Origin: Chloroflexota bacterium
GTDB taxonomy: Bacteria; Chloroflexota; Anaerolineae; Anaerolineales; Villigracilaceae
NCBI GenBank assembly: GCA_013152325.1
Contig: JAADGN010000024.1
Coordinates: 1 to 58,277 of the forward strand
Length of the DNA: 58,277 nucleotides
Direction: 5' to 3'
Under the pieces are notes generated by a model that ran no database searches, was not told where the DNA came from, and was given only the letters and a program-made list of their open reading frames with translations. A program made the translations under genes and the position numbers. Numbering within the stretch: position 1 is the stretch's first letter; every line of letters begins with the position of its first letter. This document shows positions 1 through 58,277 of this stretch, in pieces.

Positions 1-42
1 CAGGCCGCGATTGATTACCTGAAAAGCGAGATTAACCGGTAA
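1..42 (+). CDS. 3' end of a gene cut by the window edge
   Basis: The first 42 bases read as an open frame ending in TAA, coding for QAAIDYLKSEINR. The frame and the following 93-bp intergenic stretch suit the last 13 codons of a plus-strand gene. Too little is present to name the product. It lies upstream of the binding lipoprotein at 136 and is separated from it by an inverted repeat. Confidence 0.5.
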   Translation, partial: QAAIDYLKSEINR

Positions 43-64
43 AATTACGCGTGGTGACACCATG

Positions 65-107
65 GGATAGGATTCAAATTGCACAGATTACGATGAGAAT
101 CCTATCC
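65..107. promoter_or_regulatory. 11-bp perfect inverted repeat upstream of the binding lipoprotein
   Basis: GGATAGGATTC (65-75) is repeated exactly as its reverse complement GAATCCTATCC (97-107), with a 21-nt spacer. It lies 28 bp before the GTG start of the next gene. It could be an operator, or a leader hairpin. It lacks a U-tract, so it is not a typical intrinsic terminator. Confidence 0.45.
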
Positions 108-135
108 TGTCCGGTTTGTTTAAGGGAGGATAATT

Positions 136-2082
136 GTGAAACTATCTCATCGTTCTTTCCTCTGGATTGTCTTTGCTTCCCTGTCGTTTGTGACTGCCTG
201 CCAGTCTGGGGCCGGGCCGACGCCTGCGGATGCTTCGCGACCCCGGCCGACGCCTGCTCCCGTTTCGACGCCCACAGCCGCCCCCGCGCCGAGTGAACTG
301 ACGGTTTGCCTGGGGCAGGAACCCAACACGCTGTATCCCTATGGCGAGCCGAATGCCGCCGCGCGCAGCGTATTGGCCGCGGTCTATGATGGCCCGATAG
401 ACAGCCTGTCGTATGGGTACCAGCCGGTCATCCTCCAAAAAATGCCCAGTCTGGCGGATGGCGACGCGTTCATCGAGTCTGTCCCGGTGTCGGATGGGGA
501 CGAGGTCGTGGATGCGGACGGTCTCCCTGTCACGCTGGCGGCTGGCGTCCGGGTCTATCCAAGTGGCTGTCAGAGCGCCTCTTGTATTGTCGCCTATGAC
601 GGCCAGGGCGAACTCGAAATGGACCAGATGACGGTCACGTTCAGTCTCCTGCCCAACCTGCGCTGGGCGGATGGCGAGCCGTTGACCGCGGACGACTCGG
701 TCTATGCTTTTGACCTGGCCTCCAATGCCGATACGCCCGTCTCGAAATTCCTGATCGACCGCACGGCATCGTATGAGGTGGTCGACCGGCTGACGCTCAC
801 CTGGCGCGGCAAGCCGGGCTATCGTGACGCGACTTACATGACGAATTTCTGGGCTCCCATGCCGTATCATGCCTGGGGGGGCTTTTCTCCCTCCGACTTG
901 CTGGATGCGGACGTCTCGGCGCGCTTCCCCGTTGGCTGGGGCGCGTACGTCGTCGAGGAATGGCTGCCGGGCGAGTTCATCCGTCTTGCCAGAAACCCGT
1001 TGTATTTCCGGGCGGGGGAAGGGCTGCCGAAGATGGATGCGCTGGTCTTTCGCTTTGTCGCCGATCCGGACGCTGCGTTGGCGGCCTTGCTGAACGGCGA
1101 GTGCGACCTGCTCGATCCGAGTATCCGGCTGGACGGGCAGGCCGCCCTGTTGCTGCAATTGCAGAATGCGGGGCAGGTCAGGGTTTCGGTTGTGACCGCC
1201 ATGTCTATGGAATGGCTGGCGGTTGGCATCCGTCCGGCGTCCTATGACGATGGTCATGTTTCCGGCGGCGACCGCCCCGATATTTTGGCCGATAGTCGTA
1301 CTCGCCGGGCGATTGCCATGTGCCTGGATCGCCAGCAGGTTGTGGATACGGTGCTGCATGGTCTGTCCACCGTGCCGGATACGTATATTCCCGCGGGCCA
1401 CCCTTTGTACAACCCGTCCGTACCGTCCTATGCTTTCGACGTTACCACGGCGACGCTGCTCCTGGACGAGATCGGCTGGAAAGACCTCGATGGCGATCCC
1501 TCTACGCCCCGACAGGCCTACAACGTGACCGCTGTGCCCTCCGGCACGCCGCTGGTGCTGAATTACATGACGACGACCGCCATCCAGCGCAGGCAGGTGA
1601 GCGAGATCTTGAGCCGGTCGCTGCGGCAGTGCGGCATCGGCGTGGACGTGCAGTACCTCGCGCCGGAGGCGTTTTACGCGCCCGGCCCGGACGGACCGCT
1701 CTTTGGTCGCAACTTTGACCTGGCGCAGTTTGCGATAGGAAGCGAAGGGTTTCAACCGCCCTGCGGTTGGTACACGACGCAGGAGATTCCCAACCGTGAA
1801 AATCACTGGCTGGGGGCCAACGTAAGCGGCTACAGCAATGGGGAGTATGATGCAGCCTGTCAGCGTGCCCTGCGCGCCTTGCCGGATGAGCCGGAATATG
1901 CCAGCGCCTTTCAGGATACCCAGGCCATCTTTTCCGAAGACCTGCCCTCGATCCCTTTGTATGCGCATCTGCGCGTCGCTGCTGCCCGGCCAGACCTGTG
2001 CGGTTTCAGTCTCGACTCAACATCAGATAGCGCGCTTTGGAACGTCGAGGCCTTTGACTACGGGGAAGTATGCAGCCCATAA
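136..2082 (+). CDS. ABC transporter substrate-binding lipoprotein, family 5 (peptide/nickel type)
   Basis: Predicted extracytoplasmic solute-binding protein of the SBP_bac_5 family (OppA/DppA-like), 648 residues. A signal peptide ends in lipobox VTAC, with C22 as the lipidation site, followed by a Pro/Thr/Ala-rich linker to about residue 55. The family motif around LRWADGEPLTADDSVYAFD lies near residues 174-192. The GTG start is chosen because AGGGAGGA ends 5 nt upstream. No permease or ATPase gene lies nearby, so this is an orphan binding protein whose ligand cannot be told. A second protein of the same family is at 43007. Family assignment is firm; peptide as substrate is only the family default. 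Confidence 0.88.
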   Translation: MKLSHRSFLWIVFASLSFVTACQSGAGPTPADASRPRPTPAPVSTPTAAPAPSELTVCLGQEPNTLYPYGEPNAAARSVLAAVYDGPIDSLSYGYQPVILQKMPSLADGDAFIESVPVSDGDEVVDADGLPVTLAAGVRVYPSGCQSASCIVAYDGQGELEMDQMTVTFSLLPNLRWADGEPLTADDSVYAFDLASNADTPVSKFLIDRTASYEVVDRLTLTWRGKPGYRDATYMTNFWAPMPYHAWGGFSPSDLLDADVSARFPVGWGAYVVEEWLPGEFIRLARNPLYFRAGEGLPKMDALVFRFVADPDAALAALLNGECDLLDPSIRLDGQAALLLQLQNAGQVRVSVVTAMSMEWLAVGIRPASYDDGHVSGGDRPDILADSRTRRAIAMCLDRQQVVDTVLHGLSTVPDTYIPAGHPLYNPSVPSYAFDVTTATLLLDEIGWKDLDGDPSTPRQAYNVTAVPSGTPLVLNYMTTTAIQRRQVSEILSRSLRQCGIGVDVQYLAPEAFYAPGPDGPLFGRNFDLAQFAIGSEGFQPPCGWYTTQEIPNRENHWLGANVSGYSNGEYDAACQRALRALPDEPEYASAFQDTQAIFSEDLPSIPLYAHLRVAAARPDLCGFSLDSTSDSALWNVEAFDYGEVCSP

Positions 2083-2123
2083 AGGGATGGAATGATTCCA
2101 GGATGGGAAACCCCATAACGCGG

Positions 2124-2129
2124 TATAAT
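2124..2129 (+). promoter_or_regulatory. -10 box for the sortase gene
   Basis: TATAAT 14 nt before the sortase ATG, implying an mRNA leader of about 8 nt. No convincing -35 hexamer and no Shine-Dalgarno sequence are visible. Confidence 0.5.
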
Positions 2130-2143
2130 CCCCATCCGATACC

Positions 2144-3061
2144 ATGAGACGAAAACGCAAATCACCCGAAGACCTCTCGATTGCTGAACTGCGCCATTTG
2201 TTGATGGAGAAACGGCGCGGCGCCCGCAAGGAACGCCTGGAGCACTTCCGCCGCACCGGACGGGCGCTTAGGCTGGCCCCCAACCTGCCGCCTACCCCGC
2301 TGGAGGATTTGGACGTCCACTCGGTGGTCGAAACGCCGGAAGGTGAAGCGGCTCCCGCGTCGGCAGAACGTCCTCGCCGCCGCTGGATGGACCGGCTTTT
2401 GCTGGTGGTCGAGGTGCTGGCCGTGGTCGGGTTGCTGGCTGTGGTACTGAACGGGATGGGCATCCTGCGTGATCTGAATCGGGAGGTCGCAGCCGCTCTT
2501 GAGCAGCCGACGATCACGCCCACGCCGCTGGTCATGGCCGTGGTGCTGCCATCCGGTCACACGCCGCCGGACGCCAAGGGCAACACGCGACCCAACGAAG
2601 CCGAGATCCCGGAGCACCTTCGCCCGATGGTGCAGTCCCTGGCGGATTTGCCGCTGCCCACGCCGGGGCCGGAGCAGGCCATCCGTCTGCAAATCCCGGC
2701 GCTCGATATAGATGCGCCCATCGTCCAGGGCGACGGCTGGGAGCAGCTCAAAAAGGGCGTTGGCCAGCATATCGGGTCGTCGCCTCCCGGTCAGGTCGGG
2801 AACGTGGTCCTTTCGGCGCACAATGACGTTTATGGCGAGATATTCCGTTATTTGGACAAATTGAAGGCCGGGGATCAGATTTTCCTGTATACCCAGCAGC
2901 GGCAGTACGTTTACACCATTACCCGTACGCAGATCGTCGAACCGACCCAGGTCGAGGTGATGGCCGCGACCAGCGATCCGACGGTGACTTTGATCTCTTG
3001 TTATCCTTATTTGATAGACAAACAACGTATTGTTGTCTTTGCAAAATTACAAAATCCTTAG
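2144..3061 (+). CDS. sortase family transpeptidase (class D/E-like)
   Basis: Membrane-anchored cysteine transpeptidase that would join sorting-signal proteins to the cell surface, or cross-link them. It is 305 residues with a cytoplasmic N-terminus rich in basic residues, one membrane segment at about 83-107, a Pro/Thr linker and a C-terminal sortase domain. The expected catalytic set is present: H226 in VVLSAHND, C286 in TLISCYP and R295 in KQRIVV. The domain order (N-terminal TM, C-terminal catalytic domain) fits class D/E housekeeping sortases. No LPxTG-type substrate is encoded in this window. The next gene, a 62-residue membrane protein, begins 9 nt after the stop and is probably co-transcribed. 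Confidence 0.85.
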   Translation: MRRKRKSPEDLSIAELRHLLMEKRRGARKERLEHFRRTGRALRLAPNLPPTPLEDLDVHSVVETPEGEAAPASAERPRRRWMDRLLLVVEVLAVVGLLAVVLNGMGILRDLNREVAAALEQPTITPTPLVMAVVLPSGHTPPDAKGNTRPNEAEIPEHLRPMVQSLADLPLPTPGPEQAIRLQIPALDIDAPIVQGDGWEQLKKGVGQHIGSSPPGQVGNVVLSAHNDVYGEIFRYLDKLKAGDQIFLYTQQRQYVYTITRTQIVEPTQVEVMAATSDPTVTLISCYPYLIDKQRIVVFAKLQNP

Positions 3062-3070
3062 GAGCATACG

Positions 3071-3259
3071 ATGGCTAAAAGACGAAAACGACAGGTTAGC
3101 AAACGGCGGACAACGACCGGCGCGGTCTCTTCCCCGCGCCGTGCGACGACCGAATTCAATCCGGATTACACGCACGTCAAGAACGACCTGAAACGCATTG
3201 GCGTTTTGGCGGGTTCGTTCTTCGTGATCCTGGTTGCCCTGTCCTTTTTCCTGAAGTAA
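3071..3259 (+). CDS. small basic single-pass membrane protein, function unknown
   Basis: A 62-residue protein with AGGAG 6 nt before its ATG. The first ~30 residues are strongly basic (MAKRRKRQVSKRR and a second RR pair), then comes a hydrophilic stretch and one C-terminal membrane helix, about residues 44-61 (GVLAGSFFVILVALSFFL), ending in Lys. There are no Cys residues and no sorting signal. It sits 9 nt after the sortase gene and about 30 nt before the aminotransferase gene, so it is probably in one transcript. A role with the sortase or in ribosome/nucleoid contact is possible, but nothing in the sequence decides it. Confidence 0.7.
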   Translation: MAKRRKRQVSKRRTTTGAVSSPRRATTEFNPDYTHVKNDLKRIGVLAGSFFVILVALSFFLK

Positions 3260-3289
3260 CCTCGCAAGGTACTTTTATAGGAGAAGCTC

Positions 3290-4357
3290 ATGTCTCACAT
3301 GTTCGTTCCCGGCCCGGTGGACGTCGCCGACGAGGTCTTGCAAGCGCAGGCGCGGCAGATGGTGCCGCACCGCAGCCCGGAGTTCGAGGCCATCTTTCGC
3401 CGAGTCGCGGAGAAGGCCCAGCAGGTCTTTTTCACGCGGCAGCGCGTTTTGATCACGGCCTCCTCCGGCACAGGCCTGCAGGAAGCCGCCATGCGCAATC
3501 TGGTGCAGGAACGTGTGCTTTCGTGCGTCAACGGCGCTTTTGGCAGCCGCTGGTACGATGTGGCGCTGACCAACGGCAAACAGGCCGACAAGTTGGAATT
3601 CGACTGGGATCGGCCCGTCTCGCCCGACGCGGTGGCCGAAAAGGTGAAATTGGGGGATTACGAAGCGGTCGCCCTCGTCCATAACGAGACCTCGACCGGG
3701 TTGATGAATCCCGTTAAAGAGGTGGCCGCTGCGGTTCATGCCGTGGACCCGGACGTGCTCATCCTTGTGGACGCGGTCTCATCCTTTAGCGGCGCGAAGA
3801 TCGCCGTGGACGATTGGGGGCTGGACATGGTGTTGACCTCCTCGCAAAAATGCCTGGCGCTGCCGCCCGGACTGGCGCTGGCTGCCGTCTCCGACCGCGC
3901 GCTGAAGAAGGCTGAAACTGTCGAGAATCGCGGCTGGTACTTTGATCTGCTGCGGCTGGAGAAACACCGCTTGAAAGACTCCACGCCCGCTACCCCGGCT
4001 GTTTCACTGATCTATGCCCTTGACAAGCAGTTTGAGCGCATTTTTGCAGAGGGGATCGAAGCGCGCTTTGCCCGTCACAGCGCGATGGCAAAGCGGGTTC
4101 ACGAGTGGGCCGAATCACAGGGCATGTCCATTTACGCGCCGCAGGGCTATCGCTCGCAGACCGTTACCACGATCAAGAACGACCTTGGCTGGGGTATTGG
4201 CGATTTGAACGCCTTTCTGATGGAACGCGGCATGCGCCTTGCCAACGGCTACGGTCCGCTCAAGAACAAGACCTTCCGCATCGCCCACATGGGTGAGACG
4301 CAAATGGCGGATATTGAAACCCTGCTGGGAGCGATGGAAGAATTCAAGAAAGGGTAG
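3290..4357 (+). CDS. class V aminotransferase (alanine-glyoxylate / phosphoserine aminotransferase-like)
   Basis: PLP-dependent fold-type I enzyme, 355 residues, a usual length for the family. SSQKCLALPPGL carries the likely Schiff-base lysine, K187. VHNETSTGLMNP (about residue 128) and VDAVSSFSGAKI (about 160) are the substrate and PLP-phosphate regions typical of alanine-glyoxylate and serine-pyruvate aminotransferases. A good RBS (AGGAG) precedes the ATG. The true substrate pair cannot be assigned; in bacteria with this subfamily, serine, alanine or phosphoserine are all possible. Downstream genes follow at 26 nt and then with an overlap, suggesting one transcription unit. Confidence 0.82.
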   Translation: MSHMFVPGPVDVADEVLQAQARQMVPHRSPEFEAIFRRVAEKAQQVFFTRQRVLITASSGTGLQEAAMRNLVQERVLSCVNGAFGSRWYDVALTNGKQADKLEFDWDRPVSPDAVAEKVKLGDYEAVALVHNETSTGLMNPVKEVAAAVHAVDPDVLILVDAVSSFSGAKIAVDDWGLDMVLTSSQKCLALPPGLALAAVSDRALKKAETVENRGWYFDLLRLEKHRLKDSTPATPAVSLIYALDKQFERIFAEGIEARFARHSAMAKRVHEWAESQGMSIYAPQGYRSQTVTTIKNDLGWGIGDLNAFLMERGMRLANGYGPLKNKTFRIAHMGETQMADIETLLGAMEEFKKG

Positions 4358-4383
4358 CAGGCTTGCCCTGTTTGATATTGCCT

Positions 4384-5118
4384 ATGACCAAAAACACCTT
4401 TGACGTTCTCGTCCTGATTGGCCGCCCTGCATCCGGCAAAAGCGAGATCATCGACTTTTTGACGCGCACCCAGCCCGATGTCCGGCGCGACCGCTATCAC
4501 CTCGCCGCGTTGGATGTCCTGGATGACTTCCCCATGCTCTGGGCCTGGTTCGAGGAAGATCGTATCTTGAGCAGGAAATTGAGGCAGCCGCGTATACACA
4601 CTGACGAAGACGGAAATTTCAAATATCCGTACTTTTGGCATTTGCTGATCGAGCGGATCAGCCTGGAATACCAGAAACGTCTGCGCGATGTGGATTACCA
4701 CGAAAACAAGACAACGCTGATCGAGTTTTCGCGCGGCAGCGAGCACGGCGGTTATGCGGAAGCCTTCACTCACCTTTCGGATGAGATTTTGACGCGCGCG
4801 GCGATCGTTTATGTGAATGTGCCCTTTGAAGAATCGCTGCGCAAGAACCGCCGCCGTTTTAACCCCGACCGGCCGGACAGCATTCTCGAGCATGGTTTGC
4901 CGGACGAAAAACTGGAGCGTCTCTACCGCGACGATGATTGGACCGATTTTTCCAAGCCCAACCCGGATTTTGTCACGGTGCGCGGCATGGACGTGCCTTA
5001 TGTCGTCTTCGAGAACGAGGACGATGTGACCACTGGCAAGCCCGAACAATTGGCTGCCCGCCTGGAAGATGTGCTGGGCAGGCTTTGGGAATTGCGCCAG
5101 CGATTATCCGCTTCATGA
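4384..5118 (+). CDS. P-loop NTPase/kinase-like protein of unknown function
   Basis: 244 residues starting at the ATG at 4384; a TTG 21 nt upstream is a weaker alternative. Residues 13-20 (GRPASGKS) are a Walker A motif in the sequence context of nucleotide- or small-molecule kinases (VLVLIGRPASGKSEIIDFL). The rest contains many charged residues and EFSRGSEHGG near 120, but no lid motif I recognise. The stop codon overlaps the start of the methyltransferase gene as ATGA, so the two are likely translationally coupled. I do not recognise a named family, and ATP/GTP binding is the only safe functional statement. Confidence 0.7.
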   Translation: MTKNTFDVLVLIGRPASGKSEIIDFLTRTQPDVRRDRYHLAALDVLDDFPMLWAWFEEDRILSRKLRQPRIHTDEDGNFKYPYFWHLLIERISLEYQKRLRDVDYHENKTTLIEFSRGSEHGGYAEAFTHLSDEILTRAAIVYVNVPFEESLRKNRRRFNPDRPDSILEHGLPDEKLERLYRDDDWTDFSKPNPDFVTVRGMDVPYVVFENEDDVTTGKPEQLAARLEDVLGRLWELRQRLSAS

Positions 5119-6359
5119 CCCCCGAGCCATACACGGTTACGCTCGAAAAATTCGCCTACGGCGGCGAGGCTATGGGACGATTGGAAGATGGCCGCGCCGT
5201 CTTTGTTCCCTATGCTTTGCCGGGCGAGCGTGTCCGCATCCGCCTGGCGGTCGAAAAACGCGGCTATGCCCGCGCCGAATTGCTGGAAGTGCTCGATGCC
5301 TCGCCGGAGCGCATTCAGCCGAAATGTCCCCATTTCAGGACCTGCGGCGGCTGCCACTACCAGCACATGCCTTACGATGCGCAGTTGCGCGCCAAAGAAG
5401 GGATCTTGCGCGACCAACTGACCCGCATTGGCAAGATCGAGAATCCGCCGGTCAAACCTGTTGTTCCCTCGCCGCAAGCGTGGAATTATCGCAATCACAT
5501 CCAGTTCCACCTGACTGAAGACGGAAAATTGGGTTTCGCACGCGCCGGGGTCGGGCTAAGTCCGTCCCCGGGAATCGTTCCCGTCACGGAATGTCATCTG
5601 CCCGAAGCCGCCCTCGACGCCCTCTGGCCGCAGTTGGAATTCGATCCTGGCACGAATCTGACGCGGGTCTCGCTCCGCCTCGGCGCGGACGATGACCTGA
5701 TGCTGGTGCTTGCATCAGACGACCCCCAAACGCCTGAAATGACCCTCGAAGCGGGCATTTCGGTCGTCCACCTGACTGGCGGCGACGCGGTGGTGATGGC
5801 CGGCGACGATCATCTCGTCATGCAAGTGGGCGGCCGTTCTTTCCGCGTCTCGGCCGGCTCGTTCTTCCAGGTCAATACTGCCATGGCAGGGAAAATGGTG
5901 ACGCACCTGCTTGAGAGTTTACCCCTCACGCCCCGGTCTGTCCTGCTGGATGTGTACTGCGGCGTGGGGCTGTTCAGCGCTTTCCTCGCGCCGCGCATCG
6001 GACGGGTGGTTGGCGTCGAATCTTCCCCCTCGGCGAGCGACGACTTTGTCGTCAACCTGGATGAATTCGACAACGTGGAACTCTACCAGGCCGCGGCGGG
6101 AGACGTGCTCCCCGCGCTGGACATGAAGCCCGACGTGATCCTCGTCGATCCGCCGCGCGCTGGCCTCGACCGCCGCGTTCTGGACGCGATCCTGGCGCTG
6201 AAGCCGGGTACGCTGGCCTACGTCTCGTGCGATCCGTCCACGTTGGCGCGCGACGCGGCGCGTTTGATCAAGGGTGGCTATCAACTGAAACAAGTGACGC
6301 CGTTCGACCTTTTCCCCCAGACGTACCATATTGAAAGTGTGAGCCTGTTCGCGATTTGA
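5115..6359 (+). CDS. rlmD: 23S rRNA (uracil-C5)-methyltransferase, RlmD/RumA-like
   Basis: SAM-dependent methyltransferase making 5-methyluridine in RNA; 414 residues from the ATG at 5115. An N-terminal TRAM domain (residues 3-62) precedes C71, C77 and C80 (CPHFRTCGGC). With the Cys in VTECHL these match the [4Fe-4S] ligands of E. coli RumA. The catalytic nucleophile is C372 in YVSCDPSTLARD, with LDVYCGVGLF as the SAM site and DPPRAGLD as motif IV. The family includes RlmD, RlmC and TrmA; the Fe-S cysteines argue for RlmD/RlmC type. Which uridine is modified cannot be read from sequence. An in-frame opening continues 177 nt upstream, but it runs inside the previous gene. Confidence 0.88.
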   Translation: MTPEPYTVTLEKFAYGGEAMGRLEDGRAVFVPYALPGERVRIRLAVEKRGYARAELLEVLDASPERIQPKCPHFRTCGGCHYQHMPYDAQLRAKEGILRDQLTRIGKIENPPVKPVVPSPQAWNYRNHIQFHLTEDGKLGFARAGVGLSPSPGIVPVTECHLPEAALDALWPQLEFDPGTNLTRVSLRLGADDDLMLVLASDDPQTPEMTLEAGISVVHLTGGDAVVMAGDDHLVMQVGGRSFRVSAGSFFQVNTAMAGKMVTHLLESLPLTPRSVLLDVYCGVGLFSAFLAPRIGRVVGVESSPSASDDFVVNLDEFDNVELYQAAAGDVLPALDMKPDVILVDPPRAGLDRRVLDAILALKPGTLAYVSCDPSTLARDAARLIKGGYQLKQVTPFDLFPQTYHIESVSLFAI

Positions 6360-6420
6360 CAGCGGTCAGGGCGCAGGAGGCGAGAGCCTTCATGACCGCA
6401 GAGTCTTCGCTGGATGGCGG

Positions 6421-6512
6421 GATTGGAGCGCGAATGCCGCGAAATCCACGAATTTTTCGAATGGTTTTGGGCCCTTCGCGGTATTCGTCCCATTCGCACA
6501 ATTCGCGTTGAA
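6421..6512. repeat. degenerate CGAAT/ATTCG-rich palindromic intergenic repeat
   Basis: The intergenic stretch alternates CGCGAAT, CACGAAT and CGAAT with ATTCG, TTCGCGG and ATTCGCG. Its left arm GAATGCCGCGAA (6432-6443) pairs with TTCGCGGTATTC near 6475 at 11 of 12 positions. It has no reading frame and looks like a decayed interspersed repeat. I have seen only this one copy in the window. Confidence 0.4.
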
Positions 6513-6551
6513 AATCAGCATTTCAACTCGACCACCACCTGAAATCTAAAC

Positions 6552-6580
6552 GTGCCGCGCACATCCAGGGTGCGCGGCAC
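6552..6580. repeat. 29-bp palindrome, copy 1 (GTGCCGCGCAC arms)
   Basis: Arms GTGCCGCGCAC (6552-6562) and GTGCGCGGCAC (6570-6580) are perfect complements around a 7-nt loop. The same 29-bp architecture (11-7-11, starting GTGCC and ending GGCAC) recurs at 32966 and 49478. Here it lies between the convergent RlmD-like and ion-channel genes and lacks a T-tract. Confidence 0.7.
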
Positions 6581-6608
6581 ATATATGCGTAGGGAGGCGA
6601 TATGTCCG

Positions 6609-8504
6609 CTAATTCTCCGCCAGGACGATGAGCTTGTCGCCTTCGCTGAAGGTGACCGGGTTGGATTTGTCAGGGTTGGCATGCACGCCGTACGATTTAT
6701 CCGCATTATCCGCCTCGACGTCCAGGCGGTAGCCTATGGCCGTCTCGCCGCGGCGTCGGGCAGCTTCGACCAGTGTGTAGAAATTGACCGGCTGGCCCAA
6801 TTCTACATAGTCGCTGATTGGCTTGAGATAGATTTCTGAGCCTTCAGGATCGAAGATGTCTTCAAAGACGGCGTGCAAATCGGCGTTTTCTGATAGTTGT
6901 GCCATCATCAGGCTGACCAGGTGGTCGCTGACGATAAAGTCATCCACATGGGCGACCTCGGCCAGTTGACGGTTGCGCAGGTCGAGCATCTCGCTGACGA
7001 TTGAAAATGGTGTTTGGTCGTGCTCGGCAATATCGCGCAGATGTAGCAGTGTGACCAGTGTTTTGGCGTCCGCTTCCTGAATCGGCATCCCGTCGTAACT
7101 CAGGACGATGATGTGGTTGTAGTCGGCGGCATGGAGTTCGTCCAGTCGGTGGCGGTCGGTGGTATCGCCGTGTCGGAAGGTTACCTCCTGATTGACCAAG
7201 TCGCCAGCGCACTGCTTGATTTCCTGCTCGGCGTCTGCATCAGCGATCACCAGAACTTGGGAGCCTTTTGCCACGTAGTTATCTAACTCACGGATGATCG
7301 TTGATGAACAGCGGTTCCAGCCCAGGATGAGTGTCTTTTCAGGAGTTGGCTGGCGGAGCCTGCCGTTTGTCCGGATCAGGCCTTCGTCAATGGGGATTTT
7401 GTCCAAGCCGGAGATGGTCAGGGTGTCGTCGTCTTCGGTGATGGCAAAGACCTTGTCTCCGGTTTCGATGGGAGTGTCCAGTGGCGGGTTTATCATGATG
7501 CTCCCGTCTGCCTTACGCAATCCCATCACGGATGATGTTTCGTAGGCTGTCAGGGCCTCGCCGTAAGTTTTTCCAACCAGAGTTGGTTCTTCCTGTAAAT
7601 AAATTTCATCCCCTTCAAAGTTGAGCAATTCCGTGTAGACAACCGATAAGCCAGACTGACGCGAGGTCTGTGCCATGACGCGGGCGATCAGGTCGCTGGT
7701 CAGTATGGGCTGGACGATGTCTTTTTCACCGATCATGTGGATGACATCCAGATTCTTCGCATCGCGGATTTGCGTGACAATATGATACGGTTCGGGGTGA
7801 CGGTGGGGATTGTTCGTAATCGCCAGTATGGCTTTGATGGCGTAGGAATCCGGGTCATCGTTTTCGGGTGGCAGGACGATGATAGCGCGTGCTGTGTGCG
7901 GGCTGACGATTTCCAGATCGGTCAGGTCGATCGGGCTGCCGTTGCGACAGATGACGCGTGTGCTGCCCCGGCTTTCCACACGCTCGCGAATCTCGTCTTC
8001 CATCTCGGCCTTGTCTTTTTCTGCCAGCACGACGATGCGGGCGCGTTTTTGGTTTTCGTTGGCGATCATTAATTCAGACAAGATAGTAAAGATCTGTGGT
8101 GACCAGCCGAGGATGACTGTGTGATTATTTTCCAGAACGAGGGAGCGCCCCTTGCGCAAACGTTCCAATTGTTGGTCGAGTTCACTACTTAGCACGCCAA
8201 TCAACGCGCTGACGATGAAGATGCCGCCTAGCGTCACAAATAACATTGCCCCCAAGAAGAGCGGCTTTCCCGCGTCGCTGCCCATTGTGCCCGGGTCGAG
8301 TGTCCGCATCAGGCTGTCCCAGAGCAGTTTGGGGAAAGTTTGTCCATCTGGAGCTGTATTTGTTAGAGTGACGAATCCTGCTGTGAGCACAATGATGATG
8401 GCTGATGCAACCAGTAGTCCCCCGATCAGGGCCGGTGTGCCTCGTGACATTGACCTGTCACGAAGATATTGCATGCGCTGGCGAAAAGTCGGTTTCCTCG
8501 GCAT
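6609..8504 (-). CDS. CASTOR/POLLUX-type ion channel protein with RCK/TrkA-N-like domains
   Basis: Predicted two-TM cation channel subunit, 631 residues, related to the plant CASTOR/POLLUX (DMI1/SYM8) family and its bacterial homologues. TM1 is about residues 26-48, the re-entrant pore loop about 60-76 (WDSLMRTLDPGTMGSD) and TM2 about 82-106. A long cytoplasmic part holds Rossmann-like regulatory domains (HTVILGWSPQ near 128; KTLILGWNRC further on). The pore loop lacks the K+-channel GYG signature, as in this family. GGGAGGG precedes the ATG. It is transcribed from a strong promoter divergent from the UPF0173 hydrolase. Ion selectivity cannot be told. Confidence 0.82.
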   Translation of the reverse strand: MPRKPTFRQRMQYLRDRSMSRGTPALIGGLLVASAIIIVLTAGFVTLTNTAPDGQTFPKLLWDSLMRTLDPGTMGSDAGKPLFLGAMLFVTLGGIFIVSALIGVLSSELDQQLERLRKGRSLVLENNHTVILGWSPQIFTILSELMIANENQKRARIVVLAEKDKAEMEDEIRERVESRGSTRVICRNGSPIDLTDLEIVSPHTARAIIVLPPENDDPDSYAIKAILAITNNPHRHPEPYHIVTQIRDAKNLDVIHMIGEKDIVQPILTSDLIARVMAQTSRQSGLSVVYTELLNFEGDEIYLQEEPTLVGKTYGEALTAYETSSVMGLRKADGSIMINPPLDTPIETGDKVFAITEDDDTLTISGLDKIPIDEGLIRTNGRLRQPTPEKTLILGWNRCSSTIIRELDNYVAKGSQVLVIADADAEQEIKQCAGDLVNQEVTFRHGDTTDRHRLDELHAADYNHIIVLSYDGMPIQEADAKTLVTLLHLRDIAEHDQTPFSIVSEMLDLRNRQLAEVAHVDDFIVSDHLVSLMMAQLSENADLHAVFEDIFDPEGSEIYLKPISDYVELGQPVNFYTLVEAARRRGETAIGYRLDVEADNADKSYGVHANPDKSNPVTFSEGDKLIVLAEN

Positions 8505-8533
8505 ATTGGCCCTCCCGGATGTCCGTTTACAAA

Positions 8534-8562
8534 ATTATAGAGTCTTTTTGTCTAATTGCCAA
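8534..8562 (-). promoter_or_regulatory. sigma-70-type promoter of the ion channel gene
   Basis: On the minus strand TTGGCA (8562-8557), a 17-bp spacer and TATAAT (8539-8534) form a near-consensus promoter. CCAACT (8559-8564) and AGTTGG (8576-8581) form an inverted repeat overlapping the -35 box, a possible operator. Confidence 0.75.
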
Positions 8563-8593
8563 CTGGTTTTATGAAAGTTGGATATTTATCAAA

Positions 8594-8622
8594 TTGACCT
8601 TGCCCCTTTTTTTGCCTATACT
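8594..8622 (+). promoter_or_regulatory. sigma-70-type promoter of the UPF0173 hydrolase gene
   Basis: TTGACC (8594-8599), a 17-bp spacer and TATACT (8617-8622), giving a leader of about 35 nt. It is back to back with the channel promoter. Confidence 0.75.
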
Positions 8623-8663
8623 ATGAATGGTCTCTGATATTCATAAATCACAAGGAGGACGTG

Positions 8664-9350
8664 ATGACTGACAAACTTACCTGGTACGGCCATGCCACGC
8701 TTGGGCTGGAGACAGGCGGCTACAAACTGTTGATTGACCCCTTTTTCAGCGGCAATCCGTCCGCGAGCACCAGCGCGGACAAGGTGGATGCGGATTTCAT
8801 CCTCGTCAGCCACGGGCACGGCGACCACGTCGGCGATGCGGTGGCCATTGCCAAACGCACCGGCGCAATGGTGATCAGCAATTTCGAGATCGCTACCTGG
8901 TTCAGCGGGCAGGGGGTGGAGAAGACGCACCCGCAGCATCTGGGTGGCGGGTTCAGACATCCCTTTGGTTATCTCAAACTGACCCTGGCGTTGCACGGCT
9001 CGGCGCTGCCGGACGGCTCCTATGGCGGCAACCCGGCCGGCTTCCTGTTGACCACCAACGAGGGGGTGAAAATTTACATGGCCCAGGATACCGGCCTGTT
9101 TGGCGACATGGCCCTGATCGGCGAAGAGGGACTTGCCCTGGCAGTTCTCCCCATCGGCGACAACTTCACGATGGGCCCTGATGATGCGCTCAAGGCGGTC
9201 AAGCTCTTGCGCCCGAAGGCGGTCATCCCGATCCACTACAATACCTGGGATTTGATTTCGCAAGACCCGACCGGTTGGGCCAGCCGTGTGGAAAAAGAGA
9301 CCGACACAAAGGTTGTCGTGCTCAAGCCGGGAGAGAGTTATTCTTTCTAG
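8664..9350 (+). CDS. UPF0173 metal-dependent hydrolase (metallo-beta-lactamase fold)
   Basis: 228 residues, the usual length of UPF0173 proteins. The metal-binding motif HGHGDH is in FILVSHGHGDHVGDA (about residues 48-62). Further ligands are likely in AQDTGLFGD and in PIHYNTWD near the C-terminus. AAGGAGG lies 5 nt before the ATG at 8664; a GTG three bases upstream is in frame but too close to the RBS. The family's natural substrate is not known. Divergence from the ion channel gene through a short promoter region may indicate shared control, but no common pathway is evident. Confidence 0.88.
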   Translation: MTDKLTWYGHATLGLETGGYKLLIDPFFSGNPSASTSADKVDADFILVSHGHGDHVGDAVAIAKRTGAMVISNFEIATWFSGQGVEKTHPQHLGGGFRHPFGYLKLTLALHGSALPDGSYGGNPAGFLLTTNEGVKIYMAQDTGLFGDMALIGEEGLALAVLPIGDNFTMGPDDALKAVKLLRPKAVIPIHYNTWDLISQDPTGWASRVEKETDTKVVVLKPGESYSF

Positions 9351-9531
9351 CCTCGCAAAGGCAGGGGCGGATGACGACTCTTAAAGTTTGAATTTGAGAG
9401 TGGGTACAGCTTGCCCCTCCATACCCCTGCCTTCGGGGCGTACCCGCGCCTGCGGTTCACGAAAAGATCGTTGACGTTTAATATTTCCCTCGCAAGCAAG
9501 GGATATAATCAGGGGCAGGAGCTACCCGACT

Positions 9532-10173
9532 ATGCCTGTATTTAAAAGCGCTGACCGCCGCAAAGAAGAAGAACGCATCCGCGAAGAAAACCGTCTGCCG
9601 CCTGGCCAGGCGCTGACGCTTAAATTCCCCGTCCTGCACTATGGGCCGGTGCCGCCTTTCAATCCGGCCACCTGGGTTTTTCGCGTTTGGGGTGAAGTCG
9701 AAGAGGAAAAAAGCTGGACTTGGGACGAATTCCAAGCCTTGCCGCGCACGCGGGTTAAAATGGACATCCATTGCGTAACGCGCTGGAGCAAGGCGGATAC
9801 CGTTTGGGAGGGCGTTTCGATACGGACGCTGATCGAGCAGGGTTTCATCAAACCCAAACCGACGGCCAAATACGTGATGCAGCATGCCGAGTACGGCTTC
9901 ATGGTCAATTTGCCGCTGGAGGTCGCCTTGCAGGAGAATTTCCTGATGGCGACGCATTTCAATGGCGAGCCGCTGACCCCTGATCATGGTTACCCGTTGC
10001 GCGGCGTGGTGGGCTATATCCCCGATCGGCCGGATTTGAAGACACCCTATTTCTGGAAAGGCGCCAAATGGCTGCGCTCCCTCGAATTCATGCGTCAGGA
10101 TCGGCTCGGTTTCTGGGAGCAGGCCGGCTACCATAACGAAGCCGATATCTGGAAGGAACAGCGCATCCGTTAA
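9532..10173 (+). CDS. sulfite-oxidase-fold molybdopterin oxidoreductase, cytoplasmic
   Basis: 213-residue member of the oxidoreductase molybdopterin-binding (sulfite oxidase/YedY-like) family. The molybdenum-coordinating cysteine is C81 in KMDIHCVTRWS; DHGYPLRGVVGYIPD and KGAKWLRSLEFM are typical of the domain. The protein starts with a charged, soluble segment and has neither a twin-arginine signal nor a membrane helix. It is therefore probably cytoplasmic, unlike MsrP/YedY. A -10 TATAAT at 9504-9509 and AGGAG at 9517 precede the ATG. MobA, needed for the guanylylated cofactor, is encoded at 35152, although sulfite-oxidase-family enzymes typically use the non-guanylylated form. The substrate is unknown. 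Confidence 0.85.
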   Translation: MPVFKSADRRKEEERIREENRLPPGQALTLKFPVLHYGPVPPFNPATWVFRVWGEVEEEKSWTWDEFQALPRTRVKMDIHCVTRWSKADTVWEGVSIRTLIEQGFIKPKPTAKYVMQHAEYGFMVNLPLEVALQENFLMATHFNGEPLTPDHGYPLRGVVGYIPDRPDLKTPYFWKGAKWLRSLEFMRQDRLGFWEQAGYHNEADIWKEQRIR

Positions 10174-10180
10174 AACAAAA

Positions 10181-10202
10181 GGATGGGATTTGCATCCCAT
10201 CC
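10181..10202 (+). terminator. hairpin after the molybdoenzyme gene
   Basis: GGATGGGAT and ATCCCATCC pair perfectly around a TTGC loop, 7 nt after the stop codon. There is no strong T-run behind it; the terminator at 10224 follows. Confidence 0.5.
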
Positions 10203-10223
10203 AGGCATATGTGTTTTCGCGAG

Positions 10224-10260
10224 AAAAACTCCCGCAGGTCCGAAACCTGCGGGAGTTTTT
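10224..10260. terminator. bidirectional intrinsic terminator between convergent genes
   Basis: A perfect 16-bp stem (10224-10239 with 10245-10260) includes AAAAACTCCCGCAGGT and loop CCGAA. The A-run on one side and T-run on the other make it work in both directions. Its last base is shared with the stop codon of the minus-strand baeRF-like gene. Confidence 0.92.
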
Positions 10261-11357
10261 TAGTATCGCAACAATCCGCCGATGCCGATTTCTTTCATGG
10301 TTTCGTTGTCGCGTACGACCTCCACCTCGCTGCCCGCCTGCATTGCCTGCCGAACGGCCATCTCGACCGCATCGGGGATTTGCGTAAAACCCTTGCCGCA
10401 GAAGGGACAGGTTTTCGGTTTCTGCGTGGTAATGTAGCCGCAGCCTTCGCACCTGTAGCCGGATGCGTGGAATTCATCGTGGACGATCAAGGTTTGCACG
10501 CGGCCCTCACGCACCGCGGTCAGCGTATCGTCCAGCCGGACGACGCCCTCACCGCCTTTGGCGGCTGCGGTGACCATCTGCGTTACCAGGCGAGCCTCCC
10601 GCTTTTGTTCGGCTTCGCTGCCAATTTTTGTCGCACGTTCCAGTATGTCTTTCGGGTTGGAGGTTATGCTCATTGGCAATGTGCCCACGATCAGACTCTG
10701 CCAGGTTTTGGGCAGAAGACTGCGGAATTTTGCTGTGTTGCTCTCCGTTCCGCCGATCAGGATGCGGCGCACATGGTTCTCTTCGAAGAAGCGCACTGCG
10801 AAATCTGCCGCGTCTTTGATGTTGCGCTCGGCCACGGTCTTGCTGGAATGCGTTTGCCCCGATGCGCCGCCGCGCCGTCCGCGGACGCTGGAGGCGTTGC
10901 CGCGTTTGGTATGCCGGACATCCTCGCCCAGCACTCCCTCTTGCTCTATCAATTCTCCCAGGTGGAACAGGAACAGCCGCGCGCCCTGCTTGTCAACCAA
11001 CACAACGCCGTAACTGCCATAAGCGTCCAGCAGGTGAGCCAGCGGTTTGAAATAAGGACGATTGGCGACGTGTACGCGGCTGTGTACCGGCACGGCTAAC
11101 GGATAGGCACGGAAAAAATCTTGCGCAGCGCAGGAAAACATGGCAATGCTGCGTCTACTCCGATCTCGTTCGTGTTCAAAATATTGCAAGACCGCAGCAG
11201 TGTCTTCGGGCAGGTCAACTTCTTTAAGCAGAGTACGCAGATTTAGTTTGTATACGTCTACATTGCCTTCCGACAAATCGGTGTTCAAATACACGCTTAA
11301 TACTGGATCAGGACTTACATACTCCAGCAGTTCACGCAGAGCACTGTCCGTTAACAT
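10260..11357 (-). CDS. bacterial archaeo-eukaryotic release factor (baeRF/Vms1-like) family protein
   Basis: 365 residues with the eRF1/Vms1-like three-domain layout of baeRF proteins. Motif-like segments are SVYLNTDLSEG (residues 21-31), YGVVLVDKQGARLFLFHLG mid-protein and RRILIGGTESNTAKFRSLLP. The C-terminal third has a four-Cys zinc ribbon, CEGCGY followed by CPFCGKG. The GGQ loop of true release factors is not seen. Related proteins act at ribosomes or on peptidyl-tRNA; whether this one hydrolyses it is unknown. The ATG at 11357 has AAAGGAG 6 nt upstream; a further 37 codons are open upstream, but without a good RBS. It follows dnaJ and htrA on the same strand, 143 nt behind htrA. Confidence 0.75.
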   Translation of the reverse strand: MLTDSALRELLEYVSPDPVLSVYLNTDLSEGNVDVYKLNLRTLLKEVDLPEDTAAVLQYFEHERDRSRRSIAMFSCAAQDFFRAYPLAVPVHSRVHVANRPYFKPLAHLLDAYGSYGVVLVDKQGARLFLFHLGELIEQEGVLGEDVRHTKRGNASSVRGRRGGASGQTHSSKTVAERNIKDAADFAVRFFEENHVRRILIGGTESNTAKFRSLLPKTWQSLIVGTLPMSITSNPKDILERATKIGSEAEQKREARLVTQMVTAAAKGGEGVVRLDDTLTAVREGRVQTLIVHDEFHASGYRCEGCGYITTQKPKTCPFCGKGFTQIPDAVEMAVRQAMQAGSEVEVVRDNETMKEIGIGGLLRY

Positions 11358-11500
11358 GGTTATCTCCTTTTGTGACTCGCCCCGTACTATCCAACTAAGT
11401 CGCTTGACCGGGAGCCGGAACTTGACTGAGACCGAGGCTGCCGAGGCCTCAATTTGCAGGCATTTCACTCCTTATGGGTACTGATCTCTGTTCCCTGTCT

Positions 11501-12652
11501 TTATGGTCGTTTGGCCAGGGTGATGGTCAGATCGATTTCGTCGCCGTCGCGCAGGACGGTTAACGTGACCGTGTCGCCCGGCGATTTGTTGTTGATGAGG
11601 TACTTCAGGAGGTCATCGAATTGCAATACCGGCTGTCCATCGATCGCGGTGATCAAGTCGCCGCCTTGGGGCAGGCTGTCGATGCCGCTTTGGCGGGTCC
11701 CGGCTTGCACGCCGGCTCTATCGGCCGGGCTGCCCGGCGCAACACTGATCACGTAAGCGCCGGTGTAGCGCTCCAGCCCCAGGGCGTCGATCTCGTGCAA
11801 ACTTAGTTCGCTGAGCGCTGAGATGCCGATATAGGGGTAATCGTATTTGCCATCTTCGATAAGACCCGGCACGACCCGTTTGACGATATTGATCGAGACG
11901 GCGAAGCCGATACCGGAGTTGAGTGGGTCGCCGGCCTCGGTGTAGTTCGTTGTGCGGATGGCGCGGTTGATGCCGATGACCTCGCCGCTCAGGTTGAACA
12001 GCGGCCCGCCTGAATTCCCGGGGTTGATGGCTGCGTCGGTTTGGATGATGTCGCCAGCGGTGAAAAAGCCGCCGCCGGGGGCGTCGTGCGCCGAGTCGAG
12101 CGTCCGGCCCAGGGCGGAGATGATGCCGGTGGTCATTGTGCCGCTTAACCCAAAGGGGTTGCCGATCGCGACCACGGTCTGGCCGACCTTGAGTTGATTC
12201 GAGTCGCCCATCCTGAGCGGATACAATTCCTCCGCCGGAACGTCCACCTTGATCACGGCCAGGTCCGAGTCCAGGTCGGTGCCGATGACCGTGCCATAGG
12301 TTTTGTAGCCGGAGGCGAAATCCACTTCCACTTGCTTGGCGCCATCAACGACGTGGAAGTTGGTCACTATGTGACCCTGGTCGTCGAGCACGAAGCCGGA
12401 GCCCAGGCCGCCTCCCTGGTCGGTTATCACGCGAATCGAGACGACGCCGGGGAGCGCCTGCTCATACAGGGCCGTTAGCGCTTCCTGCTGGGGAATGGAG
12501 ACGGTGAGGTTCTCTTGCGGCGGCTGTGACTGGGGCGGCGTTCCGGTTTCAATCGCGGCAGGGGGCGGCGAAGCCACCGGGGTGAGACCCGTCGCCTGGC
12601 AGGCCAGGGCTGCCAGCACCAGTACCGATAAAATGATCCAGATACGTTTCAT
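11501..12652 (-). CDS. htrA: HtrA/DegP-like serine protease, membrane-anchored lipoprotein
   Basis: Trypsin-fold protease with a PDZ domain for envelope protein quality control, 383 residues. An N-terminal hydrophobic segment ends at C18 (ALAC), a plausible lipoprotein site, followed by a Pro/Thr/Gln-rich linker. The catalytic triad is intact: H100 (VTNFHVVDGA), D130 (LDSDLAVI) and S214 (NPGNSGGPL). One PDZ domain occupies about 275-380. It starts 39 nt after dnaJ with AGGAG before the ATG, so the two probably form an operon from the promoter at 13621. Confidence 0.92.
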   Translation of the reverse strand: MKRIWIILSVLVLAALACQATGLTPVASPPPAAIETGTPPQSQPPQENLTVSIPQQEALTALYEQALPGVVSIRVITDQGGGLGSGFVLDDQGHIVTNFHVVDGAKQVEVDFASGYKTYGTVIGTDLDSDLAVIKVDVPAEELYPLRMGDSNQLKVGQTVVAIGNPFGLSGTMTTGIISALGRTLDSAHDAPGGGFFTAGDIIQTDAAINPGNSGGPLFNLSGEVIGINRAIRTTNYTEAGDPLNSGIGFAVSINIVKRVVPGLIEDGKYDYPYIGISALSELSLHEIDALGLERYTGAYVISVAPGSPADRAGVQAGTRQSGIDSLPQGGDLITAIDGQPVLQFDDLLKYLINNKSPGDTVTLTVLRDGDEIDLTITLAKRP

Positions 12653-12691
12653 GCCTTACTCCTGTTTCGAAATATTGATGGGGCGTGCTGC

Positions 12692-13603
12692 TTATTTCTT
12701 CCGGGATGCCTTTTCGAGCAATGTTCTTTGCTCGGCGGTCAGCTTTTTGGGGATCTTGACTTTGACGCGTACGTACAGGTCGCCTTTCTCCTGGGGATTG
12801 CGCAACTTGGGCATCCCGCGTCCGGCCAGACGAAAGACCTGCTCCGGCTGCGTGCCGGGCGGAATGGTCAAAACGACTTTGCCGTCCAGCGTTCGCACAT
12901 TTGCCTCGCCGCCCAAAATGGCAGTGAAAACGTCAATCGTGGTCGTGGTGTGCAGATTGCTGCCTTTGCGTTTAAAGTGGGGATGGTCGGCGACTGTGAC
13001 CTTGAGATACAGGTCGCCGCCGCCGGGGGCCTCTCCCTTGACGCGCACTTTCGTGCCGGTGCGTGCTCCGGGCGGAATTTTGACCTGGATGCGCCGTTTG
13101 CCGTTTTGCAGCAGCCGCGTCGCGCCGTGATAAGCCTCCTCGAGCGAGATCGTGATCGGCTGTTCGTAACGGCGCTGGGGCGCGCGTTGACGTTGGCGTG
13201 GGGCCGTTCCCATGCCCATGCCTCCCAATCCGCCGAAGATGGCCTGGAAGAAATCCGAGAAGCCGCCTCCGCCGAAGATGTCGTTCAGATCTTCGTAGAC
13301 TACACGTCCCCCACTGCCGGGTTGGCCGGTGGCCCAGTCGCCCCAGTTAAAATCACCGGGTGCGCCGCGTTGCTGCCATTGCGAATAAGAAGCGCCTAAC
13401 TGGTCGTAACGTGCTCGCTTTTTTGGATCGCTTAAAACCTGGTAGGCCTCGTTGATCTCTTTAAAATGCTCTTCAGCCTGCGTGTCGTCCGGATTGCGGT
13501 CCGGATGAAACTTCATCGCGAGTTTGCGATAGGCTTTTTTTATCTCATCCTGGCTGGCTTTACGCTCGACGCCTAGAATTTTGTAATAGTCTTTATACTC
13601 CAT
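12692..13603 (-). CDS. dnaJ: DnaJ-family co-chaperone lacking the zinc-finger domain (CbpA-like)
   Basis: 303-residue J-protein of class B architecture: J domain (3-70) with H33-P34-D35, a Gly-rich segment about 105-140 ([22 protein letters not shown]), then the two C-terminal substrate-binding domains. No CxxCxGxG repeats are present, so it is not a type I DnaJ. It stimulates the DnaK ATPase; no dnaK or grpE is nearby. It is first gene of the likely dnaJ-htrA unit, and its promoter is a clear sigma-70 site with a leader of only about 10 nt. No CIRCE element is visible upstream. Confidence 0.92.
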
Positions 13604-13620
13604 AGTGGATACCTAATCTG

Positions 13621-13650
13621 ATTCTACGCACAGCAGGGTTCTAAAGTCAA
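13621..13650 (-). promoter_or_regulatory. promoter of the dnaJ-htrA unit
   Basis: On the minus strand TTGACT (13650-13645), an 18-bp spacer and TAGAAT (13626-13621). Transcription should begin about 10 nt before the dnaJ ATG. Vegetative-type hexamers, not a heat-shock sigma signature. Confidence 0.7.
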
Positions 13651-13793
13651 GCGCCTAAGGGCAGGTCTAATACAACTCTAACCTAGCAGTTGGGGCGCCT
13701 GGCGTGTTGGTGACAGGTGTCGTGAAGGAAAAAACAGCGGCCGGTGCACAACCGACCACTGCTCATTGCGGACTGCCTGTTGATTGCGGGCGG

Positions 13794-15473
13794 TTATATC
13801 CAGGTCGGTTCTTCATAGGTCCCGAAGGCCTCTTTCATCACGTCGATGATCTCGCCCAGTGTGGCGTAGGCGCGAACAGCATCCAGGATGAAGGGCATGG
13901 TGTTCTCCGTGCCCTGACAGGCGATGCGCAGCCGGTCGAGAGTCTGCCCGACGCGGCCATTGTCGCGCGTCTGGTGGACTTCCTCCAGGCGCTTGACCTG
14001 GCGCTGATACCCTTGCGGATCCATTTCCAGGAGCGGGATGGCAAGCGGCTTGTTTTCCGCATAGGCGTTCACGCCGACGATCTTGCGTACATTCTGGTCG
14101 ATTTCGCGCTGATAGCGGTAGGCCGCGTCGGAGATTTCGCTTTGGAAGAAGCCCTTCTCGATGGCGGGCAGCACGCCGCCCAAATCTTCGATGCGGCGGA
14201 AATAATCGTAGGCCTGTTTCTCGATGCGGTCGGTCTGCGCCTCGACGAAGAACGAACCGCCCAGCGGGTCGATGGTATTTGTCACGCCTGATTCCTCGGC
14301 GATGATCTGCTGTGTACGCAGCGCAATCGTGACGGCTTGCTCGGATGGCAGGGCCAAAGCCTCGTCCAGGCTGTTGGTGTGCAGCGACTGCGTCCCTCCC
14401 AGGACGGCGGCCAGCGCCTGGACAGCCACGCGCACCACGTTGATCTCTGGCTGCTGCGCGGTCAGCGAAGCGCCCGCCGTCTGCGTGTGGAAGCGCATCA
14501 GCCAGGAGCGCGGATTCTTTGCCCCGAAGGTTTCACGCAACTCGCGCGCCCAAATGCGGCGTGCAGCGCGGAACTTGGCGATTTCCTCGAAGAAGTCGTT
14601 GTGTGAGTTGAAGAAGAGCGACAGGCGCGGCGCGAAGGCGTCCACGTCCAGGCCGCGATCGAGCGCCCAGCGGACGTATTCGAATCCGTCCGAGAGTGTG
14701 AATGCCAACTCCTGGGCCGCGGTCGAACCGGCCTCGCGGATGTGGTATCCGGAGATGCTGATCGTGTTCCACTGCGGGACGGTGCTCGTCCCGTATTCAA
14801 TCGTGTCCACCACCAGCCGCATCGAAGGCTCCGGCGGGAAGATGTATTCTTTCTGGGCAATGTATTCTTTGAGAATGTCGTTCTGGATCGTGCCGCGCAA
14901 TTGGTCGGGGCGTACGCCCTGCTTTTCCGCTGCGGCAATGTACATGGCCCAAATTATTGCCGCGGGCGAGTTGATGGTCATGCTGGTGGAGACTTTATCG
15001 AGCGGGATGCCGTCCAGCAGGATTTCCATGTCTTTGAGCGAGGAGATGGCCACTCCGCATTTGCCGAACTCGCCCAGCGCTTCGGGCGCGTCGCTGTCGT
15101 AGCCCATCAGCGTGGGCAGATCGAAGGCGATGGAAAGGCCGGTTTGACCTTCCTTGAGAAGATATTTGAAGCGGGCGTTGGTCTCCTCCGCGGTGCCGAA
15201 ACCGGCGAACATGCGCATCGTCCACAGGCGGCCGCGGTGCATGGTCGGGTGCACGCCGCGCGTGTAGGGATATTCGCCGGGCAGGCCGAGGTCCCGTTCG
15301 TAGTCCAACTCGGCCACGTCCAGCGGCGTATAGAGTCGTTTGATCGGCTCGGAGGAAGTCGTAATAAATTGTTCGCGGCGTTCGGGGAATCTGGCGGTTG
15401 CCTTCTGAAGCGTGGTTTCTGTCCATTTCTTCAATGATTGCCGGAGACGGGTCAACTTCTCGCTGTCGTACAT
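13794..15473 (-). CDS. acyl-CoA mutase large subunit (methylmalonyl-CoA mutase-like, B12-domain-less)
   Basis: 559 residues covering the substrate-binding TIM barrel of the coenzyme-B12-dependent acyl-CoA mutases; the cobalamin-binding domain must be a separate polypeptide, and none is in this window. [17 protein letters not shown] and [10 protein letters not shown] are family signatures. In the substrate-recognition segment, [17 protein letters not shown] carries H75 and H79 where classic methylmalonyl-CoA mutases often have Tyr, so isobutyryl-CoA or another acyl-CoA is also possible. Start at 15473 chosen for AAAGGAG 7 nt upstream; the frame stays open 47 codons further without signal. An extended -10 lies at 15511. 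Confidence 0.85.
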
Positions 15474-15510
15474 CAACTCACTCCTTTGGCGTGCCTGGGA
15501 TATGGTTGAA

Positions 15511-15516
15511 ATTATA
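15511..15516 (-). promoter_or_regulatory. extended -10 promoter of the acyl-CoA mutase gene
   Basis: Minus strand reads TGCTATAAT, an extended -10 box, 38 nt before the ATG. No clear -35 box. Confidence 0.5.
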
Positions 15517-15534
15517 GCACGAGTGAGTCTGACG

Positions 15535-17691
15535 TTATGCCTCCTCGCTTTTATCGGAAGCCACAATTTTTCCAGAGTCGGCGCGTTTGGCGCGGTAAAG
15601 ACGCCGGTCTGCAATTTCGATCAACCGGTCGGGGACGTTGGTATCGTGTGGAAAATTTGCCAGCCCCATGCAGGCGGAGAGATAGCGCTGGGTGGCGCGC
15701 GGCAGGTGCAGGTCACAGGCAGCTAGCGCCAGGCGCAGTTTTTCCGCCACGGAAACCGCGGTCTGCAGATTGGTTTCGGGCAGAATCAAGGCAAACTCGT
15801 CCCCGCCATAGCGGGCGACGAAGTCCGTTGCCCGCAGGCTGCGGGTCAGTGCGTGGGCTACTTGCTGTAAAACACTGTCGCCTATTGGATGGCCAAAGTT
15901 GTCGTTGATGCTTTTGAAGCCGTCCAGGTCTATCATGACCAGGGTAAAAGAGTTCTTGTAGCGGAAAGCACGGTGCATCTCGGCAGCTAAACGCTGGTCG
16001 AGCGCGCGCCGGTTCGGCAGTTCGGTCAATGGATCGGTCAGTGATTGTTCGGTGGCCTGGGCGTAGAGTGTGGCGCTGTGCAGGATCGCGCCGGCGCGTT
16101 CGGCGAACAGGCGTCCGATGCTCACTTCTTCTGAAGAGATGGCGTGGGCTTGGTCCCAGTAAACGGTCAGCGCGCCCATCATGTCGGTCGGGGAAGCGAG
16201 TGCAAAGATCGCGTAGGCATTGATCCCTTCTTCCCGTATCAGGTCGCGCAGGGGGATGGTTTGCTCATCGTCCCAGATATCGGGCACCAGAACGTAAGGC
16301 CGATTTTGCAAAAGACGACTTCCAGGGATTTCCTTGAAAAGGGCGTTGACGGCATTGATGTATTTGTCTGAAAGGCCGACTGAATACGTGCAGGTCAGCC
16401 GGTCGCTTTCAGAATCGCGCAGGAACAGCGCCGCGCGCTGGGATTTCAGTAGAACACGCGAAGTTTCCACAATCGTTGGCAGCAGGGTTTCATGCTGGAG
16501 GTCGGACGTCATATGCGTCATGCGGATGCTCAGCTCGCGCAGCAGTTCTGCCCGCTCAATGGTCTTGTTGTACAGATGTGCGCGCGAAATCAGCAGGGAT
16601 ACGATGTCCGCTGCCTGTTGTGCTCGCTGGATTTCTTCGGGGAGAAAGCGGCGAGGCTGTGCGTAGGCGATGGTTATGCCGCCCCAAAACTGCTTTTCCT
16701 GGTAGCTGGATAGCGGCAGACCCAACACGGAACGCGCCGCATAACGTTTTGCGACCTCCGGGCTGATGTATGGCGTGTCGAGGATGTCTTCGATGGCCAA
16801 CAAGGTGCCGGCCTCGCGCAGACTGTGGAGCAATGTTTTTTCGCCCTCGCGGGAAACGTCTGGGTCGCATTCTGTACAGGCCTGGCCGCAAATCGCTACC
16901 CGCCAGGTCTTCTGCCTTGCGGCGTCCCAGCGTGTCAGGCAGACGCCGTCGGCTTCCATCACGTCCATCAGATGTTCCACCAGAATCTGGTAAAGCTGGT
17001 GTACGTCCAGTTGGGTCAAAGACAGGCGCACGATTTCGTTTAGCCGGTCGAGAAATTTCCCCTGGGCTTCTGCCTTGGCCCAAGATTGATGGATCTGCCA
17101 TGAACGTCCGGAGACCATGATTCCGTCCAGGATCATGGCGCTGACGGTTAGGAACTCCAGGCCGCGGGCAAAGGTGCGGGGCAAGACTATGTTAAATACC
17201 GCTGGCGGAGGAAAAGGCTGCAACCACCCGGCAAGATAAGCCTCCATCAGTCCGGCATACAGGACGATAGCGGTGGTATTCAGAAACAACAATGGACGCA
17301 AAGGGAATATGACCGACAAAACGCTGATGTACAAAATGTACAACATGGGCAGTGGGCTCAGCGGTCCTCCAGTGACGTGGATGCCCACAGCGATGATGAT
17401 GAAATCTATGAACACTTGCCAGAAAAAAGCGTGTGAAAGCGCCCGTTGTTGTTCAGACGCGTCGCGTTTGTGCAGCGAACGGTAGAAACGCATGAAGAGC
17501 AGCGTCACAATGGCGTTAACCGCGACAAGTCCCTCTCCCGCCCAAAGCGCTTGTTTATCTGCCCAGAGAAACTGGGACAGCCCTCCGCCCAAAATAAAAA
17601 ACCAGCGCCACCAATTCGCGCGCCGAACTTGCTCAGAAAGATGAGAAAAGGGTAAAAGATAAGTGGACAGCATGAAGTTTTTCGTTTCCAC
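15535..17691 (-). CDS. membrane-anchored GAF-GGDEF diguanylate cyclase
   Basis: 718-residue signalling protein making cyclic di-GMP. The N-terminal ~200 residues hold about six hydrophobic segments, followed by a short coiled linker and two GAF-like sensory domains (about 225-375 and 395-545). A C-terminal GGDEF domain has an intact active site ([13 protein letters not shown]) and an RATD inhibitory I-site exactly five residues upstream, predicting product feedback inhibition. There is no EAL or HD-GYP domain. Start taken as GTG at 17691, 8 nt after AAGGG; an internal ATG at 17673 has no RBS. The input sensed by the membrane or GAF parts is unknown. Confidence 0.9.
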
Positions 17692-17708
17692 GTGCTTAAC
17701 CCTTATTA

Positions 17709-17764
17709 TTACAAACTATGCCCGAAATACAACTTACAAAGGTCTTACAAGATTCTGGTATACT
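17709..17764 (+). promoter_or_regulatory. TTACAA direct repeats and -10 box upstream of the DUF3090 gene
   Basis: TTACAA occurs at 17709, 17734 and 17745; the last two are spaced 11 bp, one helical turn. TATACT (17759-17764) is a good -10 box 27 nt before the ATG. Such 11-bp-phased repeats resemble OmpR/PhoP-type response-regulator boxes. The region is shared with the divergent GGDEF gene. Confidence 0.4.
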
Positions 17765-17791
17765 ACCGCAAATACTGTTCAGGTTTCCCCT

Positions 17792-18319
17792 ATGCCCCGT
17801 TTCGAAATCGATGTCGACCCCGTAGAGCGTATTACTGCCGATGCTATTGGCAAGCCCGGCCAGCGCGTCTTCTATCTTCAAGCCCAGCAGGAAGCACGCA
17901 CGATAACCATACTGATCGAAAAAATCCAACTGCAATCGCTGGCCATTGGTGTGGAGAAGTTTTTGGCCGAGATCCACCGCCAGAACCCCGATCTGTCGGA
18001 TGCGCCTGGCGACTATACCGAGGAGCAGATGCATATCAACCCGCCGGTCGAACCGCTCTTCCACGCCGGAGAAATCGGGTTGGGCTACGACCAGGAGCGC
18101 GACCGCGTCGTTTTGATCGCACACGAGCTGCCTTTGGGAGAAACCGAGCCGGATGAGCCCGCGGTGGTCCGCTTCTGGTGTACTCGTTCTCAAGCGCGTG
18201 CGCTGGCTCGCTGGGGAGCGGAGGTTGTTCAGCGCGGACGTCCCATTTGCTCCCAATGCGGCGCGCCGATGGAACCCGAAGGTCATTTCTGTCCCAAGAA
18301 GAACGGCCACAAGCACTGA
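17792..18319 (+). CDS. DUF3090 family protein
   Basis: 175-residue protein of the DUF3090 family, best known from Actinobacteria and Chloroflexota. It begins MPRFEIDVDPVERITADAIG and contains RVFYLQAQQEARTITILIEK, characteristic of the family. The C-terminus carries a zinc-ribbon-like CSQCGAPM...C. Start chosen at the ATG at 17792, where homology begins; 43 codons upstream are open but non-conserved in character. In Actinobacteria this gene lies with an SCO1664-type kinase-like gene and mycothiol ligase mshC. Here the SCO1664-like gene follows by 21 nt, but mshC is absent. Its biochemical role is not established. Confidence 0.85.
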   Translation: MPRFEIDVDPVERITADAIGKPGQRVFYLQAQQEARTITILIEKIQLQSLAIGVEKFLAEIHRQNPDLSDAPGDYTEEQMHINPPVEPLFHAGEIGLGYDQERDRVVLIAHELPLGETEPDEPAVVRFWCTRSQARALARWGAEVVQRGRPICSQCGAPMEPEGHFCPKKNGHKH

Positions 18320-18340
18320 TTTTGAAACGTTGATTAGCCG

Positions 18341-19072
18341 ATGAACACCCCTGCCCCCGAAACACTTCAAAGGATACTTCAGCGGGGCGAAATTATGCTA
18401 AAGGGGCGGTTCATGCTGGGTTCCAATTACACTTTTCTGGTGAGCGTCCGGCACCGGGAAACGGATTGTCAGGCCGTTTATAAACCCTCGCGTGGCGAGC
18501 AGCCGCTCTGGGATTTCCCTGACAACACCCTGGCGCAGCGCGAAGTGGCCGCCTACCTGGTCAGCCAGGCCCTCGGTTGGAACTTCGTCCCGCTGACTGT
18601 CCTGCGCCAAGACGGCCCTCTGGGCCCCGGCTCGCTTCAGCAGTTCGTCGAATACGATCCCAACGAACACTACTTTACTTTTAAGGACCTTGACAGGGAA
18701 CGCCTGCGGCCGGTTGCCCTTTTCGACCTGCTCATCAACAATGCCGACCGCAAGGGCAGCCACGTGCTGCTCGAAATCGGGACGAACCGCATCTGGCTGA
18801 TCGATCACGGACTGAGCTTTCACGTCGAGGACAAACTGCGGACGGTCATCTGGGACTTTGCCGGCGAGGACATCCCACCCGAACTTTTGTCTGCTCTCGA
18901 GGACTTGCGCCCGGCTCTTTCCCGGACTTCAGGCCTGCGCGCCGCTCTTCAGCCTTATCTCAGCCCCGAAGAGATTGCCGCCCTCGCCGCCCGCGCTGAC
19001 CGGATTTTGGAGGCGCGTGTCTTCCCTTACCCGCCCGAAGACCGGCGCGCTTACCCTTATCCGCCGCTTTGA
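18341..19072 (+). CDS. SCO1664 family protein (PI3/4-kinase-like fold)
   Basis: 243 residues, a family related in fold to phosphatidylinositol 3/4-kinases. Visible landmarks: GSNYTFLVSVRHRETDCQAVYKP with the probable ATP-binding Lys; DLLINNADRKGSHVLLE as the catalytic-loop equivalent; and RIWLIDHGLSFHVE as the metal-binding DxG-like segment. These suggest a functional phosphotransferase site, though no substrate is known. It follows the DUF3090 gene by 21 nt and precedes homoserine dehydrogenase by 27 nt, so all may be co-transcribed. The association with DUF3090 is a known conserved gene pair. Confidence 0.82.
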   Translation: MNTPAPETLQRILQRGEIMLKGRFMLGSNYTFLVSVRHRETDCQAVYKPSRGEQPLWDFPDNTLAQREVAAYLVSQALGWNFVPLTVLRQDGPLGPGSLQQFVEYDPNEHYFTFKDLDRERLRPVALFDLLINNADRKGSHVLLEIGTNRIWLIDHGLSFHVEDKLRTVIWDFAGEDIPPELLSALEDLRPALSRTSGLRAALQPYLSPEEIAALAARADRILEARVFPYPPEDRRAYPYPPL

Positions 19073-19099
19073 TATTCTCACATTTTAACGGAGTATTCC

Positions 19100-20122
19100 A
19101 TGTCCCACCATAAACTTGCTTTTCTCGGCTTTGGCAATGTTGGCCGCGCGCTGGCCGAACTGTTGCTGCGCAAACGCGACGAACTGGGATCGCGCCACGG
19201 CATCACATTCTCGGTTACCGGCATCGCGACGGGCAGTCACGGCGCGGCAGTCGACCCGGATGGCCTCGACCTGACGGCTGCCGTCCGGGCGGTTGAGTCG
19301 GGCGGCTCGCTTGAGCAATTTTCAAAAGCGCCGACGACCGATACGATGAGTTTTCTCCGTGCAACTGGCGCGGACGTGATGTTTGAGAACACGCCGGTAA
19401 ATTACCAAACCGGCCAGCCGGCCATTGACTACATCCGCGCGGCGCTCAATCTGGGGATGCATGTTTGCACGGCCAACAAGGGACCGGTGGTGCACGCCTA
19501 CGATGAGTTGAGCAACCTTGCAGCCAGCCAGCGGCTGCACTTCTTTCACGAATCCACCGTTATGGACGGCGCGCCGATCTTTTCACTCTTCCGTCACGCC
19601 ATCCCCGTGGCGCAGTTGAAGGCTTTCAGGGGCGTGCTCAATTCGACCACCAACCTGATGCTGACCCGCATGGAAGGCGGCGAGTCTTTCGATGAAGCTG
19701 TCCGATATTGCCAGCAAGTCGGCATCGCCGAAACCGATCCGTCTGGCGACGTCGATGGCTGGGACGCGGCCATCAAGGTCGCCGCGCTGGTGACCGTGTT
19801 GATGGACGTGCCGCTCAAACCGCAGGATGTGCAGCGCGAAGGCATTCGCGGCATCACGCCGGAAAAGATCGCTGCCGCGCTCGCCGACGGCAAACGCTGG
19901 AAACTGGTCTGCTCGGCGCGGCGGGAGGAGGATCGTATCGTCGCACGCGTCCAGCCTGAGTTGGTCGGCCCTGATTCGCCCATGTTCAGCGTGGACGGGA
20001 CGACGTCCATCGTCGAGTTCGAGACGGACGTATTGGGCGATCTGTCCATTGTCGAGGCCAACCCGGGTCCGCATACCACCGCTTATGGTCTGCTGGCAGA
20101 TTTCATCAATGCGGTGAGCTGA
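19100..20122 (+). CDS. hom: homoserine dehydrogenase
   Basis: NAD(P)-dependent reduction of aspartate semialdehyde to homoserine, the branch point to threonine and methionine. 340 residues: a Rossmann domain with GFGNVGRAL (residues 8-16), TANKGPVVHAYDEL with the catalytic Lys, and NSTTNLMLTRME plus AETDPSGDVDGWDAAIKVA, which bind substrate. There is no C-terminal ACT domain, so threonine feedback through ACT is not expected. No aspartokinase fusion. RBS ACGGAG lies upstream. It is followed by the DinB-like gene 10 nt after its stop. Confidence 0.92.
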   Translation: MSHHKLAFLGFGNVGRALAELLLRKRDELGSRHGITFSVTGIATGSHGAAVDPDGLDLTAAVRAVESGGSLEQFSKAPTTDTMSFLRATGADVMFENTPVNYQTGQPAIDYIRAALNLGMHVCTANKGPVVHAYDELSNLAASQRLHFFHESTVMDGAPIFSLFRHAIPVAQLKAFRGVLNSTTNLMLTRMEGGESFDEAVRYCQQVGIAETDPSGDVDGWDAAIKVAALVTVLMDVPLKPQDVQREGIRGITPEKIAAALADGKRWKLVCSARREEDRIVARVQPELVGPDSPMFSVDGTTSIVEFETDVLGDLSIVEANPGPHTTAYGLLADFINAVS

Positions 20123-20132
20123 GGAGGTAACC

Positions 20133-20564
20133 ATGCCTAAATCCACGTCCCAAGAGCTTTTGGCCGTCCTGCAAACGGGCTGGGCGAGATATGTGACCGA
20201 TTTCGAGCAATTGTCCGCATCGGACCAGGCCGCTTTTCTCGAACGGCAGGGCTATGGCCGTTTCCATGATCTGCTGGCGCATATCGTTGCCTGGTGGGAG
20301 GAATGTTTGAAGATCGTTACCTCGATCCTGGACGTGAGTGAAATCCCATCCCGCGAGTACGACATCGACGCATTCAACGCCGCCGCGGTCGCCGCATATC
20401 AGAACTGGAAAGATGACGATTTGCTGGTGCATTTCGAGAACCTGCGCGAGGCGTTGCTGCATCTCGTTGCAGACCTGCCCACAGGCGCATTCGAAAACCG
20501 GCGCATCGACAATTGGCTGTATGCCTGTGTGGTCGAGCATTTGAAAGAACACAAAATAGCCTGA
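20133..20564 (+). CDS. ClbS/DinB-like four-helix-bundle protein
   Basis: 143-residue, largely helical protein resembling the ClbS/DfsB and DinB superfamily. HDLLAHIVAWWEECL near the middle of the first half supplies the His commonly used for metal or substrate binding, and a second conserved-looking segment is VVEHLKEHK at the end. GAGGAGG lies just upstream of the ATG. The gene sits between homoserine dehydrogenase (10 nt) and thiolase (21 nt), probably in one transcript, but no functional link is evident. Family assignment is by pattern only. Confidence 0.62.
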   Translation: MPKSTSQELLAVLQTGWARYVTDFEQLSASDQAAFLERQGYGRFHDLLAHIVAWWEECLKIVTSILDVSEIPSREYDIDAFNAAAVAAYQNWKDDDLLVHFENLREALLHLVADLPTGAFENRRIDNWLYACVVEHLKEHKIA

Positions 20565-20585
20565 TCGTTTCCTGAAGGAGGGACG

Positions 20586-21725
20586 ATGAACGAGCGTGAT
20601 GTTTTCATCATTTCAGCCGTACGCACGCCGGTGGGGGTTGGCAAGCCTGGCGGTGCGCTGCATCCCATCGCGCCTGTTGACCTGGCGGCCATGGTCATGC
20701 GTGAGGCCGTCCGACGGGCGGGGATCGATGCCGCGCAGGTGGATGACGTGGTCTGGGGCGTGGTCACGCCGGTTGGCGACCAGGGGGCGAATCTGGCCCG
20801 TCTCGGCGTGTTGCAGGCCGGATTTCCCGCGCACGTTCCGGCGGTCAGCCTGAATCGCATGTGCGGCTCGAGTCAACAAGCTGTCCACTTTGCCTCGCAG
20901 GCTATTTTGTCCGGCGATATGGACATCGTCATCGCGGGCGGCACGGAGATGATGTCGCACCAGCCGCTGGGCGCGGATTATCCTGCTGAGTGGCCGCAGG
21001 GTTTCCCCTACAAACTCGTCCATCAGGGCGTCAGCGCCGAGATGATGGCCGAGAAATGGAACCTGTCGCGCGACGGGTTGGACGATTTCGCTTACCAGTC
21101 TCATCTGCGGGCGGGAGCGGCCATCGAGCAGGGGTATTTCGACAGCCAGATTTTGCCGGTCACATTGCCGGACGGGAGCGAGTTTGCCGTCGACCAGGGC
21201 GTCCGCCGTCCGCCCAACCGCGAGAAGATGACGGCCCTCAAGCCGGTCTTCAAAGCGGACGGGGTGGTCACGGCGGGCAACGCCTCGCAGATCAGTGACG
21301 GCGCGGCCGCGTTGGTGCTGGCTTCCCCGGACGCGGTGGGACGCTACAACCTGATGCCGATGGCGCGCGTTGACACGCGTGTGGTCGTTGGCTCGGACCC
21401 GGTCCTGATGCTGGATGGCCCTATTCCGGCCACGCGGAAAGCGCTCAAAAAGGCTGGCCTGACCCTCGATGAGATGGACGTGGTTGAGATCAACGAGGCT
21501 TTTGCCAGCGTGGTGCTGGCCTGGGCGCAAGAGCTTGGCGCGGACATGGCCAAGGTCAACCCCAATGGCGGCGCGATCGCTCACGGTCACCCCCTCGGCG
21601 CGACCGGCGCGCTGTTGATGACCAAACTGGTCTATGAGTTGGAGCGCCGTAAGGCCCATTATGGGTTGCAAACGATGTGCATCGGGCACGGCATGGCGAC
21701 GGCGACGATCCTCGAGAGAGTTTGA
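20586..21725 (+). CDS. acetyl-CoA C-acyltransferase (thiolase)
   Basis: 379 residues. Condenses or cleaves acyl-CoA and acetyl-CoA. The acyl-enzyme Cys is C93 in LNRMCGSSQQA. The C-terminal active site has GHPLGATGA and the general-base Cys in MCIGHGMA; NPNGGAIAHGHP is a thiolase signature. It lacks the other beta-oxidation genes nearby; the acyl-CoA mutase at 13794 is the nearest CoA enzyme. Degradative versus biosynthetic direction cannot be decided. AAGGAGG precedes the ATG. Confidence 0.92.
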   Translation: MNERDVFIISAVRTPVGVGKPGGALHPIAPVDLAAMVMREAVRRAGIDAAQVDDVVWGVVTPVGDQGANLARLGVLQAGFPAHVPAVSLNRMCGSSQQAVHFASQAILSGDMDIVIAGGTEMMSHQPLGADYPAEWPQGFPYKLVHQGVSAEMMAEKWNLSRDGLDDFAYQSHLRAGAAIEQGYFDSQILPVTLPDGSEFAVDQGVRRPPNREKMTALKPVFKADGVVTAGNASQISDGAAALVLASPDAVGRYNLMPMARVDTRVVVGSDPVLMLDGPIPATRKALKKAGLTLDEMDVVEINEAFASVVLAWAQELGADMAKVNPNGGAIAHGHPLGATGALLMTKLVYELERRKAHYGLQTMCIGHGMATATILERV

Positions 21726-21728
21726 GGG

Positions 21729-21807
21729 GTTGAAAGTTACAGGGTTCAAAAGTTCAGGTTTGCCTGTCTTCCATCCTGTCGACTTGCAAACTTGGCAACC
21801 TGACAAC
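21729..21807. repeat. octamer-period GTT tract, opposed arms
   Basis: Units beginning GTT follow at 21729, 21736, 21744, 21752 and 21758. On the opposite strand GTTGTCAG, GTTGCCAA and GTTTGCAA run exactly 8 bp apart (21807 back to 21784). The tract fills the gap between thiolase and folK. Same type as at 27771, 35142 and 35783. Confidence 0.6.
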
Positions 21808-21811
21808 GAAC

Positions 21812-22291
21812 ATGCCAACCGTTTATCTTGCTCTCGGGACCAACCTTGGCGACCGCCTCGCGAACCTGCGCGCCGCGCGCAACGCCCTCGCACCGGACGT
21901 GCGTGTGCTGGCCGGATCGCCCGTCTACGAGACGCCGCCCTGGGGGTACGCCGACCAGCCCGTTTTTTTGAATCAGGTCGTTCGGGCGGAGACGGGACTG
22001 GGTCCCGGGGCGCTGCTGACGTATCTCAAAAAACTGGAAACCGAACTGGGACGGACGGCATCCTTCCGCTACGGCCCGCGCCGGATTGACCTGGACATCC
22101 TGTTCTACGACGATCTTGCCCTGGAGACTCCCGCCCTGGTCATTCCCCATCCGCGTTTGCACGAACGTGCTTTTGTGCTTGTCCCGCTGTCTGACCTGGC
22201 CCCCGATTTCCGGCATCCGGTGCTCAAGAAAACCGTACGCGAGCTGCTCAAGGATGTTGATACAACCGGAATTACTCGTTTTTCGGTCTGA
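21812..22291 (+). CDS. folK: 2-amino-4-hydroxy-6-hydroxymethyldihydropteridine diphosphokinase
   Basis: HPPK transfers pyrophosphate from ATP to 6-hydroxymethyl-7,8-dihydropterin in folate synthesis. 159 residues, normal length. The N-terminal ALGTNLGDRLANL and PRRIDLDILFYDDL, with the metal-binding Asp pair, are diagnostic; HPRLHERAFVLVPL completes the signature. The ATG lies directly after a GTT-repeat tract and has only a weak RBS. folP follows two genes on, so this is the folate block; folB and folE are not in the window. Confidence 0.93.
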   Translation: MPTVYLALGTNLGDRLANLRAARNALAPDVRVLAGSPVYETPPWGYADQPVFLNQVVRAETGLGPGALLTYLKKLETELGRTASFRYGPRRIDLDILFYDDLALETPALVIPHPRLHERAFVLVPLSDLAPDFRHPVLKKTVRELLKDVDTTGITRFSV

Positions 22292-22297
22292 CTCGGT

Positions 22298-22303
22298 TAT
22301 AAT
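22298..22303 (+). promoter_or_regulatory. -10 box upstream of the STAS/SpoIIAA-like gene
   Basis: TATAAT lies 27 nt before the ATG at 22331. GGTCTG and CAGACC flank it as a 6-bp inverted repeat with an 18-nt spacer, a possible operator. No good -35 box. Confidence 0.4.
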
Positions 22304-22330
22304 CATCCCAGACCCTTAGGAGGCATATCG

Positions 22331-22753
22331 ATGACAAACCTAAAACCTCTCAACTGGAAGCCGGAACCCGGTATTGGCTACACTGTCGTTCGTCGCGAAG
22401 ATGGCGGCATGCACTACACTTTCACCGATCTTTCGGATGCCACCATTAAACACTGGCAGGAATTTGCCCGCGAACATCTTTTCGATGCTGATCGTCTGAC
22501 GCGCAACCTGTATGACTTGCGTCAGGTTGAAGAAGTGCCCGAAAAGGCCATCAAGGCCGCGGTGGAACTCAACAGCGACCCGTCGGCGCGCAAGATCCGG
22601 CTGGCGGTTGTGGTGGCGACGGATGCTGTTGCGGATGCTATCCGCAAGGTCGCGGCGCTGGCGCTGACCGCGGCATCGGCCGCGATCCATATCTATACCG
22701 ACATAGACGAGGCCGAAGCCTGGCTCAGCCGCCCGCTGGATCAAATCGCTTAG
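22331..22753 (+). CDS. small STAS/SpoIIAA-like protein, unknown function
   Basis: 140 residues, soluble. The pattern of HYTFTDLSDATIKHWQEF, LYDLRQVEEVPEKAI and IHIYTDIDEAEAWLSRP resembles the SpoIIAA-like (STAS-related) proteins that carry a short alpha/beta domain and end in an AEAWL helix. AGGAGG precedes the ATG. folP begins 2 nt after the stop, so the two are almost surely co-translated from one message. A regulatory or lipid-binding role is possible, but nothing here proves one. Confidence 0.6.
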   Translation: MTNLKPLNWKPEPGIGYTVVRREDGGMHYTFTDLSDATIKHWQEFAREHLFDADRLTRNLYDLRQVEEVPEKAIKAAVELNSDPSARKIRLAVVVATDAVADAIRKVAALALTAASAAIHIYTDIDEAEAWLSRPLDQIA

Positions 22754-22755
22754 CG

Positions 22756-23640
22756 ATGCAGCCCCTTGCCATTGGCAGACATACCCTCGCCTGGGGCGCA
22801 CGCACCTACGTGATGGGGATCGTCAACGCGACGCCAGACAGTTTCTCCGGCGACGGGTTGCTGGCTGGCGAAGATGCTGTCTCTGCGGCGTTGGCGCAGG
22901 CGCGCCGTTTTGTGGATGCGGGGGCCGACATCCTCGACGTGGGCGGCGAATCGACCCGTCCCGGCTCGCAGCCAGTGGACGCGGACGAGGAGCTGGCGCG
23001 CGTCATTCCGATCATCCGGGCCATCGTGCGCGAACTGCCGGGGACGCTTGTTTCCGTGGACACCTACAAAGCCGCCGTCGCGGAAGAGGCGCTTGACGCA
23101 GGGGCGCATATTGTCAACGACGTGTGGGGCCTGCGCGGCGACCCGGGGTTGGCGGAAGTCGTCGCTCGCAAAAAGGCTCCTGTTGTCTTGATGCACAATC
23201 GCAGCAATCCGGCCAGCGTCGAGGTGCGTGCACGCCTTGGAAGCGCCTACGCGGGTGCGGAATACGACGATTTGCTCGAAGACGTCAAACGCGAGTTGCT
23301 GGAAAGTGTTGCGCTGGCACACGAGGCGGGCATCCCCGATGAGCGTATCATTCTCGACCCGGGCGTCGGCTTCGGGAAAACCGTCGAACAAAACCTGGAA
23401 CTGGTGGATCGCCTGGATGAGATCCGCGCCCTGGGGTATCCCATCCTGCTGGGGCCATCGCGCAAGTCCTTTATCGGCTACACCCTCGATTTGCCGCCCG
23501 GCCAGCGTGTCGAAGGGACGGCTGCTTCCGCCGCGGTCGGTATCGTTCGCGGCGCAGACATCATCCGCATCCATGACGTGACCGCGATGGCGCGCGTGGC
23601 GCGCATGACGGACGCCATCGTGCGGCGATCAGCCAATTGA
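22756..23640 (+). CDS. folP: dihydropteroate synthase
   Basis: Joins p-aminobenzoate to dihydropterin pyrophosphate; 294 residues. TIM-barrel signatures are all present: GIVNATPDSFSGDG (phosphate/Mg site), DILDVGGESTRPGSQ (pterin loop 2), NDVWGLRGD, the Asp of DPGVGFGKT and the Lys/Arg of GPSRKSFIG, then IRIHDV at the end. The target site of sulfonamides. Starts 2 nt after the small upstream gene; the zinc-ribbon gene follows by 6 nt. Confidence 0.95.
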   Translation: MQPLAIGRHTLAWGARTYVMGIVNATPDSFSGDGLLAGEDAVSAALAQARRFVDAGADILDVGGESTRPGSQPVDADEELARVIPIIRAIVRELPGTLVSVDTYKAAVAEEALDAGAHIVNDVWGLRGDPGLAEVVARKKAPVVLMHNRSNPASVEVRARLGSAYAGAEYDDLLEDVKRELLESVALAHEAGIPDERIILDPGVGFGKTVEQNLELVDRLDEIRALGYPILLGPSRKSFIGYTLDLPPGQRVEGTAASAAVGIVRGADIIRIHDVTAMARVARMTDAIVRRSAN

Positions 23641-23646
23641 TCTGAC

Positions 23647-24960
23647 ATGCTCCAGAATCACGCTCAGAGTCTGTTGCGGAACGCGATCATCTCAGCAAAG
23701 AATGGGGAATATAAACTGGCCGAGCAATATCTTGACCGCGTTTTTGCCGCGACCGACGACCATGACACCCTGGCGGAAGCATGGTATCGCTTGAGCGAAA
23801 TCACGTCTGATCCGGCAGAGAAACGCAAGATGGTGGAGAACGCGCTTTCCCACAACATGACCCATGCGCAGGCGCGCCGCTCCCTGGCAATCCTGGACGG
23901 AAAGATCAAATCTGAAGAAGTGGTGAACCCTGATGCGCTCCCTGCTGCTTCGCAGGAGGATGTCAACGCGGATGCACAGCGTTTTACCTGCCCCAAATGC
24001 GGCGGCCGGATGGTCTATTCGCCGGATGGACGTTCGTTGGTCTGCGAGTTTTGCGCCCGTAACGAAAATTTATCGTCGACGGGCGGCCAAGGGGCCGATG
24101 AGCAGGATTTCTTTGCCGCGATGGCGACCGTGCGCGGTCACAGCAAACCGGTCGCCAGACAGGTTTTTCATTGTCAGGGGTGTGGCGCTGAATTTATCCT
24201 GCCGCCGGGCGTGATCTCCGCAACGTGCGCGTACTGTGCTTCGCCGCACGTGGTCAGCCTGGCGGAGACGCGTGCCTTGTTGGACCCGGACGCGATCATC
24301 CCGCACGCCTTCGATCAACGCCGCGCCATTCGTATTCTGGTGGACTGGGTTCAGCAGCACGAGTTCACGCCGCAGGGAAAGGTCATCCCGCCGCGCGGGT
24401 TTTACCTGCCTGTCTGGACCTTTGACGTGGGCGGCAGCATTGACTATCGCGGCGAAAGCGAACCGGATGAAATTGATGTTGTTTTGTTGCAGCAGCCTTC
24501 CCCCGGGCGGGAGCAGGGCTCCTACCCCGTTTTGGTTGATGACTTGTCCATCCCGGCCAGCAGCAAACTGAAACGCCGCGTCGAACCGCTGATCGCGACC
24601 TATGATCTGCGCCAGGCCAAACCCTACGACCCGCGCTATTTGTCTGATTGGCCTGCTGAGGTCTATGACGTCCCTCTTGCCGACGCCTCGCTGGCGGCGC
24701 GCAGTCAGGCCTACGCGCGCTACAAGAAAATTTTGCCCCAAAAATTTGCACACCTCGAGAATTTCAAAATGTCTTCCGCCAATTTGGCAATTGACTCCTA
24801 CAAATTGCTGCTGCTGCCGTTATGGATGACAGTTGTTCCCTATGAGGACAAAGAATACGTGGTATTGGTCAATGGACAGACTGGCGCGGTGCAGGGCGAA
24901 GTACCCCCCGGCGCCCGAAAGGGCATCAAGGGCTGGCTGAACAACTTGCTCGACGCCTGA
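23647..24960 (+). CDS. double zinc-ribbon protein with TPR-like N-terminus, unknown function
   Basis: 437 residues. The first ~85 are helical and TPR-like (KNGEYKLAEQYLDRVFA). Two four-Cys zinc ribbons follow: C115, C118, C133, C136 and C176, C179, C194, C197. The remaining ~240 residues contain PRGFYLPVWTFDVGG and KLLLLPLWMTVVPYEDKEYVVLVNGQTGAV, a beta-rich domain typical of uncharacterised zinc-ribbon proteins with a C-terminal membrane-proximal domain, but no true TM helix is obvious. The gene lies 6 nt after folP and 4 nt before the PBP-like gene, so its closest functional partner may be the latter. Confidence 0.72.
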   Translation: MLQNHAQSLLRNAIISAKNGEYKLAEQYLDRVFAATDDHDTLAEAWYRLSEITSDPAEKRKMVENALSHNMTHAQARRSLAILDGKIKSEEVVNPDALPAASQEDVNADAQRFTCPKCGGRMVYSPDGRSLVCEFCARNENLSSTGGQGADEQDFFAAMATVRGHSKPVARQVFHCQGCGAEFILPPGVISATCAYCASPHVVSLAETRALLDPDAIIPHAFDQRRAIRILVDWVQQHEFTPQGKVIPPRGFYLPVWTFDVGGSIDYRGESEPDEIDVVLLQQPSPGREQGSYPVLVDDLSIPASSKLKRRVEPLIATYDLRQAKPYDPRYLSDWPAEVYDVPLADASLAARSQAYARYKKILPQKFAHLENFKMSSANLAIDSYKLLLLPLWMTVVPYEDKEYVVLVNGQTGAVQGEVPPGARKGIKGWLNNLLDA

Positions 24961-24964
24961 CGTT

Positions 24965-27775
24965 ATGTCTACAGTCTTGTCTATCCTCCGCAATCGTCGT
25001 AATCGCCGTGCTCAGGTCTGGCGTCGTGTCGAGAGACGCGGCCGCAGCGCTGGCATTGGCTGTGGGTTAATCGTCAGCGTGCTGCTTGCGTTGGGGATCC
25101 TGGGCATGGCATCGACATATGCCAGCCTGACGCGTGACCTGCCGCCGGTCGAGACCCTGCCTGTCCTGCTCAATCCGCCGGACGGACTGCTGCTCCAGCC
25201 CACCCGCCTGTACGACCGCAGCGGCGAGCATCTCCTGCAGGTTTTCGCGCCCACCGACGCGCCGCGGCGTTACATCCCCCTCAGCGACCAAAATCCGCAG
25301 CATCTGCCCGAAGCCCTGGCGCAGGCCACCCTCGCGATGGCCGACCCCGGGTTTTGGGAGCATCCCGGCTATACCCTCGCCGGTCTTGACAACCCGGACT
25401 ATCATCCGACCCTGGCGCAACGATTGGCGGCAGACCTGTTGTTGTGGAATGAGCCGCCTTCCACGCGGCGCGCGCTGCGCGAGCGCATCCTGGCTGCGCA
25501 GATCACCGCCCGTTATGGCCGCCAACAAGTGCTCGAATGGTATCTGAACAGCGCCAATTACGGCCATTATGCGTACGGCGCGGAGGCTGCGGCCCAACTG
25601 TATTTTGGCAAATCTGCCATGGAACTGGACGTGGCCGAATCCGCCGACTTGGCCGCCGTCAGCCAGGCCCCGGCGCTCAACCCCATCGATGCGCCCATCG
25701 CAGCCTACCAGCGCCGTCAGGAGACGCTGCATGTCATGGAGACGCTGGGGATGCTCACCCCGAAAGTCGCCGCGTCTGCGCTTCAGACTACCCCGCGCCT
25801 GCTTCCGTTTACCGAGCCGGAGAACCCGGCCCCGGCATTTACCCACCTCGTCCTCGCCCAGTTGAGCGAGCTCTACGACCGCGCCCGCCTGGAGCGCGGC
25901 GGGCTGACGATCATCACCACGCTGGATTTTGACCTGCAAGCGCAGGCTGCCTGCGCTGTACAGACTCAGGTGGACCGTCTCAGCGGGGAGACAGCCGAAA
26001 CGCCCGCGGATTGTGACGCGGCGCGGCTGCTGCCCACGCTGCCGCCCGGCCCGTCCCTGACGGGGGTCGCTGCCAGCGCGCTGCTGGTTGACCCGGCCAA
26101 TGGTCAGGTGTTGGCCGCGGTCGGCGAGACGACCCAAGCGGGCGAAACGGCCATTTTGACGGCGCACCGCGCCGGGTCCGGTTTGACTCCGTTCATCTAC
26201 TTGACGGGATTTACGCGCGGGCTGAGTCCCGCCTCCTTGTTGTGGGACATTCCCAATCGGGTCGACGTCCAAAACCTTGACGGCGCGTATCACGGCCCGC
26301 TGCGCCTGCGGCTGGCGCTGGCGAACGATTATCTCGTACCTGCCGCGCTCGTGCTGGATCAGATGGGCAGCGAGAACGTACGGCGCACGGCGCGCTCGTT
26401 TGGTCTGGAATTCGACCCGTCTGCGGACCTGCTGCAGGACGATCTGCCGTTGACCCCGCTGGATGCAGCGCGGGCGTATGGCGTTTTCGCTGCGCGGGGT
26501 GTGATGGCCGGGCAGCGTCTGGTGGGCGAGTCGCTGCAGCCGGTCACGGTGCTGAGGGTGGTGGGCGCGGACCATGCCATCTGGCTGGACTGGGGCAGGC
26601 CGCAAACGCAGGCGGTGGTCACGCCGCAGTTGGCCTACCTGATGAACAACGTCTTGAGCGACGCGACCGCCCGCTGGCCGAGTTTGGGCTACCCCAACCC
26701 GCTCGAAATTGGGCGACCTGCCGGGACGAAACTTGGCCAAACCGCGGACGGGCTGGATGCCTGGACGGTGGGCTATACCCCGCAGCGGGTGGCCGTTGTC
26801 TGGATGGGCGCGGAAGCGCGCCTTGAACCAAAAGCGGCGGCGGGATTGTGGCACGCGCTGCTCCAGTATGCCAGCCGCGAGCTGCCGCCAGAAGGCTGGG
26901 ACGCGCCCGCCGGAGTCACGACGATGGCTGTCTGCGATCCTTCCGGGCTGCTGCCGACTGTCGATTGCCCGAATGTGGTCAGCGAAGTCTTCCTGAACGG
27001 CAACGAGCCGACCCAGGTCGACAACCTGTACCGCTCCTTCCAGGTCAACCGTGAGACTGGCTACCTGGCGACGGTCTTCACGCCGCCCGAACTGGTGGAG
27101 GAACGACGATACCTGCTCGTGCCGCCGGATGCCAGGGAATGGGCTGAATCGGCGGGGTTGTCCATGCCGCCGGATGCGTATGACGCCATCCAGCAGCCGC
27201 CGCGCTTGCCGGACGCGCATATCAGCGCCCCGGCCATGTTTGCCGATCTGCGCGGCGAGGTGCAGATCAATGGCACGGCCAGCGGGGAAGATTTTGATTA
27301 TTATCGCATTCAGGTCGGGCGGGGGCTGAATCCTGAAATGTGGGTACAGGTGGGCGGGGATGTCTACTCGCCGGTCGTCGAAGGGACGTTGGCCGAATGG
27401 GATACCAGCGACCTGAGCGGATTATATGCGGTGCAATTGTTGGTCGTGCGGACGGATCAGCGTGTGGAGACGGCTACGCTCCAGGTCACGGTGGACAACG
27501 AACCGCCGCAAATAAATGTGCTTTCCCCCCCGGATGGCGCGCAGCTGACGTACGACAAGAATGAGCCGATCACGTTCCAGGTGCAAGTCGATGACAATTT
27601 GTCGTTAGCAAAAGTGGAATTTTATATAGACCGCCACCTGCTCGGTGCAGCAACAGAATCCCCCTTTACGTGGACCTGGTTCCCTGCGTTGGGGAAACGC
27701 ACGCTGCGTGTGGTCGTGTATGACAGGGCGGGAAACCAGGCTGAGGATGTCGTGACGTTTACGGTACAACGTTAA
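24965..27775 (+). CDS. class A penicillin-binding-protein-like protein with degenerate active sites
   Basis: 936 residues: one TM helix (about 34-57), a GT51-like domain (~100-280), a transpeptidase-like domain (~360-650) and a C-terminal Ig-like domain (~850-935). Folds are recognisable from VLEWYLNSANYGHYAYGAEAAA, YFGK and DAWTVGYTP. Active-site residues are not kept. The GT51 catalytic Glu is A126 in AMADPGFWEHPG. The SxxK tetrad is S405-G-L-T408 (Lys lost), SxN reads D-Y-L in ALANDYLVPA, and KTG reads KLG. It is therefore probably a pseudoenzyme or scaffold, not a working peptidoglycan synthase. The frame is intact over 2.8 kb, so it is under selection. Start codon is ATG, 4 nt after the zinc-ribbon gene. 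Confidence 0.8.
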   Translation: MSTVLSILRNRRNRRAQVWRRVERRGRSAGIGCGLIVSVLLALGILGMASTYASLTRDLPPVETLPVLLNPPDGLLLQPTRLYDRSGEHLLQVFAPTDAPRRYIPLSDQNPQHLPEALAQATLAMADPGFWEHPGYTLAGLDNPDYHPTLAQRLAADLLLWNEPPSTRRALRERILAAQITARYGRQQVLEWYLNSANYGHYAYGAEAAAQLYFGKSAMELDVAESADLAAVSQAPALNPIDAPIAAYQRRQETLHVMETLGMLTPKVAASALQTTPRLLPFTEPENPAPAFTHLVLAQLSELYDRARLERGGLTIITTLDFDLQAQAACAVQTQVDRLSGETAETPADCDAARLLPTLPPGPSLTGVAASALLVDPANGQVLAAVGETTQAGETAILTAHRAGSGLTPFIYLTGFTRGLSPASLLWDIPNRVDVQNLDGAYHGPLRLRLALANDYLVPAALVLDQMGSENVRRTARSFGLEFDPSADLLQDDLPLTPLDAARAYGVFAARGVMAGQRLVGESLQPVTVLRVVGADHAIWLDWGRPQTQAVVTPQLAYLMNNVLSDATARWPSLGYPNPLEIGRPAGTKLGQTADGLDAWTVGYTPQRVAVVWMGAEARLEPKAAAGLWHALLQYASRELPPEGWDAPAGVTTMAVCDPSGLLPTVDCPNVVSEVFLNGNEPTQVDNLYRSFQVNRETGYLATVFTPPELVEERRYLLVPPDAREWAESAGLSMPPDAYDAIQQPPRLPDAHISAPAMFADLRGEVQINGTASGEDFDYYRIQVGRGLNPEMWVQVGGDVYSPVVEGTLAEWDTSDLSGLYAVQLLVVRTDQRVETATLQVTVDNEPPQINVLSPPDGAQLTYDKNEPITFQVQVDDNLSLAKVEFYIDRHLLGAATESPFTWTWFPALGKRTLRVVVYDRAGNQAEDVVTFTVQR

Positions 27776-27801
27776 ACGTGCAAACGTTCGAACGGTTCAG
27801 C
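27771..27801. repeat. octamer-period GTT tract at the end of the PBP-like gene
   Basis: Units GTTAAAC, GTGCAAAC, GTTCGAAC and GTTCAGC start at 27771, 27778, 27786 and 27795. The first overlaps the stop codon of the PBP-like gene. Confidence 0.5.
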
Positions 27802-27802
27802 G

Positions 27803-28381
27803 TCACTGCCGCATCCAGCGTTTGACCGCTTCCTCCGGAAGATGGTGGTTTGCCATCGCATCCAGCAGGGCCTCGGGGTCAGGTTTGCACAGCAAGCCCT
27901 CACGGTGTTCGCTAAAAATGAACCCTTCCTTTTCGGCGTGTTCGATCATTTTGAGCAGCGGCTGGAAATAATCGCGCACATCCAGCAGGCCGACCGGTTT
28001 GTTGTGTTCGCCGATTTGCGCCCAGGTGAGGGTCTCGAACAACTCGTCAAAGGTGCCGAAGCCGCCGGGCAGCGCGACGAACCCGTCTGCCAATTCGTGC
28101 ATGCGGGCTTTGCGCGCGTGCATGGAGGGGGTGACGTCCATGCGCGTCAGGCCGATTTGCGCCAGCGCAGGCGTGTTCATGCTGGGGATGATGACGCCGA
28201 TCACCTCGCCGCCTGCCTGGATAGCGCCGTCCGCCACCGCGCCCATCAGCCCGGTCTTCCCGCCGCCGTAGATGAGACGGAGTCCGCGTTGGGTCAGAGT
28301 CGCGCCCATTTGACGGGCGGCAGCTAAATAGTCGGGGTGAACGTTGTCTGACGATCCGCAGTAAACACAAATTGACTTCAT
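27803..28381 (-). CDS. LOG family protein (TIGR00730), nucleoside 5'-monophosphate phosphoribohydrolase-like
   Basis: 192 residues, Rossmann-like. The LOG signature PGGFGTFDELFE, with the catalytic Glu, is present, along with GGGKTGLMGAVADGA near the N-terminus. LOG proteins cleave ribose 5-phosphate from nucleoside monophosphates; cytokinin activation is the plant role, but in most bacteria the substrate is unknown. AAGGA precedes the ATG. Last gene of a minus-strand series after RNase Z and PfkA, 110 nt behind pfkA with a hairpin between. Confidence 0.88.
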   Translation of the reverse strand: MKSICVYCGSSDNVHPDYLAAARQMGATLTQRGLRLIYGGGKTGLMGAVADGAIQAGGEVIGVIIPSMNTPALAQIGLTRMDVTPSMHARKARMHELADGFVALPGGFGTFDELFETLTWAQIGEHNKPVGLLDVRDYFQPLLKMIEHAEKEGFIFSEHREGLLCKPDPEALLDAMANHHLPEEAVKRWMRQ

Positions 28382-28411
28382 GAAATCTCGATCCTTGCTG
28401 TCAGGTGAAAT

Positions 28412-28430
28412 CCAACGGCTCCGTCGTTGG
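28412..28430 (-). other. intercistronic hairpin between pfkA and the LOG gene
   Basis: CCAACG (28412-28417) pairs with CGTTGG (28425-28430) around a 7-nt loop. No T-run, so it may be a processing or attenuation structure and not a terminator. Confidence 0.4.
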
Positions 28431-28491
28431 GCCGAAACCTGGCTCCATATCTCACCATGCCGGAACGCTGGTTTTGTGGTTGCAAAAAAAG

Positions 28492-29472
28492 CTACTGCGC
28501 CAACATGTGCACCATTTCGTAATATTCCAGATTTGCAGAGCGTTTGTGGCTGATGACTTCTTTTAGCGGGACGATGGCAATTTCTCGCCCTTGCAGGCCG
28601 ACCATGACGTCCGTTTGCCCCTCCAGCAGAACTTGCACAGCCTTGACGCCCATGCGTGCCGCCAGCAGACGGTCGAAGGCGGTCGGCGAGCCGCCGCGTT
28701 GAATGTGTCCGAGGATGGTGACGCGCGTCTTGAAGCCGACGTCCATTTCATCGAGTGCGTGCGCCAGGTCAGTTGTGTGGATGTTGGCGGCCTCGGCGAC
28801 AATGATGATGGCGTGTGTCTTGCCGCGACGATAGGCGTCTTCGATGGCCTCGGCGACTTTTTCCACGGTGGTGGGCACTTCGGGGCACAACACCATCTCC
28901 GCGCCGCAGATGATGCCAGCCAAAACGGCCAGGTAGCCGCTGCCGCGTCCCATCGTTTCGACCAGGAAAACGCGGTTGTGCGAGGAGGCCGTATCGCGCA
29001 GATTGTCCACGGCCCGCATGATGGTATTGAGCGCCGTATCCACGCCGATGGACATATTTGTGCCCCAGACATCGTTGTCGATGCTGGCCGGGATGCCAAC
29101 GACCTGGATCCCTTGTTGGGCCAGGACGTGTGCGCCGCTCAGCGTTCCGTCGCCGCCAATCACGACCAGACCGTTGATGCCGGCCTCGTTGATGCGGCGG
29201 ATGGCATCGCGTTGGCCGCGCGGTTCCATGAAGCGTTTGCTGCGTCGTGTTTGCAGGATGGTCCCGCCGCGGCGCAGGGCGCCGCCTACGTCGCGCGCGC
29301 CCCAAAACTGGAATTCGCCGTTGATCAGCCCCTCATAGCCGTTTTGGATGCCCAAAACTTCGACCTTGTTTGCCAACGCGGTGCGCACGACGGCGCGGAT
29401 GGTGGCATTCATGCCCGGCGCGTCGCCGCCGGATGTCAGGACCCCTAGTGTGAAATCTCTTTTTGCGTTCAT
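28492..29472 (-). CDS. pfkA: ATP-dependent 6-phosphofructokinase
   Basis: Phosphorylates fructose 6-phosphate in glycolysis. 326 residues, normal bacterial length. TSGGDAPGMNATIRA (N-terminal phosphate loop), GGDGTLSGAHVL and SIDNDVWGTNMS (catalytic Asp region) are present. Gly in GGDGT and in WGT at the positions discriminating ATP from pyrophosphate enzymes favours ATP as donor. The ATG overlaps the RNase Z stop as ATGA, so the two are translationally coupled. Confidence 0.93.
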   Translation of the reverse strand: MNAKRDFTLGVLTSGGDAPGMNATIRAVVRTALANKVEVLGIQNGYEGLINGEFQFWGARDVGGALRRGGTILQTRRSKRFMEPRGQRDAIRRINEAGINGLVVIGGDGTLSGAHVLAQQGIQVVGIPASIDNDVWGTNMSIGVDTALNTIMRAVDNLRDTASSHNRVFLVETMGRGSGYLAVLAGIICGAEMVLCPEVPTTVEKVAEAIEDAYRRGKTHAIIIVAEAANIHTTDLAHALDEMDVGFKTRVTILGHIQRGGSPTAFDRLLAARMGVKAVQVLLEGQTDVMVGLQGREIAIVPLKEVISHKRSANLEYYEMVHMLAQ

Positions 29473-30392
29473 TTGGTACTTCTCTTGATTTGGAAAGTAT
29501 CAAAGTCACGGACTACGGCCGTGTTGGGAAAAATCTCGCGCGCTTCTGCCACCACGTCTTTTTCGCGGTAACGGCGGGAGATGTGCGTCAGGAGCAGTTG
29601 CTTGACGTTGGCGCGTTTGGCCAGTTCGGCGGCCTGGTGGGCGGTCAGGTGGGCGAAGCGTCGCGCCATGTCGACCTCGGCCTCCAAGTAGGTCGACTCG
29701 ATGATCAGTGCATCAACATCTTTACAGACCTCCGTCAGGTTGTCGGTGCGTCCGGTGTCGCCCACAATCGCCAGGCGTGTGCCGCGTTGCAGCGGACCCA
29801 GCACCTCGTCCGGCTGGATGCGGCGGCCGTCGGGCAGGCGGAGCGTCTTTCCGTTGATCAGATCGCGCCGCTCGGGTCCGGCCGGGACGCCGAGGGCCTC
29901 CGCCTTGTCGGCCAAGAATGGACGGTGGGGCTTTTCTTCGAAAAGATATCCCAGGCAGTCGGGGCCGCGATGCGTGACGGGGAAGGCGGTGATGGTAAAA
30001 TCGTCAGCCTCGAAAATGACGCCGGGTTTGATCTCGCGCAGGTGGAGCGTGGTGTGCGGTTTTGCGCCGCGCAGCACCACGTCGTAGAGCAGGTCGTGGA
30101 CGCGATCCAGCGTGGAGCGTCCGCCGAAGACTTCCAGTTCATCGATGGCCTCCCAGCGCATGAACGTCGAGAGCAGCCCGCCCAGGCCCAGGATGTGATC
30201 GAGGTGGCCGTGGGTCAGCAGCACGCGGGTGAGGCGTTTGAAGCCGACCCCCGAACGCAGGATTTGGCGTTGTGTGCCCTCGCCGCAATCTACCAGAAAG
30301 CGGTATTCGTCGTGTTTGACGATCAGGGAGGAAAGACCGCGTCGTACCGACGGGGCGGAGGCGGAAGTGCCGAGAAAAATAATTTCAAACAA
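29469..30392 (-). CDS. rnz: ribonuclease Z
   Basis: tRNA 3'-end endonuclease of the metallo-beta-lactamase fold, 307 residues from a TTG start. FLGTSASAPSV at the N-terminus and HGHLDHILGLGGLL (HxHxDH) identify it; DALIIESTY and HLTAHQAAELAKRA are RNase Z motifs, and HISRRY is near the end. TTG at 30392 is chosen because the conserved sequence begins there and GAAGGT lies 7 nt upstream. No ATG is available closer than 57 codons upstream. Both tRNAs of this window lack an encoded CCA, consistent with a need for RNase Z. Confidence 0.9.
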   Translation of the reverse strand: MFEIIFLGTSASAPSVRRGLSSLIVKHDEYRFLVDCGEGTQRQILRSGVGFKRLTRVLLTHGHLDHILGLGGLLSTFMRWEAIDELEVFGGRSTLDRVHDLLYDVVLRGAKPHTTLHLREIKPGVIFEADDFTITAFPVTHRGPDCLGYLFEEKPHRPFLADKAEALGVPAGPERRDLINGKTLRLPDGRRIQPDEVLGPLQRGTRLAIVGDTGRTDNLTEVCKDVDALIIESTYLEAEVDMARRFAHLTAHQAAELAKRANVKQLLLTHISRRYREKDVVAEAREIFPNTAVVRDFDTFQIKRSTK

Positions 30393-30547
30393 TATGCATA
30401 CCTTCGGTGCGATGTTTCGTATGGTGCTTATTGTACCTCGGGTTGCGGCGTGTTGTGTCCAATACGAACTTGATTTTGTTCCAGTCCATGGAACAAAGGT
30501 GGCGCTTTGATGTCTTGAATGCGGAGCAGTAAACAGACCATTTGTGC

Positions 30548-30553
30548 TATAAT
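30548..30553 (+). promoter_or_regulatory. extended -10 promoter of ftsK
   Basis: TGCTATAAT, an extended -10, 93 nt before the FtsK ATG. The leader of about 85 nt is T-rich. Confidence 0.45.
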
Positions 30554-30646
30554 CGTTTTGCAAGTTGTGTATCTCGAGTTGCTGAGTTTTTATATTTTAT
30601 TCAGCATTTATTACTCACATCTTTTCTCGTCACTTTTTCCATTCCC

Positions 30647-32956
30647 ATGCCTATTCGCAAACCTCCCAAGAAAAAAACGAAGAGCAAAAAAACGCCCGGA
30701 CGGAGCAAATCTCCGGCGCGTTCGCGGTCGACGAAGAAACCCAGGGCGACCAAGCGCAAGAAGACTCCGCCGCCGCAGCCCTCGCTGTGGGAGAGCCTTT
30801 CCACAGACCGCAAGCTGGACCTGGTAGGCGTCGTCCTGGCCTTGGTGGGACTGCTGACTTTGCTCAGTCTGTTTTCGGCCAATCGCAGCGCGTTGACCGG
30901 CGGCTGGGTGCGCATCCTGACGCTGTTGTTCGGTTGGGGAGTCTGGATACTCCCACTGGCGCTGCTGGGAGTCGGCGGCTGGCTGGTATTGCGGAACCTG
31001 GAAAGCATCCCGCAGGTTTCCATCGAGCGGCTGACCGGCATCTTTTTCCTTTTTCTCTGGCTGCTGACGGTTTTGCACGGCCTGGCTGGAGACCCGGCGC
31101 TCGCGCTGACCTTTGCAGAGTCCGGAGAAGGCGGCGGTTATCTCGGCGGCCAGCTCATGAGCCTTCTGTGGACCGGGGTGGGCGGCGCAGGCGCGGTTAT
31201 TGCCCTGTTGGCGTGGCTGCTGATCGCGTTGACCATGAGCCTCGATCTGTCCATCTATGAACTGTTCCAGCGCCTCAGCCCGCCGTTTGTCCGTCTGCGC
31301 CAGGCATGGCTGGATCGGCGAGAGCGTGCGCGGGCCGCGCTCGAGCCGCCTCCGACGGAGGTGCAGGAAAACGGGTTTACGCCGCTCCAGCGTTCTTCGG
31401 ATGCGCTGCCGCCGTCCGTCGCGGCGCCGACGTTCCAGACAGGTGTTCCCTCCGGCGCTGCAGCGGTAATTCAGTGGAAATTGCCGTCGATCAGCGAAGT
31501 GCTGGATGCCGGCTCCGCCCCCTCGGTGAACGAAGAATTCGTCGAGCAACGCGCCCGCCTGATCGAGGATACGCTGGCCTCCTTCGGCGCGCCGGTGCAG
31601 GTCGTGGAGATCAACCGCGGGCCGACCATCACCCAGTTTGGCGTGGAGCCCAGTTTTATCGAGACGCGCAACGGGCGGACGCGTGTGCGTGTCAGCAAGA
31701 TCACCGCGCTGGGCGACGACCTGGCGCTGGCGCTGGCGGCTTCGCGCATTCGCATCCAGGCGCCGGTTCCCGGCCATAGTTACGTCGGCATCGAAGTCCC
31801 CAATGATGAGATGACGCTGGTCGCGCTGCGTGATATTCTCGAAGGCGACGTCTTCAAACGCAAGCGGGCGCCGCTGCGCTTCGTCCTGGGGCGGGACGTG
31901 GCCGGTCATCCGCAGGTCGCCGACCTGACGGCCATGCCCCACGTGCTCATCGCCGGGACGACCGGCTCCGGCAAATCGGTTTGCATCAATTCCATCCTGA
32001 CCTGCCTGCTGATGTACAACACACCGGACGACTTGCGGCTGGTGTTGGTCGACCCCAAGCGGGTCGAGTTGACCGGCTACAACGGCATTCCGCACCTTTT
32101 GGCGCCCGTGGTGGTCGAAACGGAACGCGTTATCGGCGCGCTGCAGTGGATGACGCGTGAGATGGACAAGCGTTATCACGAATTCGCCCAGGCCGGCGCG
32201 CGCAACATCACTGATTACAACGCCCGCATGAAGATGCAGAACGGCAAGCGGCTGCCGTATCTTGTGATCGTGATCGATGAGTTGGCCGACCTGATGATGA
32301 TCGCTCCCGACGAGACCGAGCGCACCATCACGCGTTTGGCGCAGTTGGCGCGTGCGACGGGCATCCACATGGTTTTGGCGACGCAGCGTCCCTCGGTGGA
32401 TGTGGTGACCGGCCTTATCAAAGCCAACTTCCCGGCCCGCATCGCTTTCGCCGTCGCTTCGGGCGTGGACAGCCGCGTGATCCTGGATCAGGCCGGCGCG
32501 GAGCGCCTGCTGGGGCGCGGCGACATGCTATACCAGGCCCCCGACGCGCCCGCGTCCGTTCGTCTGCAGGGCGTCTTCGTCTCTGATGGCGAGACGCAGC
32601 GGCTGGTCGAATTCTGGCGGGCGCAGATGGGAGAGTCCAGCGCCTACGCCGTGCTGGGCGCGCAGATTCCGGGCACGCCGCCCGCGAGTGTGCCGCTCAA
32701 GCAAGTCCCCATGTGGGAGGACATGACGCCGGTCAAGAAAAGCGACCCGCTGCTGGACGAGGCCATTGATCTGGTGCGCCGTCAGGGGCGCGCCTCGGTC
32801 TCGATGCTCCAGCGCAAACTGCGCATCGGATACACGCGCGCCGCGCGGTTGGTGGATACGATGGAAGAGGATGGCATCATCGGTCCTCCCCAGGGCGGAA
32901 CCGGCGTGCGTGAAATCCTGGATTACGGGCCGGCCGCGCCGCCGGCGGATGGGTAA
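30647..32956 (+). CDS. ftsK: FtsK/SpoIIIE family DNA translocase
   Basis: Hexameric DNA pump clearing the closing septum and directing chromosome dimer resolution. 769 residues: a very basic N-terminus (KKKTKSKK), four TM segments between about 55 and 190, a short Pro/Ala linker (~225-270), the motor with Walker A GTTGSGKS at 437-444 and Walker B LVIVIDELADL, and a C-terminal winged-helix gamma domain (RRQGRASVSMLQRKLRIGY). The linker is short, as in SpoIIIE-type proteins. Start at 30647 is chosen as the ATG before the basic region; the frame is open 35 codons further upstream, through the leader. A palindrome follows 7 nt after the stop. Confidence 0.93.
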   Translation: MPIRKPPKKKTKSKKTPGRSKSPARSRSTKKPRATKRKKTPPPQPSLWESLSTDRKLDLVGVVLALVGLLTLLSLFSANRSALTGGWVRILTLLFGWGVWILPLALLGVGGWLVLRNLESIPQVSIERLTGIFFLFLWLLTVLHGLAGDPALALTFAESGEGGGYLGGQLMSLLWTGVGGAGAVIALLAWLLIALTMSLDLSIYELFQRLSPPFVRLRQAWLDRRERARAALEPPPTEVQENGFTPLQRSSDALPPSVAAPTFQTGVPSGAAAVIQWKLPSISEVLDAGSAPSVNEEFVEQRARLIEDTLASFGAPVQVVEINRGPTITQFGVEPSFIETRNGRTRVRVSKITALGDDLALALAASRIRIQAPVPGHSYVGIEVPNDEMTLVALRDILEGDVFKRKRAPLRFVLGRDVAGHPQVADLTAMPHVLIAGTTGSGKSVCINSILTCLLMYNTPDDLRLVLVDPKRVELTGYNGIPHLLAPVVVETERVIGALQWMTREMDKRYHEFAQAGARNITDYNARMKMQNGKRLPYLVIVIDELADLMMIAPDETERTITRLAQLARATGIHMVLATQRPSVDVVTGLIKANFPARIAFAVASGVDSRVILDQAGAERLLGRGDMLYQAPDAPASVRLQGVFVSDGETQRLVEFWRAQMGESSAYAVLGAQIPGTPPASVPLKQVPMWEDMTPVKKSDPLLDEAIDLVRRQGRASVSMLQRKLRIGYTRAARLVDTMEEDGIIGPPQGGTGVREILDYGPAAPPADG

Positions 32957-32963
32957 AAATAAA

Positions 32964-32996
32964 ATGTGCCCGGCACTTTCAAAGTGCCGGGCACAT
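32964..32996. repeat. 29-bp palindrome, copy 2 (core 32966-32994)
   Basis: Core arms GTGCCCGGCAC and GTGCCGGGCAC, loop TTTCAAA; extended by AT on each side to a perfect 16-bp arm palindrome. It is 7 nt downstream of the ftsK stop and has no T-run. It shares length and end sequence with copies at 6552 and 49478. Confidence 0.7.
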
Positions 32997-33040
32997 GCTT
33001 TACAGCCGGGTTTCGCTTGGTATCTATCCGAAAATTCTTT

Positions 33041-33089
33041 TGTAGTAACGGCTTCAGCCGTCAAGCAGCGACTAAAAGTCGCTACTACA
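33041..33089. repeat. 49-bp double-hairpin intergenic element
   Basis: Outer ends TGTAGTA and TACTACA are inverted repeats. Inside lie two hairpins, ACGGCT-TC-AGCCGT and GCGACT-AAA-AGTCGC. This compact TIR-like layout resembles miniature palindromic (REP/MITE-like) elements with the GTAGTAACGGCTTCAGCCG-type core. No other copy is seen in the window. Confidence 0.55.
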
Positions 33090-33107
33090 CATTTTTCGGA
33101 CAAGTTC

Positions 33108-33136
33108 TTGGCGCGCTTGGGCAGGAATGCTATAAT
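33108..33136 (+). promoter_or_regulatory. promoter of tRNA-Arg
   Basis: TTGGCG (33108-33113), 17-bp spacer, TATAAT (33131-33136), with TG one base before it (extended -10). The tRNA begins 10 nt after the -10 box. Confidence 0.8.
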
Positions 33137-33145
33137 CACGCACAG

Positions 33146-33219
33146 GCCCCAGTAGCTCAAAAGGATAGAGCAATCGCCTCCTAAGCGATAGGTTGTGGGT
33201 TCAACTCCCGCCTGGGGCA
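33146..33219 (+). tRNA. tRNA-Arg (anticodon CCT)
   Basis: 74 nt. Acceptor GCCCCAG pairs with CTGGGGC, D stem GCTC/GAGC, anticodon stem ATCGC/GCGAT with loop CTCCTAA (anticodon CCT, reading AGG), T arm GTGGG-TTCAACT-CCCGC. CCA is not encoded. It has its own near-consensus promoter immediately upstream. Confidence 0.95.
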
Positions 33220-33256
33220 CTAAAGAAACTATCATGAAATTTTAATGTTTTGGGGC

Positions 33257-33285
33257 TTGAAATTTGCGCCGGTTTGGTGTAAGAT
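33257..33285 (+). promoter_or_regulatory. promoter of the candidate small RNA
   Basis: TTGAAA (33257-33262), exactly 17-bp spacer, TAAGAT (33280-33285). No coding start follows; the predicted transcript begins about 33290 and ends at the terminator at 33375. Confidence 0.6.
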
Positions 33286-33289
33286 AAGG

Positions 33290-33375
33290 GCGACGAACGT
33301 TTGGGTGCCCCCCTCACCCAGACGTTTGTCGCTTAAAAACACAAACACCGGCGCTTTTTTGCGCCGGTGTTTTTT
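33290..33375 (+). ncRNA. candidate small noncoding RNA, about 86 nt
   Basis: Between a good promoter and an intrinsic terminator lies a 43-nt segment folding into one 18-bp stem: 33290-33307 pairs with 33315-33332, with only two G-U pairs and a 7-nt loop of C residues plus T. A 12-nt A-rich single strand (33333-33344) then leads into the terminator stem. No ORF with an RBS exists in it. It does not show the GGAA tetraloop region of 4.5S RNA and is too short for 6S RNA, so I cannot place it in a known family. Alternative: transcription noise plus a bidirectional terminator for the opposing gene at 33382. Confidence 0.5.
33345..33375. terminator. strong bidirectional intrinsic terminator
   Basis: ACACCGGCGC (33345-33354), loop TTTTTT, GCGCCGGTGT (33361-33370), then TTTTT. 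The opposite side is A-rich, so it also serves the minus-strand gene that ends at 33382. Confidence 0.92.
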
Positions 33376-33381
33376 GTATCG

Positions 33382-34641
33382 TCACCCGGCGATCCTTTTC
33401 AGGGCTTCACCCAGGCGGGAAATTTCCTCCAGCGAATTGTAGTGGGTCGCGCCGACGCGCACCATGCCGCCGCTTGCCTCGATCCCCAGCCGCTCGGTGA
33501 CGGCCAGGGCGTAGTAGTTCCCGTCCCAGACGTAGATGCCCTCCTTGTCCAGCGCTTCGGCGACCTCGCGCGGATGCTTGCCTTCCAGTGTGAAGGAGAA
33601 GGTCGGGACGCGTTCTTCCAGCCGGCGCGGGTCGGTCGGGCCGTACAGCCGCAGGCCGGGGATGGATGCAAAAATATCCAGCAGGGCCCGGCTGAGTTCG
33701 TATTCGTAGGCGCGCGTGACCGACATGCCTTTTTTCAACGCCAGCCGCTGCCCGCTGAAGCCTTCGTCGATGTATTCCTGCTCCTGGTCGCTCCCGAAGG
33801 TCTCGCCGACCCAGGCCAAATACTCGAGCGCGCCGAGCACCCCGGCGATGCCTTCGTGGTTTTGTGTGCCCGTTTCGAATTTGCCGGGCGGCGTGTTCGA
33901 CGCCGGGCGGACTTTGTAAGCCTGCAACTCGTCGAGCAGGTCGTAGCGTCCGTACAGGATGCCGACGTGGGGGCCAAAGAATTTGTAGGCCGAGCAGGCC
34001 AGAAAGTCACAGCCCAGCGCTTGCACATCGATCGGTCCGTGAGGGGCATATTGCACCGCGTCGACGTAGGTCAGCGCGCCGGCTTCGCGCGCCATCGCGG
34101 CCATCTTCCGGACGGGGTTGATCGTCCCCAGGGCGTTGGATGCATAGCCAAAGGCCGCGATCCTGGGTCTGCGCTCAAGCGCTTTCTCGAACTCGTCCAG
34201 GATGAGCGTGCCGTCCTCGACGTCGAAATCGATCCAGGTGATTTTGCAGCCGCGGTCTTCGGCGACCAGCAGCCAGGGAGAGATGTTGGCGTCGTGATCC
34301 AGGCGGGTGACGATGATTTCGTCGCCGGGGTTAAGCGTCCGGGCAAGCGACCGGCTCAGGCTGAGGGTGAGCGTGGTCATGTTCGGGCCAAAGACGATCT
34401 CGTCGGGGCGGGAGGCGTTCAGGAAATCGGCCATCGCCGCGTGGGCGGCGTCCAAAATCTCATCTGACTTGCGACTGGTTTCGAACGCGCCCTCGTGATT
34501 GGCGTTGCATTCCAGCAAATAGTTTTGGATGCGTTCCAGGCTTGGACGGGCGATCTGCGTGCCGCCGGGGCCGTCGAAAAAGATGGCCGGGCGGTCGAGA
34601 GACGGAAACTGCTGGCGGATGCGGGAGATGTCTAGGGGCAT
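33382..34641 (-). CDS. cysteine desulfurase-like class V PLP enzyme (TIGR01976 type)
   Basis: 419 residues, fold-type I PLP enzyme. The start is characteristic: FPSLDRPAIFFDGPGGTQ. RLDHDANISPWL replaces the usual H of the cofactor-stacking region, and CSAYKFFGPHVG holds the PLP lysine. FETGTQNHEGIAGVLGALEYLAW fits the TIGR01976 'cysteine desulfurase-like' group. This group is not the housekeeping IscS/SufS; no scaffold or Fe-S genes are nearby, and the substrate is unknown. CAAGGAG lies before the ATG. It is divergent from the UspA gene. Confidence 0.82.
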   Translation of the reverse strand: MPLDISRIRQQFPSLDRPAIFFDGPGGTQIARPSLERIQNYLLECNANHEGAFETSRKSDEILDAAHAAMADFLNASRPDEIVFGPNMTTLTLSLSRSLARTLNPGDEIIVTRLDHDANISPWLLVAEDRGCKITWIDFDVEDGTLILDEFEKALERRPRIAAFGYASNALGTINPVRKMAAMAREAGALTYVDAVQYAPHGPIDVQALGCDFLACSAYKFFGPHVGILYGRYDLLDELQAYKVRPASNTPPGKFETGTQNHEGIAGVLGALEYLAWVGETFGSDQEQEYIDEGFSGQRLALKKGMSVTRAYEYELSRALLDIFASIPGLRLYGPTDPRRLEERVPTFSFTLEGKHPREVAEALDKEGIYVWDGNYYALAVTERLGIEASGGMVRVGATHYNSLEEISRLGEALKRIAG

Positions 34642-34671
34642 AGCGACTCCTTGGGTGGCTGGAAATCAGCG

Positions 34672-34699
34672 TTGAATTTCTGTATACTTAGATTGTAAT
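34672..34699 (+). promoter_or_regulatory. probable promoter of the uspA gene
   Basis: TTGAAT (34672-34677), 16-bp spacer, TGTAAT (34694-34699), 19 nt before the ATG. Confidence 0.45.
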
Positions 34700-34718
34700 C
34701 GAGAGATGGAGGTGTGAT

Positions 34719-35138
34719 ATGTTCGAGAATATCTTGTTGGCTGTCGATGGTTCAGCCCATTCCATGCGCGCCGCCAAATCGGCGGCTGACCTGGCTCGCT
34801 GCATGAAGGCGAATCTGCGGGTGGTTGTGGCTTTTGATCCCGTACCGTCTTATCTTGGCGAGCCGAATATGCAGCAGGCCATTTCAGCACGCCTGAAGGA
34901 GGCCGATGCGCTCATCGAAAAAACCCTGGAAGTTATCGGGGATATCCCTGGCGAGTTGAAGACGGAAGTTCTGGAGGGTCCGCCGGCCGAGGCCATTCTG
35001 GATGTCGCCGTCACGCGCGGCAACGACCTGATCGTAATGGGCTCGCGCGGTCTGGGATCGCTGCGCGGGCTGCTGCTGGGCAGCCAGTCCCAGAAGGTTT
35101 TGCAGCACGCGCCCTGCCCGGTGCTGGTGGTGCATTAG
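34719..35138 (+). CDS. universal stress protein, UspA family
   Basis: 139 residues, a single Usp domain. It begins MFENILLAVDGSAHSMRAAK, with the nucleotide-contacting Asp. The C-terminal GSRGLGSLRGLLLGSQSQ fits the ATP-binding motif G-x2-G-x9-G-S/T, so ATP binding is expected. GGAGG lies 6 nt before the ATG. It is a lone gene between divergent and convergent neighbours. Confidence 0.9.
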   Translation: MFENILLAVDGSAHSMRAAKSAADLARCMKANLRVVVAFDPVPSYLGEPNMQQAISARLKEADALIEKTLEVIGDIPGELKTEVLEGPPAEAILDVAVTRGNDLIVMGSRGLGSLRGLLLGSQSQKVLQHAPCPVLVVH

Positions 35139-35141
35139 AGC

Positions 35142-35179
35142 GTCGAAATGTTTAGAGGTTCAAGCGTTCAGATGTTCTC
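35142..35179. repeat. octamer-period GTT tract overlapping the 3' end of mobA
   Basis: Units GTCGAAAT, GTTTAGAG, GTTCAAGC, GTTCAGAT and GTTCTC start at 35142, 35150, 35158, 35166 and 35174, an exact 8-bp period. It encodes the last nine codons of mobA (ERTSERLNL) and its stop. Confidence 0.65.
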
Positions 35180-35754
35180 TCTGCACGAGCGAACTCTTCC
35201 GGCGTGTTAAGATTCAAGAATGCCAGGCCGTGCGGGTCGTAACGGGCGCACGCTTCGGGCGGGAGCACGCGGACCTTCACCTGCGGGAACCAGGAGATGA
35301 CCTTCCATTTATCCGCTTCGAGCGCGTTGACGATGGCCGGCAGACAGGCCGCGCGGCGGTAGACGGCGTGCAGCGGCTCAAGGCCGCCATCTGTGGACGG
35401 GACGGCGACATCCGCTCCGCTCTCGACGAGCAGATCGTGTGCCGCGGAGAGCAGCTTTGGGCTGGCGAAGGGCATGTCGCAGGCGACGACCGCGACGAAG
35501 GGCTGGCTCGCCGCATCCAGGGCTGTATACAGGCCCCCGAGCGCGCCGCGCCCCGGTTTTACGTCCGGGATGAGGGGAACATCCAAAAAACGGTAGTCGC
35601 CTGGCCGGTTGGTCGTGACCAGCAGTTCGTCGGCAATCGGTGCGAGACGTTCCACCATCCGCTGGATGAGCGGACGTCCCAAAAAGGGCATCAGGGCCTT
35701 GTCCTGCCCCATGCGGTGGGATTCGCCTCCGGCCTGGATGACAACGGTTAGCAT
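35152..35754 (-). CDS. mobA: molybdenum cofactor guanylyltransferase
   Basis: Adds GMP to molybdopterin cofactor. 200 residues; the signature QAGGESHRMGQDKAL, near the N-terminus, is the GTP-binding loop, and VVACDMPFASP holds the Mg-binding Asp. Start at 35754 is chosen because the homologous N-terminus is MLTVVIQAGG and a -10 box lies exactly 6 nt before the ATG, implying a leaderless message. The last nine residues are encoded by a GTT-octamer tract, so the C-terminal tail may be a late addition. No MobB fusion. Related need: the molybdoenzyme at 9532. Confidence 0.88.
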   Translation of the reverse strand: MLTVVIQAGGESHRMGQDKALMPFLGRPLIQRMVERLAPIADELLVTTNRPGDYRFLDVPLIPDVKPGRGALGGLYTALDAASQPFVAVVACDMPFASPKLLSAAHDLLVESGADVAVPSTDGGLEPLHAVYRRAACLPAIVNALEADKWKVISWFPQVKVRVLPPEACARYDPHGLAFLNLNTPEEFARAERTSERLNL

Positions 35755-35760
35755 GCGAGT

Positions 35761-35790
35761 ATTATAGGGTGAAGGCTGCCTGGTTGACAA
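35761..35790 (-). promoter_or_regulatory. leaderless promoter of mobA
   Basis: Minus strand TTGTCA (35790-35785), 18-bp spacer, TATAAT (35766-35761), then 6 nt to ATG. Transcription would start at or within a base of the ATG. The -35 box lies inside the GTT tract at 35783. Confidence 0.65.
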
Positions 35791-35821
35791 GTTGCAACTT
35801 TAAAAGGTTGAAGGTTGGCAG
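35783..35821. repeat. octamer-period GTT tract between mobA and amrS
   Basis: Units GTTGACAA, GTTGCAAC, TTTAAAAG, GTTGAAG and GTTGGCAG start at 35783, 35791, 35799, 35807 and 35814. Together with the tract at 35142 it brackets mobA. Confidence 0.6.
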
Positions 35822-35829
35822 GAGTACAA

Positions 35830-36942
35830 ATGACAAAATTGGCTGATGTCTTGGATTCTTTGACCATCGAAGGGGAGCTCTACGAATCGCTGCCGGATAA
35901 CGCGCTGCGCTGTACCGCTTGCGGCCATCGCTGCCTGATCCGTGATGGACGGCGCGGTATTTGCCAGGTGCGTTTCAACGAGGGCGGGGTACTGCGTGTG
36001 CCGTGGGGCTATGTGGCCGCGCTGCAAGCCGACCCGATTGAGAAGAAGCCCTTCTATCACGTGCTGCCTGGCGCCAACGCGCTGACCTTCGGGATGCTGG
36101 GCTGCGACTTCCACTGCGATTATTGCCAGAACTGGCTGACCTCGCAGGCGCTGCGCGATCCGGCTGCGGATGTGGCCCTCCGGCTGGTGCGCGAGATCAC
36201 GCCGGAGCAGGTGCTTGCCCTGGCCCGCAAGACGAACTCCAGGATCGTGGCCTCCTCCTACAATGAGCCGCTCATCACGACCGAATGGGCGGTGGGGATC
36301 TTCAAAAAAGCCAAGGAAGCCGGTCTGAAATGCGTGTATATCTCGAACGGCAATGCTACGCCGGAGGCGCTGGAGTACCTGCGCCCGTATTTGGACGGTT
36401 ACAAAATCGACTTGAAATCCATGCAAGACAAGAATTACCGTCAGCTGGGCGGCGTGCTGCAAAATACGCTGGATACCATCCGGCAGGCGTACGAGATGGG
36501 GCTGTGGGTGGAGGCCGTGACGCTGGTCGTACCGGGGTTCAACGATTCCAACGCGGAGTTGTGGGAAGCGGCGCGCTTCCTGGCCGGAGTCTCGCCGGAC
36601 ATTCCCTGGCACGTGACGGCTTTCCACAGGGACTACAAGATGACCGACGCGGAGAATACCCCCGTCCGCACGTTGCTGCGCGCGGCCGACATCGGCCGCG
36701 AGGCCGGGCTGCGCCATGTCTACGTCGGGAATGTTGCGGGGCGCGCCGGGGAGTATGAGGAGACGCACTGTCCGCACTGCAACGCGGCGCTCATCCGGCG
36801 TGTTGGCTACATCATTATGGATTATCGCATCACCGGCGATGGAACTTGTCCGCAGTGCGGCACGCAGATTGCCGGGATCTGGCCGGAGGATCCGCGCGAA
36901 GTCCGTTTGAATGAAGTGGGAATGCCGCGACCGCTGTTTTAG
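35830..36942 (+). CDS. amrS: AmmeMemoRadiSam-system radical SAM enzyme
   Basis: 370 residues related to pyruvate formate-lyase activating enzymes. The radical SAM cluster motif CxxxCxxC is C92, C96, C99 in GCDFHCDYCQN. An N-terminal Cys group (C28, C31, C35, C45) and a C-terminal double CxxC (CPHCN...CPQCG) are typical of the AmrS family. AGGAG lies 5 nt before the ATG at 35830. The usual partners, AMMECR1 and MEMO proteins, are not in this window. The reaction is not established for the family. It is divergent from mobA. Confidence 0.88.
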   Translation: MTKLADVLDSLTIEGELYESLPDNALRCTACGHRCLIRDGRRGICQVRFNEGGVLRVPWGYVAALQADPIEKKPFYHVLPGANALTFGMLGCDFHCDYCQNWLTSQALRDPAADVALRLVREITPEQVLALARKTNSRIVASSYNEPLITTEWAVGIFKKAKEAGLKCVYISNGNATPEALEYLRPYLDGYKIDLKSMQDKNYRQLGGVLQNTLDTIRQAYEMGLWVEAVTLVVPGFNDSNAELWEAARFLAGVSPDIPWHVTAFHRDYKMTDAENTPVRTLLRAADIGREAGLRHVYVGNVAGRAGEYEETHCPHCNAALIRRVGYIIMDYRITGDGTCPQCGTQIAGIWPEDPREVRLNEVGMPRPLF

Positions 36943-37037
36943 GGTACAGGGCAGGGTTTCAAGGAAAAGGAAAGCCGTAAGCTCACCCGTAAGTACACCC
37001 GGCTGTGTTTTCGGGGGTAAGTGAAGCCTTCCCAGAG

Positions 37038-37043
37038 TATAAT
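37038..37043 (+). promoter_or_regulatory. -10 box for the alpha-2-macroglobulin gene
   Basis: TATAAT 41 nt before the ATG. AATGA and TCATT form a small inverted repeat overlapping its downstream edge. No good -35 box. Confidence 0.4.
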
Positions 37044-37084
37044 GACAGTATCATTCTGGTCGCCCACTTCGTTGAGAGGGACGC

Positions 37085-40000
37085 ATGAATAAAACCCGTT
37101 TGTTACTGTCACCAATTTACGTTTTCATCATCATTTCGTTAATTCTTTCCGCCTGCTCGTTGTCCGGAAAGCCGACCCAGCCTGCTGCCACGCCGACCGC
37201 GGCTGCTCCCGCGCAGCCGCTGCCGCCTGTGTTGGTCGAGACGAATCCGCCGAACGGAAGCCAGATTCCGCGGCAAGCCGCCATCACCCTGTATTTCAAC
37301 CAGCCGATGGACCGCGCTTCGGTCGAGTCCGCATTTGGCGTGCAGCCGGATACCTCCGGCCGGTTCGACTGGCTCGATGACGCGACCGTCACGTTCACGC
37401 CGGACCAGCCCTTCGAAACGGCGTCCAGCCTGACCCTGAGTCTGAGCGTGGCGGCGCGCGCCGCCAACGGATTGGCATTCCAACAGCCGGTCACGGTGAC
37501 CTACACCACAGCCGACTATCTGCGCTCGACCCAGTTTTTGCCTGTTGCCGGAGCAGGCGACGTGACGACCAATTCGGCGGTTGCGGTGTCCTTCAATCAG
37601 CCGGTGGTCCCCCTGGGCGCGGACTCGTCGTCTCAGCCGGCGGCGTTCACGCTCAAACCCGCGGCGCAGGGACGCGGCGAGTGGCTCAATACCAGCACGT
37701 ACATTTTTTATCCCGATCCCGGGCTGGCGGGCGGCGTGACGTACATGGCGATTTTGAACGAAGACCTGGTCAGCACGGCGGGCGCGCCGCTCGATCAGAA
37801 TCCGGGTGCTGTTGCCGCCTGGATGTTCACCACCGCCGTGCCGCGTCTGGTCTCGACGGAACCCTCCAGCGAGCAGCCTCTGCCGCTGGATGGCGAGGTC
37901 ACTTTTACGTTCAATCAGCCGATGGATGCGGCCAGTGTGGAATCGAACTTTGCTTTTTCCGGCCCGGATGGCGCGGTCGCGGGGACGTTTTCCTGGAGCG
38001 ACGACCGTACAGCGTTCACCTTCCAGCCTTCCAACCTGCTCTCTCGTGATACCGACTATACCCTCGCCTTGAGCGGACAGGCTCAGGCGCTTGGCGGTAC
38101 ATCGCTTGGCGGCGCTGTCCGCGTGGTCATGCGCACGTTCCCCGACTTTGTTGTCAGTGGCACAACGCCGACCGAGGGCGGCACCAAGAAAGAATATGGC
38201 AGCGCGAAGATCGTTTTCAGCGCGCCTGTGGATGACACGAACGTGGATGACTTTGTGACGGTCAGTCCCTCGGTGTCTAATTTCCAGACCAGCGTGGACG
38301 AAACCGTACTTTATGCCTACGGCGACTATGCGCCGGAGACACAATATACCCTGACCATCTCATCTGCCCTGAAGGATGCCTGGGGAGAGGCGCTGGGCGC
38401 GCCCTTTACGCTTCACTTCAGCACGCCGCCCGCGACGCCCCAACTGCTCTTCCCTTATTTGGGCACGGACGTCTTCTTCACCCGATCCGACCAGCCGTCT
38501 TTCTACGTCCAGGCGACCAACGTCTCCACCGTGGATATGGCGCTGGGGGAGATGCCGCTCGCGGATTTGTTCCGGCTGCTTGGCCCGGATGGATACGATG
38601 AGCGCCGGAATTACGCGCCGCCTGAAGTGACGCAGTGGCGGCAGACGTTGTCTCTGACGCGCAACAAGAACGAGGCCGTCCCGTTGCGCTTGACAGTTGC
38701 CGGGGAAGCGCTTGCGCCGGGCGTCTATTATTTCCAGGCGCAGTCGCCTGACGCGGATAGAGAAACCCTTCCGGTTTTTCTGATCGCCAGTAATTACAAC
38801 CTGGTTTTCAAAACCAGCGCTACCGATGCGCTGGTTTGGGCCACGGACCTGCGCACGAATGCGCCGCTGGCTGACACCCCGGTCTACATCTATGACGAGG
38901 ATGGCATCCTGCTGACGATTGGTCAGACGGATTCTGACGGGGTCTGGTATGGCTCCATCCCGACCCAGGAAGACCCCTATCGCACCTGTTACGCTGTCAT
39001 CGGTCAGCCCGGCGAAGATGGCTTTGCGCTGGCGGTCTCTTCCTGGGATCAGGGTATTTCCCCCTGGCGGTTTGACATTGCGATGGACCGCCGCGCGCCG
39101 CACACCGCCGTCTACCTGTACACCGACCGCCCGATCTATCGTCCCGGCCAGACGGTCTACTTCCGCGCGGTGGTGCGTCAGGCATATGACGGGCGTTATG
39201 GCGATTCCGGCCTGAGCAGTTTGCCGCTTGTCGTCTCCAATGGTTGGGGGGAGGATGTGCAAACCTTCGATCTGCCGCTCTCCGCGTATGGCACAGTGCA
39301 CGGCTCCTTCACGCTCCCCGAGGATGCCCGCACAGGCTACTACACTTTCCGTAACGATGACCTGGATTTCTACACATCCTTCCAGGTCGCCGACTATCGC
39401 AAGCCGGAGATCAACCTGTCCGTGCAGATGACGCCCGATGAAATTAAAAGCGGCCAGTCGTTGACCGCGCTCGTCTCGGCGCGCTATTTCTTCGACGCGC
39501 CTGCCGGCGACCTGCCCGTGCATTGGGCGCTGTACGACCGTTCCGGTTATTTCCGCCTGCCGAATTATCGTGTCGGCGAGCTGTCCCTCGGCTGGCTGGC
39601 TGGATATTCTGACGACTTTGGCTATTTTGGCGAACCCGTCGCGGAAGGCGATGCTGTCACGGACGCCGACGGCGCGTTGGTTCTGAGCCTGTCCGATTTG
39701 TCGCTTGGGGAGGGCCTCCGCAACCTGACGTTGGAAGTCACCGCCCAGGATGAAAGCGGACAGCAGGTCAGCGCGCGCGCGACGGCGTTGCGTCATCCGT
39801 CGGATTTTTATATTGGACTACGTCCCGATGTGTGGATCGGACAGGCGGGGACGGAGGTCGGCTTCGACGTGCGCACCGTGGACTGGGCGGGCGCTCCGTC
39901 CGCGACCCGCAGCCTGCACGCCGATTTTCAGCAGGTTACCTGGCAGCGGCAGGATCCCGTCGATCCCTACGGCTCCCCGACGTTCACACCTGTCTATACG

Positions 40001-42919
40001 CCGGTCAGCAGCACCGACTTTGTCACCGGCCCGGACGGGTTGGCGCGCCTGGCATTCACGCCGCCGCAGCCCGGAACCTACGTGCTTGACGTGGGGGACG
40101 GGGTCGCCCGAAGCCAGATCATGCTCTGGGTGGGCGGCGCGGAACAGGCCATCTGGCCCAATTTGCCGGATAATCACCTGGAACTGACCGCTGACCGGGA
40201 TGCCTATCGCCCCGGCGACACCGCGCAGATCTTCATTCCGAATCCGCTTGGCGAGGAGACCCAGGCGCTGGTTACGGTCGAGCGCGGCACTGTCCACAGC
40301 TCGCGGATCATCCAGATGGCGGCGGGCGGCAGCACGTTTTCTCTGCCGCTGGATGCCGAGGATGCGCCGAACGTCTACGTCTCGGCGGTGCTTTTGGGGG
40401 AGCAGCAGTTCCGGGTCGGGTACGTCGCGCTGGATGTCGAACCCGAATCGCAGATCCTGAACGTCACCCTGACCTCCCAGCCGACGCGCAGTCAGCCGGG
40501 CGGCGAGGTCACGTTTGGCGTCCGGGTCACCGATGTGCGCGGCAATCCGGTGCAGGGCGAGTTCTCGCTCTCGGTTGTAGACCTGGCCGCGCTGGCGCTG
40601 GCTGACCCCAACGCGCCGGATATTGTGCCTGCGTTCTACGGCGAGCAGCCGATCGGCGTCCGCACATCGCTTTCGCTGGCTGCCGAAAGTATCTATGGCG
40701 TCTTTATGCCCGGCGGGCTCGGCGGTGGTGGCGGCGGCGGCGACGGCAGCGCACTGGTTGTGCGTGATAACTTCCCCGATACCGCCTACTGGAACGCGAC
40801 CATCGTCACCGATGCGGCCGGCCTGGCCCAGGTGACGGTGACTCTGCCCGACAACCTGACCACCTGGCAGGTGGACGTGCGCGGCCTGACGGCGGATACG
40901 CGTGTAGGGCAGGCCGAGGCCCAGGTTGTCAGCACCAAGGACGTGCTCGTGCGCCCCGTTACGCCGCGTTTCCTGGTCGTGGGCGACCACGTTGAGATGG
41001 CGGCCATCCTCCACAACAACACAGCCGACGATGTGCAGGGCACGATTGCCCTGCAGGCGATTGGCTTTTTGCTGGACGACCCGGCGCAGCTCACGCAGGA
41101 TGTGAGCATTCCGGCGGGCGGGCGCGTGCGTGTTTCCTGGTGGGGCACGGCGCAGGATGCGGATACGGCTGAACTGCTCTTCTCGGCGCAGCTTGGGAAT
41201 TACCAGGATGTCACGCGCCCCGTTTGGGGTTCGCTGCCCATTTTGCACTATACCGCCCCGCAGACCTTTGTGACCGCGGGCGTCCTGCGGGAGGCCGGTT
41301 CGCGGCTGGAGGTCATCAGCTTGCCGCGGTCGTTCCTCCCGACCGGCGGCAAATTGGACGTCGAATTGTCGCCCTCGCTGGCGGCGGCCATCCTGGACGG
41401 ATTGGATGCCATGCCGGTTCCCGCCTACACGGGCAGCAGCGAGGCCATTCTGTCCTACCTCCTGCCGAATCTCGAAACGTACCGCGCGCTGCAAGCTGCG
41501 GGACTGGACGCGCCTGAACTGCAGGCGCGCCTGGAAGGTTCGCTGGATGAAAGCATCCGTCGTTTGGTGGGCCGCCAGAACGAGGACGGCGGCTGGGGGT
41601 GGTGGCTGAACGGGGAAAGCCATCCCTATATTTCTACCTATGTCCTGTTCGGCCTGTGGCGGGCGCAGGTCGCAGGCATCACCGTGGACGAGGATGTCAT
41701 CCAGTCTGCTCGCGATTACCTGATCGCCGCCCGTCCTTATTTGGAAGACGAGACCCTGGAGACTTGGCAGATGGATCGGCTGGCCTTCATCGAATATGTG
41801 TTGCAGATGGCGGGCGGCGCGGAGACGCAGGCGGTAGCCGCGCTCTATGACGGGCGTGACCAGCTCAGCCCGTGGGCGCAGGCGCTGTTGGCGTTGACGC
41901 TGGAGAGTCGCTCGCCTGGCGACGAACGCGCCCGCGATCTGCTCTCCAATCTTGAAAGTTCCGCCATCCGCTCGGCCAGCGGCGCGCACTGGGAAAGCGA
42001 ATCTGGAACCTGGCAAAATCCCGGTACGCCGCGTTATACCAGCGCGGTGGTCGTCTATGCCCTGGCACAGCGCGACCCGGCCAATCCCCTCTTGGGCGAC
42101 GCGGTGCGTTACCTGGCCAGCCAGCGCGACGCACGCGGGTTGTGGGGCTCGACCTACGAAAGCGCCTGGGTGCTGCTCTCGCTGACCGAGGCGATGAAGG
42201 GCGCCGGCGAATTGAACGCCGACTTCGCTTTCTCGGCCGCGTTGAACGGCGCTGCCCTGGCCGAAGGTCAGGCCAGCGGCCCGCAGACCTTGACGCCGGT
42301 CACGACCAGCACGCCGCTGGACAGTCTCTTCCTGGCTGTACCCAACGCGCTGACGGTCAGCCGCCAGGCCGGGATCGGGAATCTGTATTACCGCGCCGCG
42401 TTGTCCGTGGAGCAGCCTGCCGAGTTGGCGCAGCCCCTCGATCAGGGCATGACGGTCAGCCGCGAGTATCTTCCCGCGGACTGTGACGCCGATTGCGCGC
42501 CGGTGCAGGATATTCGCCTCGCTGCGGACGCTCGCCTGACCGTTCGTCTGACCCTGACCTTGCCGCACGATTCGTACTATGTGATGCTCGAGGATTACAT
42601 CCCGTCCGGCAGCGAGATCCTCGACCAGACGCTCAAGACCAGCCAGCAGGGCGTGGATGCGACCGATGTCTCTGTCTACGCTCCTGACGACCCGTTCGCG
42701 CGAGGCTGGGGTTGGTGGCTGTTTGGTGCTCCGCAAATTTCCGACGATCACATCCTGTGGGCGGCGGATTATTTGCCCGCCGGAACGTATGTGTTGACCT
42801 ACACGCTCATTCCTTTGCAGGCGGGCGAGTATCGCGTTCTGCCGGCCCATGCCTGGCAGGCCTATTTCCCCGAGGTACAGGGCACGAGCGCGGGCGAAGT
42901 GTTTGAGATCAGGCCCTGA
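37085..42919 (+). CDS. alpha-2-macroglobulin family lipoprotein, thioester-less, with Ig-like N-terminus
   Basis: 1944 residues. Lipobox LSAC with C24. The first ~450 residues form repeated Big_5-like domains (FNQPMDRASVES, FNQPMDAASVES and similar). MG domains follow, including the MG2-like YTDRPIYRPGQTVYFRAVVR, then a Gly-rich linker (GGLGGGGGGGDG) before VRDNFPDTAYWNATIVTD, the A2M core start. The thioester position has S1451-S-E1453-A1454 in place of CxEQ, so covalent trapping is not possible. NEDGGWGWW marks the alpha-helical toroid domain. It resembles E. coli YfaS in lacking the thioester. It likely traps or blocks proteases at the cell surface. RBS GAGAGGGA precedes ATG. Confidence 0.9.
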   Translation: MNKTRLLLSPIYVFIIISLILSACSLSGKPTQPAATPTAAAPAQPLPPVLVETNPPNGSQIPRQAAITLYFNQPMDRASVESAFGVQPDTSGRFDWLDDATVTFTPDQPFETASSLTLSLSVAARAANGLAFQQPVTVTYTTADYLRSTQFLPVAGAGDVTTNSAVAVSFNQPVVPLGADSSSQPAAFTLKPAAQGRGEWLNTSTYIFYPDPGLAGGVTYMAILNEDLVSTAGAPLDQNPGAVAAWMFTTAVPRLVSTEPSSEQPLPLDGEVTFTFNQPMDAASVESNFAFSGPDGAVAGTFSWSDDRTAFTFQPSNLLSRDTDYTLALSGQAQALGGTSLGGAVRVVMRTFPDFVVSGTTPTEGGTKKEYGSAKIVFSAPVDDTNVDDFVTVSPSVSNFQTSVDETVLYAYGDYAPETQYTLTISSALKDAWGEALGAPFTLHFSTPPATPQLLFPYLGTDVFFTRSDQPSFYVQATNVSTVDMALGEMPLADLFRLLGPDGYDERRNYAPPEVTQWRQTLSLTRNKNEAVPLRLTVAGEALAPGVYYFQAQSPDADRETLPVFLIASNYNLVFKTSATDALVWATDLRTNAPLADTPVYIYDEDGILLTIGQTDSDGVWYGSIPTQEDPYRTCYAVIGQPGEDGFALAVSSWDQGISPWRFDIAMDRRAPHTAVYLYTDRPIYRPGQTVYFRAVVRQAYDGRYGDSGLSSLPLVVSNGWGEDVQTFDLPLSAYGTVHGSFTLPEDARTGYYTFRNDDLDFYTSFQVADYRKPEINLSVQMTPDEIKSGQSLTALVSARYFFDAPAGDLPVHWALYDRSGYFRLPNYRVGELSLGWLAGYSDDFGYFGEPVAEGDAVTDADGALVLSLSDLSLGEGLRNLTLEVTAQDESGQQVSARATALRHPSDFYIGLRPDVWIGQAGTEVGFDVRTVDWAGAPSATRSLHADFQQVTWQRQDPVDPYGSPTFTPVYTPVSSTDFVTGPDGLARLAFTPPQPGTYVLDVGDGVARSQIMLWVGGAEQAIWPNLPDNHLELTADRDAYRPGDTAQIFIPNPLGEETQALVTVERGTVHSSRIIQMAAGGSTFSLPLDAEDAPNVYVSAVLLGEQQFRVGYVALDVEPESQILNVTLTSQPTRSQPGGEVTFGVRVTDVRGNPVQGEFSLSVVDLAALALADPNAPDIVPAFYGEQPIGVRTSLSLAAESIYGVFMPGGLGGGGGGGDGSALVVRDNFPDTAYWNATIVTDAAGLAQVTVTLPDNLTTWQVDVRGLTADTRVGQAEAQVVSTKDVLVRPVTPRFLVVGDHVEMAAILHNNTADDVQGTIALQAIGFLLDDPAQLTQDVSIPAGGRVRVSWWGTAQDADTAELLFSAQLGNYQDVTRPVWGSLPILHYTAPQTFVTAGVLREAGSRLEVISLPRSFLPTGGKLDVELSPSLAAAILDGLDAMPVPAYTGSSEAILSYLLPNLETYRALQAAGLDAPELQARLEGSLDESIRRLVGRQNEDGGWGWWLNGESHPYISTYVLFGLWRAQVAGITVDEDVIQSARDYLIAARPYLEDETLETWQMDRLAFIEYVLQMAGGAETQAVAALYDGRDQLSPWAQALLALTLESRSPGDERARDLLSNLESSAIRSASGAHWESESGTWQNPGTPRYTSAVVVYALAQRDPANPLLGDAVRYLASQRDARGLWGSTYESAWVLLSLTEAMKGAGELNADFAFSAALNGAALAEGQASGPQTLTPVTTSTPLDSLFLAVPNALTVSRQAGIGNLYYRAALSVEQPAELAQPLDQGMTVSREYLPADCDADCAPVQDIRLAADARLTVRLTLTLPHDSYYVMLEDYIPSGSEILDQTLKTSQQGVDATDVSVYAPDDPFARGWGWWLFGAPQISDDHILWAADYLPAGTYVLTYTLIPLQAGEYRVLPAHAWQAYFPEVQGTSAGEVFEIRP

Positions 42920-42938
42920 TTCAAGACGGTGACATGGA

Positions 42939-42973
42939 CAAGTGCAGCGGATTTCCAAAACCCGTTGCACTTG
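42939..42973 (+). terminator. 12-bp hairpin between the A2M and binding-protein genes
   Basis: CAAGTGCAGCGG pairs with CCGTTGCACTTG (one G-T) around an 11-nt loop, 20 nt after the A2M stop. No T-run follows, so termination efficiency is uncertain. Confidence 0.5.
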
Positions 42974-43006
42974 CGAATCAGGGGCCCTTCTTCTTAGAGG
43001 TTCTGT

Positions 43007-44998
43007 GTGAAATCATTTCTCGAAAAAATCGTTTTCATACTGTTTGCCGGCAGTTTTCTCCTGACCGCTTGCGGGACGCAAAGCCCGGCCCCGGTCACGC
43101 CTCCTGCGGCGACGGAGACCCCCACGAAAACCCCCACGGCTGCGCCCGCGGATCTTGTCAGGCCGCTGCTTCGCTACGCCATCCTGTCAGACGTAACTAC
43201 CGCTAACGTCTGGGCGCTCTTTGACGAGACTGGCGCGTCATACGAGAATTACGCCGTTCAGGGAGCCTACTGGCCGAGGCTGTACGGTCTCTCCGAACAG
43301 CGGTACGAGCTTACGCCCGTCATTGCGGATGGCTTTCCCTCGGAATTCGTGCAGGAGGGCAAATTCGTCACCGCGACGGTCAGCCTGCTTCCCGGCCTGA
43401 CGTGGTCGGACGGGGGCGATCTGACCGCCGCGGACGTGGCCTTCACCGTCAACACCGCCTTGACCTTCCGCCTGGGCTTGAACTGGAGGGATTACTACAA
43501 CCCCGATTTCCTGGATCATGTCGAGGCGTTGGATGCGCAGACGGTCAAGTATTACTTCAGGCAGACGCCCGGTTTGGCTGCCTGGCAGTATGGCGCGTTG
43601 CTGGGGGTGATCGTCAGCGAGACTTACTGGGAAGCGAAGATCGCGGGCGCGGCGGCGTTGCTGCCTTCGGCGGATGAGCAGGCCGAGATCGCGGATTTCG
43701 AATCTCAGATTGCCGCCTTGCAAAGCGAGGTGGACAGTCTTACGTCCAGCCTTGCGTACCTGGAGCCGAAGAGTGATGAGTACCGCGCCCAGAATAGTAT
43801 GCTGCAAGACAGGCAGTCCAGGATGGACTCGCTGAAGGCCAAATTGAGCGTTGCCCAAAACAACGAGCGCATCAAATTGGCCGAGGCGCGCGCCGCACTG
43901 TATCAGTTGGACAATGAGGGTGAACCCACCCTGGGCGCATGGCTGCCGGGTCAACGGGAAGCGGGGGCGTTTACCGAGAATGTCGGCGGTTCGGGGTATC
44001 CGTTTGACCAGCCATCTTTCGACCGTGTCCGCTACACGGTTTATGCCCCGCAAGACGCAGTCCAGGCCTTGCTCGACAATGAAGTGGATTTTATTCTTAC
44101 GCCTGCCGGTCTGTCACAGGATGCGGTCGCGCAGTTGTCCTCCAATCCTGAGATCACGATCATCCAAAACCGGCGCAGCGATATCCGCTATCTGGCGTTC
44201 AATCATGCCCGGCCCCACCTCGCTGACCGGGCGCTGCGTCAGGCGATAGCCTGTGCCATCGATGCAGAGTTTCTTGCCCGGACAGTGCTTCGGGGAAAAG
44301 TGCAGCCAGCCTATTCGTGGGTCTTGCCGGAGAACAATTCGTGGTACAACGCGGATGCGTCGCTGCCGTGCCAGGGATTGGATGCCCAGGTGCGCTTGTC
44401 CGAGTCGGTGCGCATCCTGAAGGAGGCCGGGTACGTTTGGGATGTGGAACCGGCGCAAGGGGTGGTCGGTCGGGGGCTGAAGACGCCCGACGGGACGGAT
44501 TTCCCCGCGTTGGTGCTGCTTGCGCCGGATGCTGCGTCCGATCCGTCTCGCGCCGCGGCAGCCGCGTACGTTGATGAGGTTGTCCGTTTCCTGGGCATCC
44601 CGTTGACGATGGAGTTGGTCACGAATGACGACCTCTTCTTTGCTGTCTACGGGGTGGGGGCCTACGATATGGCGATCCTTGGCTGGAGTCTCGGCCTCTA
44701 TCCTGACTACCTGTGTACCTTCTTTGATCAGACAAACGGCAATCCCTATCATTATGTGAACGGGACTCTTGAAACCAGGTGCGATGCCTTTTTGGCCGAG
44801 ACAGATATGGCGCGCGCCCGTGCGCAGGCGATGGAGATACAAGCCTTGCTGAATGACGATTTGCCGGCCATTCCCCTCTTTTCCGATGCGGTTTTCGAAG
44901 CCTACCGCAATTTGGAATTTCCGTACACGGCTGTGCTGGATGGAATTGGCCCCGGCTTGTACGGCGCGCCGATTTTGGTAATGCCATCCGGGGGGTAG
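43007..44998 (+). CDS. ABC transporter substrate-binding lipoprotein, family 5, with coiled-coil insertion
   Basis: 663 residues. Lipobox LTAC, C22, followed by a Thr/Pro linker. SBP_bac_5 signatures include LTWSDGGDLTAADVAFTVN. Residues about 223-305 are an unusual insertion, rich in Glu/Gln/Ser/Leu with heptad-like spacing (QIAALQSEVDSLTSSLAYLE; LKAKLSVAQ), which should form a long antiparallel coiled coil projecting from the domain. The first binding protein, at 136, lacks it. Start is GTG with AGAGG 6 nt upstream. No permease genes follow, so it is also an orphan. Ligand unknown. Confidence 0.87.
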   Translation: MKSFLEKIVFILFAGSFLLTACGTQSPAPVTPPAATETPTKTPTAAPADLVRPLLRYAILSDVTTANVWALFDETGASYENYAVQGAYWPRLYGLSEQRYELTPVIADGFPSEFVQEGKFVTATVSLLPGLTWSDGGDLTAADVAFTVNTALTFRLGLNWRDYYNPDFLDHVEALDAQTVKYYFRQTPGLAAWQYGALLGVIVSETYWEAKIAGAAALLPSADEQAEIADFESQIAALQSEVDSLTSSLAYLEPKSDEYRAQNSMLQDRQSRMDSLKAKLSVAQNNERIKLAEARAALYQLDNEGEPTLGAWLPGQREAGAFTENVGGSGYPFDQPSFDRVRYTVYAPQDAVQALLDNEVDFILTPAGLSQDAVAQLSSNPEITIIQNRRSDIRYLAFNHARPHLADRALRQAIACAIDAEFLARTVLRGKVQPAYSWVLPENNSWYNADASLPCQGLDAQVRLSESVRILKEAGYVWDVEPAQGVVGRGLKTPDGTDFPALVLLAPDAASDPSRAAAAAYVDEVVRFLGIPLTMELVTNDDLFFAVYGVGAYDMAILGWSLGLYPDYLCTFFDQTNGNPYHYVNGTLETRCDAFLAETDMARARAQAMEIQALLNDDLPAIPLFSDAVFEAYRNLEFPYTAVLDGIGPGLYGAPILVMPSGG

Positions 44999-45019
44999 CC
45001 GCGGAGCGATTTTTTTTGC

Positions 45020-45025
45020 TATAAT
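45020..45025 (+). promoter_or_regulatory. extended -10 promoter of the REC protein gene
   Basis: TGCTATAAT behind a T8 run, 27 nt before the ATG. The T-run may also help end the preceding transcript. Confidence 0.5.
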
Positions 45026-45052
45026 GCATACATTCTGAAACAGGACTTGTTT

Positions 45053-46111
45053 ATGACCGCTCCTCGTATTTTGTTAGTTGACGACCATCGAAACGTCATC
45101 CGCCTGCTCCACTCATCGCTGGATACGCTTGGACATGAGCTGACGATCATCGAAACGCCTTCCGGTGAAGAGGCGCTGTTGGAAGCCTCGCGCCACAAGA
45201 TCGATTTGCTGGTTGTGGACTACCGTTTGCCGGGCATGTCTGGCCTCGAACTGATGGAAAAGATTACCGCGCGTCATGCGGATACCAAGGTGATCTTGAT
45301 CACCGGCCTGACGGACAAAAAATCGCGCAAGGAGATGGTTGAAGCCGGCGCTTTCGCCTTCTTCGAGAAGCCGGTTCCGCTGGCGGATTTTCTGGATGCC
45401 GTGGAACGCGGACTGGGCTTGCAGCGAACGATTTTGCCGCCGGAGGGAGATAGTGAACAGGTCGAGCATCGCAAAACGCTGTCGGGCTTGTTGTCCAGGT
45501 TCCGCAAGGATGTGGGCGCGCAGGCTGTCTTTTTGGTCTCTGATCGTGGGCGTGTTCTGGTGCGCGCCGGCGACCTGACAGACAGCAGCCTGGAGGTCTC
45601 CCTGCTTTCGGCGTTGATGGCGATCTACAGCGCGGGGCAGAAAGTCTCGCGTTTCATCCATCAGGAAATCCCGTCCAGTTTCCACATCTTTCGGGGCGGC
45701 GACCAGGACGTGATCCTCGTTCCGGTCAACGCGGCCCATGCCTTGTTCGTGGCCGGAGAACGGATCACCGAGCGCAAGAAGGTCTTGAAGGTCATCGACG
45801 CGTTGCTGATCCTGCAAAATGAAGTTGAGCGTGTGTTGCGCGCGGTGGGCATCGCCCGTCCGTTTGTCGCCGATGACGAGCCTGAGCAGCCTGTGGTCGA
45901 AGAGGAAGCGCATATCGAGGATGACGTCTCGTCGAAGGAATTGGACGACATCTTCAAGCAAACCAAAAAGAAGAAGTTGAAGCCGGAGGAAGTGGAGTCT
46001 TTTTGGCAGGATGCGGTCGAGAAACAGGGTGTCATACCATTGGACCCCGACAAACTTTCTTACGAGCAGGCTCGACAGTTGGGCCTCACGCCGGATGAAA
46101 ACGAGGCCTGA
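45053..46111 (+). CDS. response regulator with C-terminal roadblock/LC7-like region
   Basis: 352 residues from the ATG at 45053 (AGGA 7 nt upstream; TTG at 45047 is an alternative). The receiver domain (1-120) is complete: DDH acidic pair, phospho-acceptor Asp in LLVVDYRLPGMSG, Thr in LITG and Lys in FFEKPVP. Residues about 145-255 (AVFLVSDRGRVLVRAGDL; ALFVAGE) resemble a roadblock/LC7 fold, known from MglB-type GTPase regulators. The tail is charged and contains KKKKLKPEEVESFWQDAV. No DNA-binding domain and no kinase next to it, so output is probably by protein contact. Confidence 0.75.
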   Translation: MTAPRILLVDDHRNVIRLLHSSLDTLGHELTIIETPSGEEALLEASRHKIDLLVVDYRLPGMSGLELMEKITARHADTKVILITGLTDKKSRKEMVEAGAFAFFEKPVPLADFLDAVERGLGLQRTILPPEGDSEQVEHRKTLSGLLSRFRKDVGAQAVFLVSDRGRVLVRAGDLTDSSLEVSLLSALMAIYSAGQKVSRFIHQEIPSSFHIFRGGDQDVILVPVNAAHALFVAGERITERKKVLKVIDALLILQNEVERVLRAVGIARPFVADDEPEQPVVEEEAHIEDDVSSKELDDIFKQTKKKKLKPEEVESFWQDAVEKQGVIPLDPDKLSYEQARQLGLTPDENEA

Positions 46112-46148
46112 ATTACATTTGCGTTCTGGCGTTTGAGTGTTAATGTGA

Positions 46149-46154
46149 TACAAT
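46149..46154 (+). promoter_or_regulatory. extended -10 promoter of tRNA-Gln
   Basis: TGATACAAT: TG, one base, TACAAT; 25 nt before the tRNA 5' end. No -35 at proper distance. Confidence 0.4.
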
Positions 46155-46179
46155 TTTGCCCGCCCGGAAGGGCGTTCAA

Positions 46180-46250
46180 AGGGGCGTGGTGCAACGGCAG
46201 CACACCGGCCTTTGGAGCCGTGGATCTTGGTTCGAATCCAGGCGCCCCTG
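46180..46250 (+). tRNA. tRNA-Gln (anticodon TTG)
   Basis: 71 nt. Acceptor AGGGGCG/CGCCCCT, D stem GTGC/GCAC, anticodon stem CCGGC/GCCGT with loop CTTTGGA (anticodon TTG), T arm CTTGG-TTCGAAT-CCAGG, discriminator G. The outermost anticodon-stem pair is a C-T mismatch. CCA is not encoded; a T7 run follows. Confidence 0.93.
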
Positions 46251-46282
46251 TCTTTTTTTCTGCGTTAGTGATGTTCGTAAAA

Positions 46283-46303
46283 CCCGCCAATGCGGGGCTT
46301 TTT
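46283..46303 (+). terminator. intrinsic terminator before glmU
   Basis: CCCGC (46283-46287), CAAT loop, GCGGG (46292-46296), then GC and TTTTT. Follows tRNA-Gln by about 30 nt. Confidence 0.7.
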
Positions 46304-46374
46304 CTCTCAATTAAACAGGCTCTGCGCCGCCCCGCAGGCAGCGCAAGGCTTGTTTTTTGTTATGAGGAGTGTGC

Positions 46375-47724
46375 ATGAAAACAATATCTGTCATCCTGGC
46401 CGCCGGGCAGGGCACACGCATGAAGTCTGATTTGCCGAAGGTGCTGCATCCCGTTTGCGGCAGGCCGATGATCTGGCACGCGCTGCAGGCTGTGAAAGAC
46501 GTGACGGATGGGCAGCCCGTCGTCGTGATCGGACACGGCGCGCAGCAGGTGCGTCAGGCGGTGGGGGACGCGGCGCGCTTCGTGACCCAGGCCGAGCGCC
46601 TGGGGACGGGACATGCCGTGCAGCAGGCCGAATCCGCGCTGCGCGGCCAAACGGACTTGGTGCTGGTCACCAGCGCCGACATGCCGTTGCTCACTCCCGA
46701 AACGCTGCGCCGACTGGTCGAGACCCAGGAATCCAATACTGGCCCCATCACCATGCTGACCGTCCTGGCTGATGATCCGCGCGGCTTTGGACGTGTGGTG
46801 CGCGGCGCGGATGGCACGGTGCAGGCTATCGTCGAGGAAGCGCAGGCGACGCCGGAACAACTGGCGATCAGGGAACTCAATGTCGGGGCCTATTGTTTCG
46901 ACGCCGGGTGGCTTTGGGATGCGCTCGAACGTGTCCCGCTTTCGCCGAAGGGCGAGTATTACCTGACCGACACGGTCGGTCTGGCGGTGGATGAGGGGAT
47001 GGTCGTCCAAGCGTTGACGCTGGGCGATCCCGCCGAGGCGGTGGGAGTCAATACCCGCGTCCATCTCTCCGAAGCGGAAGCAGGCATGCGTCGGCGTGTG
47101 AATCGGGCGCATATGCTCTCCGGCGTGACCATCGTCGATCCGCAGTCCACTTATATCGAAATGGGCGTGACGGTCGGACGGGATACCGTCATCTGGCCGG
47201 GCACGGTTTTGCAGGGTGGAACGCAGATTGGCGCGCGATGTGAAATCGGTCCGAATACGATCATCCGCGACACGACGATTGGAAATGGCTGCACGATCCT
47301 GGCCTCGGTGCTGGAAAGGGCGCTGATAGAAAACGATGTGGAAATGGGGCCGTTTGTGCATTTGCGCGAGGGGGCGCACCTGATGAGCGGCGTCCACATG
47401 GGCAATTTTGGCGAAGTGAAAAATTCGACTTTGGGGCCGGGAGTCAAGATGGGGCATTTCTCCTACATCGGCGACGCGACCATCGGCGCGGAGACCAATA
47501 TCGGCGCGGGGACGATCACCTGCAATTATGATGGGGAGCATAAATATCCCACCGAGATCGGCGAAGGCGTTTTCATCGGCAGTGATACCATGCTGGTGGC
47601 CCCGCTCAAAATCGGCGACCGGGCGCGTACCGGCGCGGGCGCGGTCGTGACCAAAGATGTCAAACCTGATACGCTCGTTGTCGGCGTGCCGGCGCGGGCG
47701 ATCCGAAAATTGAACCGAGGATAA
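46375..47724 (+). CDS. glmU: bifunctional UDP-GlcNAc pyrophosphorylase / glucosamine-1-phosphate N-acetyltransferase
   Basis: 449 residues. Makes UDP-GlcNAc, the precursor of peptidoglycan and surface glycans. The N-terminal uridylyltransferase has LAAGQGTRMKSDLPK (nucleotide loop) and SADMPLL (Mg Asp); the C-terminal half is a left-handed beta-helix of hexapeptide repeats (NTIIRDTTIGNGCTI; GPFVHLREG) with the acetyltransferase site around NYDGEHKYPTEIGEGVFIGSD. Start at 46375 chosen for GAGGAG 5 nt upstream. Preceded by a terminator, so it has its own start of transcription. Confidence 0.95.
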   Translation: MKTISVILAAGQGTRMKSDLPKVLHPVCGRPMIWHALQAVKDVTDGQPVVVIGHGAQQVRQAVGDAARFVTQAERLGTGHAVQQAESALRGQTDLVLVTSADMPLLTPETLRRLVETQESNTGPITMLTVLADDPRGFGRVVRGADGTVQAIVEEAQATPEQLAIRELNVGAYCFDAGWLWDALERVPLSPKGEYYLTDTVGLAVDEGMVVQALTLGDPAEAVGVNTRVHLSEAEAGMRRRVNRAHMLSGVTIVDPQSTYIEMGVTVGRDTVIWPGTVLQGGTQIGARCEIGPNTIIRDTTIGNGCTILASVLERALIENDVEMGPFVHLREGAHLMSGVHMGNFGEVKNSTLGPGVKMGHFSYIGDATIGAETNIGAGTITCNYDGEHKYPTEIGEGVFIGSDTMLVAPLKIGDRARTGAGAVVTKDVKPDTLVVGVPARAIRKLNRG

Positions 47725-47794
47725 ACAGGGATGAATGGAGAAAAAAGCTCTAGCATCGTTTATCTCTGGCTGAGAAGTCGGGAAATGGAGAAAC

Positions 47795-49114
47795 GTGATA
47801 GCGACTGAATGGGGTCTTCTGTCCATCGTTGTCTTGCTCATTTTTGACCTGCTCATCGCCGCGACGCGCGTCAGCTTGTTCAACGCTCGTCCATTGCGGC
47901 TGGCTGCCCGGCGTGAGCAGCATCCGGCCGCTGTGGAGCGCGCCCTGGCGCTGATCGAGAATCCGCGCTTGCGCGCCGTCTTGCGCTTGAGCCAAACCCT
48001 GGTGCGCTTTGGCCTGGCCGTGCTGGCCTTCTATTTGCTGCAAACGTGGGCGGGCGCATTTCAGTCGGGCTGGCTGCTTCAATTGCTCGGCCTGCTGGCG
48101 TTAACCCTGCTGATGCTGATGACGGAATTTGCCGTGGAGTCCAAAGCGCTCTCCAGTGCGGAAGATTGGGCGCTGCGGCTGGGATTCTTTGGGCGTATTT
48201 TGCTGGTCATCTTCACGCCGCTGGTCGTGCTGCCGCTTTTATTGCTGCGCCCGGAACACGAGCCGCACAATTTGGTGCGGATGACGGAAGACGAACTCAA
48301 AACCTGGGTTGAGACGGACGAAGAAGAAGGCGGCCTGGAGCGTGAAGAACGCCAGATGATCTACTCGATATTCCAGTTTGGCGAAACACTGGCGCGTGAG
48401 ATCATGGTGCCGCGTATCGATGTGTTGGCGCTGGAGGAGAACACATCCTTTTCGGAAGCCGTGCAGGCTTTTCTCGAATCCGGCTATTCGCGCTTGCCGG
48501 TCTATGGTTCGACCATTGACAATGTCCTCGGCCTGTTGTATGCCAAAGACCTGCTGCGCACGCTTGGCGAGCAAGGCGAAAAATTCGTCCTGCAAAACTT
48601 GCTGCGCCCGGCCTACTTCGTGCCCGAGACCAAAAAGGCGGACGAATTGCTGGCCGAGATGCAGGCGCGGCGCATCCACATGGCGATTGTCGTCGATGAG
48701 TACGGCGGCGTCTCCGGCGTGGTCACGCTGGAAGACATCATCGAGGAGATCATCGGCGAGATACAGGACGAGTACGACGGCAGCGAAGAGTTGTTGTATC
48801 AGGCCGCTGGGCCGGATGAGTACATCTTCCATGGGCGAATCGACCTGGACGATTTCAGCGACGTGGTGGGGACGTCACTGCCGGACGTCGATGCGGACAC
48901 CCTGGCCGGATTCCTGTACGAACAGTTGGGACGCGTCCCGCAGGGGGGCGAAACAGTTCGGACGAGCGGCCTGCTTCTGACCATTGAACAGGTCATCGGC
49001 CGACGCATCCGCCGCGTGCGCGTCCGGCGCATTCCACCGGACTTCGAGGAGAACGAATCCCATGACGAGACTGACGAACGAAACGAGTCAGGCGCTTATC
49101 GATCTGGCGAATGA
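47795..49114 (+). CDS. HlyC/CorC (CNNM-type) membrane protein with CBS domains
   Basis: 439 residues from a GTG preceded by GGAG. An N-terminal DUF21/CNNM-like domain with four hydrophobic segments (about 5-25, 65-85, 92-112 and 130-152), a CBS pair (about 195-310; EIMVPRIDVLALE, VDEYGGVSGVVTLEDIIEEIIGEI) and a C-terminal CorC/HlyC FAD-like domain (~330-415). Related proteins export Mg2+ or Na+ or affect Mg2+ homeostasis. The gene's 3' end overlaps cdd by 53 nt. Confidence 0.9.
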   Translation: MIATEWGLLSIVVLLIFDLLIAATRVSLFNARPLRLAARREQHPAAVERALALIENPRLRAVLRLSQTLVRFGLAVLAFYLLQTWAGAFQSGWLLQLLGLLALTLLMLMTEFAVESKALSSAEDWALRLGFFGRILLVIFTPLVVLPLLLLRPEHEPHNLVRMTEDELKTWVETDEEEGGLEREERQMIYSIFQFGETLAREIMVPRIDVLALEENTSFSEAVQAFLESGYSRLPVYGSTIDNVLGLLYAKDLLRTLGEQGEKFVLQNLLRPAYFVPETKKADELLAEMQARRIHMAIVVDEYGGVSGVVTLEDIIEEIIGEIQDEYDGSEELLYQAAGPDEYIFHGRIDLDDFSDVVGTSLPDVDADTLAGFLYEQLGRVPQGGETVRTSGLLLTIEQVIGRRIRRVRVRRIPPDFEENESHDETDERNESGAYRSGE

Positions 49115-49472
49115 TGCCCGCAAGCGCGCCTACGCGCCGTATTCGGGATACCCCGTTGGCGCGGCGCTGCAAGGCGCCAGCGGGCGCATCTATACCGGCG
49201 TCAACGTGGAGAACGCGGCCTATCCCACCAGTATGTGCGCCGAGCGTGTGGCGGTCTTCAAGGCTGTCTCGGAAGGGGAACACGAGTTCGAGGTCATTGC
49301 CGTCGTGACCGATAATGGCGGCTCGCCGTGCGGCAGTTGCCGCCAGGTGCTTTCCGAGTTTGGGCTGGGAACGGTCGTCCTGGTTGCCGATGGCGAGGGG
49401 CGCTTGGTTGAGGAGACCACCGTCGGCGAGTTGCTGCCGGGCGCGTTTGGGCCGCAGGATTTGGAAGCGTGA
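49062..49472 (+). CDS. cdd: cytidine deaminase
   Basis: Deaminates cytidine and deoxycytidine for pyrimidine salvage. 136 residues, the normal length of the tetrameric type. The zinc motifs are complete: CAERVAVF with catalytic Glu, and PCGSCRQVLSEF. YSGYPVGAAL and NVENAAYPTSMC bind nucleoside. Starts at the ATG at 49062, within the last 53 nt of the upstream gene in another frame; GAGGAG lies 10 nt before it. Translational coupling is likely. Confidence 0.93.
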   Translation: MTRLTNETSQALIDLANDARKRAYAPYSGYPVGAALQGASGRIYTGVNVENAAYPTSMCAERVAVFKAVSEGEHEFEVIAVVTDNGGSPCGSCRQVLSEFGLGTVVLVADGEGRLVEETTVGELLPGAFGPQDLEA

Positions 49473-49477
49473 AAAGC

Positions 49478-49506
49478 GTGCCGCGCATTTACCAAGTGCG
49501 GGGCAC
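49478..49506. repeat. 29-bp palindrome, copy 3
   Basis: Arms GTGCCGCGCAT and GTGCGGGGCAC around loop TTACCAA, total 29 bp; less perfect than copies at 6552 and 32966, with one G-G mismatch. It lies 5 nt after the cdd stop and immediately upstream of recO. Confidence 0.6.
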
Positions 49507-49516
49507 GTAACGGGTT

Positions 49517-50284
49517 ATGCCGAAACCTCCCCGCTCCTTCCGCGCTGAAGCCGTCGTCCTGCGCCACCATGACTGGGGCGAGGCCGACCGCATCCTGGCG
49601 CTGTACACGCGCCGGCGCGGCAAGATCCGGGCGATTGCCAAGGGGGCGCGCAAACCTCGTTCGCGCAAGGCGGGACATATAGAGCCGTTTACCCGCGTCA
49701 TGCTGCAACTGGCGCGCGGCCGCGGCCTGTTCATCGTCACCCAGGCGGAGACGATTGACGCCTATCTCCCCCTGCGCGAAGACCTGGTGCTGACGGGTTA
49801 CGCCTCGTACGTGGTCGAATTGCTCGACCGCTTCACCTACGACGAAGAGGAATCGAATTCGGCCCTCTTTCGTTTGCTGACCGGGAGTCTCTCCCGCCTG
49901 GGCCGCGGCGATGACCCCTGGCTGGTCGTGCGTTATTATGAAATGCGCTTGCTGGATCATCTGGGCTTTCGCCCGCAGTTGTTCGCGTGCGTCGGCTGCG
50001 GCGCGGGGATCCTCGCCGAAGACCAGTTCTTCTCGGCAGTCCGGGGGGGAGCGCTTTGTCCGCAGTGCGGGGGCGATTTGCCGGGGACGCGTCCCGTTGC
50101 GGTGGACGTGCTGAAGTACATGCGTCATTTTCAGCGCAGTTCTTACGACAAGGCGCGCCGCGCCCAACCCGATCCGAAATTGCGTGACGAAGTCGAGAAT
50201 TTGATGCAATATTATTTGACTTATTTGTTGGAGCGGGGGTTGAATACGCCGGAGTTTTTGCGGGACGTGAAGAGAGGGACGTAG
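49517..50284 (+). CDS. recO: DNA repair protein RecO
   Basis: 255 residues. Mediates RecA loading in the RecFOR pathway. The N-terminal OB-fold (RAEAVVLRHHDWGEADRILALYTR) is followed by the helical domain with CVGCGAG...CPQCGG, the zinc-binding loop kept in many RecO proteins. It ends 15 nt before the opposing FAD reductase stop, with a shared terminator. No era or recR neighbour. Confidence 0.93.
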   Translation: MPKPPRSFRAEAVVLRHHDWGEADRILALYTRRRGKIRAIAKGARKPRSRKAGHIEPFTRVMLQLARGRGLFIVTQAETIDAYLPLREDLVLTGYASYVVELLDRFTYDEEESNSALFRLLTGSLSRLGRGDDPWLVVRYYEMRLLDHLGFRPQLFACVGCGAGILAEDQFFSAVRGGALCPQCGGDLPGTRPVAVDVLKYMRHFQRSSYDKARRAQPDPKLRDEVENLMQYYLTYLLERGLNTPEFLRDVKRGT

Positions 50285-50286
50285 CG

Positions 50287-50319
50287 AGAGCCGGGTAGTT
50301 CAAAAGCGCCTGGCTCTTT
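50287..50319. terminator. bidirectional terminator between recO and the FAD reductase gene
   Basis: AGAGCCGGG (50287-50295) pairs with CCTGGCTCT (50309-50317), one G-T, 13-nt loop, then TT. The stop codon of the minus-strand gene lies in the loop. Confidence 0.6.
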
Positions 50320-51535
50320 GCTTTACTTGCCTTCTTCCCCAACCTGTCACCGACACGACCGCGAGCAGGCGGACCAGCCACCCCAGCCGCTGCCAGACGA
50401 TGCGCTGCATGAAGGGCCTGTCGAGACGATAGATGATCCTGGCGAGCAGCGTCCGCCGCCGGAGGGCCCGCCCCAGCGGACTGCGCCGGACGCGCGCCGC
50501 GTAGTCGCTGAAACTGAAATCGTTTTGCCGGAAGGCATCGCGGATGGCTTGCGCGGCCAGCGTCCCGTAGCCGAGGGCGAAACTGATGCCCTCGCCGAGC
50601 AGCGCGTCGACTCCCGCCGCGTCGCCGACCAGCAGGACGCGCGGCGCGGCCAGTGTGTTTTTGGGCGTGAACCAGCGGATGGGATGTCCCTTCAGGTCGT
50701 AGTCATCCAGGTTGTAGCCGTGCCGCTGCATCTCGTCTGCCAGCGCGCGGCGCAGCGGCGCGCGTCCCGGCCGCGGCAGGATGTTGCTGTCGTAGATACC
50801 CCAGCAGCGCGTTGGCGCGCCCTGTATCTGGGTGGGGAAGTCCCACACGTAGCCGGAGATGCCCTGCGGCAGGGGGATGAAGTCGAAGTAGGCGTCGTTC
50901 GCATCATGAGGGTCTAAGCCTGACGAGGGCATCTGTTCGTTTGCCGGGGGATTGCCGCCTGCCCTGCGTTCGCTCGCCGCGACAGGGAGGACGATCTCCA
51001 GCGCCCGCGCGACGTGACCGCTCCCCCCGCCGGCAATCGCGCGGCGGACGACGCTGTTCGAGCCGTCCGCGCCGACCACGGCCTGCGCGCGGAATTCGCC
51101 CTGGTCGGTGACGACTGTCACGCTGTCTGCGCCGGGCTGCACGCCCCGAACGGTCACCCCCTCCCTGATCTCCATGCCTCTGCTCGCTGCTTCTTTCGCC
51201 AACCAGGCGTCGAACTCGTCCCGGCGGATGACGCGGAAGACGCGCATCCCGCGCAGCAGGCGGGCGCTCAGCCCGCGTCCGGCGAAATCGAAATGTGCGC
51301 TGTCCACGTCCACGCTGGGCAGGGATGCCACGTCCAGGCCGAGGTGTTGCAAAATCGCCTCGCCATCCGGCAGCAGACCCCCGGCGCAGAGCTTGATGCG
51401 CGGGTGGCGGGACTTCTCCAAGATGAGGATGCCCGGCACGAGGTCGGGAGCGATGCGCGCCAGATGCAGCGCGGTCGAGAGTCCCGCCGGGCCGGAGCCG
51501 ACGATGATGATTTTGTACTGCGGGTGTCTGGGCAT
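50300..51535 (-). CDS. geranylgeranyl reductase-type FAD-dependent oxidoreductase
   Basis: 411 residues from the ATG at 51535. The N-terminal dinucleotide fold reads KIIIVGSGPAGLSTALHLAR, then CAGGLLPDGE, then VVGADGSNSVVRRAI and LLVGDAAGVDALLGEGISFAL as in the geranylgeranyl reductase / PHBH-like family. A C-terminal membrane-associating segment is possible. Substrates may be prenyl chains of lipids or quinones. The start is supported by a promoter that ends exactly 6 nt before the ATG (leaderless), and the Rossmann motif starts at its usual distance. The frame is open 28 codons further up. Confidence 0.82.
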   Translation of the reverse strand: MPRHPQYKIIIVGSGPAGLSTALHLARIAPDLVPGILILEKSRHPRIKLCAGGLLPDGEAILQHLGLDVASLPSVDVDSAHFDFAGRGLSARLLRGMRVFRVIRRDEFDAWLAKEAASRGMEIREGVTVRGVQPGADSVTVVTDQGEFRAQAVVGADGSNSVVRRAIAGGGSGHVARALEIVLPVAASERRAGGNPPANEQMPSSGLDPHDANDAYFDFIPLPQGISGYVWDFPTQIQGAPTRCWGIYDSNILPRPGRAPLRRALADEMQRHGYNLDDYDLKGHPIRWFTPKNTLAAPRVLLVGDAAGVDALLGEGISFALGYGTLAAQAIRDAFRQNDFSFSDYAARVRRSPLGRALRRRTLLARIIYRLDRPFMQRIVWQRLGWLVRLLAVVSVTGWGRRQVKQRARRF

Positions 51536-51541
51536 GGGAAG

Positions 51542-51570
51542 ATTGTAGGGCATCATGCGGTACGAGGCAA
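51542..51570 (-). promoter_or_regulatory. leaderless promoter of the FAD reductase gene
   Basis: Minus strand TTGCCT (51570-51565), 17-bp spacer, TACAAT (51547-51542), 6 nt, ATG. No RBS precedes this ATG. Confidence 0.6.
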
Positions 51571-51782
51571 GGTCGTCTGATTCTCGTCTGTCCCCGTTCC
51601 GTCCGGAAAAACACCGCAAAAACTCCCTTCGCCTGCCAGGGCGCGATCATTCGCAGGCCGGGGCATAATCCGTCGCCGCCGTGACGATGGTGGAAGTATA
51701 GTAACGAGAATGACATCTTGGGGTTTACCAAAATCAGGGACGGGTATCCGTCCCCAATGCCTGTTCTCAAGGAGTTTCTCAA

Positions 51783-52352
51783 ATGACCACGCTCGCCCCC
51801 ACCCTGTCCACCCGTTACTTTCCACGCACGGCCGGTTGGCTGCGCGACCTGCTTCTGATCACCGGCGGCGCGCTGTCGGTGGCCGCGCTGGCGCAGGTGA
51901 AAATCCCGCTGCCCTTCACCCCTGTCCCCTTGACCGGGCAAACCTTCGCCGTACTGCTGGTCGGCGCGGCATTGGGATCGAAACGCGGCGGGGCCTCGTT
52001 GGTCTTGTACACCGCGCTCGGCGCGCTCGGCCTGCCCTTCTTCGCGGGCGGCGCGTCCGGGTTGGCGTATCTCTCCGGGCCAACGCTGGGATACCTGGCC
52101 GGCTTCGTGATGGCCGCGTACCTCGTCGGGAAGCTGGCAGAACGGGGCCTGGAGCGCAGCGTGCGCACCTCGCTGGTCCCGTTTTTGGCCGGGACACTGG
52201 TCATCTACCTCGCCGGCGCGGGCTGGCTGGCGATCCTGTTCGGTTTTGAAAAAGCCCTGACGCTGGGCGTGCTGCCCTTCCTGATCGGCGACACGATCAA
52301 ATTGATCCTGGCCGCGCTGGCGCTGCCCGCGGCGTGGAGATTGGTGCGGTAA
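51783..52352 (+). CDS. bioY: biotin transporter BioY
   Basis: 189 residues, five to six membrane helices. The S-component signature is visible: VKIPLPFTPVPLTGQTFAVLLVGAALG. BioY takes up biotin alone or with the ECF module; EcfA and EcfT are not in the window. CAAGGAG lies before the ATG. No biotin-responsive BirA box was recognised upstream. It ends before a strong terminator. Confidence 0.93.
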   Translation: MTTLAPTLSTRYFPRTAGWLRDLLLITGGALSVAALAQVKIPLPFTPVPLTGQTFAVLLVGAALGSKRGGASLVLYTALGALGLPFFAGGASGLAYLSGPTLGYLAGFVMAAYLVGKLAERGLERSVRTSLVPFLAGTLVIYLAGAGWLAILFGFEKALTLGVLPFLIGDTIKLILAALALPAAWRLVR

Positions 52353-52372
52353 GGAATTTTAGATAAAATCAG

Positions 52373-52410
52373 GGAGCCGGATGATACAATTCATTCGGCT
52401 CCTTTTTTTT
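52373..52410 (+). terminator. strong intrinsic terminator after bioY
   Basis: 12-bp stem GGAGCCGGATGA / TCATTCGGCTCC (one G-T), 6-nt loop, T8 tail. Confidence 0.93.
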
Positions 52411-52422
52411 GCGGAGGGCAAA

Positions 52423-52500
52423 ATGGAAATAGAACTTTTTGGGTTGAAGGGTGCGAAGTTCTCGATCACTGGCCAAACTGGTACAATGGCAAAAAGGTGA
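52423..52500 (+). CDS. candidate 25-codon small ORF upstream of obgE
   Basis: ATG at 52423 follows GGAGGG by 4 nt and the frame codes MEIELFGLKGAKFSITGQTG then TMAKR and stops at 52500. It lies directly after the bioY terminator and 45 nt before obgE. It has the best RBS in this region, while obgE has none. It could be a leader peptide. No homolog known to me. Confidence 0.35.
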   Translation: MEIELFGLKGAKFSITGQTGTMAKR

Positions 52501-52545
52501 TAAAATACCCCGCTCTACTAACGACTCACAACGAACCAACAAATT

Positions 52546-53808
52546 ATGTTCATAGACCAAGTTGAAATCTACGTCCGCTCCGGCAGAGGCGGCGACGGCA
52601 TCGTCCATTTTCGGCGCGAGAAATACATCCCGCGCGGCGGGCCGGATGGCGGCGACGGCGGCAAGGGCGGCGACGTCATTTTCGAGGTCAAGTCCACGCT
52701 CAACACGCTCTCGTCGTTCCGCCACAAGGCGCGCTTCATCGCCGATAATGGCAAACCCGGCGGCAGGAACAACCGTTACGGCAGATCAGGCCAGGATCTG
52801 GTTGTCTACGTCCCGCCCGGCACCGTCATCTACGACGCCGAGACGGGCGAGATCATCGGCGACCTGACCGAAGACGGCCAGCGACTGCGGATCTGCAAGG
52901 GCGGGCGCGGCGGACGCGGCAACACGCATTTCAAGTCGCCCCGCCACCAGACGCCGCGCACTGCCGAAAAGGGCGAGCCGGGCGAGGAGAAGACCCTGCG
53001 CCTGGAACTGAAACTGATTGCCGACATCGGCCTGATCGGCGTGCCCAACGCGGGCAAATCCACGCTGCTCTCGGCGCTGACCAACGCCCAGCCCAAGATC
53101 GCGCCCTACCCCTTTACCACGCTTGAACCCAACCTCGGCGTAGCGCAGATTGACGAATATACCAGCGTCGTGCTGGCCGACATCCCCGGCCTGATCGAAG
53201 GCGCCAGCCAGGGCGCCGGGCTGGGACACGATTTCCTGCGCCACATCCAGCGCACGCGCGTCCTCGTCCACCTGCTGGACGGTCTCTCCGCCGACCCGCT
53301 GGCCGATTTCAGCCAGATCAACAGCGAACTGGCGCTCTTCGACCCCAGGCTGGGTGAGAAACCCCAGATCATCGCCCTGAATAAAATCGACCAGCCCGAA
53401 GTCCGGGCGCGTTGGCCGGAGATCAAAGCCGAGCTCGAAAAACGCGGCCATGAGATCATGTCCATCTCCGCCCTGGCGCGGACCGACATCCGCAGGCTGC
53501 TGCTCAGGGCCGTCGAAAAACTGGCTGAGACGCCGACGCTGGATGAGGTCGCGCCGCTGCCGGTTTATCGTCCCGAAACCGACCCGAACGAGTTCGCCAT
53601 CCGGCGCGAGGACGACGGCGGCTGGCGCGTCAGCGGGACAGCCATCGAGCGCGCCGCGGCCATGACCTACTGGGAACACGACGGTTCCGTGCGCCGCTTC
53701 CAGAAGATCATGGAAGTCCTCGGCGTGGACAAAGCCCTGCACGAGGCCGGCGTGAAGGAGGGGGAGACGGTTTATATCGGCGAATTTGAGCTGGAGTGGC
53801 AGGAGTGA
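52546..53808 (+). CDS. obgE: GTPase ObgE/CgtA
   Basis: 420 residues. Ribosome-associated GTPase for 50S maturation and stress. The glycine-rich Obg fold (GGPDGGDGGKGGDV, residues 1-155), G domain with GVPNAGKS (G1), DIPG (G3) and NKID (G4), and a C-terminal OCT domain are present. The start lacks a Shine-Dalgarno sequence; an A/C-rich leader precedes it, so initiation may depend on the weak leader or on the upstream small ORF. rplU-rpmA, the usual neighbours, are absent. Confidence 0.95.
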   Translation: MFIDQVEIYVRSGRGGDGIVHFRREKYIPRGGPDGGDGGKGGDVIFEVKSTLNTLSSFRHKARFIADNGKPGGRNNRYGRSGQDLVVYVPPGTVIYDAETGEIIGDLTEDGQRLRICKGGRGGRGNTHFKSPRHQTPRTAEKGEPGEEKTLRLELKLIADIGLIGVPNAGKSTLLSALTNAQPKIAPYPFTTLEPNLGVAQIDEYTSVVLADIPGLIEGASQGAGLGHDFLRHIQRTRVLVHLLDGLSADPLADFSQINSELALFDPRLGEKPQIIALNKIDQPEVRARWPEIKAELEKRGHEIMSISALARTDIRRLLLRAVEKLAETPTLDEVAPLPVYRPETDPNEFAIRREDDGGWRVSGTAIERAAAMTYWEHDGSVRRFQKIMEVLGVDKALHEAGVKEGETVYIGEFELEWQE

Positions 53809-53835
53809 GTTGCAGGGCACAAGTTGCAAGCAAGA

Positions 53836-53869
53836 CCCCGCGAGGTAGAACACCTGCGCGGGGCTTTTT
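53836..53869 (+). terminator. intrinsic terminator after obgE
   Basis: CCCCGCGAGGT pairs with ACCTGCGCGGGG (one bulge), followed by C and TTTTT. Convergent with the sugar transferase gene. Confidence 0.88.
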
Positions 53870-53875
53870 CTTCAC

Positions 53876-53940
53876 ATGTCATCGCGAGGAGGACGTCGTC
53901 CGACGAAGGCGATCTCCTCGGGCATCGTGGAGATCGCCGC
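53876..53940. repeat. GTCATCGCGAGGA-type interspersed palindromic repeat
   Basis: Contains GTCATCGCGAGGAGG and GAAGGCGATCTCC, matching the pattern of the widespread GTCATTGCGAGG...GAAGCAATCTC bacterial repeat. Internal perfect arms: GGCGATCTCC (53908-53917) with GGAGATCGCC (53929-53938), and CGAGGAG (53884-53890) with CTCCTCG (53914-53920), so two alternative hairpins are possible. Confidence 0.6.
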
Positions 53941-53943
53941 TTT

Positions 53944-54579
53944 CTACTCCCCGCTCTCTTCGTTGCCCATAAAATAGGCTGTCGTCGCCTCCCCGGTCTG
54001 GCTGATGCCCTCTCGCTTGAAAACCTTCCAGATGGTGAGCCATAAAATCTTTATGTCCAGCCAGAAAGACCAGTGGTCCACGTACCACACGTCCAGGCGG
54101 AATTTCTCGGGCCAGGTGATGTCGTTGCGTCCGTTGACCTGCGCCCAGCCGGTAATGCCGGGCAGCACGTCGTGACGGCGCATCTGCTCTGGCGAGTAGC
54201 GCGGCAGGTACGCCATCAATAGCGGACGCGGCCCAACCAGACTCATCTCCCCGCGCAGCACGTTGAAGAGTTCGGGCAATTCGTCCAGGCTGGCGGCGCG
54301 CAGAAAACGTCCCAGACGGGTAAGACGCTCGGAATCCGGGAGCAGGTTCCCGTCTGCGTCGCGACCGCCGGTCATCGTGCGAAATTTGTAGATGAAGAAG
54401 GGCCGCCCTTTGTAGCCGGGACGCTGCTGCCGGAACAGTACCGGACGTCCCAGGAAGACGCGAACCAGCGCCGCGACAAGGAGCAGGATTGGCAAGACGA
54501 TCAGCAGTCCCAAGATCGTTAATGCCAAATCGAACAGACGTTTGCTGCGCGGCACGCCGGGCGGGAAAAAGTTTGACAT
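53944..54579 (-). CDS. bacterial sugar transferase (initiating phosphoglycosyl transferase)
   Basis: 211 residues with a monotopic PGT fold. Transfers a sugar phosphate to undecaprenyl phosphate to begin glycan assembly. An N-terminal re-entrant membrane helix (about 15-40) precedes [15 protein letters not shown] and FIYKFRTM, then [24 protein letters not shown], all diagnostic. It is of the short, single-helix type (PglC-like) rather than the long WbaP type. No other glycan genes adjoin it. The ATG lies 6 nt after a -10 box (leaderless). Confidence 0.9.
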
Positions 54580-54585
54580 GCAGCG

Positions 54586-54591
54586 ATTTTA
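54586..54591 (-). promoter_or_regulatory. -10 box of the sugar transferase gene, leaderless
   Basis: Minus strand TAAAAT, 6 nt before the ATG, with no RBS. The -35 region (AGTTGA/TTGAGT, 15-17 bp upstream) is weak. Confidence 0.45.
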
Positions 54592-54649
54592 CCAAACAAA
54601 TCCCTCACTCAACTTATCCTTTGTGGTATATTCTGGGTGGGAGCAAACT

Positions 54650-55327
54650 ATGAACGAACGAATATTGATCATTGAAGACGACCAGGCCATTTTGAAGCTG
54701 CTGCAGCGGGGCCTGGCCTACGAAGGCTACATCATAGACACCGCCACCGATGGTCGTTCCGGGCTGCTCATGGCGCGCGACCACCAACCCGACCTGGTCA
54801 TTTTGGACTGGATGCTGCCGGGCATGGACGGGTTGGAAGTCTGCCACCGGCTGCGAACAGGCGGCGAAATCCCGATCCTGATGCTGACCGCCAAGGACAC
54901 CATCCAGGACCGTGTGCAGGGACTGGACGCCGGCGCGGACGACTACCTGGTCAAGCCGTTCAATTTGGACGAGCTGCTGGCGCGCATCCGCGCCCTGCTG
55001 CGCCGCACGCAAGAAAAGCGCATTCCGGTGCTCAAATTTGCCGACCTGACGCTGGATACTGGCTCCCGACAGGCCTCGCGCGGCAGCCGGATGATCTCCC
55101 TGACCGCCAAAGAATACGAATTGCTGGAACTCTTTCTGCGCCACCCGCGGCAGGTGCTGACCCGCGAAGTGATCTTCGACCGCGTTTGGGGCTACGATTT
55201 CGGCGGCGAGAGCAACGTGCTGGAAGTGTATATCCGCTACCTGCGCCAAAAACTGGAAGCCGAGGACGAGCCGCGTTTGATCTATACGGTGCGCGGCGTA
55301 GGATACGTTTTACGCGAGAACCCTTAG
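54650..55327 (+). CDS. OmpR-family response regulator
   Basis: 225 residues: receiver domain with ILIIEDD, the phospho-acceptor Asp in [13 protein letters not shown], Thr in LMLTAKD and Lys in YLVKPFN; then a winged-helix DNA-binding domain ([24 protein letters not shown]; the recognition helix is near [16 protein letters not shown]). Start taken at 54650, after GGGAG; an open extension of 36 codons lacks conservation. The histidine kinase follows 15 nt later, so the pair is an operon. The target is unknown. Confidence 0.93.
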
Positions 55328-55342
55328 ACCGGCGGGGAAACG

Positions 55343-56719
55343 ATGACATTACGTGCCCGCCTGACATTTCTTTACGCGACCTTGCTGGGGGGCATTTTGC
55401 TGCTCTTTGGTATGGGGGTATACGGTTTGGTCAATGTCATGCTGACCAGACAGGTGGACAGCCTGCTCAACAACACCGCGCTTGAGATACTCGAGGTCAC
55501 ACGCGTCGATTCGGTCGGCGAACTGACCGTGTTGCGCCTGCCCCCGCTGGGCATGACCGCCAACGTCTACGTACAGGTCTGGGACCGCGAAGGGCACCTG
55601 CAGGCTTCGTCCCTGGGAAATGACCAAATTGATCAGTCGTTTGACCCGGCAGGTTTAATGACCTCCCAGCCGGTCTTCCGAACTGTCAAATTCCAGAACG
55701 TACACATGCGTGTGTTCAGCGTGCCCCTGATCGTTGGAAAACGCCCTGTCGGCATCTTGCAAGCCGCGACCAGCCTGAACGTGATCGATTCGGTAAGGCA
55801 GGATTTGCTCTATGTCCTGATCGTCGCGGCCATCATCTCCATGGCGCTGGCCGCGCTTGGCTCCTGGTTCGTTATTGGACAGGCGCTGGCTCCGTTGGAA
55901 ACGGTGGTGGAAACCGCCGAACAGATCAACCGCGCCGACGACCTTTCGCGGCGCATCCCTTATCACGGCCCGCCGGACGACGAGATTGGACAATTGATCC
56001 ACACTTTCAATCAAACTTTGGAACGGCTGGAAAACCTGTTCACGTCCCAGCATCGTTTCCTGGCCGACGTCAGCCATGAGCTTCGCACCCCGCTGACCGT
56101 CATCAAGGGGAATGTGGGTTTGATGCGGCGCATGCAGACGATTGACGAGGAAACACTGACCAGTATCGACCAGGAATCCAACCGCCTGACGCGCCTGGTC
56201 GGAGACCTGCTGCTGCTGGCGCAAGCCGAAACGGGAAAGCTGCCCCTCAACCAGGAGCCCGTTGAGCTCGACACGTTGCTGCTCGAGGTGCTGCAGGAGA
56301 TGCACGTGCTGGCCGGGGACAAAGTCCGGCTGAAGATCACAGACATCGACCAGGTGCTGGTCAACGGCGACCGCGACCGGCTCAAGCAGGTCTTGCTCAA
56401 TCTGGTCGCGAATGCCATCCAGTACACGCCCGCAGGGGGCGAAGTTTTCCTCAGCCTGTCGAAAGTTGGTGAACAGGCGCGGCTGATCGTTCGTGATACC
56501 GGGCCGGGCATCCCGAAAGAGGCCCAGAAACACATCTTCGAGCGTTTCTACCGGGCTGAGAAATCCCGCACGCGCTCGAAATCCAGCGGGTTTGGATTGG
56601 GGCTGTCCATTGCCTATTGGATTGTCACCCAACACGGGGGAAGGATCGAAGTCGATTCCAAAGATGGACAGGGAACGACGTTTTGTATTTGGCTTCCGTT
56701 ATTGGCGAACAGCAATTAG
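55343..56719 (+). CDS. sensor histidine kinase
   Basis: 458 residues, membrane-bound. Two TM helices (about 8-30 and 155-178) enclose an extracytoplasmic sensor region of ~125 residues, then HAMP (~180-235), dimerisation with the phospho-accepting His in FLADVSHELRTPLTVIKG, and an ATPase domain with N-box LLNLVANAIQYTP, G1 DTGPGIPKEA and G2 GFGLGLSIAYWI. It is in one unit with the response regulator. Its stop overlaps the opposing transglycosylase stop by 3 nt within TTAG. Confidence 0.94.
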   Translation: MTLRARLTFLYATLLGGILLLFGMGVYGLVNVMLTRQVDSLLNNTALEILEVTRVDSVGELTVLRLPPLGMTANVYVQVWDREGHLQASSLGNDQIDQSFDPAGLMTSQPVFRTVKFQNVHMRVFSVPLIVGKRPVGILQAATSLNVIDSVRQDLLYVLIVAAIISMALAALGSWFVIGQALAPLETVVETAEQINRADDLSRRIPYHGPPDDEIGQLIHTFNQTLERLENLFTSQHRFLADVSHELRTPLTVIKGNVGLMRRMQTIDEETLTSIDQESNRLTRLVGDLLLLAQAETGKLPLNQEPVELDTLLLEVLQEMHVLAGDKVRLKITDIDQVLVNGDRDRLKQVLLNLVANAIQYTPAGGEVFLSLSKVGEQARLIVRDTGPGIPKEAQKHIFERFYRAEKSRTRSKSSGFGLGLSIAYWIVTQHGGRIEVDSKDGQGTTFCIWLPLLANSN

Positions 56720-57450
56720 CGGTTGGAAAACAGCCCCAGGCGTTGATTCGCCTGGTTGCACAAACTCGCGCCGCCTTTGCCCAGCCATTCCTGCAAGCGT
56801 GCGCTCTCCGACGCCCCCTGCCGCGCCTCCCCGTAAATGCCGCTGCCCCAATACACGTAGCGCAGCGTCTCGGCTGCCCAGAACGACTCGGCGCGCGCGA
56901 TGACGCCGATCCCGCCATTGTAGCCCGCCAGCGCCAGGCGGAAGTCACCATCCGCCGTATCGAGAGATTTCGCAAGGTAGGCCAGCCCGCGCAGCGCGTT
57001 GGTCTCCGGATTGTAAGGATTCTCGCCTCCCTTGAAATGGTAGGGCATGACCTGGAACAATCCCATCGCACCGGCGCGGGAACGGGCCAGCGGATCGCCG
57101 CAGGATTCAATTTGCATCACCGTGGCGATCAGGTTCGGGTCCAGTCCCGTCTCGGCGGACCAGGCCAGGATGTGCCCGGCCCAAAACTGCACTTCGGGCG
57201 TGAACAGCGGCGCCAATCCCGGCTGCCGGGCCGGGACGCCCGCCGGGGGGGCGGCTCCCGTTCCAGCAACCGCTTGTGCAGGGACGGTCAGGCTGCTTGA
57301 AAACAACGCCAGCAATGCGCCAACCAGCAAAACCGTCAGCGGCGGTATCAAAAAACCAGACAGACAGCCGCTGCCCCTGAGGGGCGCTGCGGCTGTCTGT
57401 CCTCGCGACGTCTGGGAAGGGAGATAATCGTCAGCGCGAGGGGATGTCAT
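56716..57450 (-). CDS. lytic transglycosylase with SLT (goose-lysozyme-like) domain
   Basis: 244 residues. An N-terminal cytoplasmic tail, one TM segment (about 33-53) and a Pro/Ala linker lead to the catalytic domain. Catalytic Glu is in MQIESCGDP, with GAMGLFQVMPYHF and ALAGYNGGIGV as SLT motifs. It cleaves the glycan of peptidoglycan with anhydro-muropeptide release. It ends convergently with the kinase and starts 18 nt after the membrane-protein gene, of which it may be the operon partner. Confidence 0.88.
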   Translation of the reverse strand: MTSPRADDYLPSQTSRGQTAAAPLRGSGCLSGFLIPPLTVLLVGALLALFSSSLTVPAQAVAGTGAAPPAGVPARQPGLAPLFTPEVQFWAGHILAWSAETGLDPNLIATVMQIESCGDPLARSRAGAMGLFQVMPYHFKGGENPYNPETNALRGLAYLAKSLDTADGDFRLALAGYNGGIGVIARAESFWAAETLRYVYWGSGIYGEARQGASESARLQEWLGKGGASLCNQANQRLGLFSNR

Positions 57451-57468
57451 CGGGCATGCGTCCTTCCA

Positions 57469-58227
57469 TTAGTGCTCCTGGCGGCGGCTGGAGGCGTCGT
57501 AGCTGCTGGCGCGATCGCCAAATGTCTGTTGTGTGGGACGCGCGCTCATCAGATTGTGGTAGGTGGGCTCCTGACGAAAAGCCGGTTCGCCGCGGGCTGG
57601 CTTGGGCGCGGCGCGGAAGACCGGCGCCGCCCGGTTGGCAGCCGTACTCGGGCGCGCTGTCGTGCGGCGGCTGGGCTTGGCGCTGGATGATGTTTTGCGG
57701 ATCTGTCCCTGGTCGAGCTGGCTGAACAAACGATCTCCGGCCAACGAGAATGTGCCGATGATCAACACGCGGATCAGCCAAACCATGACCGCGACAAAGA
57801 TCGGGATCACCTTGGTCATGGTTGCCGAGCTGACCACCGCGCTGCCGGCGTGACTGGTGGACGTGATCGCGATCGAGACGCCCCACCAAGTCAGCATGGC
57901 GTTCATGATGGCGGCCAGAAGCCATGCGCCAAACAGGTACCAGACCTCGGCAGGCTCCTCGCGGCCTTGTTCTGGCGTGAAGATGCGGGCGATCCCGGCA
58001 AAGTCGATGCCGCAGAAAGCGAAAGCAAGGATCGTCGCCCAGCGGATGCCAAGGAAACGCAAATCGCCCAGGACGTCTCTCAATGCGAAGTCGGTCGTGC
58101 TGAAGTTGAAAAGCTCGAAGGCCAGCAGGGCGCCGATGATCATCATGCCCCAGGCCGCGCCGCGCTGAATCGTGCGGCCGCCCAACAATGCTGACAGTCC
58201 TTGATTGCGTGAACGGGTTGTGTTCAT
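57469..58227 (-). CDS. multi-pass membrane protein, function unknown
   Basis: 252 residues from the ATG at 58227 (AGGAGG 5 nt upstream). Four or so hydrophobic helices lie at about 22-40, 53-75, 88-112 and 133-158; the C-terminal ~90 residues are soluble, rich in Ala, Pro, Arg, Thr and Ser, and disordered. I recognise no family. The first gene of a likely pair with the lytic transglycosylase. Confidence 0.7.
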   Translation of the reverse strand: MNTTRSRNQGLSALLGGRTIQRGAAWGMMIIGALLAFELFNFSTTDFALRDVLGDLRFLGIRWATILAFAFCGIDFAGIARIFTPEQGREEPAEVWYLFGAWLLAAIMNAMLTWWGVSIAITSTSHAGSAVVSSATMTKVIPIFVAVMVWLIRVLIIGTFSLAGDRLFSQLDQGQIRKTSSSAKPSRRTTARPSTAANRAAPVFRAAPKPARGEPAFRQEPTYHNLMSARPTQQTFGDRASSYDASSRRQEH

Positions 58228-58277
58228 TTCGACCTCCTGTTGTGTCGAACGGTTGAACCAGCCCACATTATAGAACA

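What the first reader, a model, noticed from the sequence alone, without database searches (positions are those of the whole stretch)
24965..27775. Class A PBP-like protein with catalytic residues lost in both domains
The fold landmarks of GT51 and of the transpeptidase are kept, but the key residues are not. A126 sits at the GT51 catalytic Glu position (anchor F-W-E-H-x-G). T408 replaces the Lys of SxxK. D-Y-L replaces SxN, and KTG reads KLG. The 936-codon frame is intact and an Ig-like tail is added, so the protein is selected as something other than a synthase: a scaffold, decoy or sensor of wall precursors. It is tightly linked to a double zinc-ribbon gene, 4 nt upstream.
Basis: partly seen in the sequence, partly recalled or inferred. 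Interest (0 to 1): 0.75.

Follow-up and report, generated by a model that had tools for sequence, protein, structure and literature searches.

The report
Dead cell-wall synthase kept by selection
A two-domain cell-wall-building enzyme has lost the key residues of both active sites, yet related bacteria have kept the protein and now protect its far end more than its catalytic parts, so it probably works as a structural or regulatory part rather than as an enzyme.

Summary
Aligned with canonical class A PBPs, the 936-codon frame has A126 for the GT51 Glu, SGLT for SxxK, DYL for SxN and KLG for KTG. The loss is clade-wide: in 101 relatives from ten families of the order the SxxK Lys is kept in 0 of 100, the SxN Ser in 3 of 100 and the GT Glu in 2 of 97; in 28 relatives from five other families and from other orders each is kept in 28 of 28. 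The degenerate rows form one clade, with partial states in one family. dN/dS is 0.065-0.309 in 22 pairs. Relative to residues 641-845, GT and TP evolve about 2.4 times faster than in intact relatives, in 127 of 127 bootstraps: constraint moved to the C-terminal end. Two reader points fail: the Ig-like tail is ancestral, and the zinc-ribbon neighbour is missing from 20 of 56 own-family genomes that keep the protein. Best reading: a pseudoenzyme that scaffolds or regulates wall synthesis. Partner unknown; no structure or bench test was possible.

The parts
24965..27775 (+). pseudo class A PBP, 936 aa (residue p starts at 24965+3(p-1))
25046..25114 (+). single N-terminal transmembrane stretch (about residues 28-50)
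   Evidence: hydrophobic run seen by eye in the translation; no TM predictor was run
25190..25744 (+). GT51-like domain (residues 76-260)
   Evidence: Pfam Transgly 91 bits, residues 112-258
25340..25342 (+). A126 at the GT51 catalytic Glu position
25400..25423 (+). eroded motif II (YHPTLAQR for GGSTITQQ), after a gap of about 11 residues against canonical PBPs
25472..25483 (+). RKxxE region: Lys lost (A170), E173 kept
26060..26884 (+). transpeptidase-like domain (residues 366-640)
   Evidence: Pfam Transpeptidase 18.4 bits, below its 22.1 cut-off; alignment to solved PBPs
26177..26188 (+). SGLT in place of SxxK (S405 kept, T408 for Lys)
26327..26335 (+). DYL (455-457) in place of SxN; the Asp is found in 97% of the core degenerate group
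26729..26737 (+). KLG (589-591) in place of KTG
26885..27499 (+). C-terminal module (641-845), the part whose constraint is retained
27500..27772 (+). terminal Ig-like domain (846-936; Big_7, BiPBP_C), ancestral and often lost in the own family
23647..24960 (+). neighbour with two zinc ribbons (CxxC pairs, by eye); not an obligate partner

Best explanation
An orthologue of an ordinary bifunctional class A PBP in which both catalytic centres were lost, probably once, in the ancestor of about ten families of this order, and which has been kept since as a non-catalytic wall protein. Shown: loss of the residues, purifying selection, and a shift of constraint to the C-terminal region. Supported by trees: a single clade. 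Likelihood: pseudoenzyme about 0.9; scaffold or regulator through the C-terminal module about 0.55.
For: Residue tally, 101 degenerate against 28 intact relatives; direct alignment to solved PBPs; one clade of 59 rows, SH-aLRT 100; a tree from residues 641-845 alone does not reject one clade (p-AU 0.983); dN/dS 0.065-0.309, median about 0.15, in 22 degenerate pairs that share some members, against 0.039-0.225 in 7 intact pairs; GT and TP accelerated about 2.4-fold relative to 641-845 in 127 of 127 bootstraps; the own genome holds a separate class A PBP with all motifs; in 6 of 10 f15 genomes the orthologue is the only GT51 match, and these six keep the GT Glu and SxxK. Precedents for inactive wall enzymes with regulatory roles: degenerate LytM amidase activators (PMC8360153, passages) and the catalysis-independent role of C. 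difficile PBP3 (PMC12539705, abstract and section list).
Against: No partner is identified, and the neighbourhood is not conserved across families. The gene is dispensable in places: not found in G017 (97% complete), and in several f13 genomes only weaker matches were listed, which I did not examine. Two degenerate members keep the GT Glu (L059, L132). GT identity in the own family is still high (0.598 against 0.606 for 641-750), so that domain is not free to drift. Redundancy alone does not explain the erosion: sampled genomes of f3, f4 and f10, and most of f11, have 2 or 3 GT51 matches, and the orthologues sequenced from these families are intact. In four incomplete genomes (G100, G179, G180, G190; 72-81% complete) the only GT51 match is a weak one (best E 5.9e-31 to 3.5e-12), so the intact partner was not seen there. 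No structure could be predicted.
Confidence: 0.6

Rival explanations
1. Precursor sensor or decoy: the former active-site clefts still bind lipid II or stem peptides without turning them over.
For: In the core group the SxN Ser is replaced by a nearly fixed Asp (97%); K589 is kept in 79 of 100 and G591 in 85 of 101 degenerate rows, and the second GT Glu E173 in 71 of 99: a re-specified rather than random cleft.
Against: GT and TP are the parts that accelerate. The Lys of KxG is kept in 0 of 8 f12 and 0 of 5 f2 members. Motif II and its flank are changed or missing.
Confidence: 0.15
2. Altered but active enzyme: S405 (or Thr) with another base, or the retained E173, supports a weak or different reaction.
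For: Ser or Thr at 405 in 93 of 100; E173 in 71 of 99; two members keep the first GT Glu.
Against: SxxK Lys 0 of 100, RKxxE Lys 0 of 99, SxN Ser 3 of 100. I recognised no replacement catalytic set among the conserved positions listed, but without a structure this is only by eye.
Confidence: 0.08
3. Relic in slow decay with no function.
For: Strong erosion in f2, f12 and genus g34; not found in G017.
Against: Long open frames across the sampled families; dN/dS 0.065-0.309; identity of 641-845 stays between 0.49 and 0.69 within degenerate families while GT and TP fall to 0.38-0.60.
Confidence: 0.05
4. Functional unit with the adjacent zinc-ribbon/TPR protein.
For: 4-nt spacing in the window; the same gene upstream in 19 of 58 own-family genomes; 36 of 56 pseudo-PBP genomes have it against 0 of 5 without the pseudo-PBP (three of these five are at most 83% complete).
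Against: 20 of 56 genomes with the pseudo-PBP lack it, and in others it lies elsewhere in the genome; beside loci of other families no match exceeded about 30 bits (many of those loci hold only about 1.5 kb upstream).
Confidence: 0.05

Closest known systems
Class A penicillin-binding proteins (PBP1A family, TIGR02074)
   Same: Domain order TM-GT51-linker-TP-C-terminal region; best NCBIfam match (246.3 bits); homologous to solved PBP1a chains
   Different: Below TIGR02074's curated cut-off of 508.75; GT Glu, SxxK Lys, SxN and KTG Thr lost
PBP1C / PbpC (TIGR02073, BiPBP_C tail PF06832)
   Same: Terminal BiPBP_C/Big_7 Ig-like domain
   Different: 173.7 bits against a cut-off of 494.2; catalytic residues lost
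Degenerate LytM factors (EnvC, NlpD, ActS)
   Same: Catalytically dead wall-enzyme fold that is kept; there it activates an active enzyme (PMC8360153, passages)
   Different: A hydrolase-type domain, not a synthase (recalled); an activating role is not shown here
C. difficile PBP3, role independent of catalysis
   Same: A PBP whose catalytic activity is dispensable for a division role (PMC12539705, abstract)
   Different: A class B PBP whose activity is dispensable for that role, not a class A protein that has lost its residues

Membership tests
Class A PBP (by descent) | GT51 and transpeptidase domains in one membrane-anchored chain | tested here: met
   Pfam Transgly 91 bits, over the cut-off; Transpeptidase 18.4 bits, under its cut-off of 22.1, but alignment to solved PBPs spans the domain; TM by eye only
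Class A PBP (by descent) | Groups with intact class A PBP orthologues in a tree | tested here: met
   the exact sister (f3, f11) is weakly supported
Class A PBP (as an enzyme) | GT51 catalytic Glu (ED..F..H.G motif) | tested here: not met
   A126
Class A PBP (as an enzyme) | SxxK, SxN and KTG motifs of the transpeptidase | tested here: not met
   SGLT, DYL, KLG
Class A PBP (as an enzyme) | Glycosyltransferase activity and beta-lactam acylation | not testable with these tools
   needs purified protein
PBP1C equivalog (TIGR02073) | Score over the curated cut-off | tested here: not met
   173.7 against 494.2 bits
Pseudoenzyme | Catalytic residues lost, gene maintained by purifying selection | tested here: met
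Pseudoenzyme | No activity by assay, and a demonstrated non-catalytic role | not testable with these tools
   needs experiment

The most novel reading that the evidence does not exclude
A whole clade of bacteria runs a two-component class A PBP system: an intact synthase plus an orthologue in which both catalytic centres died once, with the surviving function carried by a C-terminal wall-side module. It would be a dedicated non-catalytic subunit (activator, brake or scaffold) of wall synthesis, with partial intermediates of the conversion still present in one family.
Probability: 0.45. Interest if true: 0.75.

Novelty: new variant of a known kind. Interest (0 to 1): 0.6.

Why it matters
Class A PBPs are treated as enzymes and antibiotic targets. 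Here both activities appear to have been lost across a clade while the protein was kept, with intact, partly eroded and fully eroded orthologues available for comparison. That makes the question of what a class A PBP does besides catalysis directly testable and points to residues 641-845 as the place to look. It also warns that annotation by a GT51 match (91 bits, well over the Pfam cut-off) would label this protein an active transglycosylase.

Tried and rejected
Structure prediction: tool switched off, so no fold search and no overlay on PBP1b; the register rests on sequence alignment to solved chains and to relatives. The zinc-ribbon partner idea was tested by neighbourhood and co-occurrence and mostly rejected. 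The 'added' Ig tail was rejected. Pseudogene decay is disfavoured by dN/dS. Long-branch artefact: the main tree used LG+G4 and a quick search, with many rows of odd composition and its deepest splits weak; a tree from residues 641-845 with a mixture model put the degenerate rows in two parts in its free search, but the tree with them held together scored higher and was not rejected. Degenerate and intact groups were named by family after looking at the motifs, so the tallies describe those groups; the tree is the independent part. The intact rows from other orders are 17 of the best-scoring loci of a capped list, not a sample of the class. One search (genome contigs) gave eight relatives, none titled as that phylum. 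Literature: 'pseudoenzyme' with 'penicillin-binding protein' gave 0 papers; the lists (20 of 92 shown; 6; 14) showed nothing that, by title and start of abstract, describes a class A PBP naturally dead in both domains; on Anaerolineae or Chloroflexi gave nothing closer. Most subscription journals are not held.

Full report
What is in the sequence. The + strand holds an ATG-started frame at 24965-27775, 936 aa. Pfam finds a GT51 domain (91 bits, cut-off 27), a transpeptidase match below its cut-off (18.4 against 22.1) and a terminal Ig-like domain (Big_7, BiPBP_C). Against solved structures the best matches are class A PBPs. In those alignments A126 faces the GT51 catalytic Glu, T408 the Lys of SxxK, D455 and L457 the Ser and Asn of SxN, and L590 the Thr of KTG. 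A MAFFT alignment with 14 canonical class A PBPs of the same family gives the same register. Further losses are motif II (YHPTLAQR for GGSTITQQ) with about 11 residues missing just before it, and the Lys of RKxxE. The second GT Glu (E173) and the nucleophile Ser (S405) are kept. That Glu233 is the GT catalytic centre of E. coli PBP1b, and that SxxK, SxN and KTGT are the TP motifs, was seen in passages of PMC4810414; the numbering of the other GT motifs is recalled.

Is it local? No. In the own family 56 of 61 genomes searched carry a match above 540 bits, well apart from the intact PBPs at 270 bits or less. In the order and class searches 151 and 249 genomes were examined; loci were returned for the 30 best matches of each, partly the same, and 40 further stretches were fetched from the order. 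In 101 degenerate sequences from ten families (f1, f2, f5-f9, f12-f14) the SxxK Lys is kept in 0 of 100, the RKxxE Lys in 0 of 99, the SxN Ser in 3 of 100 (all f5), the SxN Asn in 1 of 100 (L155, f5) and the GT Glu in 2 of 97 (L059, L132). In 28 sequences (11 from families f3, f4, f10, f11 and f15 of the order, 17 from other orders of the class) each of these is kept in 28 of 28; 14 of 14 canonical PBPs of the own family keep all. The groups were named after the motifs were seen.

One loss and its remains. In a tree of 105 rows (18 of the 58 own-family orthologues) all 59 degenerate rows fall on one side of a branch with SH-aLRT 100; intact f3 and f11 lie next to them, with weak support (LG+G4, quick search, several long or odd-composition rows). 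A tree from residues 641-845 alone split the degenerate rows in two in its free search, but the tree with them held together scored higher and was not rejected (p-AU 0.983). Family f5 branches first and holds partial states: L155 has lost the GT Glu and SxxK Lys but keeps SxN and KTG. Families f2 and f12 and genus g34 of f9 are much more eroded.

Kept by selection. Nei-Gojobori dN/dS for 22 degenerate pairs is 0.065-0.309 (median about 0.15), like 7 intact pairs (0.039-0.225) and 2 canonical pairs (0.189, 0.103). Some pairs share a member, several are near synonymous saturation, and frames were taken from stop to stop, so a few codons before the start are included. Long open frames persist in the sampled families.

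Where the constraint went. In intact relatives of the order mean identity is 0.71 for GT, 0.69 for TP and 0.55 for 641-750. In the degenerate own family it is 0.60, 0.51 and 0.61, in f12 0.38, 0.42 and 0.54, in f5 0.43, 0.42 and 0.59. On the fixed tree the degenerate-to-intact length ratio is 7.3 for GT, 7.4 for TP and 3.1 for 641-845 (59 against 27 rows, so only the comparison between parts means anything). GT and TP exceeded the C-terminal part at least 1.97-fold and 1.92-fold in 127 of 127 column bootstraps. The C-terminal region reads much alike in intact and dead orthologues (CDPSGLLPT...CP...EVFL.G.EPT...LYR...INRETG.LAT.FTPPELVEER) and is related to the same region of a solved Pbp1a (7u4h, E 4.7e-07). 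So the catalytic domains were released and the C-terminal end was not.

Context. The own genome has one other GT51 match, a class A PBP with all motifs on contig C128. In six of ten f15 genomes (75-93% complete) the orthologue is the only GT51 match; the GT Glu and SxxK are present in 6 of 6, and SxN and KTG were checked in two of them, G087 and G099. This fits erosion being possible only where another class A PBP does the work. It is not sufficient, for sampled genomes of f3, f4 and f10 and most of f11 have 2 or 3 GT51 matches, and the orthologues sequenced from these families are intact. In four incomplete genomes of degenerate families only one weak GT51 match was found.

In the window the gene follows homoserine dehydrogenase, a thiolase, folK, a 140-aa gene without Pfam match, folP and the zinc-ribbon gene. 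That zinc-ribbon gene is upstream in 19 of 58 own-family genomes, in 15 within 200 nt, and beside loci of other families no match exceeds about 30 bits. At genome level 36 of 61 own-family genomes have it; 20 of the 56 with the pseudo-PBP do not. Ten loci of f7, f8 and f14 have a recN-like gene upstream instead (named by eye). The neighbour is thus not an obligate partner. The terminal Ig domain is aligned in 27 of 28 intact relatives and in about 22 of 58 own-family members (from the pair counts), so it was not added for a new role.

How it probably works. Shown: both catalytic centres lost, gene maintained, constraint moved. Inferred: a membrane-anchored, inert GT-TP body carrying a conserved C-terminal module that binds a wall component or a partner and so scaffolds or regulates wall synthesis. 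Precedents for dead wall enzymes with regulatory roles exist (degenerate LytM factors, PMC8360153, passages; catalysis-independent role of PBP3 in C. difficile, PMC12539705, abstract). The main rival is a precursor sensor using the re-specified cleft (D455 in 97% of the core group).

Limits. No structure, no expression data, no partner, no organism names. Absence from print is judged only.

Noticed in passing
L004, L005, L007 (Verrucomicrobiota): Class A PBP-like proteins with the GT51 Glu, SxN and KTG kept but TAFL in place of SxxK (both Ser and Lys lost): an apparently independent, transpeptidase-only loss.
   Followed up: no
L168 (G153, family f9 genus g34): Further eroded relative: GT Glu region and SxxK not recognisable by eye, while the C-terminal CVPSGQLP...ATVFTP region is kept. 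Not in the tree or tallies.
   Followed up: partly
G017 (own family, 97% complete): No degenerate orthologue found, only an intact-type class A PBP: apparent gene loss.
   Followed up: partly
L059 (G019) and L132 (G091): Two members inside the degenerate clade read ED at the GT51 Glu position although other GT and TP residues are lost; reversion or retention is undecided.
   Followed up: no
window 22331-22753: 140-aa gene between folK and folP with no Pfam match at E<=0.001; by eye, relatives lie upstream in 10 own-family loci.
   Followed up: no
several own-family matches (for example G030, G028, G048): Matches that end near residue 846, where the last Ig domain begins in the query, contain one stop codon; its position was not looked up. 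Possibly a trace of how the tail was lost.
   Followed up: no
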